NCBI GenBank assembly: GCA_030062745.1
Contig: CP099849.1
Span: 25,780,144-25,844,143 of the forward strand
DNA length: 64,000 nucleotides
From: Capitulum mitella
Lineage: Eukaryota > Arthropoda > Thecostraca > Pollicipedomorpha > Pollicipedidae
Direction of reading: 5' to 3'
The translations under genes and the position numbers were made by a program. Position 1 is the stretch's first letter, and each line of letters opens with the position of its first letter. The notes beneath the pieces are model-generated. The model did not search any database. It saw nothing but the letters and a program-made list of their open reading frames with translations, and was not told the origin of the DNA. Below, one piece after another: positions 1 through 64,000 of this stretch.

Positions 1-740
1 CACCGGCTGCGGCCGCTGCTGATGCCGGCCGGGCGGCGGCCGGGCAGAGGCGGCCCTCTGCTGTCGTCCGGGCTCTGGGCATGCGGGGAGGGTGGACACT
101 TCACCGCGGACGCAAGCGGCGGGTTCGGCCGGACTTCGGCGGGCCTCCAGCAGCCGAGGCGACCCGGAGGGCGCGCCTGGCCGGCGCCAGCGCCCGGACC
201 GACTTCGGCCGCTGGCCCTCTCCACCCGGCGCCGAGGCCGGCGGCGGCGGCTCCACGCTGTCCAGCGCGCCCCACTCCGGGACGCGAACACACGCACACG
301 CACAGACGACGCCTCAGTCGGCCGCGGGCGGCGCACTCGGCCCGCCGCAGCGCGGGCGCGCGGGCCGGCGCCGCGCACCCGACAATGATGATATGTTATA
401 GTGAAGACACTCTGTTTCAATGAAGTAGGTAATCGGTTGGTGGCGGGCGGCGGGCGGCGGGCGGGGCGCCGTCGAGCGCCGCTTGAGCGGCGGCCGGTGC
501 TGGCCGCGGCCGCTCACCAGCCGGCGCCGACCAGCAGCCAGGCCAGCAGCCAGCCGGCGGCGGCCGCCGCGCTTCTCTCCACCGAAGCCTGCGCCCCGGT
601 CGACACCGGGCACGAGACGGGCGGCGTTTTGGCTGCCGGCAGACAGGGAAGGTCAGAGCGCAACGTGGCGCTGCGGCGACGCCGCGGCGGGAGGTGTCTG
701 GGGACAGCTTCAGCACGTGCGGTACGTAGAGACACCAGGT
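1..740. other. CpG-rich block, possible promoter or first-exon region
   Basis: A very GC- and CpG-rich stretch cut by the window start. Long open frames run in several frames on both strands, as expected when GC content removes stop codons, and none resembles a known protein. A short ATG frame near 384 is followed by a GTAGGT/GTAATC-like donor around 427-433, so a 5' untranslated or first exon on the plus strand is possible. The sequence changes abruptly to ordinary composition after about 740. A CpG-island promoter is inferred from composition alone. Confidence 0.3.
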
Positions 741-966
741 ATGCTAGAATCCTTGCGTCTATTACCTCTCCTCATGCAAGCAGCGTGTTTGCTGATATTC
801 ACTGGGACTTAACGTCTCAATTGAACCTGAGATTGCAGCCACACCCGCAAAGGTTGCACGGCTGATCCGTTAGTGTAGCCTAACCGTTCTGAAGTTACCA
901 TAGTGTCGTCACGTGTCATTACAAGAAAGATGGGTACATCTGTCGGTAGCGTAGGAGGCGCCGGCT

Positions 967-1032
967 GGCCTGGTCTGTCAGGAGGACCGGCCTGGTCTGT
1001 CAGGAGGACCGGCCTGATCTGTCAGGAGGGTC
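967..1032. repeat. 22-bp tandem repeat, 3 copies
   Basis: Three consecutive 22-bp units (967-988, 989-1010, 1011-1032). The first two are identical and the third carries a few substitutions. The core GGTCTGTCAGGAGG recurs in degenerate arrays at about 22.5-22.8 kb (reverse orientation) and 53.0-53.7 kb, so this looks like a member of a dispersed minisatellite family. Confidence 0.8.
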
Positions 1033-2098
1033 GTCCTGACTGGGTAAAGTCTGGCGGCAGGCTCGACGTGGCAGGCCCTGCGGTATCCTGACTTCAGACA
1101 GCGATCGATGAGAATGGGGCCGAGCCGGCTCGCTCCGGCCCATGGCGAGGCTGGCTCGGGGCGGATAGTGGGACCAGGCCGGACCTCCAGACGCGAGGGC
1201 CGAGACCGTCGACAGGGATCACCGGCCAGGCAGCAAGATCACGACGAAAGACTGGGGTACTGGTCAGTCGAATTCATAAAATCAGCCAACGGTTATGTTT
1301 GGCGCGATACTTCCGTATCGACCCTAACGCCCATCTTTTTTTTACATATTTTATCCGAATTATTTGCCCAGGTGATGACTGGGTTTCGAGCAAGTGCTAA
1401 GCAGAGTTTGCTGCGCGGATGCTCATTTGACTGTGAGCAATTCCTTTTAATATTGTTTTTCCGAAAGTGATTGTAGACTCACGTTTGCTGAAACACATTC
1501 CACTATCATGAATTAATTTTTACCTTTACTTTATCAAGCACGTAGACGCCAAATTACTTTTTTACTCTTTCATTGTTATCAATGTGACATATATCTGATC
1601 ACATATGGCGCCTGAGCAATGAAGCTTAAAAAACAGCCGTCGAATTTTTGATGAAAAAAGGGAAAGGGCACAGCATGCACGGCGGGAAAAACTGCCGCAA
1701 GTTTGCGACAGAAGCAATCACAGCATATCACAAATAACTTACGAATAAGCCCCGCGTCATTTTCTGATCCTATTGCGGTTTCATAAACAAAACGAATGGT
1801 TTTCCGAATCCTCCGAAAGCCACCGCCGACTTGAACTCAGGGGGACATATTGGCAGCCGCCGCCGGCGGTCGAAACCAGGTGACATGTGCCGATAACGGC
1901 TGGGTGGGGAGGGGGGTGGGCACGAGAATCGCGTGAGGCCTTCGCCGAAAAGAGCACGGGTGCCAAGGCTCAAAGGTCAGCCCACCCATCTCGAACCACT
2001 GCCATCGAGGAGCCGTTTGTTCGTCCGAGGGCGGCTCGTTCGGACCAGTTTCAAGATGGCGGACTTTGGCCCGCCGGGCTGTGCCAGTCCCAGCCAAT
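1033..2098. other. Unassigned non-coding DNA
   Basis: The first part (to about 1250) is GC-rich, the rest AT-richer. Short open frames occur on both strands but none has a recognisable domain, signal peptide or paired splice sites. I see no gene here. Confidence 0.5.
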
Positions 2099-2290
2099 CG
2101 ACCAGACCAGACCAGGCCAGACCAGATCGAGACTAGACCAGGCCAGACCGGACCGAGACCAGCCGAGACCAGCCCAGACCGAGACCAGTCCAGACCAGGA
2201 TCCAAACCAGACCAGACCAGCCGAGACCGAGACCAGACGAGACCAGACGGGACCGAGACCAGCCCAGAAAAGCCCAGACCGGGACCAGCA
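2099..2290. repeat. GACCA-based degenerate tandem repeat
   Basis: About 190 bp built from GACCA/GAGACCA/GGCCAGACC units with variable spacing. All three plus frames stay partly open because of the repeat and give arginine/aspartate/glutamine-rich nonsense. It is a simple-repeat or minisatellite tract, not a gene. Confidence 0.8.
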
Positions 2291-4004
2291 CTCGGTCTGG
2301 CCTGCATGGCAAAAACGGCTAGCTGGTGCTGGGTGTGGAGCCTTTACATCTCTAGGAGAAGGGAACCGATTTGAATGGACCCGAAGAGGAAAAGAAATGA
2401 AAGGCCACCATATAAGCCGGATCTTTTCAGCAAAACGAGATGCATCTTTCCGAGCAGAAGGCAAAATAAAAGGAAACCGGCAACAACATTACGCAAATGT
2501 ACATTACCGTTGAAGAAGCTGCTAACTATACATAGTTTCTGTGCGCATTTAATGTCGAGAGTGGAATACATTTCCGAGGAATCAGTGACGTCTCAGCAAG
2601 TCTATCAAAGATGAGCATATGTTCAATCTTCACAGCATCGGACTATTACATCGCTAGTTTGACTCGGGACGTAATAGCCACGAGCCAAATGGACAACCCA
2701 CAGTCGTAATACAACACAATACAATACAATTATTATCGTCGTAGGCATAATACACCCGGCATTGCAGTCAGTGGTATTCTCTAGCACCATCAGGAAAATA
2801 TCACTGAACCTGTTCAAACAATCACACCGGATAAACCATCAAATGAACGCGCCCGCAATGACAGAAATCGTCCCATTTAAAAACATTCACACTTACGGGC
2901 TATTTACGCCATGTTAACTGTATAATAATATTACAGATATATTTCATGATATGTTAATATGATGATGCTGTGTCATGTTCTAAACTGCAAAACAGCAGCA
3001 GCTGCAACAGTCATAAACTCAGTCCTATGTTCTTTGTTAACGTCACCTCACGCACTGATCCTCTCTTACCATGGTCGACAACCCGTAGTTCAGTTTTCGG
3101 GATAGGATTAAACGTAACCATAATTCATCAGCGCATACCGTACGCCACGCTGCACGTGGAAAATGTTTTACTAGATCACTGCCCCGGAAACGATGCCATC
3201 TTCATTCTTCATCGTTATTCTGTATTGCTTCATACCTTTATACCGTAAACGCCACCTCTGTGTGTCTCTGAGGAGCGAGGTTCGGATGTTCAGCAGAATA
3301 CTTGACGAACTTACGCTGACGACCTGTGCTGAGCTGGCTTACGCATTTGAGATAGCAGTCGACCTTGGTTCAAGCTATTCCGGTCGCCTGTGCCTCTTGG
3401 GGAAACTGAAGCGCCACATTCAGTTCAGCAAGTTATGGGTTCGCTCTCAACAGTCGCACTTCTGTAGAAGCATTCGCCAAACCGTCGACGTCACGACGAA
3501 GGTATGACGCCTCCCCTTTTATCGGCATGAAAACCAAAGTGACGTTTTTGTGCAAACCCGGCACATCAACGCTAGGTTTGCACTAAATGCAGCCTGAAAC
3601 TGTCGTTTTAGTTTCAGCTGTGGGTTCTTGTGAATGTCGAAGTCTGTGCGCCATGTTATGCCCATCGCAAGCTCTGCTTCCAAACATCACGATGGCAACA
3701 TGCTCGTATCAAATTTACTGCGAAATTAAATGCATTTGTGCTCTATATGTGGGCTGGCAGAGTGCTGGCCTTTCCATACTGCAAAGCGGATTTGATTCGA
3801 TTCCGCGCCCTATATTCGGCCCGCAGGTCACCAAAGAACTGTCCAGGAGAGGCCAGAAATGGCTGCTAAACAGCCGTGTCGTTCATGTCAGCGCGGCAAA
3901 CTTTCACCACAAAATCAGTCGTTAACCTAATATACTGTGTGGTCTCATGTGGAGCTTAGATTGTGTGGAACAAGGCACAGTATCAAAACATGTGTTCTCG
4001 AGCA
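2291..4004. other. Unassigned non-coding DNA
   Basis: AT-moderate sequence with several open frames of 60-110 codons on the plus strand (for example 3193-3507 and 3587-3925). None shows similarity that I recognise, and stop density is close to chance. No repeats over 30 bp were noticed. Confidence 0.45.
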
Positions 4005-4042
4005 TGACCAAACAACATTTATATTTAAATGTTGTTTGGTCA
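4005..4042. repeat. Perfect 17-bp inverted repeat (hairpin)
   Basis: Arms TGACCAAACAACATTTA (4005-4021) and its exact reverse complement (4026-4042) flank a 4-base loop. It is AT-rich and is not followed by a T-run, so it may be a palindromic relic of a small foldback element rather than a terminator. Confidence 0.8.
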
Positions 4043-4223
4043 ATAAACAACAATATTTAAACCATACCCCATTCTGGTGCACTGGCCCAGTCCTAACGAT
4101 TTGTTTCCGAACATGCGAGTAAATAACTATTACACTAATGAGTCGTATTCAGTTGTTTTTGGGATCGTGTCATATCGTCATGTCATATCGTGTCATAGAG
4201 GGTCTCATATATAGCTGCCGCCA

Positions 4224-4286
4224 TGGCCTGGTGGTTAAAGAGCCGAACAACCTAGTTAAGTGCGTGGCAGACAGTGAGTTAAGTCC
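4224..4286 (+). repeat. Possible tRNA-derived SINE head (weak)
   Basis: TGGCCTGGTGG at 4224-4234 matches the RNA polymerase III A box (TGGCNNAGTGG) with one mismatch. GAGTTAAGTCC at 4276-4286 is a weak B-box match (about 7 of 11). Their distance suits a tRNA-like promoter, but no cloverleaf can be folded and no second copy was seen in the window. A chance match is quite possible. Confidence 0.15.
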
Positions 4287-6161
4287 CAGAACGGACACAT
4301 GTATTTGGCCTCAGACCGAAAGGGTCAGCCAGGCACGGGGCTGCCAGGTGTCGCGGAGTTCACGATCAAGATCCTCCAGCGCCACCTGGTTGGACGCCTG
4401 GGGCGAAATTACTCCGTATTTGGAAACACCTGGGTGGCGGGTTTAGGGTCTGGCAACAAGCCCGGCTTGGCATGAACTTTGATTTCAATGCCACCCACTT
4501 CAAGAGGTTCGGGCAAAATCTATAATCCATACTGGAAAGCGGTATGGATTATATCCGTATGGATTATATCCGATATATATCCGTAGTGGCCAGTCGTAGG
4601 AACGTTTTGTAACGAAAACACCTTTTTTGCATGCCGTGCAACATTAATATTTACGTCTGGCTCGTTACCGACTAAAACCAGAGGCCAGGCACACGATAAA
4701 TCTGAACGGATGAACTGTTGTTACTACTTTTTGCTCAAAAAAGCTTGACTCATGTTTTATCTGAAAGCTAAAAACAACCCGGCTAAAGACGAGGCATCAA
4801 TGAATTCATTAGACACTAAGAAAGTAAACTCATAAAAAATGCAGCATTCGAGCCGCTGAAACTTTCATGGAACACTAACGGACTTGATTGTCTTTTATCT
4901 TCCTTTTTTGAAATATATTTCCGCTTCACAGCCTCGTTATGTCCCTTGAAAAGGAAATGCAACCAGCCAATGCAGAAATAACGACCACTTGCTCTGGTCC
5001 TTGGTACAAAATAACAAAGTTTTGTTTTACAGTCAAAGTAGTCCACCATGCAGTTACTTTATATAAATAAGACAATGAATGCGATTACTCAGGGGCGTTT
5101 ATGAACTGAACAACACCGTCTGCAATGACATGTTCTATGTCTAAAGACGCGTTGGCCAAAAGGCTGCAATCGGAGTAAGATAGTCATGACTGACTCATCC
5201 TAATAACACAACTGTGACTGTCCCATTTTTGAGCATGTCCTTTTTAGAAACCACTTAACTGTTGCCTGGCTGCTTTGGGGTACCTGCTTGTTTCTAAAGG
5301 CGCATGCCTGTTGCCTTGTTGATTCGCGGTGAGCGTTTGTTGCAGAAGGCACATACCTGTTGCCTTGTTGATTTGAGGTAGGAGCTTGTTCCAGAAGGCA
5401 CACTTTCGTAACCGCAGCCCGATTCCGACCTCGGACGTGTTGGAGGCCAGCGTCAGGTACCGTTTGTCGTAGGCCTTGTATTGGGGCCAGTTGTCGGTGG
5501 TCCACAGGTTTGTCGATCCGCGGTTTGGATTGCTGAAAATAAGGAGTTGCGTCAGCGTTTATTGCAGAGCGTGCGCGTATACGCGATTCGCATGCATACG
5601 CAAGTCCCTGAGTACAGTTGTGTGACCTCACCTATCATCTCTGGTAGTTGTCGAGGACCCCCTCCTGGGGCTTTCCAAGCCTAATAGAAGAGCAAAAAAG
5701 GAGAGGAAGGAAAGATATATTATCATTTGCATCAACCCTCCACGGTAGGAGGGTTGATGTAAAAGTTGAATAAATGTAAGGAGTTGGTGCAGTCCATCTG
5801 AGGTTTTCGTGACTTTCCCAATCACAGCTGCTTAGATCTTTGTAACATTTGGAATAGCTGGTTTTTACGTACTGTCTAAAAATTTGCTACCAATACCTTG
5901 ACAAGACACAGACATATAATTTCTTTTTTAGGGGCATGTAATACAAAATTGTGATATAACGACGGCGAAGGTCATCGTCATGTCGAAAATCTTCCAAGTA
6001 CTTTACGGCACTCGGTCATACTAAATATTATGCATGGGTGTTGCCATTGGTGGCAATGCCCTAAGGCTTGGGTCCGTGTTTGATCAAAGCCATTGTAGGT
6101 CGAAATAATGAACTGAGGCCACTGCTCTTTTTTTCCTTTTATTGACCTCGGAAAAGTCAAG
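4287..6161. other. Unassigned non-coding DNA
   Basis: It contains a small direct repeat of TATGGATTATATCCG near 4540-4575 and the hairpin at 5730-5759. Open frames on the minus strand at 5200-5631 (143 codons) and 4816-5049 have no recognisable features. No gene is supported. Confidence 0.4.
5730..5759. repeat. Perfect 12-bp inverted repeat (hairpin)
   Basis: CATCAACCCTCC (5730-5741) and GGAGGGTTGATG (5748-5759) are exact reverse complements around a 6-base loop. Confidence 0.75.
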
Positions 6162-6223
6162 GGGTGGTGGATGCACCGAGTTGCCTAAAAAAGGGTGGTG
6201 GATGCACCGAGTTGCCTAAAAAA
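6162..6223. repeat. Exact 31-bp tandem duplication
   Basis: Units 6162-6192 and 6193-6223 are identical over 31 bp, beginning GGGTGGTGGATGCACCGAG and ending in a short A-run. Exact identity suggests a recent slippage event. Confidence 0.9.
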
Positions 6224-6649
6224 GGAAGGTTCCAGTGTCTGTTCATCGTTAAAAGCAGTTCTGAGAAACTTTTAACTGTTATGCTCCATAGAGCCCAGAG
6301 GAATGCAGATTACACTGACTTCGCCTTCGCTGAGGCCGCCTGTAAGGTCGCTGTGTGAGTGAAGTGGTTCACCAGGTATCATCGTTTAGCCAAAAGACAA
6401 GGGAATACGCTCGTCCCTTTCATTTCTCAACAACGTCGAGTTTTGAAATGACTTCGCGATGTATCAACTCCCAGTCCTTGTAATGCCAATGGCGTCCAAA
6501 TGGCAAATGCTGGCGAGGGTGAAGAGCTGGTTTATCGATACGCATAAGTCGCCCATCAGAAGTATAGCGACAGGTCACGTCGAGTCAACGACCTATTCCC
6601 AGCTAAGCCAAGCAATGCCGCAAAAAGTTTCAGAATGCGGCAGTCTCCA

Positions 6650-7007
6650 GACCGGGACCAGGTGAGCGCAGGAGGCCGCCGCCACTGCCCCTGCTCTGGA
6701 CTGCATCGCAGGCCCCTCCCCTCCCCGCCTCCACTGCCCCTGCTCTGGACTGCATCGCAGGCCCCTCCCTCCCCGCCGCCACGCCCCAGACCCGGGCGGT
6801 CGGACGGCAGGCGCGCGCGTCGCGGCGGCGCGCGGACCGCCGTTCCCACCGCGGCCGGACCGAAATAGCGCCCGGCGCGCCAGAAACGAGCGCCGGCGGC
6901 GCGAGAGAGACGGCAGGCCGGACGACCGATCGATGGCCAGCGCCAGACTTCCGTGTCCGCGCCGAGCAGCGGCCAGCGTCCCGAGGCGGCGCCGTCACGG
7001 CTAACTG
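6650..7007. other. CpG-rich block with a 49-bp duplication
   Basis: Strongly CpG-rich. A near-perfect duplication of a roughly 49-bp unit spans 6682-6778 (each copy contains CTGCTCTGGACTGCATCGCA). A good 5' splice-site match, CAG followed by GTGAGC, sits at about 6660 after a short ATG frame starting at 6635. This could be a promoter with a first exon, but no following exon was identified. Confidence 0.35.
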
Positions 7008-7202
7008 CTCCCGTCCGTCCGCCCGTCCGTTCGTCCGTCCGTTCGTCCGTTCGTCCGTCCGTCCGTCCGTCCGTCAGTCAGTTCGTCCGTCTGTCCGTCT
7101 GTCCGTCTGTCTGTTTGTCTGTCTTTCTGTTTGTCTGTCTATCTTTCTGTCTGTCTGTCTTTCTTTCTGTCTGTTTGTCTGTCCTCCTGTCTGTCTGGCT
7201 GG
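7008..7202. repeat. Tetranucleotide microsatellite (CCGT)n grading into (CTGT)n
   Basis: About 195 bp of tetranucleotide repeat. The left part is CCGT/TCGT, and the right part is almost all CTGT with some TTGT and CTTT units. The switch from CpG-containing to TpG-containing units runs left to right. Confidence 0.9.
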
Positions 7203-8540
7203 TTGACTTGCTGGCTGGCCGGCCGTGTGGCTGATTGATGATTGGCTGATTATCTGATTAGCTATCTTGCTGGTTGTCTGCCTCAGACGTTTCCGTATCG
7301 GAACGTGTCTATAGGATTAAGTTGGCCCTTATTTTTGCATTTCCCGGCAACATATAATCGTTTGTATGTCAATATTGTATGTATGTGTAATATGTAATTC
7401 AATATTCAATAGCAAGGTATTGACAATACTGTGCGCAATACATAATAAGCGCGATTATGAAGTGCAACAAACCAAGTACAAAGGTATTTAGCTCACCTGG
7501 GTCACCCCGTCATAGAAACGTGGACTAGTGTCGTTCCGGCGCTCGATATTTGGACAACGGATCAGCTGGAAACTGGCCAAGAGCGGGTCACGCTGACCGC
7601 CATACGGCCGTGTCGTACATTTGATTGCGTGTTAAACTTACGCCCCATAATCAGGCGTCACCAGGAATTGCGCAGTCCGGTGTTCGGTTTACGGGGCGGG
7701 CAACAGGATTCTCTCAGTACGGGATCTGATTCTAATGGCCACCCTAACAAATCATCCAGATTAAATTGCTAAAAAATTACTCCTTTCAACACATGACAGA
7801 ATGAGTCAAATTTCGTGTCAGCCTAGGTAATTTTTAAACCAGCCATATTCTTGATCACTGATACTAGATCCAAATGAGATATTCTCAGCAAGTGAAACAG
7901 CATAAAACTGCGATATATTTTTCCTTAGGAATGCATAATAAACTCAGGGACTACAAGCGTTCTAAAAAACCTAGAGCATTCAGTCTAAGGAAGCATGTAA
8001 TACACGCCCGTTGAAGGCAACTGGAATGCTTGAATAGAGCTGAGTTGCTTAGTTCTAACAATTGTGTGGTGCGGTGCTATTTCTGGCAAAAGAGGAGAAA
8101 AACAGATTGCTTTGCAAGAATGATGCCCAAGATTCGCTGTCCTAAATCACGTCACTGTTGGAGCGGAGAAAATACATCTCGTGCTTCATGAGCAGAAAGA
8201 GACACAAGGTGCATAACCTGACTGCATTTTCATTGTCTAACTATATCATGGTCGAACCTACTTTTAAACGAAGCTCTTAATATTGACCTGCATCCTGCCT
8301 ACCTGGCCAAACGACATTCCACAAACTGCACCGTTTCATAGCCTTACAGCCTAAGAGATATTCTTCACTGATTAAGTTATGACTTCCATGATCTGACCGC
8401 ACATACCGTGGCCTAAATCACTTTTTGAGGCCTGCCGATTTCTTATCTGATTTGACCATGAATTCGTTTGACTGGTACAGTTTTCAAAGCGATTCGAAAT
8501 ATCATTCCAGTCTGTTTATCTCACTGGCAAACTATGCCTT
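7203..8540. other. Unassigned non-coding DNA
   Basis: Ordinary AT-moderate sequence with no open frame over about 60 codons. Nothing recognisable was seen up to the TTAA preceding transposon copy 1. Confidence 0.5.
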
Positions 8541-9753
8541 TTAACCCTATTCCCGTCAGGGGGGCGGAATCCGCCCCCCTCGGGTTTTTTGCTTGTCAAT
8601 TACAGGCTTTTTTGCGCAGCTTCACGAAACTTGGTCACTTTTCCTAGCTATTCCTTCTACGTGCTGTGACAAAATTTCAAAATTCTATTTTGCTCAGGGG
8701 CGGAGCCAGGCAACGTTTTTGGGAGGCACCTCATGCCATTTTTGGCCATGTTGAGGGTAAAAGGAAAATGTCTGCCAAAAACAGATTTTCTAAGATAGAA
8801 CTTAAAACTTTACATGGATGTACAGCTAAACAGTTGGGCAATGTGCACAGAAAATTTTGTTTATCTGAGGTCATTTTACAAGGTCACGTCAAGGTCAAAA
8901 GTCAAACTTTGTTTTTTCGCAATAATTTCGGCACCATTTTCTCAAATAACAAACCCAAAATATATATGACGTAGAAGAGTGCCTTCTACTTGTGTACCAA
9001 GTTTCAGCTTGATATCAGGTCGGGTCACGGAGATATGGCCTAAAATGTCAGTGCGCGTACCCTATATCGCAATAGCCATAAAATAAAATTTTTGAAATAG
9101 AGTGAATTCAAATGATTGAAAACGTTTAAAGATAATATTAAATGCACACCAGATCATTCCAAGTGACCCCAAGGTCAATAGAGGTCATTTAAGGTCAAAG
9201 GTCACAAGTTGATCTGGGAAACGCGTGACCATGACAGTTCCCCCTTTTTCATGTCCCTGGCACCGCCTATGCTAACATTATACAAACAATGTAATGCGAT
9301 TTGTACTTCTTTAGTATAACATGACTAGCAGAAGCCAAAAAAGGGTGTTTGCCTCTTTTGTTAATTCAGTTGTTAGAAAAGTAATCCTCCTATTTTTGAA
9401 ACCCTGTGAACGCCCATGAATTTTCTCAAAATTTCAGATTTGCGGACCCGTGGTAAAAGGCCTATCCATAATCTCTCGATTCATGCCAGTTTCATCGAAA
9501 TCGGTCGATAAACAACGGAGTTATAAGAGGTCCAAAAGTACCCCCCATTTTAACATTTTTGCCCCCTGTATCAACAAATTTCGAAATTTTGAAAATTTCT
9601 TGTTATAAAAGTGTAGTTCACGTCACGGCAAATCGATTGCCGTTTGTTGCGATGAAATCGGACTAGTAGTTCTCGAGATCTCAGGGGGTGCCGAATCCGC
9701 CCCCCCCTGCCGGGAATCGACCATACCGTCTAGCCCTCCGGGAATAGGGTTAA
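8541..9753 (-). mobile_element. TTAA-flanked piggyBac-like non-autonomous DNA transposon, copy 1
   Basis: A 1205-bp element (8545-9749) lies between direct TTAA duplications at 8541-8544 and 9750-9753. Its termini are inverted repeats starting CCCTATTCCCG; TTAA targeting and ends beginning CCC are hallmarks of piggyBac-type elements. It has no coding capacity. One end carries a perfect hairpin with arms GGGGGGCGGA and TCCGCCCCCC. The other end has the terminal repeat, the motif GAGGGCTAGACGGTATGG and a second ATTCCCGG before a G-run. It carries seven exact AGGTCA half-sites, all on one strand. It lies opposite in orientation to copies 2-4 and shares diagnostic bases with copy 3. Confidence 0.85.
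9172..9204 (+). promoter_or_regulatory. AGGTCA array: DR4, DR4, DR1 (nuclear-receptor-like half-sites)
   Basis: Four exact AGGTCA hexamers start at 9172, 9182, 9192 and 9199, giving direct repeats with spacers of 4, 4 and 1 base. DR1 and DR4 are classical binding layouts for RXR/USP-, HNF4- and EcR-type nuclear receptors. The same arrangement is present in the other three copies of this transposon. Binding is inferred from the motif only; a transposase-binding role is an alternative. Confidence 0.45.
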
Positions 9754-12480
9754 GTGAGTCGTGGTATGCTTTTGTTGCACTTACTTCGCATCCTGTCTTT
9801 TAATGTCTTTTTGATTTATTTTCCCTTTGGCCAAGCTCCCTACGTGCCTAGATAAAATACTGATTTTGAAACCCTCATCTCCGTTCATGCCACCTCAACC
9901 TGACCTTATATGAGTCACCTCGGATATCTTGGTCATGTCCGATCATTTTTAACATCCTAAGTGTCTGTGAAGCGCTTGAAGGTCCCGATTAGAGGTGATT
10001 AGGGGCCAGGCTGTGCCGCCGTCTACAGCTGTCATCCGGCACAGTCTAACACCACGACACCTTGTAGGTATGGACATCTAGCGTCAGAAAAGAGAAATAG
10101 CATGCGGGCCACAGCATACGAAACTGGAGCCATGGCTGGAGAGCCTGAGGACATGCACGTAGCCAGGACTGCCCTTGGGGAGGTGCAGAAATGTTGAATC
10201 TTGTCATACGCTGCTAGCACATGACGAAATCCGTAGCAAAAATCAGCAGTTTCATGTCAATGACCTCATATTTAACCCACAGGAATACATATAATGTGTG
10301 CTTTTGCAACATATGTACGATCACTATTCCGTATTCGTGCGGAATCGCTATATATCTAGTGTAGACCGCTCGACTCAGGGGGTATATCCCCTACGGCCCC
10401 CCTTGGCTAAGTCCCTGCCTGAGGGGATGACTTGAAAGAAACGGTCCAAAATGCTAACAGTTTTCAGCTATATCCAGCCGTAACTGGAGTGGTGGCATAG
10501 ACAGGATGTTTTGCGACAGAACGGATCAAAAGGCCAACTGGAAATTCGTGAGTTTTGTTCCCAGAAACCATCTGTCCCAAGCTATGGTCATATGGAAAAA
10601 GAGCCGGGAAGCAGAGTCCGGCGTATGACAGGCATCTGATTTGAGTCTCAGGTCGATCGCTGTACTCGGCCGGGAACTGAAAGGACCAGCCGGCACCAGT
10701 CGTCTGTGCCGTGCAGTTGCATGGCTTGACGGAAATCGCCAAACGTCATCAGATTTGGCGCATGAATAAAGCTTATTCCGTGTGTGTAGATATTTGATTA
10801 GTGGTACGTTTAGTCGGTCACTTTTCTTATTGAAAACCGGCCCACACCCTTCCCACCCCCCCCCCCCCCCTTAGCACGGTGGCACCCAAGTGGTTCGGAC
10901 TTATGGGATGTTTTGTGTATGCCATAACTAATGAGAACTAACGCCCTGTTGCATGCTGAGGCAACATACCTATGATATTTAACTGACGTTCTTTTTAACT
11001 CTTACGACAAACGCTTATCAGTTCTCCGTAGCCAGCAAGAAATGGACATTGTTCGGTTAAACGGACACCACGAATCGGTTTGGATCTAATATGTCTTTGG
11101 CCTTCACGCTTGTCGTGAAATAAGTCTTTTCGTTGTGCAACAGCGGCAGGAATTAAAAGTTCACTTAATCATGACAAAGTCCATGGGCTAGCCAATCTTT
11201 CACTGAATGTGAACAGAAGGCCATACAGTTCTGCCAGCGTTTTAAATTCGTATATTATGCCTCGAATATGTCGCGGTAAAATCCAATATCCATAATGCCC
11301 GTATGATTTAGGTTTGCGCTTATCAGTTTGCAATCCGTTTCATCATTGAAAAAATGGTGGCTCCAACAAATTTTTATTATAACTGTATGAATTCTAGCGC
11401 TTGCATTTCCCTTCCTTAATTTGCCAAGCCATCTTTAATTTTGCTGCGGTTTTACACGATGTCAGTGACTGTTTCTTTAGCTGCTTTATTGTGATCTGTT
11501 TATTTTGTTACTGCTTACTTATTTGTCCCTTTATATGACATGCTTATTTATATTATTATGTATTTATTACTCCTTTAACTCCGGCGACATTTGCAATATT
11601 TGTTTGCAAATTATGCTTTTCAGCATAAAAGCAAAGCTACATTTTCCGAAAACCGAACGTGGTAAAGAGACGCAAGTCCAAATAAAAATTACTGCACATA
11701 CAGAAGATAAATGTACTGCTCGCCATAGAATTCACGTTTCATGCCAGTCATCTAAATCAAAATCCAAATGGAATGTAAATCTTACGTTTGGTGCAAGAAT
11801 AGAAATGCCGTGGCGCTATGCGAAAGCGAATGTCTTCATTGGTTTGCGGAGAGCAAAAGGGCATGCCTCGAAGAACCTATGTGTCCTGTATGAGCAATAG
11901 AATCTCCCCAGGTAAAGCTTCAGCCGCATCAACATGCATAGCTATTTTCTCCAGTTTCATCGCCTACACTGCACTCTAAAGGTTTCCTCGCGGAGAGGCA
12001 GATTTCCATGAATGGCACTGCCCCAGCATACAATGCGTGTTTCTGGGCCATGCTGTGCACCTTACACGCTAATGGTTCTGCACGTTTTGGCTGCGGATTA
12101 AAAATCGTTGTTAATATATCGCGGGCGCTGCAGTTAATGGCTAATGACAGGCATATTTGCAATCTGCCATTGCACGGCGGACGAGTGCGCTTCAGGCGAG
12201 CACTGGGCAGCCACCTGTGCCCTATATCCACCTTGTTTCATCGCAAGAATGCAATATCTTTCATGTCATCATGCACAAAACATTCGTTTGACACGTGAAA
12301 AAGCAAAGCTAGATGTGCCCAAAACGCCGCGGCGCCTTTATGGACCCAAGATGGTCATAATTCATGCACACTAGGAACCAGTCCCATGAAGACCTACCGT
12401 AGCCCCACTGCAATTCATTCCGCAGTATCAAAATGTAGTGGTCATAACCTTCACATCAGAAAATTAAAGCCTTTCTCTGA
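9754..12480. other. Unassigned non-coding DNA
   Basis: It contains a C-run of about 15 at 10856-10870. Open frames include a minus-strand frame at 10464-10742 with a Cys/aromatic-rich but unrecognised translation, and a plus frame at 11505-11900. Downstream acetylcholinesterase exons would be expected on the minus strand at coordinates below 15.5 kb, but none could be identified here. Confidence 0.4.
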
Positions 12481-12981
12481 ATCAGCCCGTTGCCTTGCGC
12501 AACGGCCCTAACGGCATCGCAACACACTTCCGGCAACAGCGGAACGCGTCGGCAGCGGTTCCGCCTCGTGCCAGAGCGCTGCTGGCCGCAAGCCCCCAGC
12601 ACTTCTCATCCACTGAGCCGCTGCAAAGCTGGCAGCATTCCGGCGGCGGCGGCGGCGGCACTCACGCCAGTTGACGTGCGGCGTCCGAACTGAGTCAGCC
12701 GGGACCCGGCCGCACCCTCCAGTGACCCGGTCAACCTCGGCCAGCGGCGCTCCAGCGGCCGTCGACCTCGGGCAGACGCACTCCAGTGACCCAACGGCCA
12801 TCACCGCCTCGGTGACCTGGTGAGCCTCGGCCAACCGAACGCCCTCACAGTCGGCCGGCGGCGGAGGCGGCTCGGGAACAAAGACGGCGGCCCAGCCGGA
12901 TCGTAGCCTTGGCTGTGTCACAACAAACGGCGCCCGCCCGGACGGAGTGGAGTCAGACCAGGCCGCAATCGATATCAGCGC

Positions 12982-12984
<3 letters not shown>
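12481..12984. other. CpG-rich block
   Basis: GC- and CpG-rich sequence with internal loose repeats such as CTCCAGTGACCC and CCTCGG. It starts with a small hairpin (CCGTTGC/GCAACGG near 12488-12506) and contains a short CGG run near 12643-12658. Open frames exist on both strands, and none is recognisable. It runs directly into the GA tract. Confidence 0.4.
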
Positions 12985-20209
<7,225 letters not shown>

Positions 20210-20902
20210 TTAACCCTCGCCGGACGGGAGGGATTTTCATTCGCACCGATGATCAGGGGGGGGGGAGTAGGCACCCTCTTTGCCATTTCGCCACTAATTG
20301 AGCTAGTGCCTCGGGACAAGAAGTCGATAGTCGTATGCCCTAGAAATCCAATGTTAGCCGTGTCAACTCCATCAGGTCAGCCAGTGACCTCCTAGGTCAG
20401 GTCCAACTTTATGTTTGGGAGATACAGGTTGATTTCCCCAGTTAAACACGACACATTTGGGGCCAAATAGGCCTAAAATCGCCCCCTCCCCCCAATTGCG
20501 TTGGAACATTCTAAGGCCAAAAAAGGTCATCTGAGGTCATTGACCTTGTTGTTTGACCTTTGAAAAGTAGTTGGGCTATCTAAAATGATCTGCTTTCACG
20601 TGGACTATCATTCTGAGCTGATTTCATGCCCATCATCTGCCATTTATACATGTCTATTGCCTCAAAACAGTAAAGAAACCGACATTTGGCGTAAAAACCG
20701 CCCTGCAAGGTTTCAGTAATGACGTCATGACTCGATACAAGAGATACAAGAGACAAGATGGGGTTACTCTTCTTTCAAAACATGTGCAATGAATGTGTCG
20801 TCAGCTATGCCAAATTCCACGGCGCTGTCGCGCACCGTTTTGCCATGGTCCCGGAAACAATGCTTGGGGGTGGCATTCACCCCCTCGTCCGTCGAGGGTT
20901 AA
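20210..20902. mobile_element. TTAA-flanked piggyBac-like MITE, second family (685 bp)
   Basis: TTAA at 20210-20213 and 20899-20902 flank a 685-bp element (20214-20898). Its inverted ends CCCTCGCCGGACG and CCCTCGACGGACG differ at one base. The right end contains a hairpin GGGGGTG/CACCCCC, and a G-run lies near the left end. Inside are several AGGTCA/TGACCT half-sites (about 20390-20570). It is non-coding and has a different sequence from the 1.2-kb family but the same design. Confidence 0.8.
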
Positions 20903-22529
20903 GTTTTTATCATTGCCAACTGATAAAATATTGGGAACCAAGTTCCACACTGTGAAAGGGCCCAGCCCAGCATTGAGGGAAGGGGAGCTCAACATTGGAA
21001 GGTCAGCTGAACATTGGGGATGCCCCCACCCAAGAGATACAACGTTCCGGCCTTGGTAATGTGTTTGTATATACGGCGGAATATATTCAGACGAATCAAG
21101 TGCTCCCGTGTAAATAAACGCAGTATATGTCCGTTTAACCTCGTGTCATTACCATTAATCTGTCCTGGCAATGGCATTTACCATATAATTATCATACGGG
21201 CTTCTTGTATACACAGTATGAACCGTTCATTCGTGTGTAAGTTATTTCCAACGCTAGTGCTCAGAAATCGCTCAGCCGTCATTGCTCGGGTCGAATGTTC
21301 AGATCCAGTCAGGTGAAAAACTACCTGTCTGGAAAGGACTGCAGGTCGGACACGGCCTTGTCAGTCTCCGCGACGCCGTCACAGGCCTCCGGCACAACAT
21401 GTCACGTGATCAAGACGCACTCCCTCCTCATAGCCTTTACCCAGTATCCCATTCACAACACAACTGATCTTATCAATTTGAGAGCCGAGAGGGTTAGCGC
21501 AATGGCGGAGCTAGGAAACCTGCCCAACGTATCGCCTATCGAGCTAAAATATGGTTTTTCGTGTTTTTCGGCATGAAATTAAAATATGAAACGCAGGTTT
21601 GAAGTTATTTCGGGTACTCCTACGTCGCGGCAAACAGCTGCTCAAATTACATCCCATTAGCACCACAAACACTGGAGCTATGAGCGGTTTACCGAAACAA
21701 GAACGCAAGAACCCTAATTCTTACCATTACTTTTGTGGAGACCTGTACTTCCGATCAGCAGGCTCACGATGATAAAGGAAACAGCCTATCTCACCGATGA
21801 CTGAAGTCATGTTCGATGTTCCATACTTCTCCCAAGACAGGTCTTAATTGCATCATAGTCGATTTCGAGGACCAGGAGTGGCAACTTTACTTTTTCACGA
21901 GGACGGCTGACAAACTTAATGAAAAAACCGTCATTGGCTCTTATGGTCAAATAGCAGCAATCGCTGACGTAAAGTAATGTATAAAAACACGATCATCTTC
22001 GGAAAATGCGTTGTCAATAAAGGTCTTTCGTCAGCAGTGTAAGAAAACACCATATTCAGAGACGACGCGACGTTTGTCCTGACGTGACGGACTAACAAAC
22101 TTAATAACACCTAAAACCTGAGCGTTACTCACACATTAAACGACGCCGAGACTAAAACAACCGTGCGCCTACTTAACAGACCTTACACTTAAATCAGAGT
22201 TCGAAACGGAAGGGATCGATCCGGCGGATCTTATGATCCGATCCAATGCGGCGGACTATATCTGGATTAGATTGGCAACTCTGTCCATAACAGGGCTTTG
22301 GATCGGATTTGGATTTGGAGTTTCATGCACGGGTGTAATTGCCAGGGGGATGGGGTGACATGCCCCCACTTTCTGGCCCGTGGTACGGGCGCCTCGTTTA
22401 GGCCACTGCAAAAAAGAAGGTTTCAGAGGAAAAGATACCTTACACGTGATCCCCAATACATACCGATTCCGGAGAGTTCTTGCCCTTTCCTCTTTTTTAC
22501 TGTCGGAGGGCCATTTTTGAACATTTAGC
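20903..22529. other. Unassigned non-coding DNA
   Basis: Ordinary sequence with short open frames only. The segment 22215-22320 is rich in GGATC/GATCCGAT motifs, with a related GGATCGGATCC-like stretch at about 23580-23670, perhaps two fragments of one repeat. Confidence 0.4.
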
Positions 22530-22840
22530 AGCCATCAGTCCCCAGGCGTCCTCCCCCGGCCATACATTGATCAACCGCTCCTCAGGAGCACGGTACCCTC
22601 TTACAGGTAAGCGTTCTCGTACAGGCCAGGCAACTCTGAAATGCCCGGCGCCCCATGCAGGCTAGGCGCCCCCTCTTCTTTTACAGACGAGAGGCATCTA
22701 AAGAATTTGGCTCCCCTCACAGATCAGACACGTCTACGATGCAGGTGCCTCTTTCGGGCCAGACCCTTCCCCCTTACAGACCAGGCGCCCGTTATATATT
22801 TAGTGCCCTTTCTACAGACCATGCGCTCCCACGGGACTCG
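22530..22840. repeat. Degenerate minisatellite with CTTACAGACCAG motifs
   Basis: Irregular units of about 30-40 bp, each with variants of TTACAGACCAGGCGCCCC. The reverse complement of the core (CTGGTCTGTAAGG) recurs at 53.0-53.7 kb and, with one base changed, at 967-1032, so the three loci belong to one dispersed minisatellite family. The open plus frames across it are repeat artefacts. Confidence 0.65.
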
Positions 22841-23815
22841 TACATGCACCTAAGTAAAAAATCCAAAGGGGCGCCTGCTGGAGATCGGTGTCCCTTAGGA
22901 GGTTACCGCCCCCGCACGACTGGCCTCCCCTCACTTTCGTCGCACGCCTACACCCCTGGTTTCATGAACATGTGGTACGTGAATAACTTACAAAAAAACG
23001 TAAAAACCAAATTGAAGGAAGCCAAGGTTTAGTCTGAAATAAAGCATTTGGTAACAAAGCTCATCTTAACTGCTGCCAGAACAATCTCACTCGTCTCAGT
23101 TCAGCAACATGAACTAAATATTTCATTTTCAGCTGAATAGATATGTAGAATCAATGAGTAATTAATGGCAATATTTGGCACTGGAACACGTGTAAAGGTC
23201 AGTCACAGACAAGACCGTGGTCCATCAACAACTGACGAAGAACTAAAGCTACCTTTAAAGCGTATAACATACTAAATGGCTTGCTAAGTTTCTGAATACC
23301 AGAAATCTAGCATCTATCTACAATGACATATTCCACATTGTCCAAGGTGGGCACTCGTCAAAGTCAAGGTTACTGCCCAGCTGGGTACATGCACGATTCT
23401 GGGATGGGCTTTAATGAAACTGAATCAAGCAGGCTGGTGGAGTAAAATCGAGTGATCAAATCAATGATCGGCTTCTGCATTCAGACAGCTTTTAACAATT
23501 TGATTCTTGGTTATAAGTTTGCAATAGATTGTACACGGAAGTTTTTATTCTGGCTTCTCGAGGTTCTGGGTTACCATGCGTAGTGGATCGGATCCGTATT
23601 GGATCAGCCTAGGAGGAAATTTATGTAGTTGTGTTGGATCTGGATTTAGCCTTTCCGGATACGGATTAGATCGGACGCACACTTCATTCTGTGATGCAGT
23701 TCATCGTGACATGGTGCGTTAACAAACGCATTTACATCCAAAACCTGCGCATTACTCATACCTTAAGCGACACCGAGAGCAAAACCGCCCACACCCACTG
23801 TCTGACACGGGAAAC
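22841..23815. other. Unassigned non-coding DNA
   Basis: AT-moderate sequence without recognised genes. It includes the GGATC-rich stretch at 23580-23670, similar to that near 22215-22320. Confidence 0.4.
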
Positions 23816-24710
23816 CCTAGCCATAGAGCAGCTCTCTGACGCCTGATGGCCCACGCGCGGCGGCGGCCGGAGGCGGCGCGGACGGCGGTGGGCGGCCCAC
23901 CATCGAGCGCACGGCACGGCACCGCCGCCGGCACCGATCCCCGGGGACTCCGGGAGACCGGGCTGGGCGCGTCGATCCTGCGCGGCCGGCCGGCGCCGGA
24001 TAAGCCCGCCGGATAAGCCCGCCGGGCGGGCTGCGGGCTGGCCGCCGCTGACGCCCGGAGGCCTGCGGGGCTCCGCCGTCGTCCCGGCGCCAAACGACAC
24101 TGCGCGGGAACGAACTGCGCCGTTCCGGAGGAGGTCGCCCGCCTTTGTTGATGCTCGCGCGCACCGATGGCAACTGCGCCGTGGATGAGCTAATGAAAGG
24201 TCGTATTGACCGGCGCCGGCGAGCCATGCCTGACGACGAACGAACCGGGTTTAACGACATCGCCGCCGCCTGCGACCGGCGGAGGCCGCGCTCGGCGGCC
24301 GCGGCGGCCGGCCGCCCGGTCTCGGACCGTCCCCGGTCGCCGACGCCCCTCCCCGCCGGGCGGCGCGCGCCACCGGTAGTTACACCGCGCCCCAGCGGGC
24401 GCCACGCTCGGCCGGATCCACTATTCATGCGGCGACGGGCCGCCGGAAAGGCGTCGCGCGGCCACGAGCGGCGCTCGATAGCGGCCGGCCTTGGAGCGCG
24501 GGACACGGGTGAAGCGGCGCCCAGTTGTCAGCTGGTCAGCGCGGGTCATCGATCCGCCGGCGGCGTCCGCAGCTGCGGCCCGCGAGGATTGCCGCGCTCC
24601 GCGCCGGCCGGCCGGCACGCAGCGGCGCCGTCCGACCCCGCTCGACCTCCCCCGCCGGCCGCCTCCGGCGCGTCGTGAAGTGTTACCGGTGAACTGGTCC
24701 TCGAAGGGCG
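23816..24710. promoter_or_regulatory. Large CpG-rich block (candidate CpG-island promoter)
   Basis: About 0.9 kb of very high CpG density, with long open frames on both strands that share no recognisable domain. Purely compositional evidence supports a promoter, unmethylated first exon or GC-rich repeat. It lies about 6.7 kb upstream of the acetylcholinesterase coding exon on that gene's strand, so it is one candidate for its promoter, but no untranslated exon could be tied to it. Confidence 0.3.
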
Positions 24711-27700
24711 GTCAAATGTCGCCAGCGTGGGCGGAGTTTTGCATCTGTTGGCAGGCGCTCTCCCGCGCACTAAGCTGAAGCTGTCTCTCGTAACTGTTGC
24801 TTCTTTTTCACGGCTACGTGACGTTTTCATGCTCCGTCCACCAATTATTATCAGATCTGGGACAATTGTAACAAAATGAAATTATTGTTCCCGTATTTCT
24901 CGACTTTCTTTGCGAAAATGTTTTACCCTCACCAGACGAAAGGATTTTCACGATGGCAGAGAAGAGAATGGTTGCCATCCCATCCTATTTTTCCGCTCTT
25001 ATAAGGAAAGATGGACGAAAAAGAACGAACGTAAAGCACGTTTCGTTTTGATTCCAACGACTTGTAATTTGGTCCCTGGTGTCCAAGTAGTCTTGTCTCA
25101 AAAACTGACTTCATGTCTCGTCAGCCTCCTGAGGAAGAAGTGAAAATGAGGCTCTGCTCTCGGCGTTCAGGCCTTCGAGAATGGCATGGTAACTCAGCGA
25201 CCTCATGTGGCCTGGTAGTAATTGATCTCGAAAAGACACAGAACGGATGTATGGTCAGCTGTTGCAAATTTCAGGCTGTTGGTGTGAGTCGTTCGTTGGC
25301 ACTTCAGAAAAATATCACAGCCTCGGTGGCAACAGCCCCCATCGTCAGGCGACCTTTCAGTGATGTGACAACCACGTTCGGCATCCGCGACGATTTTCTT
25401 AAGCTCCAGCTTTGGAACACACATAGTGGCTGGGTGTATAGGGCCAAGGTCATTTCGGCTCTGTTGGGTGCTACAGCGTGGCAGTTGGTGGGTTGGAATT
25501 GGCCGCATTTCTACTTGAGCTCGGTGTCACGGTTGTACGACTTCTAAAGCAGAATTTAGTTTCCGAGTGTGTTGTCAAGCAAAGAGCGCAACAGTGGCTC
25601 GAAAGGCGGTGATGTATTTATTGTATCTGAGTTCTACGTTTTCTTTTCTTCACAATCCACAACATCGCCCCATCATATCATTTTTTCTACTTCTTTATTA
25701 ACTTATCCAAACTCCGATAATGCTCGATTGTCGGAGCATTTCGCCCTTGACCCTGCTCTCTCTCCCGTGGATTTGGTTGGGAGATCTTCCACTGTGTGTA
25801 TTGGCTTTCAGCACATATGAGATAATCCGCAAACGATAATCTTGAACTCTTAGCCGGAGTTCGAAGACTTGTCAGGTTGACTAAAACTTTGACCGTTTGC
25901 GTTGTTAAATTTTTTATTCAGCCTGCGAGTTCTACGACTGAATTTCCTGCGACGCAGTAGCTTTGTCCTCTGAATAGATCAACTCGGTCTTCTGATTTAT
26001 GTTATTCGCTCCTATTGCAGGCCACTACAAGTCAATGCACCTCAACAGTGTTAAAAATTAGAAAGAAGCATATGATTACCATAAAGTTTGCGTCCATTAC
26101 TTCCGATGGCATTTAAAAACGTGGAATTGTACATACCACACATCGCGAATTAAATTCACGGTAAAAACTTCTACTGCGCGCAAAATTTTGCGTATGCATA
26201 TACTTTGTCTAAATCCGATGAGGATGCATGACAGTTGGGAAGAAAGTGCTGAGGAAGGGGCCGACTTGATTTTCCCCGGCATGCGTCGCAGGTACTTGCC
26301 TCCATGGTGAGAGGTGCTTTGATAAAAGGAACGGCCTTAGAATTTTCGCAGCGTTCAAAATCTGACCCGGCATATTTCATGGAAATAACTCTACAGAAGC
26401 TGCCTACGGGGATTTGTTTTTCGACATATGTCATCCCGTTCATGTTGCACTGAAAACGCATTTGTAACGGCTGAAGATGGGTTCGGATCAAAAACAGGTT
26501 GATTGATTTCAGGTTCAGGTTTGCTGTGTCCCAATCTATACCATCTTATAGCAAAAATGGGAACTTTACAAAAAGGTCTAATTCATGTCAGCACCAACAT
26601 CATGCTCACTGAGGTTGCATGGATTGCATAATTATCTAAATATATTCCAGTCTAACGGGCCACTGTGTCCTAATCAAGCATTTATGGCGCTATCTTTTTT
26701 TAATCTAATCTTGAAGATAACTTTTTGGTATGCCAATCTACCCCATTTTCGCAATATTTCTACCTCACTAATATCGTTCTTGTAACTTTATCGGAGATCT
26801 ATTCCAATTTTTTACAGTATTTCTGCATCATTTATTGCACCCTAGTTGCAAGCTCCGCGCTCCGGGTGAACATTTTCACCGTCTTAAGCATCAGATGACC
26901 ATGTTTCTCAATGTAAAGGTCATCTTGCGCTCTTGCGCTTTCCGTAATGTATCCGACTTGATAACGATGAGTCAGAGCCAATCGCGAAGAACCACGCCAA
27001 AAGCTTCTTTTAGAGACGTAATCGTTTGATCCTGATAACGTCGCAAGACAACTTGCCAAGTTCACGCTGGTCTTTTTCATAGCGACGATCGCAGTGGTGA
27101 TCTCGTCCCTCAGGTAAGTGTTGCGCGGAAACTAAATCAGGTATACCAAGGCGTCCTCAGGAAAGTGGGTTTCAGTTTCTGGAGGGCCAAGACTGGTCTG
27201 GGCGAATATATGGCTATTCAGGGTTTCCCACCAGGAATGGCAGGGCTTTCCTAATTGGAACTTGACGCAATACCTCAAGGCCTTCTGTGTGATGGAACGC
27301 GGCCTCGATAAGTTATGAAATTATTGCAACCTGACACGAGCGGCTAATGAGTTGAAATTCGATGCCGGCCAAAGACATTAACTGCAGGCGACAGCTCTTC
27401 CAGTTTCAGCCATCAGCTCCATTTCCGCAGGAAGGAAGCGATGTTGAAATCACCGGCATGGCTTGCACTTAAAACAAAAATGGCTGTAACATCAATCGTC
27501 AATCTCGAATGCTTACTAAAGGCTAAGCCACATACGGCCATTGCTCTGGCCAGCCCCAGGCAATGCAAGTGCTTTTAAGAAACAAACCCCCTGGCGAAAT
27601 TCCGTTAAAAGCAAACAGATCATCTCGGAAATGGAGCAGTGTGAACTCATATTAATGTCAACCTGGAAACATGAGACATTTTTGCCAGTTCCGACAGTGC

Positions 27701-30585
27701 TCTCAACCGTTATTTCTGAGCGGATGGTGCGGCATGTAGTCTCCAGATATTGCATGACCCAGACCGGAATAAATAAACAAAGCGCATGCATGCCACATGA
27801 AATGATTGATAGCTGACGGAGAGAGGGGCGGACGACTTCCACAGAAGCCCGCTCTATCGCAGCCGGCTGCAGGCATTGATTTCCCCGTAATTGCCGCCTG
27901 GCCTCCCCCGCGTCCTTGCCTCCGGACACGCATGCCTCAAATTGCCGAGGCGGAACAGCGCCGTGATAAATTCGCCGTCGTGGCACGGCGACCCAATTCG
28001 GTGCACATCGCCACCCGCGAAGGTTACACCGGACTACTATAAACGCCCGCACGGAGCACGGCAGGCACAGGGTGAGGTTATGAATCTGATTTAATGCGAC
28101 CACTTCCGGACACCCGAGCAAAGTCATGCGGTCCAGACAGTGCGGAATGGGGGCACCAGTATGTATCCGGCTGAGGCTAAGTAAGTGGAGCGTTGATGGC
28201 CAAAACAACAGCATTGCCTGCTGTTCTCTGACACAGAGCAGAAATAAGGGTAACATGTGAGATACTGACGTTCTACTGAAGCTCAGCACATTTTTGGCCA
28301 GAGAATTGAAGTAAACAGGGGGTAGTTTCTGAGGAAATGAGTTGACCTATCGCTGAGAAGATGTTACAGAACGTTCCGTCCACAACACGTTGTGGTCTCA
28401 AGGTACCGCCTATAATATTAGCGCCTTTCAGTGAGATGTAACCCTTGCTTCGACCGTATCGAGCTTAGGGACAGATTTCCGCGCTGAGCCAGGCTTGATA
28501 AACTCGCAGCTTTTTAAGGCATCATTCTTGACATGATTTGGAACAACGAAAACTGCTTTTGAGGTCTGGGGCGATACATGTCTTATGCAATAAAGCAATA
28601 ATAACATAGAGATTGCGTCTATACATTCGAAGGCGGTCTTTGGGGATCTTTTCCGTTGCGCACTTTAAGGGAAAATCTTCATAGGTATTAATCTCTGTTT
28701 CGTTTGTATGCCTCACACAAAACGCGCTTTTCCGGGCCAAGAACTATGTCCCAGAATGACCGTAAAAAATAGTAGCCACACCTGCAAGTGATCCATTCTA
28801 CGCAGTGCCACTAAAGCAACACTCATTACACGCTTCCCGTCACAAACACGCATCAGTGCTGTTCAAAACACATCAACGTCTCTGACGGCGGCAGCTCGGA
28901 CGTCGTTTACGCGCTGATGGTGCTGCGTGAAAAAAGGCCGTTGCGGGTCTGCGGGTGCGGGCTGAGTCGGGACCTCAGGGAATCGCATGAGACTGATGCC
29001 GAGCCGAGATTTCTCCGGGGGATGCTTGCTCTTTGTGTCTGCTGTCCCGCGAAAGGCTGGCTGCAGCATGTCATCCATGACCCAGCCTGTGCGTTTTATT
29101 TTCATTTTCATCAGTTATCTGCGGACGACGACTTGCGCCACTGCGATTTGGCCGCTGGCATCCCGGCCACTGGCATGTTGCACTTGCCCTACGGCGCCAT
29201 GCGATGCACCGGGCAGCCATGTCAGTGACCTCAGTCGCCGCGCCCGTCCCTTAAATAACACACCCATTATTAAAAAGGATGGAGCATAGTACTGGGTCTG
29301 CGATAAGTTCCGCTGGTCTTTGAACTTGGCAGCTCTTTTGTGTGACACGGAAGTCCATGAATCGTTTACGCCGAGCAACCGACCGCCTCGCAGAGCGTGT
29401 CGCCGAAGACGGGTAGGCAGAAGGCCACAGCGGTTTCCGGAAAGCCCACGCAGTTCCCATCAAAGGCGACGGGCCCAAGTACACGAACCAGTACACGTAC
29501 CAGTGCCGCTAACGACGTCGATGTTTGCGGACACGGTTTGCAAGCGAGAAGGCCTGCACTGGGCCGGGGGCCAGTGCAGGGATGTTGGCGCAATGGGACA
29601 GCTCCGATCGTGTATGGTCTGTTTGCAGTGCGACTACTACGTGCTGTTGAAAAGAATGAAGACCCTGGACAGAGTGGTGCCTTGCTGTGAGGACTGGCAT
29701 CACAGCCTCCCGCTAAGCTTTGTCCCATGATGCCATGTGACGTGATGCGTGTCATGATCACGAATGTCGCGGCCGACCACGGAGTAAGAGCGCTCGTGCA
29801 TCCCATTTTCTGATTGCGAATAATTACGACACCTCAACGTTTGTACCTAGCGCCATGTGGAGGATGCCTGTTTGCGTAGCTGCATCGAACTACCGAGCGT
29901 CTTATAACACCCAAGACGCACAATATTCGAGGACATGAGTGTAATCTCTGCGGGGGCTGCAGGCGACATGTCCCCGCAGTTTTCTGGAAGTGGAGATTTG
30001 TCTCCCAAAATTTTTAAGGTATCTGTAGGGACTCCCCACTGGCGACAATTTCTTCAACTTTGAAATCTAACAAAAGGTAATTCAATCGTAGTTTGTCATA
30101 CAACACCCGAAAAGGGATTTTATCTCTGTTTTACCTTTTCTTGGTAGACTGCAATGAGTTTGTCCAACGCAATTTCTCAACCGTGGCTACATCCATGCTC
30201 TAACATAATATGTAACTATGAGCAAGGATCGAAGCAACGAACAGGGTCCCATGCTTCATCAGCCTTCTTAAGTAAGGGTGAACTAAGTAAAGGGACACAG
30301 CACACATGTTCTTTTTCTTCGAACATCGGGCTGTACGCAGACCCATTTTTAATTGTGTCTCACTGCGTTCCCTTCGTACACACGTTCTGACTGAGCCAGC
30401 AGTCATCATCCATGTGCCTCCGAGTACTGAACTGAATAATTAAGAACGATGAATATCACAGAACCTTTTACAGCAGGCAGCATTATAAGTTCCCAACATC
30501 TGGCCTTGAGCTACGCACCAAAGACATGCATTATTAATTCGACGATCTACCGAAGGCAATGGACAGCCCACGAAACGATCACGCT
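24711..30585. other. Unassigned non-coding DNA
   Basis: About 5.9 kb without a supported gene. The longest open frame is minus-strand 27516-28289 (257 codons). It has no recognisable domain, no start context and no conserved-looking pattern, so I do not call it. A short plus frame ending at a perfect CAG-GTAAGT donor at 27113 encodes a hydrophobic stretch but lacks a credible acceptor. Confidence 0.35.
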
Positions 30586-31286
30586 ACACGACAACCCTAG
30601 CCAGCCGGCCTCTGCTCCCTGCTCCTGAGAGCTGGGACTGGACCCAGTCAGCGGCGACGCTCAGCGCTGAGCCGCCTTGCCCACGCCAGACGCCCCCAGC
30701 TCCCCCTCCCCCCAGCGCCCGCCGGAACCGCCGCCGTCCGGCGACACTCACGCGTGCTGGCGGCCATGGCTGCGGGCGGGCGGCGAGGCTGGGCGTCGAG
30801 CTGTCTCCGGGCCGGCGGCCGTCCGACGCGACCGGCTGCCGCCCTCTCCTCGAGCCGCTCCGAGCGCCACTAACGATCGGCGGCGGCGGCGGCGGCGGCG
30901 GCCGGCCGCCGTCGGCGCCGCCACGCGGCCGCCGCGCGCAACCCGTCGATACACACGGCCCGGCGGCCGGGCTGGCGCCGCGCCAGCCGCCGCCGGGGAT
31001 GAGTTTGACCTTGCCCCGTGGCGTGCCGGCCGCCGCGTTCATGGCAGTCAGATAGGGCGCGTCCCCAGCTGGAGACCGGAATCGATGCTGCCGCCGCCCG
31101 GACGGCTGCGATCGGTCGCCGGCCGCGGTCGATGCCGGGCATAGTTTGCTAATTGATGTCGCCGCTGTTTCGCCGCACGCCGCGCGATTGGTTTGTCGCG
31201 GCCGCGCTCGCCGCGTCGATCGGTGCGCACCGCCGGCCGTCGCCTCGCAGCCGCCCCCGGTCTGGGTCAAGGCGCGCTTTGTGAGT
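30586..31286. promoter_or_regulatory. CpG-rich block with CGG run
   Basis: About 0.7 kb of high CpG density, including an uninterrupted CGG trinucleotide run of about 28 bp at 30878-30905. Long open frames on both strands are composition-driven. It is a candidate CpG-island promoter of unknown direction. Confidence 0.3.
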
Positions 31287-31549
31287 GAGCTGTGATCTGG
31301 ACGAACGTTGGCCGCTTCTGAGCTGTGAGCCGGGCGGCCGCTGGCCGTTTCTGAGCTGTGAGCTGGGCACTGGTCGTTTTTGAGCTGTGAGCTGGACGAC
31401 CATTTGCAGTCTCTGAGCTTTGAGCTGGACGACCACTGACCGTTTCTGAGCTGTGAGCTGGACGACCACTGACCGTTTCTGAGCTATGAGCTGGATGACA
31501 ACTGACCGTTTCTGAGCTGTGAACTGGCCGGATACTGGTCATTCTTGGC
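31287..31549. repeat. 33-bp minisatellite, about 8 copies
   Basis: Tandem units of about 33 bp, each with variants of GAGCTGTGAGCTGGACGACC followed by ACTGACCGTTTCT. The length is a multiple of three, so minus-strand frames stay open and give a QLTAQKRP-like repeat. A detached degenerate unit lies at about 31717-31750. Confidence 0.85.
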
Positions 31550-32898
31550 ATCCTTGGCGACACGTTCAGCTTTCGCCGCAAGTCAACCGTTACCTGGGAC
31601 CGCGCGACCTGGGATCGGGCGTACGAATCGGAATCTATGCAACAAGCTCTGCTCAGCACGGACTCCACTCCCCAAGGTCACGCTGCCAAATCACTCGTAT
31701 GAATGTATAAAAAATATGAGCTGTTAGCCTGGCGGCTGCTGGCCGTTTTTGAGTTGGTCCACTGTTTGTACCAGCCAATGGGTTAGGATGGCCTCAATTC
31801 TTGTCTCCGAAGCGGGCATATGCCGTGCGATTTTAACACAGTGGGCTGGGGTGGCCGTTTTGAACACCTAATGTGAGGCGAGGGATGGGAAGGTCGCTGT
31901 CTCTGAAAGTTGTCAGACACGACATGAAGCAGCTACTGCCGGTGTCAGTTGGTGTCAGCCCGTGTCAGACAGAACCGGGCCCGTGGAGCGTCAAGCAAAT
32001 TAGTGGAAACCAAGGTCAACGCCGTCCACTGTTACCACGCTAGATCGTTGATCGATCGAGGCCTCAACCATTTGCCCATAGTTTGCGCTATGACCACGGC
32101 GGAAAAAATATAAGGCGATTTTAAGGATGTTGCACGCTTTGACGAAAGGGCAGACTAAGATGGTAGCGGCAACCAAACGTCGTCCACGGCTTCAAAGAGA
32201 TAAAGTAGATCATCCCAGAGACCTTTTGTTCTTATTTGGATAGTAACGTTTTCTTGATCAGGTGCTGATGAATTTAAATTACATCATATGTGTAACTGTA
32301 GACAAAGGATTCCACCCAACAGCAAAACATAACAAAACATCAAATCCCTCCTGCTCCATTTTTATGTGAAATTGCTGATCTAACGCATATCTGTTTTGCA
32401 AGGAACTTTAGTGTTTTTTCGCAAGATATATTCCGGAGCTGTGCAAAAGTTTACTGCTCCGAACCTTCATCGTACCAGAGTCCCCTGTTCGGATGTGCTG
32501 CTTCCACATAAACTTAGGGACTAAAAGCAACGCAAGCACAATGTCAACTGTGTTGCTTTAGGCAGAGCCAGCTCTTGAATGGAAATCCTCGACTCTTTGC
32601 ATTGTTTTCTTCTGTATGTTGAAGCTAACTTTTAAAGCCTCCAAAAACAGTTGTTTCATTTTTGTGCTTCTGAGCTTTTGCGTCGAAACACAATCATTTC
32701 AGCTGGTACTTAAATCCTACTGGCAGCACAATCCAGTTTGTCCAGCCCACACTGAAGGACGAGCGGCGCTCCACGCCTGATTTGATGACGTAGTCGGACA
32801 GAACAACTCGTCTCGCTGGATGAATAATTCACAGACCGCGATCTATGAAAGCGAGTAAATCTGAGATACCAATGGATTCTGAATGACATCATGCATAC
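31550..32898. other. Unassigned non-coding DNA
   Basis: Ordinary sequence; open frames below about 60 codons except just after the minisatellite. No gene is supported. Confidence 0.45.
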
Positions 32899-33165
32899 CT
32901 GTTCCGGTATTCAAGAGTTCTGCATCTGAAAGTTTTCGCCTTTTGGGCTTCGGTCACGTCTGACGATGTTAGCATGACAATGCTCAGCTGACTGCGAACT
33001 CCATGCCCTTGAGGGCAACACTGGACGTTCGACACATGCCAGAGTTCTCCGATAATGCCCCTGAGGTCAACTACGACCGTTGCCTCGCCAGCTGACTGGC
33101 AGCCCTCGGGCCAGCTGTGCAAGGATCCACAGTCGAGTCCAACCACACGACCGAGCAGCATCTCT
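32899..33165 (-). CDS. Candidate exon of an unrecognised gene (weak)
   Basis: A minus-strand open stretch of about 88 codons with plausible codon use ends at a GTATGC donor (32898). The translation contains several Cys and Trp residues but matches no family that I know. No convincing acceptor is seen upstream. It could be a chance open frame. Confidence 0.15.
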
Positions 33166-33503
33166 CAAGCCAGTTGTGACGCGACGAAAAGCAAAAAGTC
33201 ATGGCAGTCACACAAAGCGCTGCTTTCTGTTTTGCACCTTGGTGGCGCTGCCACGCGTTTATTTCTTTATCAAACATAGAAAAGTCGCCTGACTTTCGCA
33301 CTTAAATAATGGAAGGGGAATGATGCACCAGATGACATATGTACCTATCAAACAAGCTACTTTGTCAGGAGCTGCCGACAGCCTGTTTCTCATGCTGAAC
33401 AGCGAACTCCTGATGGAAGCACATTTGTGCCGCTGTCTGATTATCACACCACTGGAACTCGGAGTCCTTGTAAGGCAAATTAGACCGACAAGACGCTATT
33501 TAC

Positions 33504-33748
33504 CATGAAGCTGTATTCGTCCTGGTAGCGACGGGACGTAGGCCAGGGTTCGTATGAGGTACGAAATGAGCTGCCAGGATGTGAAGGAACTCCGTTTTCT
33601 TGAGTGATGAAGGGCTGAAATGGTGGCCGGTTCCAGCGACCAATTCACGGGCGGGCCATATAGACCACCTGCGAGGAGCACCGTGAGGATGCTACCAGGG
33701 CATAGCTTTATCTCCCACAGTCCTGCTTGGCCAGGGGAAATAGCTTGA
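33504..33748 (-). CDS. Candidate exon with good splice signals, function unknown
   Basis: On the minus strand a strong acceptor (TTTTCTTTTCAG) precedes a 245-bp segment that ends at a GTAAAT donor. Only one frame is open across the whole segment, and the other two become open in its second half, so the frame is uncertain. No domain is recognised. With the neighbouring stretches at 32.9 and 34.9 kb it might form an unknown minus-strand gene. Confidence 0.2.
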
Positions 33749-34601
33749 CTGAAAAGAAAAGCTGTCGTAGCTGACCTATTCATGATTTTTACAAGAAAAG
33801 CAAGGAAATCTTTGGAGAGGGCAAGTTTCTTAGAAGAATGGGACTTTCTAAACAACTCTCTTCGATCTGGTTAAATGTCTAAATATGTTGCATACGCCGG
33901 AGACTATAAGACGCATAGCCGCGCAGTTCTTCACCTCAAAAGAAGTGTAAAATTCATTTTGATCCATTAGACTGAGTGTCCACGTGCGTTAGAGAAAATG
34001 CAGCTTGCGTGGTGAACACAAAGCCGTGTTTGATTTTGCTTAGGTCGCAGAAATCTTGCCAGACATCGAAGATCGCAGCTGGACCCCGCTGTTCGCGGCT
34101 TCACCATTTGCGAGCTCCCGTATTCGAGTACTTTTGGGGAAAACGAATTAAAGAAAAAGCACGAAAGGATGTCTCCTGCATTTTCGCAACGGGAGCTGTT
34201 CATAGCGGTTCAAAGTGTCTTATTGCATATTTCCGGCGAAAATTACTGTTCTGTATGGTTAAGCTGTGTTTGCTATAAGTATGTTCTGAGCGGCACACGA
34301 AACATGCATTCTCTGGTACAAACAATTCTTCCGGTCTTTCCTCACAATGAGAGCTTGCCTGGGGTTGAATCAAAGGATAGCGTCCCTTTGTATATGCCTA
34401 TACGTCTTGTTTCTCCCTATCATATTGGCTGAGCAAAGGTCGGGCCCAATCATAGGCCTAAGGTGATTTTTTCGTCTGTCATCATCTTCATCGCCATTGC
34501 ATCGGTGTGTACTGAACACTGTATCCAGTGAGACTGGTGTAATACTATATTTATGTATCTGTGCAGTCTTTCAGGCAGCATTACTGCATAACAGTGTCTT
34601 A

Positions 34602-36067
34602 ACTCTCTCACTGGCGGGGCTAGGTATCTGCCCGTCCCCCCCCCCACGACCTTTTTAAACTAGCTTCTGATTCAAACAAGCTAGCCTTCTGAAACTTTCT
34701 GTATCTTCTCCTTCATCTTTTCTTCTAATTTAAGTATTTTTGGTGCCCACCGGGAGTTTTCCTGTTCGTTGCATGTTATCACACAGTTAGTTACATAAGC
34801 ACACTCACTATGCACACCGCAGAGGTTTCATTTTTTCGGCACCCTTGCGGGTCAGTCTTAACGACACGCTTGCTGTCAGGCTGCCCAGGTGGCACTTACG
34901 CACACACAGAGGCTCTCGCGCTTCCTCGGGCCCGGTGAATCAGAGGACTGCTCCGGTGACATAAAGCGAGGTCTTTCCCTCGGGAAATGCCACCGGACCG
35001 AAGGATCTATTCTAAGGCGGATCACACCCGTGTAACCACTGCCGCGGGCGTTGGACGGTACAGCGTTCATCCCGCGACAAGACGAACACTCCCCAGTTGC
35101 TGCCGTCTCCTGGATAGGAACCGGTCGAGGAAAACTCCGCCGCGTGCCAGGCATGATCCATAGATCTCCCACTTACCAGTTACGCGCATTTACCGTCAGC
35201 GGCGCCGGGGTTGTACGCTCTCGTTTATTAATTCCACGCATATCCCGAAAATTTTAGATATCATTCATTCTATGTCAATGACCTAGAAGCCCTTTAGCTA
35301 AGCTATATCGGGCTAAAACGTCGATGAATGCGGCATTTACTAGTAATGAACCATTTTATGGTTGAGAATGTTTTTTCCTGACTTGTACACCAAGATTATC
35401 ATCCCCTGACCTGAAATTCTGATTTGGGAGTCGACTTTGGTCACTGACCTAGGTCGGTCTACAGGTGCAGAATTGTAGTACTAAACGGTAGGGTAGCGAT
35501 TTCTCATTTTCATCAATTTTCCCATGCGTCCAGCCGCCTCGCCCGGCAGTGACATTTTGAGTCCAGAGGTCACAGTAGGTCCTTGACCTAAGTTGATGTC
35601 TAGCTCTGGGATTTTGATAAACAATATTCCAGTATTGTTTCTTTCGGCTTTCTCACCTTTTTATGCATTCCAGCAACAAACTGCATTTTTCGGCCCCGAG
35701 GCCACCGTAGTTTACTGATCTAGCATGATCTTTAGCTCAGGTCTTTGGCAATACTCGCTTTGGTGATAATTTTCCGGTTTTGATCACCTTTCCACATCTT
35801 TCCAGTTCTTTCAATTGCAAACAGAGTTTTGAACGTAAAGGCCACCTGAGTCGGTGACCTAGGTTGACCTGGGCAGGGTTGGGGTTTTAGTTTGGGCCTT
35901 TCAGATTAGCCGATAACAAAACATTTGAGACAAATCTCAAAATGATCAAGATAGAACACTCGCATGCCGTTTTGCTCGTTTCTCTAGCCCGTTCCAGTCA
36001 GGAGACAGCAGAGGGTAGACACCTACCCCCGTCAGTTGGCGCGGCGGTCCGTCAGTGCGAAGATTAA
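34602..36067. mobile_element. Possible diverged TTAA element rich in AGGTCA motifs
   Basis: The interior (35.27-35.9 kb) has repeated GGTCA/TGACCT half-sites like those of the confirmed TTAA elements. TTAACTCTCTCACTGGCGG at the left and TTAATCTTCGCACTGACGG read inward from the right are similar and could be eroded inverted ends, with a C-run next to the left end. The match is imperfect, and the candidate exon at 34.9-35.17 kb falls inside it, so this is tentative. Confidence 0.3.
34905..35172 (-). CDS. Candidate exon ending at a GTAAGT donor (weak)
   Basis: A minus-strand open frame of about 90 codons ends at a consensus GTAAGT donor. The translation is Arg/Pro/Ser-rich and unrecognised. It overlaps the possible TTAA element, which argues against a host gene. 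Confidence 0.15.
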
Positions 36068-36720
36068 AATAAATTTACTGGTCTCGTAGAAGGTCTGTAG
36101 GCAATGGAAAACAGTAAAATTAGTGGTTTGGTGTAGACTCGGCCTGTTCGCGGATTCGCTTTATTCACGGAGAGGGTCAGTACAAGCATGCCCCAAAAAT
36201 AGCGGGGGTCCACTGCATTCGAAGAAAACATCCGACTCAGAGCGAAATCTCCTGTCAAGAAAAGGCCTGGCCGCACACCTTTTTGGATGCGTCCTTGCCT
36301 TTCATGAGTTTAAAGTTATTATTGTTAGTGATGCAAGTGGTTTAGCAAGACCAAATTTCATGTCAGCACGTAACAAATCTGCACGAGCTTCATGAATAGA
36401 GTTGCCTTCATGCATCAAAGCCAAAGCACAACTTTCCCTCCTGCATCCGTATTAGATCACCCCTGGCAGGTTGCATTTAGAAACAGCTGCAATATTCAAA
36501 GCAGGCAATATTTAAATCGGTAACCGAACATCCAGTAAGTCAGCTTTAACTTATCTGATTTACGAGGACCTAAATGCTCTGCTGACAAATAGCACCATAG
36601 GTCATAAACAGATTTAGAAAATTAAAAGCTTTCTATAGGCCCTCCCAAATTCATGTGGGAAACCTTTCAAACTCTACCTGATGACAACGTTCAGTGCTCC
36701 ATGGCTCCGACCACAGATCG
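36068..36720. other. Unassigned non-coding DNA
   Basis: At 36150-36222 the minus strand begins CAGTGGACCCCCGCTATTT, which recalls termini of pogo/Tigger-type transposons, but no matching second end was found. Otherwise nothing is recognisable. Confidence 0.35.
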
Positions 36721-36920
36721 TCCATAGCTTACGATTTTTGTCAAGAGGCCGCCCAGAGCTCCACAGGCCATCCAGAGTTCCAAATGCCGCCCAGAGCTTC
36801 AGGGCCACTCAGAGCTTCAAGGCTCCGCCTAGAGCTTCAGATACCGCCAGGGTTCCGGCGAGGCCGCCAGGGCGAGGCGCCGTCCAGACAGGCCGCCAAG
36901 ACCTCCCGAGCTCCGGATAT
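36721..36920. repeat. Degenerate tandem repeat (GCCNCCCAGAGCTTCA-like)
   Basis: Irregular units of about 15-25 bp containing CCCAGAGCT, CCAGAGTTCC and CTCAGAGCTTCA variants. Overlapping open frames on both strands are by-products of the repeat. Confidence 0.6.
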
Positions 36921-38379
36921 CCGTCCAGATGTCTAGGGTTCCGCGGGGGACCGTACCAGGAAGGCCAAGTGGCACCCACACCCGGTGCGAGCCGGTCTGG
37001 AGCGCTGGGGCTCTTGGGTGCCCTCAGGCGCCCCCGCCGATATGTAGTGGGATTATGGGGGAGGGCTTTTTGGTGGCAGCCGACCCCGGCCCCGGAGCCG
37101 GGCAACAGCAGTGTACCGAAGTTGTGTCCTGCATTAGACACCGTTCATATGTACAAGCATTCGGCCACGGCTCAGACATGTCATGGTTTTGCTGTGTGTC
37201 AGCTCCATGCAAGCAGTTTGCTGTTCCAAACAATCTGAAAATAAACAATGACGTTGATTATTGATAAAACAATTGCATTGGCTTTGAAGTGAAACAATGG
37301 GACTAAAAAACTGAGGTAACCAGTTGTCATGTGCCGGTTGGTGATGTGCGACAGTGCTCTAGAATGCTCGTATAATGCTCGTAATGCAGTCCAGTCGTTG
37401 CCCAGTCATTGCTGACTTTTTCAGAGATGCCGTCAGAATCTTTGCTTGGCTTTATCTGTGGCTATATTCACACCTTGCATTTGTGTGTTCCATGCGATCA
37501 TATGATCTCTGCCCCCAAGCAGTATGCATTAACGCACTGAGACGTGTTTTTACTGGCTTGTCACCACTCGCAGCATGGGAGAACAGCATGGCTGTGGCTT
37601 GCCTTCACCTCTTCACCATTAGTATTGATCTACGTCGGGCTAAGGGGACGTCCGGTGGTTCCGTCACCACAGTCCGACACCGTTTCACTGTCCCCCCCCC
37701 CCCGGCTGGACACCGGTATGAATCTCAAATCACTCATCGGACTGTGCCGGTGCGGTGGGCAGTAACGCTGAATTATGCAGGCGGAGCCGGCGCCGTGTGA
37801 TCGGTGATTCGCCGGCGGCGGTCGGGCGGCGCGGTTGACGAGTCAGGACCGGCCGGCGCGCCGCCCGGGCCCTGCGGGCGACGCCCTGAACCCTGGGAGC
37901 TGCAGCTCAGACATCTAGGGCGAAGGAAGTGATGGAAGTTGTGTTCGCCGCCTTGAGGGGAGTTTTTGCTGCGCACTGTCGTTCGTGTCGAGGGATTCTG
38001 GCTCGACAGTAGACATTTTTACCATCGCGTGCACTTCAATGGCTTTTAATTCCCTTCGGGTTACAGGTTGTGTAAGAGGGTGCTATTGTCGGCACCAAAT
38101 GCGAAGAATTACAGAAAACCATTATGGGATTAGCGAGACTCGGAGACGGTCTCTGGTCTTGGGAACCGAGAATTAGGTACACGCCATTTTATGCCAGAGG
38201 ATGAGGAAATGAAAACAACCTTCTTCATCCCGGGAGGAGTTCATTTTCAATTCTGCAGACTGCACGAATATGAGACTCATTATTTCGGTGTACTGCTATC
38301 TTTAGGGCGCCTAGCGCAGAAATAAACATCTATGCTTCACCCAAATGAACAAAATTTACGCCGAAACATATGGGCGTTT
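36921..38379. other. Unassigned non-coding DNA
   Basis: The first 350 bp are GC-rich. A C-run of about 12 lies at 37692-37703, with a small CpG-rich patch at 37790-37910. No open frame could be assigned. Confidence 0.4.
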
Positions 38380-39604
38380 TTAACCCGTCCCCGACTGGGG
38401 GGAGGCGGTTGACTGCCCCCCTGAGGTTTTTCTGGAATTGCAAGAGAACCAACAAACACAGAGTCACGAAACTTCGTGTACCTTTTGCTCCATCAATTTA
38501 ACATCTCGTGTCAAAATTTTGACCTCAGGTCAGGTCCGGTGCCTGACTTAAGCCAGGTCAAACGGACCTATGTCAAAAAAAGTTTAGCGCCCTCTAACCT
38601 TTTTGCAAAACAAGATATCTCAATAATACTTTCAGGGATTAGTCATCGTGATAGATGCAACAAATGTGCTATCTCAGATTTTTCGGAATCTTCCGGGTCA
38701 TTGACATAAGGTCAAGCCCATTTTTAAGACATGTCGCCGTTTTTTCGGAAATTGACGGAATATTTCATAATATTTTTAATGTGGAGTGAACCAGGCATCT
38801 AGTCACCGTCATTGGGCAAAGTATCAATGACTTCCAGCCATTGACCTGAGGTCAGGTCACGAATAACTGTAGTGAGTCAAAATGTACCACCGTCAAAATC
38901 GACGATGAATTACTCAGAATGGGTAGAAAATGGCAGAACTAGCTTGCACAGACGTAAGTAGTACCAGGAACTTCAAAAAGTTTGAAAAAGTAGCATATTT
39001 TGGAAATAAACAGGCTGTCGCGAATAAAGCGCCGCCAATTTTGTAGATTGGTAACTAATCAATTTTTCCGAAGTATAAGCATGAGAAACCATCACAAGAA
39101 CCACAAAGATCAATAAAATACACATAGATCGCCTTTTTTCGCGAAAATAAAGAAACGCTAAAACTACTTCCCGTCAATTTGGTACCGCATACGGCAGCGT
39201 CGCACACCGACAGCTGGCGAGAGAATTGCCGTGTCTTTAACTCAACGTTTCGGCGTATATATTGAACAAATCTGGGAAATTAGGCGTGTATCGGCATCCG
39301 CGGACCTTTACTTGTGCGCTGGTACCTTTACCTATGCGTTATTAGTCACAACCCTTGAGATTCAGGCCGTTTCTCGGTCTCATGCAGTCGGCCATGAGAA
39401 AACATATATGGGGCGTAAATTGGCTTTCATATTATCTAAAACTGAAAATGAGACCAGTTTCGAGCTCTACTCGTCACAAGCTTTCCAACGGTGTGCTTAT
39501 TTTTATCGTGCGACCAACTGTTCGTGAGTTAGAGGGGGGCAGCCAACTGCCCCCTCCCTCAGTCGCCGATGTTCGAAACGGACCGACGGTCGTGCGCGGG
39601 TTAA
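38380..39604. mobile_element. TTAA-flanked piggyBac-like element, third family (1217 bp)
   Basis: TTAA at 38380-38383 and 39601-39604 flank a 1217-bp element (38384-39600). Its ends start CCCGTCCCCGAC on the left and CCCGCGCACGAC on the right, a loose inverted repeat. The left subterminal region has a G-run and C-run around GGCGGTTGACTG. The right has a perfect hairpin GGGGGCAG/CTGCCCCC (39535-39554). Many AGGTCA half-sites are present, in both orientations. It is non-coding and has the same architecture as the 1.2-kb CCCTATTCCCG family with different sequence. Confidence 0.75.
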
Positions 39605-42600
39605 TGCTTCCCAACACAGGAACATGGAATCCCTCAGTTCTGTGGCAAGCTAACCGCTAGCAACGGCTCTGAATGCTTTGAAATTACATGTAGCTGGCTT
39701 TTTAAGCATTTAAGCATTTAAGCTTTTTAAGCATTTAAGCTTTTTTAAGCAGTCTCTAAAAGAAAACTGGGGTTAATGTCTTAGCAGATCATTGACCTAC
39801 GGTGTGTTTCTCGAGGGTACGCCATGGAGAAATCTCAACACGGCGACCGCCCTCTTGGTTTAGTAAACATAACTATTTTATGATGCCCATTCTTACGCTT
39901 GTCACCCATGGTGTCAGTGGCCTCTAAACTTGGGTTTTCACTTGGGTCAAGGTCATCTTAGGTTAAAATCGTGATCTGAGGTCACTAAACATTTTTGACC
40001 TTTCGTTCACCTCGGAGGGGTCATAAGTGCACAGAAGTGTCGATTTGCATATTAGCAGTTTCTTTAGTCCTTATTCATCATCAGTAGTCGTTCTGGGTCC
40101 CTTAAAAGCGCACTATATGTTGCATCCCATAGGATCTAATGGAAAACAGAATCCACTGACAAAATCTTCTTCCAGATCATCTGTAACGTCACTATGTGAC
40201 TTAAAAGAGTCAAACTGGGTATCGCCGTCTGGCCAAAGGACCACGCTGAACGCTCATTTTTTCTCCATTCTTTATAATACCAGATATCAGACGTCAGATG
40301 TGGAAATGGGTGGGGGTCATCCCAAGCCCTCTCTACTGTCCCGTATTCACGTGTGTTCCGAAAAACTGAATCAGGAAGGAGCTGAGTAAAATGCTTTTAC
40401 CAGATCTTGAGATAATTTAATTTGCTCGTGGCTCCAAAGTTCCGGGAGCCTATCAGCCCATTTTTAATTTATTGCTTCAAAGGAGAATTCGCAAACCATG
40501 TGGAAGTGCAAGCCCAATAAACATAACGCGTCTTGAAAAATATTCATTCACGCGTGTGTACGTACGCTTGCCGATCTCTTTATATATAGAAATAAAAAGC
40601 CAGCCGCCAATTTTCATCGGTAGGAACGGTTCTGTACGCTCGGACTCGGGAGGACAGGTGGCGGTTGATTAGATGCGAGGCGGTATGGACGGCAGGGTCG
40701 CACCCAAGAGGTGCGATAAGACGTCTTATTACGGAAACCCCTCATCGATCCAGTTATCACATGCGGGGTAACTAGACATCCGTTTATTCGTGTATCAAAG
40801 AGGTTGCATGGAGCCCTCACGGGGTTCCTCCAAGGTGCCATCTGGAAACGGCCCTGGTAGATGGGGTGATACTATTTCTGCGCTAGAGCGCTAAGCGAGT
40901 GTTCGAGAACCCACTTTTCATTACATTACAGTAACCAGAACAGAACAGCGGATACGCTTGGAGCTTTTACACTAAACAGCGGGTATGCATTAAGACGTGA
41001 ACTGGCCAGCTAGTGGAAACATTTATGGTAAGAACGGAAGCAAAGTTGTCATGAAAACGGAGGTGTGGAGTCAAGCACACTTTCCCGAATAATACGAGAA
41101 GTGTACTTTACCCTTTAACTCTATGGCGCGCGTAAAAAGTCGACTTCAAACTGATTTGCCTCCACCCCCCTAGAAGTTCGAGGGCGTTCCGCCATCGCTG
41201 GAAACAAGCGCAGGTTTTGTGTGCCAGCTGTCACGTAACCTGTTACAGTCAGACGCTGGAAGAGGGAGGCCCTGCTTCGCCGATTAATCTGTCTTCGTTT
41301 CTGCAGCACATCGCCGTGCTCGTCTGACGCGTGTTCGGCCAGGGATCTCAGAAGCGGTGATGTCATCCATATACCGGGAGCGATACGAGGTCGTCGCAAA
41401 ACACCGAGCAATTTGCAGTCTGCGGGAAGAAGTTCACGAGCTCATTGCAAAAAAAGTCTTGTCAAAGGCCCGAGTAACGTGGTGTGGAAAATCCGGATAA
41501 GAATATTTCCATTGTCCGTGTTACTATGGGCTTCTTGAAAAAAGATTTGGTACTGCGAGCAAAGAAGAAAGGAGAGCAAATGCCTACATCGACGCCTTCG
41601 CGCCTAAGTAGTCAGTAGCTTCCGTGGGGTTAAAGAAAGAGTTCACATTCATTTCAAGACCAACGAATGAAATGCTGCTAACGATTACAAATAATGAGAA
41701 TAATATTAGCAATGAGTTCATGTCAGTAGAGCGAAGAATGAGGGAGATGCAAAAACTGCGCGCGAGACAGGATGACACTGGTACTTCTCGTAGTCCCTGA
41801 ACCCCAAGTTACTGAGTGGTGAGTATTTCTTCCAACGACTCTCAGCCTGTGCCCGCCAATTCTCGTACCTGTGCCCACAAGCAAAAAAAAATCCATTTTG
41901 GATTCAATTACCGATGGAAAAACAGAATTTTGCCTCCGATATGGAGGCCTTTACTGAATGTGAAAATATTTTGCCCGCGTCGTTCACAATGGAGGGTCCA
42001 AGCCCGTCCAGCTTTCTTGCGGGGATCCCCTTGCCTTGACATGAAAATGGAAAACCGAACTAAATTTTGCTTAAAACTCCTCCATTTACTAGGACGTTGC
42101 CTTTTCATAACGAGGCATTTTTAAGACCCTTCCATAATACATCTCATATAGTACTGGACTGCGTGGCACGTAATGAATGGTTTTGGTAGAATGCCCAGCA
42201 GAGGAAACGTCTCGGAAATGCACAGCTAAGCCCTCAAAATAGTTGATGCCTCGAAATGCAGAAGATAATGCCCTACCAATTAACGGGTAGGGGATTAAGG
42301 AAAATGTTTTGTGTAGTTCAACAATGTATATTTTCACATGACATTGGTGGTTTACATAAGTGTACGCTTTCCGTTTACAGCTGTATGGCAGGCACCATGG
42401 CTGTCCACGTAAACCGCAAACACTGCGATTGGTTGCCTTGCCAAAAATTATCACGCTGCCTTACAGAATGGCTGCTGCAGGCCGTATCAACACAAAACAA
42501 TGCAGGTGCTAGGATATAAGTACACATGCACACATCTATACACCCCCGCAAAACAGAGCGGTGATGTTCAGCGCGCCCCAGAATAATGGATAAAATGACG

Positions 42601-42871
42601 AGTTTCACTCCTCCCATATAGTAGGGCCTTGATCATGCGAACGGCACGAATCCATCGCCCCTAAAAAGGACCATCTCGACAAGCGTGTGCCGTCCATAGG
42701 ACGCCAGATGGCAAGACCCGGAGACGTCCCGTGATTTCATGGCTGAACAGAGCACTACCAATGTAGACTGGAGAACAAAAACCCCGGTCTAGCCCCCCTC
42801 CCCCCTCTGCTCTGCTCCAGCAGTCCGTAAGAACTCGTAATGTTCGATCCCGACGCCCCGTTAATCCGTCC
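39605..42871. other. Unassigned DNA, including the 3' flank of alkaline phosphatase
   Basis: It contains a TTTAAGCA-based short repeat (39702-39752) and an AGGTCA-containing stretch at 39790-40020. The alkaline phosphatase stop codon lies at its right edge, so the rightmost part should be that gene's 3' untranslated region. No clear AATAAA on the minus strand was noted near the stop. Confidence 0.4.
39702..39752. repeat. TTTAAGCA short tandem repeat
   Basis: Five or so irregular copies of TTTAAGCA/TTTAAGCT in 50 bp. Confidence 0.7.
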
Positions 42872-43077
42872 CTATCGCACAAGAACAGCCATCGCCACCA
42901 GTCCCGCCACTAGTGACATCTGCTGCCGCGACGTCAGACTAGCGGTTGAGCGCTCGCACGCGTGGCGCGCCCTCAGCGCCATGCAGTCAGCCCTCGGTCC
43001 GATGCGCGCGGCATGTGAAATGACGTGAGGAATGTAACTCTGCTCGTGCACACCGTGGAACAGGTGGGCCCAAGGTC
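42872..43077 (-). CDS. Alkaline phosphatase terminal exon
   Basis: 206 bp including the TAG stop (42872-42874), after a TGTTTTCAG acceptor. It completes [20 protein letters not shown], the conserved end of the catalytic domain, then a basic/Cys linker and a short hydrophobic C-terminus ([14 protein letters not shown]) typical of a GPI-attachment signal. Confidence 0.9.
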
Positions 43078-46000
43078 CTGAAAACAGAGCAGAACAGTCG
43101 TATAATCGGTAACAAGGCGGGGACAGGTTATAGAAATCACGAAAAGACGATAAAAGAGGTAAAAGAGGTACGCAAAACAACGTATTTTGAGAGGGAAATT
43201 GGAAGGAAGACAGGAAAGCATAGCACGAATATACGTAACCAAAAACAACGTCAGATTTTTTGCCCGAACCAGTGCGAATATTTGGATGCTTCAAAATAAA
43301 CGAATATTGCAAAATAGCAATTTAAAAAAACTATGATCATGTCAAAAGTCGCGTAAACCTTTCTCATTTCATGAGGCAAAACAAGGTACGCAGTATTTCG
43401 AAATGCGCGAAAATTACATGGTCATTGTATGTTAAACAGCATTCATGATAACAGAAGGCCGTGCTCCTCTCGTTAGCTGAACATTATTTTCTCGAAAACA
43501 GCCAGTCTTGTCCTTCACAAAGGTTACTTGACCATGCACAAAAGATGCCACGCCTTTCAAAAGAGCAGACATGAGCCGAACAAGTGGCGATACGTAGCCC
43601 GATCAATCAGACAGCAGACACATACCCAGACATCATCGGGCCGGACAGACAAAGGTCGGTCACCCGACCAATCAGACAACAGACAGCTGCCCACACATCA
43701 CCTGGCCGGACAGACAAAGGCCGGTCACCCGACCAATCAGACAACAGACAGCTGCTCACATCAATGGGCCGGGCAGTGGTCGGTCATCCGACCAATAAGA
43801 CGAGAGACAGACAGACAGCTACCCACGCATCACTAGACAAAGGCCGTCCGTCCCCATAGACAAGCATCATCCTGACGCCATCCACAGCGCCGCGCCGGCT
43901 GACCCTCTCTCCCCACTCACCGGAGGCGAAGATGGCCACGTCCTCCCCACCGTGGGTCTCCTCCGCGCGGGGGATACCGGCCGGCATCGTGTACTCCCAG
44001 CCGGTGGTGTCCACGTTGCTCAGGTCCTGGCGCACCACCTCCGTGCCGTTCCATGTGAAGTTCACGTTCGGCCCGTTGGTGTAGGCGAGGGTGGTGTACA
44101 GCATGCCGTCGTCCGCCGTCTCCCAGGCGCCTGCGGGCGAGCCAGCCAGACGCCGTCAGATCAGGAGAGGACGGAGCAGAGAGTTCCGAGGTGCGGGGCC
44201 GGTCAGACCGCGGACAGCGCCGCACACAGGACGTGCGCAGCCGATCTCCACAGATATAACCAGGCACCAGTTACGTCCAACAGTCTGACTGAAACAGCCC
44301 CAGCCAGCAATCATACTTGGTTTATGAGTAGGTGTTACCGGCGATTTTCTAGCCCTCACCAGCTGCTCTACGTTTGACTCGTAATTTGCTACATACTCGT
44401 GCACTGCAACAGATATGGCTAAAAGTATGGCATCTCGAACATATCGTACAATCTCCAGAGTCCCAAGATATAGGTCAACTTAGTATAGATGAAGCGCGCT
44501 TATTTTGCCCGTTTTTTGTTTTCCTCCATATCTTATTATTATGCAAGTACTTTCGCGTGATAACAGTTCATGTGCAACGTCAACTTCAGCTGGTTCGGAT
44601 AAAATTATAAATAACATACGGTAAACGTAGCATCTTTGAATCACCACTGAACCCGTCTCGACGGTGTACCGAAACATCACTTTGGCCTGATAAGACACCA
44701 CACGCTGTTGCATTAACCAGTCAGTACAGTCACTTACCGAGAATGTCCTTCCCGCGCACGGGGTAGCCCTGGATGCTCATCACGTGGCTGTGGTCGGCCG
44801 TGACCACGATCAGCGTGTCCTCCTCTGACGTCATCTCCCGGGCGCGCTGGACGGCTGAGTCAAACTGCAGTGTCTCGGCAAGCGAACGGCGCGCCTTCGT
44901 GTCGTGGTGGGCGTGGTCGATCCGCCCGCCCTCTACCTGCGACAACGGCGGAACGCACGCTGATTGGCGGACAGTAGGTCGTCATGTCGCCAACAGATGG
45001 CACGGAGCGCATGCTGAATGGCTGGCAGTGGATCGTGATGACATGAAAATGCATGGCTCGAAGGCCGCGTTTTTATCATATCAACTAAGATATCGCAGTG
45101 ATTATTAACAAACTGGAACATCATAGATTCTTAATTTCACGCGGTATGCCACCAACCTGGAACATTGTTATCATCTTATGAATAGAGGGAAGACTTTTCA
45201 AAAGGTGGCTGATGTCTAAGCATTCTCGTATTAAACGCAGACAGCATTTTGTTTTAGAATGGCGAGTTTATGGTAATTCTGACAACCTTGTATACTTAAG
45301 TGCGAGAAGACTGACATATACTGCAAACTGGTACCGTCCAGTTTTCAAATATTGCCCTCATGTCTTATGCGGTACGGAAAGAGTGATAAGATGACAATAA
45401 AACGCCTGTGGGAATCGCATGAATCTGACTCAAAGTGTCTATACGAGTTCTGTTACATCGGTGGAAGAAGTCAGTACAAACATATATGATTTATTTTGTA
45501 CTGGACCGACGGACAATGGAAATGGCATAGGACATCAATTGCATACAAACATACGGGTGTAATGTTAAACTAAGCGCTCAGAAATGTGGAAGGCAACAAG
45601 CTGTGTAGAATATTTACCGGCATTGGGACAGCATGAGTTCAAGCACATGCAAGAGCAGTGAAAAGCTAAGCTGCGGATCATTACTGTGATATTATTATAC
45701 GTTAATACATATACTGATGCCACGGTTCTTGGTCTGCCTCGTCACCACGGTTCTCGGCCAGGACCGAGCTCGGCTCACCGCCAAGAAGAAGCCTTTCTCG
45801 TTTTTGCTGAGCATCGCGATGGCGGTCTCCACCATTTCGGTGAGGCTGGGCGTGCCTGACGGCCCCGTGTCTCGCTGGTCTTCGTACGGCGTGTGGCTGT
45901 TGCCGAACAGGCCTGAAACGGACGGACCAGCGGCCAGGTCAGGTCAAACTAGGCCTGCGCCTCATTCTGAACCCGGCCGAATTAACACAGCACCGGTTCG

Positions 46001-46232
46001 TGAATTTAGCGCTTTTGTCACGACTTAGAATCTGAGTCAATTCAGTTAACGCCTGCAGAGAATCGGAATCAGAACTGAATCACGTACTTGACCGTAGAAT
46101 CAGCCGTGAATCGATTCACCGAATAGGTCACAGAGCACAGTGACAGGTTAGGCAAGTTACATTTGTCAAATTTTCTGCATTTTTGTTTGCATGTTTGAGT
46201 TATTTGCATTTTATTACTCAAAAAATGTCTGT

Positions 46233-46283
<51 letters not shown>

Positions 46284-49200
46284 TCATTTATTTATCTATC
46301 TATCTATCTATCTATGGCATCCATATGGTTCCGGAATGAATCAAAACTGTATTGATTAACTTATGACTCTGGTCCCGAGTTAAATCAATACACTTAAAAA
46401 AATGCACCAAATCAGAATCAAAATAGGTTTCTCGCTCTGGACATCCAAAACTGAATCGGTTCACCACAGGTGAATCAGGCACAAACCTGCATGGAACACA
46501 ACCACGTGAAATCGACGCAGGATAGGATTGTCCGTACTCCGAACCACAAAGGATGTGGCTGTTCTGCCGCTCCATTCCACCACTCAGGATGTGATTCTTA
46601 TCAAGTTTCTCACCCCAGGAAGTGGTCCTTATCAAGCTTCCCAGATCAGACCGGATGTGGCCAACCTGTGCGCTCCCACGCCTACACAGCACGTGGTCCA
46701 CCCCCGTAGCTGCAGCTTCCGTTCCGTGCGGTCAGCCTCCCTGTCTACCGGTTCCTTCGATGTGAATCACGTCTCTCGCTGTGCCGCTTCCCCTCAATCC
46801 AGCCTACCTCCCTTTCTACCGTTTCTTTCCACCACTGCAGTACACCTTCCTCTGAACAGCCTCTTATCTACGTGATCCACTTCCTCTCGTGTTTCGCCCC
46901 AGGGTGCTTGACGTTTACTGCTTTCCCACATCGCGCTCCGCTCCCTTCCCTACTGCTTTCCCGAAAATGCATCTGCCTCCCTCTCCGCCGCTTTCCTCGA
47001 TGAAGCCCATCCCCTCGCATTTCGCTTACCCATGATGTGGTCGGTTTCGTTTAGATTCACGGCCCGCAGCTCGGACGTGGTGGCCACGAACTCCGCCGAC
47101 AGGCCCATCTTTCGCTTGGCCATCAGCCAGGCCTGGGTCAGGTCACGGCCGTCCTGACGCTTGCAGCCTCCCGGGTTCTCGGGAGCGAAGCGGGTGTTGT
47201 TCAAGTTGGCCATCATCATCTGGCGCCCGCCGCCGAACAAAACCTGCCACAGAAGATGACGTCAGCCGCAGATACCATCAAAAATCAAATATACATTTCG
47301 ATATACAAATATACCGGCAAGGTCCGCTCATGGCAGCCCTGGCTGCATCTCACACCGATCATGCAGTTCTTGTCAACCGCGGTTTTTTGTACCGCAGTTG
47401 TAACTTGATTTGAATTCCGCAAGGCGTGTACCACCGGCTATGAGATACCAGTCACCGTTAAAACTGAGGAAACGCTTCCACCTTGTCATCCTTCCGGCGG
47501 GCCCCAGGCCAACAAGCTTTCAAACTGTCTCATCGAGGTGAAAAGTCGCCAAATCGTATGTGAGCTAAGAAAACCATATAGAATCAAACCTTTCCACCGT
47601 TAGCCTTGGTCCAAAACACTTTGCAGTAATTGAATCAGACACAACATAATGTCTTCCTCTTAACAGCCATTTAATCAGACACAGCGTAACATTTTCTTTC
47701 TTCACAGCCATTTAATCAAGCAAAACGTAGCATCTTTCTCGCTCCCATTAAATCGTTGGAGAAACCACAGACCAACGTCTAAGTTTGGCGCCCCTTCCTG
47801 CTGTCCCTGCCACTGGCCCCTCCCTGCTGACGGCACCTCCCTGCTGTCCCTGCCACTGGCCCCTCCCTGCTGACGGTCCCTCCCTGCTTTCCCTGCCACC
47901 GGCCCCTCCCTGCTGACGGTCTCTCCCTGCTGTCCCTGCCACCGGTCCCTCCCTGTTGACGGTCCCTTCCTATCTTCCCTGACGCCGGCTCCTCCCCGAT
48001 GTCCTTGTCGCCATTCCCTCGTCCCCTGATGGCCGCCCCTCCCTGCCTTTCAGCTGCAGGCCCCTCCCTGCTAGTTTTCCCGCCACTCCCCCTGCTAGCG
48101 GCCCCTCCCTGTTGTCAGTCCCTCCCTGCTGTCCCTGCCGCCGATGTCACCTTCGCGTGCTTGCCGGGGGAGTTTTCCACCAGCTGTCTGGCGATGTCCG
48201 TGCAGTCCTTGCCGGCGTTGCCCAGTTTGCCGTCACATTCCCAGTTGCGGTGGCCGGACTTGGCGTACAGGGCGGCTGGCGTGGCGTGCGTGATGCGGGT
48301 CGTCGTCACGATGCCTGCGGCAGACGTCAGAGTCAGTGTCCGTACGTCAGTGACGTATGGACGTGCATGGCCAAGGTCCATACATGTCCATACGTCACAC
48401 GACAGTAGAAACAAAGCGCGGGAAAAGAACAAAAAGAAAAAAGTCACCAAAACCAACAGTGCTTTCTGTATATGAATGAAGATACATACAGAAAATACCT
48501 CAGTATTCGCATTCGGTGTAGCATTCAGTATACAGTATTAAGAACCTCAGCATCAGCGAGGCCGATGGACAATCAGTGAGCACAATCCACGGCTGAGAGG
48601 GATGTTTACAACGAGCATGAAACATTAATGACTAAACAGCGAGTGAGTGGCGCCAAATACTGTACAGGTGTGGAGCGTCCGCGGCTGTTCCACAGGGACG
48701 TGATATCCGTTACCGTGCAGCGGGCGTGCAGCACCCATCGCTACGGAACGGTTAATCGGCGCTGTAAATCCAAAACCCGGTCCGGAGCACAGGTGAATGG
48801 CGTCCAGAGCCCGCGAGCCCCACGCCGCGCCGCGCTCTGCCTGGCATTCACAGCGACCGGTGGACCACTGGTGCAACGTCGGAGATCCCGTGTGACGAAA
48901 CGTGCTCCACTGCCCCACAGTTTTCCCTGGCCGTTCTGCCTGCCGCCCTCGTCCACAGAATGAGCCCGCCGGTAGCGAACAATGGCCGTCGGCGCCCCGA
49001 CCACTTCAGCGCTGATGAAGTTTCCCTGCACTGCATAGGGTAATGGGACTGCAATGTACACCGCCGCGGAGGCCGCCGACAGGTGCCTGGCAGGGCCCGG
49101 AAGCCCCGGGCCGTTTCCGGGACGAGGTGCTGTGGCTCTGTGGGGCCTCCGGCTATGGGGTCCACGAGGGTCAGGCCCGGATGGAGGTCATTGAGATGAG

Positions 49201-52200
49201 AGCGCTGAGTCTGATGCCTTAGCAGTCCGTCCCTATTTGGGAGTCGAGATTGCACAGCCTTTCACTCGACTGGTATCTGCTGTCGGCACATCATAACAGC
49301 CCATCATCCTGCCAGGAGGCAGTGTTTGTTTTTGTTAGCTCTGGGGGTAAACCGGTGTGCAGAATTAGCCAAGACGTCAACAGACGGCTGGACGGTCCCA
49401 TACCTGTCACGTATAACGTCAACGTTTTCGACTGTTGCCAGTTCCCTGACCCTTGGTCATCCAAATCCAGCGCCACAGTTTAGTCGCTTAAAGATGCACT
49501 CGAGATACTAGCAGGGAGGGCCGTGTCAGCAGTTTGAGGCAGACGACTCAAAACCAGACGTCTGGGCAGATAAGTTCATGCCCCAGGGCAAGGACGAAGG
49601 ATGGCTTGTTCCAAGAATCGTCGTAAAACGGCACCTGGGTATGACACACACAGTCTTAAGTAAATTCAACGTACCGTTGCTTACCGGATATGGCCATTGT
49701 TATCGCTATTTCGTCCCAGCCTTCAGGAGGAAATTTACCGCAGTAGTTTTGGAAGTACACGGCAGTAATTGGTCTATCCTGTGGACCACTGTGCGGGTAA
49801 AATGGCCCTTTGTGCCGTCAATTAAAACGTTGTTCGTCATGTGCAACGCAGACACGCATCAGGTCACTCTGTGTTCTTGCTCTTGTTCGCAGATCTGTTT
49901 CACGAATAATTAAGCAGCAAGTAGATGGGCGTCCGTGAAATGGCCAGCAATAGCGAGATGACATTATTCACGTGCGTTCAGCATGATGTTATCAGTGCGA
50001 GCGTGGACCGGGATGCATGGCAGCTGTCGGGGCTACCGGCACCGGACCACGTTCGTTGTAACAAAGGACCCGTGACTTGGATAATGTTTACATGACATCA
50101 TCCAATGGCTCAGCAGGCGACGGACGACGGCGCGCTTAGCTGCTCTTTCGAAGAACAATACAAAAATTGTCTCAGCTGAGGGCAAATCCACTGCACCATA
50201 GCGTTGTTCCTTCTGTTCCCCGTTTCCTATCTGGATTCCCCTTTAAATTTGTACTAACATGAGTAATATGTGGGGTTTCTGGGGACAGTCAGATATTTCC
50301 TGTGCCGGCAGGTTCCGAGGCTTAGGAAAAGTTTGCGGTCTGGGAAGGCATTGGCGGCAGGCATGGGCTGTGCCACGGCGGGGGAGCGAACAATGCCGCC
50401 AACCCCCTGACGAACGTGCTGCGCATACCAGAGATAGAAGGAAAAAATACCTGAAAAACTTGGTTTTTCCTTTGCCACGGAGGCCAGGCCCTTGACGAGA
50501 AGGCCGCAACGGTAGTCATACAACGCAAGGATGACATTAAACATTAAGATATATATAAGCCTGAAATGACGCAGTTTTTATGACATCAGAACAGTTCCTG
50601 GTTCCCAGAAGATCAGGCGAAATTCCAATGTAGGGGAAACACAAAACAATGGTGGGAGATGTGTCTGTTTACGAGAATGAGGCTTATATAGCACGAGCTT
50701 CACAGAGGAGGGTCTTACTCTGTTAACAAGACGGGCCTTCGTGGTTCAGCTACGTTTCGGGACTGGAAAGGCCTTGCCTGATGAGATTCGCCAAGGCCAC
50801 GGCCTTGTCTCAAGAATCGCAGATAATGGTGGGCCTTCGGGCCCTAAACGAAGTCTTGGACTCTGACAACGATGTCTTTTACCGCTGAGAATCATTCGAC
50901 GCTCAGGGCCGGTCGACGTCCGTGGTTTTATGAGAAAATTTATTTTCACGGACAGGTATCTTAACCCTATTCCCGGAGGGCTAGACGGTATGGCCGATTC
51001 CCGGCAGGGGGGGGCGGATTCGGCCCCCCCCCCTGAGATCTCGAGAACTACTTGTCCGATTTCATCGCAACAAACGGCAATCGATTTGCCGTGACGTGAA
51101 CTACATTTCGATAAAAAGAAATTTTCAAAATTTTGAAATTTGTGGATACTGGGGGGCAAAAATGTCAAAATGAGGGGTACTTTTTGACTTCTTATAACTC
51201 CGTTGTTTATGGACCGATTTCGATGAAACTGGCATCAATCGAGAGATTATGGATAGGGCTTTTACCATGGGTATGCAAATTTGAAATTTTGAGAAAATTC
51301 ATGGGCGTTCACAGGGTTTCAAAAATAGGGGGATTAGTTTTCCAATAACGGAATGAACAAAAGAGGCCAAAACACTTTTTTAGCTTCTGCTAGTCATGTT
51401 ATGCTAAAGAAGTACAAATCGCATTACAATGTTTGTATAATGTTAGCATAGGCGGTGCCAGGGACATAAAAAAGGGGAACTGTCATGGTCACACGTTTCT
51501 CAGATCAACTTGTGACCTTTGACCTTAAATGACCTCCAGTGACCTTGGGGTCACCTGGAATGATGTCGTGTGCATTCAATATTATCTGTAAACGTCTTTA
51601 ATCGATTAAATTCACTCTATTCCAAAAAATGCATTTTTTGGCTTTTGCGATATAGGGTACGTGCACTGACATTTTAGGTCATAGCTCCGTGACCTGACCT
51701 GATATCAAGCTGAAACTTGGTAGACAAGTAGAGGGCATCTTTCTACGTCATATATATTCCGGGTTTGGCATTTGAAAAACGGCGCCGAAATTATTGCGAA
51801 AAAACAAATTTTGAGTTTTGACCTTGACCTGACCTTGCAAAGTGACCTCAGATAAACAAAATTAGGTATGCACATTGCCCAACTATTTAGCTATACATCC
51901 ATATAAAGTTTTAAGTTCTATCTTAAAAACTCTGTTTTTGGCAGACATTTTCCTTTTACCCTCAACATGGCCAAAAATGACCTGAGGTGCCCCCCAAAAA
52001 CGTTGCCTGGCTCCGCCCCTGAGCAAAATAGAATTTCGAAATTTTGTCACGGCGCGTAGAAGGAATAGCTAGGAAAAGTCACCAAGTTTCGTGAAGCTGC
52101 GTCAAAAATCCTGGAATTGGCAAGCAAAAAACCCGAGGGGGGGCGGAATCCGCCACCCCCTGCCGGGAATAGGGTTAAGTATGCTACTTGAACTGTCTCT

Positions 52201-54751
52201 TTCCATTCCGTTCCCACAGCTGTTGTAATAACGCCGCCAGATGTCTAGTAAAGGTCATGCATAACAGCAGTAAAGTAGCGAATTACAGAACTGTTTTCTC
52301 CAACTGTGTCACGTCATCGCTATTCGTTGTCTTGCTGACGCTGCCGCTCAGAAATGAACGTTTAACGAAGGGTACGAGTATGGACGTAGGTAAATGAAGG
52401 CAGGAACAAAATCATACGAAATGCTGTTCGGTACAAACCCCATAAAACGTAAGAAAAATGTGAAAATCATAGTCAAAAATGTCAGGGATAAGACAAATAA
52501 TGTTCCGCACACAAATTTGTGGGAAAGCCTGCCCGTCTGCTTCGCGCTGGCGTGACCTGCGATCCGAGGACAGGCGCGACAACGAAGGATTACCGCCATC
52601 GCAGCGCCTCTAAGCCCCAATAAGCAACCAACCAACCGTCATCGTAACGTATTCAGAATGGCAGAAGAAAAAAAGGCGGAACATTGGGCATGAACTGGAG
52701 CTCTTCAAAACAAGCCAGTATAAATGCTCCAAACACTTGCGGAGAGCGACACGTGCACGCGTCCGTACATACCAGACGGGCACCGGGGGGGGGCCTTAGA
52801 GGGCTGGAGACTCTCCCTTAGCGCGGGGGAGGCCTCCAGGGCCCAAATCCGGGCCTCTCCGTGCCGCGCGCCGAGGGTCCCCGGACCTGGGATGGAGGGT
52901 GCCCCTTTCGCTGAGAGGTTTCCTGACTATTTTGGGGCCATCGGGCAAGGGGCACCGTTATTATAGGGCCTTTCTACTACGAGGCTTCTTTCTAGCTAAG
53001 GCCTCTTGACAAGCCAAAGGGTCCTGCTGGCCGGTAAAGGAGGCATCTTCTGGTCTGCAAAGGGCCGGCTTGCCGGCTTGCAGAAGGACCCTGCCGTCCT
53101 GCGAAAGGTCTGCCTGAGGGCCTGCAGGCAGGCCTCCTGCCGACATTTCAGAGTCCTTTACTTGTCTGTGAGGGAGTCCTGTGTCATGCTGCAGATGTCT
53201 TCTGCTGGCTTGAATACGGGCCTTATAAAGCGTTGTAAAGGGTTCCCTGTTGACTCATAGAGAACCCCCTGCTGGTCTGTAAGGAGGCCCCCTAACGACC
53301 TGCACATGGGTTTCTGTCGGCCTGTGAAGGACCCCTGCAGGCCTGTAAAGGATGACCGGTTATCCTATCAACGGCCCGTGCCAGTCTGTGACAGCACGCC
53401 TACGGAGCCTCAGATGGCCTCCTGCTGGTCTCTAAAGGGGTCCCTCTACAGGCCAACGGGATGTCCCGATGGCCTGTAGAGGGGCAGTCTGCTGGCCCCT
53501 TAAAGGGGCCCTCTGTTGATGGGCCTGTGGAGATGTCCCTGTAAAGAGCCCAAAACCCGGCCCCTACAGGGACTCCTGAACGTCTGTGAAGGTTTTCTTG
53601 CAGTTACCAGCTTGCAAAAGGGCCCATGGCGTCCTGTAAAGCTGTCTCCACGTGGTAGAAAAGGTCTGTGTCCTCCTAAAGAGCCATCCGCTGGCCTGTT
53701 AATAGGACGGGCCCAACTTACAAGTTATCTTGATCTCTACGCAGGGAACGAGCGCTGCACATAATGAGCTGTGAAGGAGGCCTCCGTGGGCCCGTGAACG
53801 GCATAAACCTGCTTGAGATGCCGTCACATCCGACAACACTTAATACTTTGTGGCACTCTATAGCAAACTTAAATTGGTACTCATGAATCAGTTCCGAACG
53901 AACAGGTTTGATTAAAGTTCTCACGTCCGTGGGACGGCTCCTTTTGCCGTTACGTCCTTTTATGCATGTGGTAAAATGCAGAACCTTCTCTGACCCAGAA
54001 GAAACCCATCTGAGCTATGAAGAAGGCTTCCAAAGGCCTACAAACACCGTGAACCTGCTTTGGTTGCCACCACATCCTATAAAATCTAATGATGTGGTTG
54101 CTGTGTGACATTCTATAACGAACTAAAACTGGTGTTGATCAATGCATTTGAGAACGGACAGTTTTGAATGAATTCCTAAGTTCTGTGAGGACGGACAGTT
54201 TTGAATGACAGTTTTGAATGAATTCCTAAGTTCCATGGGACACATTGTTTTTTGCCGCCGCGTTCTTCTCATGCATATGAATGTATATATACATATATAA
54301 TATATATATATATATATTATTATTGGTACATGCCAAAAAATATCCATCTGCATGAGGCTCCTACCTAACGGAGCGCCAGAGTGCATGCCTGCGCCTCGCA
54401 GCCACCACAATACAGTACGTGCTCTGCAAAGCATACCAGCACGTTCCGCTCGACCGGACATGGCGTAAGCACGGCGTTGATCGCCTCTCCACCCGCCCCA
54501 AACGCCTCACATCACTTCCTGACACGTCACTTCCTAACGCGTGGCCTCGCCGCCTCACCCGTGTCCTTCCTGGCGCGCTGCGCCCACTCCATGAGGCAGG
54601 GCTTGCTGTGGCGCGGGTTTTTGGCGGCCTCGCACTGGCCGGCCGAGACGCGACCGTCGACGCCGATCGTCTCGTAGTTGCCCTTGTAGCCGCACCAGAA
54701 GGCGGTGGCCGTGCCGGCCGAGTCCGGCACCTGGCGGTCCGGGTTGTACGT
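42872..54751 (-). CDS. Alkaline phosphatase, seven exons, N-terminus missing
   Basis: Zn/Mg-dependent phosphomonoesterase, normally a GPI-anchored ectoenzyme. Exons in order of transcription: 54751-54559, 48314-48151, 47243-47030, 45912-45779, 44936-44738, 44130-43921, 43077-42872. Every junction has GT-AG ends, and the phases (1, 0, 1, 0, 1, 1) join without a break to give 1320 bp, 439 residues plus stop. Motifs in order: [10 protein letters not shown] with the nucleophilic Ser (codon 54719-54721), [51 protein letters not shown], then a C-terminal hydrophobic tail suited to a GPI signal. About 90-110 residues are missing at the N-terminus (signal peptide and the GDGMG metal/phosphate motif). 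I could not find them up to 64 kb, so they may lie beyond the window. Tissue or substrate cannot be told from sequence. Confidence 0.93.
43595..43830. repeat. Minisatellite of about 62-66 bp, 3-4 units, in the last alkaline phosphatase intron
   Basis: Units share GGCCGGACAGACAAAGG, TCACCCGACCAATCAGAC and AACAGACAGCTGC segments; the last unit is diverged. It lies wholly within the intron 43078-43920. Confidence 0.85.
43921..44130 (-). CDS. Alkaline phosphatase exon with crown region and ETHGGEDVA
   Basis: 210 bp with a CGCCCGCAG acceptor and a GTGAGT donor. It encodes the variable crown-like segment with possible N-glycosylation sites (NFT, NGT), then [13 protein letters not shown] containing the last Zn-ligand His. 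Confidence 0.93.
44738..44936 (-). CDS. Alkaline phosphatase exon with metal-binding motifs
   Basis: 199 bp with a TTGTCGCAG acceptor and a GTAAGT donor. It encodes [13 protein letters not shown] (Glu as Mg ligand, Asp and His as Zn ligands) and VTADHSHV (Asp-His as Zn ligands), ending in RGKDILG. All expected metal ligands of this region are intact. Confidence 0.93.
45779..45912 (-). CDS. Alkaline phosphatase exon
   Basis: 134 bp with a CGTTTCAG acceptor and a GTGAGC donor. It encodes [16 protein letters not shown] to [11 protein letters not shown], corresponding to the LFEPGDTKYEIHRD...PSLTEMTEAAI region of known alkaline phosphatases just before the metal-binding EGGRIDH. Confidence 0.9.
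46236..46315. repeat. (TA)n followed by (TATC)n microsatellite
   Basis: About 44 bp of TA, a short TTTA/TTCA bridge, then about six TATC units. It lies in the alkaline phosphatase intron 45913-47029. Confidence 0.95.
47030..47243 (-). CDS. Alkaline phosphatase exon
   Basis: 214 bp with a CTGTGGCAG acceptor and a GTAAGC donor. It encodes [19 protein letters not shown] through [11 protein letters not shown], matching the family's ILGGGR strand and the following helix. Two NxT sites (NNT, NET) are potential N-glycosylation sites. Confidence 0.9.
47790..48145. repeat. Minisatellite of about 45 bp, abutting an alkaline phosphatase donor
   Basis: Pyrimidine-rich units with CTCCCTGCTGTCCCTGCC and GGCCCCTCCCTGCTGACGG segments, seven or so copies and increasingly degenerate to the right. 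It ends within about 6 bp of the exon donor at 48150, so it forms the 5' end of the following intron on the minus strand. Confidence 0.85.
48151..48314 (-). CDS. Alkaline phosphatase exon
   Basis: 164 bp with a CTGCCGCAG acceptor and a GTGACA donor (non-optimal but GT). It encodes [20 protein letters not shown], the conserved segment after the nucleophile exon, then a Cys-rich stretch NWECDG...[13 protein letters not shown]. The intron before it is 6.2 kb and carries TTAA element copy 2. The intron after it starts within a minisatellite. Confidence 0.9.
48315..50960. other. Alkaline phosphatase intron, unassigned part
   Basis: Intron sequence between the catalytic-Ser exon and the next exon. 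Several open frames occur on both strands in the GC-rich part (48.6-49.2 kb), but none is recognisable. Confidence 0.5.
50961..52178 (+). mobile_element. TTAA-flanked piggyBac-like transposon, copy 2 (in alkaline phosphatase intron)
   Basis: TTAA at 50961-50964 and 52175-52178 flank a 1210-bp element (50965-52174). It is homologous over its whole length to copies 1, 3 and 4, with terminal CCCTATTCCCGG and reverse complement CCGGGAATAGGG. It is very similar to copy 4 and shares with it diagnostic differences from copies 1 and 3 (for example the ACGGAATGAACAAAAGAGGCC region). TGACCT half-sites at 51513, 51520, 51530 and 51540 form the DR1-DR4-DR4 array. It is non-coding. Confidence 0.9.
52179..52990. 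other. Intron sequence, nothing recognised
   Basis: Part of the long alkaline phosphatase intron. The last 250 bp are GC-rich. No repeats or exons identified. Confidence 0.45.
52991..53720. repeat. Degenerate minisatellite with CTGTAAAGGGGCCC motifs
   Basis: About 20 irregular units of 30-45 bp, each with variants of GCTGGTCTGTAAAGGAGGCCC. The core at 53271-53292 closely matches the 22-bp unit at 967-1032 and is the reverse complement of the core in the 22.5-22.8 kb array. It lies in the alkaline phosphatase intron. Confidence 0.7.
53780..54265. repeat. Two diverged tandem copies of a roughly 240-bp block
   Basis: Segment 53780-53990 and segment 54035-54265 share, in the same order, CCGT-GAAC-CCTGCTT, CACATCC, GTGGC/GTGAC-ATTCTATA, CGAAC and a GGGAC...TTTTGCCG...ATGCAT end. 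The second copy contains an additional internal direct repeat of GACAGTTTTGAATGAATTCC. Identity is moderate, indicating an old duplication. Confidence 0.6.
54289..54328. repeat. AT-rich microsatellite
   Basis: TATA/TATTAT dinucleotide and trinucleotide run of about 35 bp, ATACATATATAATATATATA-like. Confidence 0.9.
54559..54751 (-). CDS. Alkaline phosphatase exon with catalytic Ser
   Basis: 193 bp, starting in phase 0 after a CTGTTGCAG acceptor and ending one base into a Gly codon before a GTGAGG donor. It encodes [20 protein letters not shown] and a Cys-containing segment up to ARKDTG. The aligned family sequence continues upstream with LSK-like residues, so at least one earlier exon exists. 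A 12-bp minisatellite lies immediately upstream of the acceptor. Confidence 0.9.
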
Positions 54752-54774
54752 CTGCAACAGGGCGCCGCGCCGGG

Positions 54775-55030
54775 TCAGACTTGCGGGTCGGACGCCCGGT
54801 CGGGGGCCGGGTCGGACGCCGGGTCAGGTTTCGGGCCAGAGGCCGCGTCAGACGCGGAGTCAGATGCCGGGTCAAACCGTGGGCTAGACGGCGCGTCGGA
54901 AGCCGGGTCACTCGCCAGAGGTCAGACGTCGGGTCCGTAAGACTCATGGTCAGAATCTGGGTCAGACTCAGGGTCGGACTCAGGATCAGACTCGTGTCAG
55001 AGGACGGTTCAGACTACGATGATGAACAGA
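54775..55030. repeat. 12-bp minisatellite next to an alkaline phosphatase acceptor
   Basis: About 20 variants of GGGTCGGACGCC, grading into GGGTCAGACTCA at the right. It begins about 24 bp upstream of the exon acceptor at 54752-54753. The length is a multiple of three, so frames stay open; on the minus strand this gives a threonine/arginine-rich nonsense repeat. Confidence 0.85.
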
Positions 55031-55555
55031 TGGAAGACGAGCTCTCGAGACTGACGGACAGCTCGCGTGGTTAGCCAGGAGCGAGCTCTCGGAAGGTCAA
55101 GCGGAGGTTAGTCGGAATGACGGTATGTCGTAAACAATGCCAACGCCGCCAGGCTAAAGCCACGTAAATCGTCCTGACACGAAAAATTAGCAAGATGGCC
55201 GGGAGCGATCTGTTTCTATGAAAACAAATCAATCTTATCAGTATCACGAGTGACAAATTTTGAGGTCGCAACGAAAGCCTGAAGCTGATTAAGAAACTTG
55301 AATGAGGTGACACGATCACGGGCCACGATAAACAATGATCATCCAAATAAAATTCGTTTAAACTGCAATTCACGAACACGATATATCCTAACCAATGACT
55401 GGCAGCGCATAAAAAGAGTATTTTGAAGGATTTCGCATCTAAATATAAAAACACCTAAATACATGGATGTCAAACCGATACAGTATTCCAGTCCAACGCA
55501 TCGATGAAACTTCCCAAGTCACGGCTCACTTTCAATTTCCAGCTCACTTTCCTTA
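55031..55555. other. Unassigned DNA upstream of the first visible alkaline phosphatase exon
   Basis: Probably intron. No exon with the expected GDGMG motif was found on the minus strand. Confidence 0.4.
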
Positions 55556-55935
55556 GACGCGTGCACGTCGGCACGAGGTCAGCTGTGTCCCGGTATGTAC
55601 GCGACGCCACATATGTTCTAGGGCACACGCGGGGTCAACCGTATTTTGCGGTCCACGAAATGTCGCAGCTATCCCATAGGGTGCACAACAAGTCAGTTGT
55701 ATTTCGAGGTCCTCGAGAGGAGGTCCAATTTGTGCCCCGAGGTAGCGGGCCCATTGTGCCCCGTAGTCCACAAGAGGAGGTCGCAACTGTGTCCCAGGGC
55801 ACATACAAGGTCACTTCTGTGCCAGGGTTCAAGACAGATCACAGCTGTGTCCCAACGTGCATGCGAGGCCATTTGTGTCCCGGAGTTCCCGCAACGTCTG
55901 CTGTGTCGCGGGATCCACGTGACGTCACCCGTGAC
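55556..55935. repeat. Degenerate tandem repeat (GAGGTCNCAACTGTGTCCC-like)
   Basis: Irregular units of about 30-45 bp containing variants of CACGAGGTCAGCTGTGTCCC and CAAGTCAGTTGTATTTCG. The overlapping open frames on both strands (up to 219 codons) derive from it. Confidence 0.65.
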
Positions 55936-58900
55936 ACTCATTCTGTGCGGGACTGTGTTTTGCTATTCCCACTTGTTGGCCTCTTCTGCACCTTCTGCCA
56001 GACAGCCTGCGCGGCAAGCTCACTGCATTCCGCTACAGCCGTTTCGCACTGCCGAAAAAGGAGGACGGCATTGTCTGCACGGGTGACGGAGTCGACCTCC
56101 ACCGCGTCATGCTCGAGGGAGCAGGAACTCGTCCGCCTGCCTATTTCCAAAACTTTGTCCTAGCCCTGTACCGAAACGGGGCGATAGATCGGCAAGTACA
56201 GCGCACCGTTTCAAACGTCTCATGCTTCACTGCGTCGACACGTTTGCTGGCTTTCATCACGTTGCAGCTTACCGTCAGACCTTGCGAAGTGTTTGCAGTG
56301 TCATTTTTGCCCACAGAGACAGCATGGAAAACGTCAGACCTGGCTGGCGCAAACTGTTGTCGCGCTTTAGGTCTGTTTGCTCGGCCATCGACGGCCAGGT
56401 TGGAGCAAAACGCCATTATTTACGGCCGTAATTGAGCTGCCAATCGCGTGGCTCCTAGCACTTGTCATTACGTGTCATTATGTGCTACAGTCAAGCGATG
56501 AAAATACGCAAAATGCTGTTTGTGCGTACTTTTACGGACTGGGAGCAATGCAGACAATTCCACGACCACGACGACCTGATGCGCACCACGGCGCGGCTCA
56601 ATGTACTACCTGTCGTGTCTCCCAGAAGACTAACGCGTCTTCTGGTCGCGTTACGGTTTGGCACGTCCTTTCCCCGCCGCGTCGAAACTGAATGAAACCA
56701 CTCTCGAACCCGTCAGCGACTGCACCACGATGTCACAGAGGCTGGGGCTTCAGCGCCGCACACTTGCCGCATCAGTGCCGGAATGCTATAACCAACTTGC
56801 TGTGTACTCGAGGCGGTGCACGGGGTAGTGGTGGCGTGCAAGCTGGTTTGGTGACGGAGACGGCTCGTACACCGCGGGCAGAGAGAAGGTCGTCCCCGTG
56901 AACAGGGTTCTCGTTTGCATTCTTCAGCGGGAGCCATACCTCCCCCCAATGTAGATGTTGGCCCGTCCAGAAGTGATGTTGCCTCCCCCGATATTTCCTG
57001 TCAGTTTTAAGAACAGAAAGATGGTTTGTTATTTGATAAAACTCAAAAACAGGAATTCCCATTAGTCAAGCGTGTGTTAAATCCGTTCAGAAACTCACAT
57101 TCGAGGAAGGACAGGCTGTCAGCTCCTCGGCTCGGTCCCCCTACCATTTACACAAAACGACACCTCTGCCCGAAAATAATGCTGCAATTTAGAGGAAGAT
57201 GGCAAGTTTTCTGGTCTCAAGACAGCCGCCTCCTGCCGCACACTGAAATGCTTCACGATAGGGAAAAAAACAAAAACAAAATTCTAAACACTCGGAGAGA
57301 CAAGCATCCTCCAGAAAAATGAAGCGACTAGCTTTATAAAAGGTAAAAAGGACAAGATAGGGTCAGCCAATGCTCTATATGTCCAGGGTCAACATCTCGG
57401 CTCCATGGCTTTCTTCAGGACACAATGTGCGTTTTTGTTTTTCAAGCCCATTTTCAAAATTTGGAATATTTAACGTGACACGTGATATAACGCGAGATTA
57501 TCCATGAAGAAAGCAGTAAATCCGAAACGTTGATCATATCTCGTGTTTTTAACATTTTTCAAACACCTTGCCATTCTAAACTTTAAGTGATTGGCTGCTG
57601 TGGTGCTGGCCAGCATGAAACTAATTGACCTGCCGCTGACGTTGCCGACGAACACAACCTCTTCCGGCCAGAGGCCGCTCGGCATGACGTAAAGATTAGA
57701 GACGTGGCTGACAGCTACAACGGGCCAGGCAGACGCGTCGTAACCGCATGGCCATTTGCGCAGTTCACAGTGACGTGCTGAGAAAAAGTGGTCCTGACCA
57801 CAGTGATGGAAAAATTCGTGCGCGCCAAGGTTTGAAGGATTAACACGTCTGGCGATGGTAGTGACCTGATAACGATCATGATTTTTGTGCCCACCTTGGC
57901 GTCTCTCGCGCTGTTCTCGCACATAGAGGAATGCCCAAGCCGTTGAGGGGCTAAAAACCCACCAGGAATATATGACCCACAGGAATATAGACCTTGTCGC
58001 CAGTTCTTGTGCCCCTGCCGCTCAGCGCCGTCCTCCTCGATCGTGAGTACGTCGTACTCACCCCCTGCCCTGTTCCCTGTTGGCGCCGAGGGATTACGGG
58101 AGACAGTCAGGGCTTTGGTTTCACCTTTCATCAGAAAGCCGGGCCCACTGGCCCAATGGCCAGTACCCCGCCCTTTTTTCCTTTGAAACCCGTATCCTAA
58201 TTTGATAAACAGGTTATCTGATTCCCTCGTTTATTCACAACGGTAAAGTAAACCGAACGAAATCCGGGGCAAATCGGCGTTTAGGGTAAGGCAAGAAATG
58301 TCAAACAAGTAAATAAACAAAACAAGGTTCGTCGGCAAACCTCGCCTAGCCCTGTGTAGTCAGACACTGACGTGACCTGTGCGACACCAACGCCGGACAT
58401 TTTGTTCCTTCCTGACTGCTGCGATGTTCGACGTCCTACCGGGGGTTGCGGCACAATCGCTGGCCGCCAACAGGCAGAGCACGTAATCGCTGACAATTTC
58501 ATTTCAGCCCGTTTGTCGTCACACTTGGAGCTATATCAATTTTCTCGAGCAATTTCGTTACCAACCATCTCTGCTGGTGTTTGCAGAATGTGTTGCAAAT
58601 CCCGTGGACGGCGGGGAACTTCGTAACGTGGAACTCGTGTCCCGCTTCTCAGTATCGCTGCTGCAAGATTTCTATCGAAGGCGCTCACAAAAGCGAACCC
58701 GTGCCAGGCGCATGCGCCTGCCGAGAGGACGAAGTGAGGCGGCCTGCAGACAGTCCTAACTGCGCCATGGGATGATACGCGCGTCGCACCGCGTCCCGAG
58801 GCCAGCGTCTTGCCAGTTGTCTCAGTGACGGTCGTCTCGACACCCCATAGGTAACGTCCCAACCGTCCCGGCGACAGAACTATCAGCCATCTCTTCCTCC

Positions 58901-58999
58901 GCCCATGGCGACGGGGGCTCGCCACCCGAGACGTCACTTCACCACGGACCGGGCGGAAGTACCTCGCCGCCTAATGAGACGTCACATTCCTAGGGTCCT
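55936..58999. other. Unassigned DNA
   Basis: About 3 kb with overlapping open frames on both strands at 56.1-56.7 kb and 57.5-58.1 kb. None has a recognisable domain, and the frames compete with one another, so I call no gene. Confidence 0.35.
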
Positions 59000-59309
59000 C
59001 TCCTGAGCCCTGGTGACGTCGGGAGACCCTCTCCTGACCTCTGGTGGCGCCGGAAGACTTGCTCCTGACCTCTGGTGACGCTGGAAGGCCCGCTCCTGAC
59101 CTCTGGTGACGCCGGAACACCCTCTCCTGACCTCTGGCGACGCCGGAAGACCCTCTCCTGACCTCTGGTGACGCCGGAAGACCCTCTCCTGGCCTCTGGT
59201 GACGCCGGAACACCCTCTCCTAACCTCTGGTGATGCCGGAAAACTCGCTCCTGACCTCTGGTGGCGCCGGAAAACTCGCTCCTGACCTCTGGTGACGCCG
59301 GAAGACGGG
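59000..59309. repeat. 31-bp minisatellite, exactly ten units
   Basis: Ten contiguous 31-bp units starting at 59000, each CTCCTGACCTCTGGTGACGC plus CGGAAGACCCT with a few substitutions. No length variation is seen. The minus-strand open frames (RRHQRSG-like repeats in shifting frames) are by-products. The array ends directly at a CpG-rich block. Confidence 0.95.
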
Positions 59310-59665
59310 AGGCGGCGACGCCCGGCACGGTCTGCGCGGCGGCCGCGGCCGGTCCGCCTGGTCCACTGCCACCGGCCGGCTCCGGACGGTGGCGCCCGGC
59401 CAGACGGGCAGACAACGGGTCCGGCCAGCCGGCCCGGCCCGGCCGCGCTCACCGCCAGCACGCGATCGGCGCCCGCGGACGCCGGCCGGGCCGCGCGCCG
59501 TTCGAAGAAGCCGCGGAAACGGCGCGCCACCGCCGCCGCCGCCGCGGCGGCCTCAAGGACTATGATTCACTCTCGGCCGGCCCCGTCCCACCGGTCGGCA
59601 AGGTGAGCGGGCGGTGGCGCGCCGAGGGTGGGACGAGCCGTTCGCCGCTACGCCCGAGGCCCGCT
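59310..59665. other. CpG-rich block
   Basis: About 350 bp of high CpG density with open frames on both strands, adjacent to the 31-bp minisatellite. It is a possible promoter or first exon by composition only. Confidence 0.3.
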
Positions 59666-60824
59666 TCTCAGGAACGCACGCCGCCGAGGTGCGCGCTGAG
59701 CCACCAGGTCGCAGGAATCCTCAGCACAACAGCATGTGATACTGGCACTACACGCTCTGACTGTTACGCTCGTACTTATGTAGAGGCGGTTGTATTGCTT
59801 AATACATAAGCGTAAATTTGATCACATGTTCATTTTTTCAGTCTGCAAAGGAGATGCGTTTAAACTACGGGCAATATCGGAACATTCAGCTGCTTATGTC
59901 GAAGACCAATGTTGAAGCGATAACTATTTCACTTCATGCTGCCACTGTGATTTTGGTCGTCAGTTGTGCGTTTTACGAGATGTAAAAAGAGCTATCATTT
60001 TTTTTTGGGGGGGGCAACTGTAATAGGATAACTGGAGACGTCAATGTCACTAGTTATGCGCATACTGTATCCGTTTCTAGCTTCGTTTCCAATTTCATTA
60101 CTCCTTGCAACGTACGAAATCCCAAACCAAATTAAAGATGATTTCATGACGTTCCTGTGACATCATGACATCAGTTTCAGTGACACTGAGAAACCACTTT
60201 TCACGCTCCATTGGATTACAAAAATTCATGTCTCGTTAAGCACAAATAATTCACAACGCCGTTATGAAAACGTTAAAAAACCGTTACGAAAACATTACAT
60301 CGACTACTATTACCTTCAGTTTAGTAGCCCGCACCTACAGCTCAGGGTTTAGACAATGTCCTGTTTCAAATCACTGATGAATCTGAGCAATCCAAACGCT
60401 CTAACATGGCAATATTGTCGTTTTCTTTCATTCTGTAGCAGCAACACATCTGCTTAACAGGCGTCTGTCATCACATCGACGACAGGATACAGCGTATCGC
60501 TGACAATGGCGAGATCCGATCCATATTTCTTCCCGTGCTGCAGTCAGCACAGATGAAATGGCCGAAACTTAACAGCTGGATGCCTCGACATTTGCGTCCA
60601 TTGCACGTGCCAGGAAAGCAAAAGCGCCCGGTGGAAGGTAACTGTTTTTCTGTATTTGACAACGAAAAGCGTCCACTTTCCTCAGCAGCCCCCAAAAACA
60701 GCATAGAGCAGCCTCGCTCTTCGCACGACTTGCCTACTCGCCCCTCCCACCTGACTGTTGGACATTTCCAGTGCCGGTTGCCCGAGCAGACCAACAAGAG
60801 ACCTCCTTACCGGGCGTTCAGTGG
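59666..60824. other. Unassigned DNA
   Basis: Ordinary sequence with a short T-run/G-run (59998-60014). A minus frame at 60471-60797 (108 codons) is unrecognised. Confidence 0.4.
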
Positions 60825-61035
60825 AACATGTGCACGGCTGCCGGGCAAGCAGCAGAACATATGCACAGTGTTAGGTGTGCAGCGGGATATGTGCAATGTC
60901 AGGCATGCATAAACTTGTGCACAATGCCAGATGTGCAGCAGGGCATGCACAGGATCAGGCGTGCAGGGGGCATGTGCACAGTGCTAGGCGTGCACCGGGA
61001 CACGTGCACGACGCCACGCGCTTGGCGGGAACGTA
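60825..61035. repeat. Degenerate repeat of about 30 bp (GTGCACAGTGCTAGGCGTGCA-like)
   Basis: About seven irregular units, each with a GTGCAC core and an AGGCGTGCA-type segment, length 26-33 bp. Confidence 0.7.
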
Positions 61036-61384
61036 CAAAGTATTTTTTACACACGTTATAAAACGTGTGGTCATCTGATGCTGCATCAGTCCCTTCTTCA
61101 AAGCCAGATAGCAACACCTAGTCTACAGAACGCCGCGCAGCCATCTGGAATATGATGTCATCATGACACTGAATGAAACGTAACTAATTAGTTTTGCAGC
61201 AAGTCCCCAAAAACGCTCTTTCTTGCAAACAAACTGCTTGTGTGATTTTAGCCCACTGACTGAAACTACGGGCTATAGGTCATGTATTACTAGAGATGTG
61301 AATGTTCCTTTCATTTACCATCTCTTATCGTTGCCCGGACAGGCGCTAAAAATCTCTTTCGTTCCGCACTGTTAAAGACGGTCC
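61036..61384. other. Unassigned DNA
   Basis: About 350 bp of ordinary sequence between the minisatellite and transposon copy 3; nothing recognised. Confidence 0.45.
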
Positions 61385-62387
61385 TTAACCCTATTCTCGG
61401 AGGGCTAGACGGTATGGCCGATTCCCGGCAGGGGGGCGGATTCGGCCCCTCCTGAGATCTCGAGAACTACTTGTCCGATTTCATCGCAACAAACGGCAAT
61501 CGATTTGCCGTCACGTGAACTACATTTTTATCAAAAGAAATTTGCAAAATTTTAAAATTTGTGGATACAGGGGGGCAAAAATGTCAAAATGGGGGGTACT
61601 TTTGGACTTCTTATAACTCCGTCGTTTATGGACCGATTTCGATGAAACTGGCATCAATCGAGAGATTATGGATAGGGCTTTTACCATGGGTATGCAAATT
61701 TGAAATTTTGAGAAAATTTATGGGCGTTCACAGGGTTTCAAAAATAGGAGGATTAGTTTTCTAACAACTGAATGAACAAAAGAGGCAAACACCCTTTTTT
61801 GGCTTCTGCTAGTCATGCTATACTAAAGAAGTACAAATCGCATTACAATGTTTGTATAATGTTAGCATAGGTGGTGCCAGGGACATGAAAAAGGGGGAAC
61901 TGTCACGGTCACACGTTTCTCAGATCAACTTGTGACCTTTGACCTTAAATGACCTCCAGTGACCCTGGGGTCACTTGGAATGATCTCGTGTGCATTTAAT
62001 ATTATCTGTAAACGTTTTCAATTATTTGAATTCACTCTATTTCAAAAATTTCACTTTATGGCTATTGCGATATAGGGTCCGCGCACTGACATTTTAGGTC
62101 ATAGCTCCGTGACCCGACCTGATATCAAGCTGAAACTTGGTACACAAGTAGAGGGCACCATTCTACGTCATATCTATTCCGGGTTTGGCATTTGAAAAAA
62201 CGGCTCCGAAATTATAGCAAAAAAAACAAATTTTGACTTTTGACCTTGACCTGACCTTGTAAAATGACCTCAGATAAACAAACTTATATCTGAATATTGC
62301 CCAACTATTTAGCTATACATCCATATAAAGTTTTAAGTTCTAGCTTTAAAACTCTGTTTTTGGCAGACATTTTCATTTTACCCTTAA
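61385..62387 (+). mobile_element. TTAA-flanked piggyBac-like transposon, copy 3, truncated
   Basis: TTAA at 61385-61388 followed by CCCTATTCTCGG (one change in the terminal repeat). Homology to the other copies continues for 995 bp (61389-62383) and stops at a TTAA (62384-62387), where copy 4 begins. About 205 bp of the right end are missing and do not reappear after copy 4. It shares diagnostic bases with copy 1. Of the AGGTCA array, three half-sites (61933, 61940, 61950) are exact and the fourth is changed. Confidence 0.85.
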
Positions 62388-63600
62388 CCCTATTCCCGGA
62401 GGGCTAGACGGTATAGCCGATTCCCGGCAGGGGGGGCGGATTCGGCCCCCCCTGAGATCTCGAGAACTACTTATCCGATTTCATCGCAACAAACGGCAAT
62501 CGATTTGACGTGACGTGAACTACATTTTGATAAAAAGAAATTTTCAAAATTTTAAAATTTGTGGATACAGGGGGGCAAAAATGTCAAAATGGGGGGTACT
62601 TTTTGACTTCTTATAATTCCGTTGTTTATGGATCGATTTCGATGAAACTGGCATCAATCGAGAGATTATGAATAGGGCGTTTACCATGGGTATGCAAATT
62701 TGAAATTTTGAGAAAATTCATGGGCGTTCACAGGGTTTCAAAAATAGGGGGATTAGTTTTCCAATAACGGAATGAACAAAAGAGGCCAAAACACTTTTTT
62801 AGCTTCTGCTAGTCATGTTATGCTAAAGAAGTACAAATCGCATTACAATGTTTGTATAATGTTAGCATAGGCGGTGCCAGGGACCTAAAAAAGGGGGAAC
62901 TGTCATGGTCACACGTTCTTCAGATCAACTTGTGACCTTTGACCTTAAATGACCTCCAGTGACCTTGGGGTCACCTGGAATGATGTCGTGTGCATTCAAT
63001 ATTATCTGTAAACGTCTTTAATCGATTAAATTCACTCTATTCCAAAAAATTCATTTTTTGGCTTTTGCGATATAGGGTACGTGCACTGACATTTTAGGTC
63101 ATAGCTCCGTGACCCGACCTGATATCAAGTTGAAACTTGGTAGACAAGTAGAGGGCATCTTTCTACGTCATATATATTCCGGGTTAGGTATTTGAAAAAA
63201 CGGCGCCGAAATTATTGCGAAAAAACGAATTTTGACTTTTGACCTTGACCTAACCTTGTAAAGTGACCTCAGATAAACAAAATTACATATGCACATTGCC
63301 CAACTATTTAGCTATATATTCATATAAAGTTTTAAGTTGTATCTTTAAAACTCTGTTTTTGGCAGACATTTTCCTTTTACCCTCAACATGGCCAAAAATG
63401 ACCTGAGGTGCCTCCCAAAAACGTTGCCTGGCTCCGCCCCTGAGCAAAATAGAATTTTGAAATTTTGTCACAGCACGTAGAAAGAATGGCTAGGAAAAGT
63501 GACCAAGTTTCGTAAAGCTGCGTTAAAAAGCCTGGAATTGGCAAGCAAAAAACCCAAGGGGGGGGCGGATTCCGCCCCCCCCTGCCGGGAATAGGGTTAA
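62384..63600 (+). mobile_element. TTAA-flanked piggyBac-like transposon, copy 4
   Basis: A complete 1209-bp element (62388-63596) between TTAA at 62384-62387 and 63597-63600. It has terminal CCCTATTCCCGG and reverse complement, G/C-run hairpins near both ends, and TGACCT half-sites at 62933, 62940, 62950 and 62960. It is nearly identical to copy 2, so these two likely moved most recently. It is non-coding. Confidence 0.9.
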
Positions 63601-63668
63601 TAGTGATGCTCTTAATGAAGACTTGCAAAAGCATTTTGATGTAGAAAACATCGTAGCATAACCTTGTC

Positions 63669-64000
63669 CCCCTTTTCTTGTAAGAGCTTTACGTTATATG
63701 GGATATGAACGACAAACACGAGCGACAGACGACGAATGTACAGGGCAATAACTTGAAATATCCAGATAAAACCTGCATTAATTCACGTCTTCTTGCATAC
63801 CAGATACGATCAAGCCATGATATCCTGAAAAAGTGTTATGGATGAAACGTCATTTATGCATCTTGGCAAAAAACGGTTTCTGGTATCAAATATGATGGTA
63901 CAATGTTACCGTGCTAAAGGACAGTTCTAAATAACATCGTACCCCTTTTCTTGTAAGAGCGTCACCTTCCCTGCGATACGAACGAAAAGACGAAAGACAG
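63669..64000. repeat. Possible tandem repeat with 273-bp period, cut by window end
   Basis: CCCCTTTTCTTGTAAGAGC occurs exactly at 63669-63687 and 63942-63960. In both places it is preceded by an AACATCGTA-like and followed by a GATAYGAACGA...GACGA-like segment. Two units are too few to call a satellite. Confidence 0.45.

Follow-up and report, generated by a model that had tools for sequence, protein, structure and literature searches.

In the 64-kb stretch of DNA analysed here (the window), copies of a transposable element carry four half-sites in the arrangement AGGTCA-N4-AGGTCA-N4-AGGTCA-N-AGGTCA (DR4-DR4-DR1). The locus raises the question whether the preserved spacing reflects a function of the array, as was suggested in a preliminary description of this DNA, or the common source of the copies. 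The feature is real, abundant and was correctly described; our best reading is that it is a MITE dispersing putative receptor-type sites, comparable in kind to Alu as far as the available part of the source describes it (PMC1785376). The step from preservation to a host function is not supported.

Materials and methods

The source genome, which was searched as a whole, comprises 477,042,490 bases in 16 contigs. Copies for the decay tests were chosen by an anchor sequence and not by the array, and the anchor columns were excluded. The sample consists of the first 70 of 100 anchor matches listed, all situated on contig C1 and with an exact anchor, so that young copies are over-represented. Eight loci selected by the array (L001-L008) were kept out of the tests with the 70 copies. 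Mutations seen in one copy only were designated as private and taken as arising mostly after insertion; variants common to at least two copies were taken as marks of source lineages.

Old copies were sought among 20 matches with less than 90% identity. Eleven of them were used, one being a neighbour found in the array-selected locus L006. The nine unused matches comprise six that do not span the array, one with 89% identity, L036_645, which lay outside the limits and extends over one half of the array, its sites there being decayed, and L076, which was dropped by name with the array missing in the alignment, an omission that favours conservation.

Results and discussion

The arrays and their carrier

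The array is exact in three of the four element copies of the window and one letter off in the fourth (Table 1). The coordinates and spacers given in the preliminary description were all right, and the same applies to the inverted orientation of copies 2 and 4 and to the single decayed half-site of copy 3. The divergence between copies to which it referred is also visible, as 128 of 1001 four-way gapless columns vary. Of the DR1 to DR5 spacings that characterize nuclear-receptor response elements, the array contains an exact DR4, a second DR4 and a DR1. Even with three mismatches allowed, the pattern was absent from 100 dinucleotide shuffles of the window, and a chance origin was rejected. Within the window, chance is the wrong null hypothesis, because the four arrays are copies of one element and not independent.

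Table 1 Features of the window (positions from the first base of the 64-kb stretch)
Feature	Position	Strand	Basis
MITE copy 1, TTAA + CCCTATTCCCG ... CGGGAATAGGG + TTAA	8541..9753	+	sequence, ends, length 1213, alignment
Inner segment enclosing all perfect half-sites of copy 1, from CAGGGGCGGAGCCAGG to CCTGGCACCGCCTATG; imperfectly hAT-like	8695..9271	+	sequence
Second AGGTCA cluster of copy 1 (AGGTCA at 8868, 8881, 8892)	8868..8897	+	hexamer positions, sequence
Exact array of copy 1, spacers 4-4-1	9172..9204	+	pattern scan
Ancient sequence related to the first 143 bp of the element (65% identity)	38380..38522		sensitive blastn
MITE copy 2, full length (1218), in alkaline phosphatase intron	50961..52178	-	sequence
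Exact array of copy 2	51513..51545	-	pattern scan
MITE copy 3, first ~210 bp absent; broken end meets copy 4 at shared TTAA	61385..62387	-	sequence, alignment
Array of copy 3, first half-site GGGTCA	61933..61965	-	pattern scan
MITE copy 4, full length (1217)	62384..63600	-	sequence, alignment
Exact array of copy 4	62933..62965	-	pattern scan

The carrier is a gene-less element of about 1.21 kb with TTAA target sites and CCCTATTCCCGG ends. Three of the four window copies are full (1213-1218 bp counting both TTAA), and all three have TTAA at both ends, a CCC start and the inverted ends TTAACCCTATTCCCG. The terminal inverted repeats CCCTATTCCCGG pair element positions 1-32 with 1188-1218, and the element has subterminal inverted repeats of its own at 6-42 and 1149-1185. 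Both TTAACCC and GGGTTAA are intact in 53 of the 70 sampled copies, the median length of which is 1213 counting one TTAA. Judged by frame length, copy 1 has no transposase of its own, its longest listed stop-to-stop frame being 108 aa.

MITEs of the piggyBac type are short, lack a transposase, have TTAA targets and ends starting with CCC, and occur in thousands of copies. The target sites, CCC ends, missing transposase and copy number of the element agree with this description, and by its sequence features the carrier is a piggyBac-type MITE. It differs from such elements in its length, as 1.2 kb is long for a MITE, in a GC-rich palindrome adjoining the ends, in an AGGTCA-rich core and in that no partner with matching ends was found.

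Counted on both strands, copies 1, 2 and 4 contain 7, 12 and 9 perfect half-sites. All of them are confined to the inner 575-577 bp, the outer ~640 bp being free of them, and most have the same direction along the element. The second cluster of the element includes a DR5 with the spacer GGTCA.

Copy 4 adjoins the truncated copy 3 at a TTAA (61385-63600), and several sampled loci also hold copies that lie side by side or interrupt each other. Such arrangements may indicate a taste for self-insertion.

The preliminary description had placed one copy inside an alkaline phosphatase intron, which agrees with our pattern search. The exons on either side of copy 2, one with the motif DSAGTATA (near 54724) and the other with HATPA (near 48288), belong to a minus-strand gene, and we take both motifs to be those of alkaline phosphatase.

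Abundance in the genome

A scan of the genome gave 4,427 exact arrays, compared to none for the reversed pattern. This supports the claim that the array belongs to a transposon family and was widely dispersed by it. All eight exact-array loci that were fetched are full-length copies of the element. Exact TTAACCCTATTCCCGG element ends were counted 13,225 times, and the anchor, situated about 170 bp from the array, had 9,617 matches with up to three mismatches. If every anchor match were full length, the family would make up about 2.5% of the genome, which is an upper-end figure. The first 100 end matches listed include 37 adjacent facing pairs with a distance of 1172-1246 bp and one further facing pair with 66 kb; the exact array is enclosed by 20 of the 37.

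The exact arrays supply 8,854 DR4s and half of the DR1s. Provided that every exact array lies in a copy, as was true of the eight checked, the family supplies at least 27% of the perfect DR4 and half of the perfect DR1 sites of the 477 Mb genome. It would therefore carry heavy weight in any receptor-binding map of the animal. Pattern scans of viral_contigs and genome_contigs gave no matches, as is to be expected if the element is confined to animals. When the source genome was searched for DNA similarity to the 66-bp inner end, nothing was returned, probably since very common words are skipped.

For the piggyBac transposase family PF13843, 118 genome matches were obtained, some of which are pieces of one gene. 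An autonomous partner with CCCTATTCCCGG ends was sought in the neighbourhoods of two of the 118 matches, and the ends proved to be different in both. One (L079:469-3374) is a 2.9 kb piggyBac element with TTAA, perfect 14-bp ends CCCATTAACGCCCA and an open transposase frame of 557 aa. The other (L080:457-3126) is a second piggyBac-type element with TTAA and ends differing at 2 of 14 positions; it probably jumped into a MITE copy, since pieces of the MITE are found on both sides.

Decay of the half-sites

In the window, variation affects 1 of 24 hexamer columns and 13% of the columns elsewhere (P=0.16); slid combs are equally good in 173 of 968 cases. Without the truncated copy 3, the values are 0 of 24 and 10.3% (P=0.07). 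In the 70-copy sample all four half-sites are intact in 46 copies. Private mutations were detected in 17 of 1642 hexamer cells, 6 of 615 spacer cells, 768 of 66820 non-CpG background cells and 88 of 7650 flank cells. The preliminary description had taken the preserved spacing as suggestive of function; in its simple form this inference fails, as private mutations strike the hexamers like the background (P=0.81) and half-sites are broken in 10 of the 11 old copies. The check that it had proposed, a comparison of hexamers and spacers with the flanks across copies, likewise revealed no deficit of private mutations in the hexamers of the 70 sampled copies (P=0.80). As far as the 70-copy test can see, inserted copies decay neutrally, half-sites included.

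We read these data as no host-level selection across copies. Selection of the array as a functional response element serving the host at many loci is very unlikely and was rejected for the lack of a private-mutation deficit, to which the broken half-sites of the old copies are added. The perfect DR4 and DR1 half-sites are of a known receptor-binding kind and one copy resides in the alkaline phosphatase intron, both of which would suit such a role; a handful of selected copies among thousands would be invisible to the private-mutation test.

With regard to whether half-sites decay at the same rate as the rest of the element, the answer is divided. It is affirmative for the private changes. Shared variants show a weak deficit, affecting 5 of 24 hexamer columns versus 449 of 959 elsewhere (P=0.012), and 40 of 1003 slid combs are equally low. 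When all deviations are pooled, 7 of 1003 comb positions, the array's own included, are as low, or 21 of 1003 without CpG columns. Two 30-column bins, those at 341 and 641, overlap the two clusters and rank among the four with the least variation in the 70-copy sample; another of the four holds part of the anchor. For shared variants the spacers are as quiet as the hexamers.

In the 11 old copies, the hexamers deviate in 28 of 256 cells versus 1198 of 6771 in the background, a level as low being reached by 95 of 709 combs. Taken together, nine half-sites average 0.107 compared to 0.183 for 583 other hexamers, with P=0.008 uncorrected for the correlation of neighbours. All four half-sites are changed in a 75%-identical copy and all four are kept in a 78% copy.

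The hint of constraint between source lineages that these results give is weak and unproven. The AGGTCA clusters could be useful to the element or its source copies, e.g. as putative sites of host nuclear receptors, through which chromatin would be opened or activity increased at the place of transposition. Lineages keeping the clusters would then have been amplified and landed copies would drift. The low shared variation in the array, the quiet bins over both clusters, the low joint average of the nine half-sites in old copies and the presence of AGGTCA DR4 arrays in other repeats of the genome point in this direction. However, segments free of AGGTCA are quieter still in the old copies (combs starting at 951-961, 718 and 738), the spacers are no noisier than the hexamers in the 70 copies, and a gene-less MITE moved in trans needs no transcription. 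Altogether, a benefit to the element seems unlikely to us.

Transposase binding and the inner segment

The alternative named in the preliminary description was a transposase-binding array, which could belong to the piggyBac-type element or to a hAT-like element nested within it (8695-9271 in copy 1). A piggyBac transposase is expected to bind subterminal inverted repeats. In copy 1 the array does not begin until base 632 of 1215; because of this central position, and because the element has its own subterminal inverted repeats, binding by the transposase of the outer element is unlikely and was rejected.

The inner segment begins with CAGGGGCGGAG, which is identical to the 11-bp end published for the hAT element Tip100 according to the available part of the source (PMC12511174). 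Furthermore, its two 16-bp ends match at 13 of 16 positions by reading, and every perfect half-site of the three full window copies lies inside it. It differs from the Tip100 type, as far as that is described in the same part of the source (PMC12511174), in an imperfect right end, the lack of an 8-bp duplication and the lack of independent copies. No 8-bp target duplication was seen around the segment, as the flanks differ in all three full window copies. A free-standing segment was not found among the 70 anchored copies, in which older copies are under-sampled: none lacks both outer arms, and one (L076) has the right outer arm only. The one-way direction of most half-sites, instead of an inward direction from both ends, also argues against a transposase-binding array. 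A nested hAT origin of the inner segment, as far as its sequence can tell, is unsupported, and a transposase-binding array of either kind is highly improbable.

Passive carriage and comparison with Alu

Passive carriage by the MITE is favoured because the array is far from the ends, the ends have their own repeats and a nested hAT is unsupported. The array probably forms an internal portion of a piggyBac-type MITE that is abundant and non-autonomous and whose copies drift and possibly disperse receptor-type sites. The array was evidently already present in the amplifying source sequences, whereby identical half-sites and spacing came to thousands of places; post-insertion drift appears neutral for the half-sites, too, judging from the 70 copies on contig C1. 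Mobility was presumably provided in trans by one of the piggyBac transposases of the genome. Host nuclear receptors could bind the perfect DR4 and DR1, and by analogy to Alu with DR2 in primates the family would thereby disperse receptor-type sites. The same motif in every copy is the outcome of amplification from a common source and does not speak for a function. Transposons that seed perfect receptor sites provide raw material for regulatory change.

In primates, Alu drove the expansion of DR2 retinoic acid response elements, and about half of the consensus DR4s are located within Alu, as stated in the available part of that study (PMC1785376). To the extent covered there, both cases would have in common that a non-autonomous repeat spreads perfect direct-repeat receptor sites, one spacing being far commonest. 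They differ in that the carrier here is a DNA transposon and not a SINE, that DR4, DR1 and DR5 are concerned instead of DR2, that the sites form a four-half-site array, and that receptor binding is a prediction in the present case. In addition, many DR4s here lie outside the MITE in other repeats, unlike the situation described for Alu in that part (PMC1785376). No earlier report of the AGGTCA-array MITE family was found among the papers listed from the open-licence literature on nuclear receptors, AGGTCA/DR4, transposable elements, MITEs and piggyBac; the CAGGGGCGGA end was also looked up in open-licence literature.

DR4 excess beyond the element

Exact counts in the genome (reversed-pattern control in brackets) were 8,878 (208) for DR1, 909 (142) for DR2, 949 (153) for DR3, 32,896 (499) for DR4 and 8,361 (148) for DR5. 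With the MITE included, DR4 exceeds DR2 and DR3 by a factor of 35 each, its reversed control itself being two to three times the other controls. Most DR5s among the 100 matches listed have, by eye, the spacer of the element's second cluster. The 100 DR4 matches listed stem from C1 only (+ strand to 2.96 Mb, - strand to 0.70 Mb). They comprise 41 with MITE-like spacers, 12 GGTC pentamer runs and 47 others, compared to 3.6 expected at DR3 density. Without MITE-like spacers, DR4 is about 13 times as frequent as DR2 or DR3 among the matches listed.

The loci L081-L109 (29 loci) contain 38 of the 47 other DR4s and were chosen for spacers unlike those of the MITE, so that hexamer conservation is meaningless there. 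At least three of the 47 lie in old relatives of the MITE (L084, L088). With half-sites masked, the 29 loci and the MITE formed 15 unlinked groups, one of them consisting of the MITE, L084 and L088; with a laxer cut-off and without masking three group pairs merged, leaving 11-14 contexts outside the MITE. Several of the unlinked groups are visibly repeats. Since a single founding DR4 is multiplied along with its family, the DR4 excess counts copies and not origins. How many independent origins there were is uncertain, and distant relationships may escape the grouping by sequence.

Perfect AGGTCA pairs or triplets with a 10-bp period, differing spacers and flanks unlike the MITE occur in L082, L083, L085, L086 and L087. 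Another repeat, composed of AGGTCA-rich modules about 150 bp apart, was seen in L081:767-1216, L089 (AGGTCAAGGTCATCAAAGGTCA) and L100.

With elements and tandem arrays of the window masked, AGGTCA is the ninth most over-represented of 2080 hexamer pairs (68 versus 25 expected from dinucleotides); against the longer-word expectation of 48 this is less striking. In 120 kb of flanks of the 70 copies it ranks twelfth (123 versus 54). In 178 kb without recognisable copies, AGGTCA pairs occur four times at distance 10, compared to 0.10 expected, and never at 7, 8, 9, 11 or 12; six pairs were found at distance 5, two at 6 and three each at 20, 28 and 29. Among 180 orders of the AGGTCA letters, no other exceeds one at distance 10 in this DNA.

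It is conceivable, if rather doubtful, that AGGTCA at exact 4-bp spacing (10-bp period) is a module common to several unrelated repeat families, and that a site for one and the same DNA-binding protein, perhaps a germ-line nuclear-receptor dimer, was gained or retained by selfish elements again and again. If the excess across other repeats were truly convergent, this would be an unusual case of many selfish elements with one host-factor site. The DR4 excess in other repeats is the part that our sequence comparisons leave unexplained and is worth pursuing.

Other features

Look-alike stretches were noticed by eye within the element at 470-530, 940-1000 and 1100-1150 (GTTTCA...GATATC/AAATCGG...CGGAGNTAT), and in old copies the combs near element positions 475 and 955 deviate less than the array does.

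Outside the MITE copies, the window contains an acetylcholinesterase exon (15523-17130, - strand), for which the closest solved structures are 5ydj, 6ary, 6arx and 5x61, presumably mosquito acetylcholinesterase chains. It was the sole Pfam match for 10 of 110 long window frames. A 31-bp tandem repeat at 58997-59306 consists of ten units, seven of which contain TGACCT.
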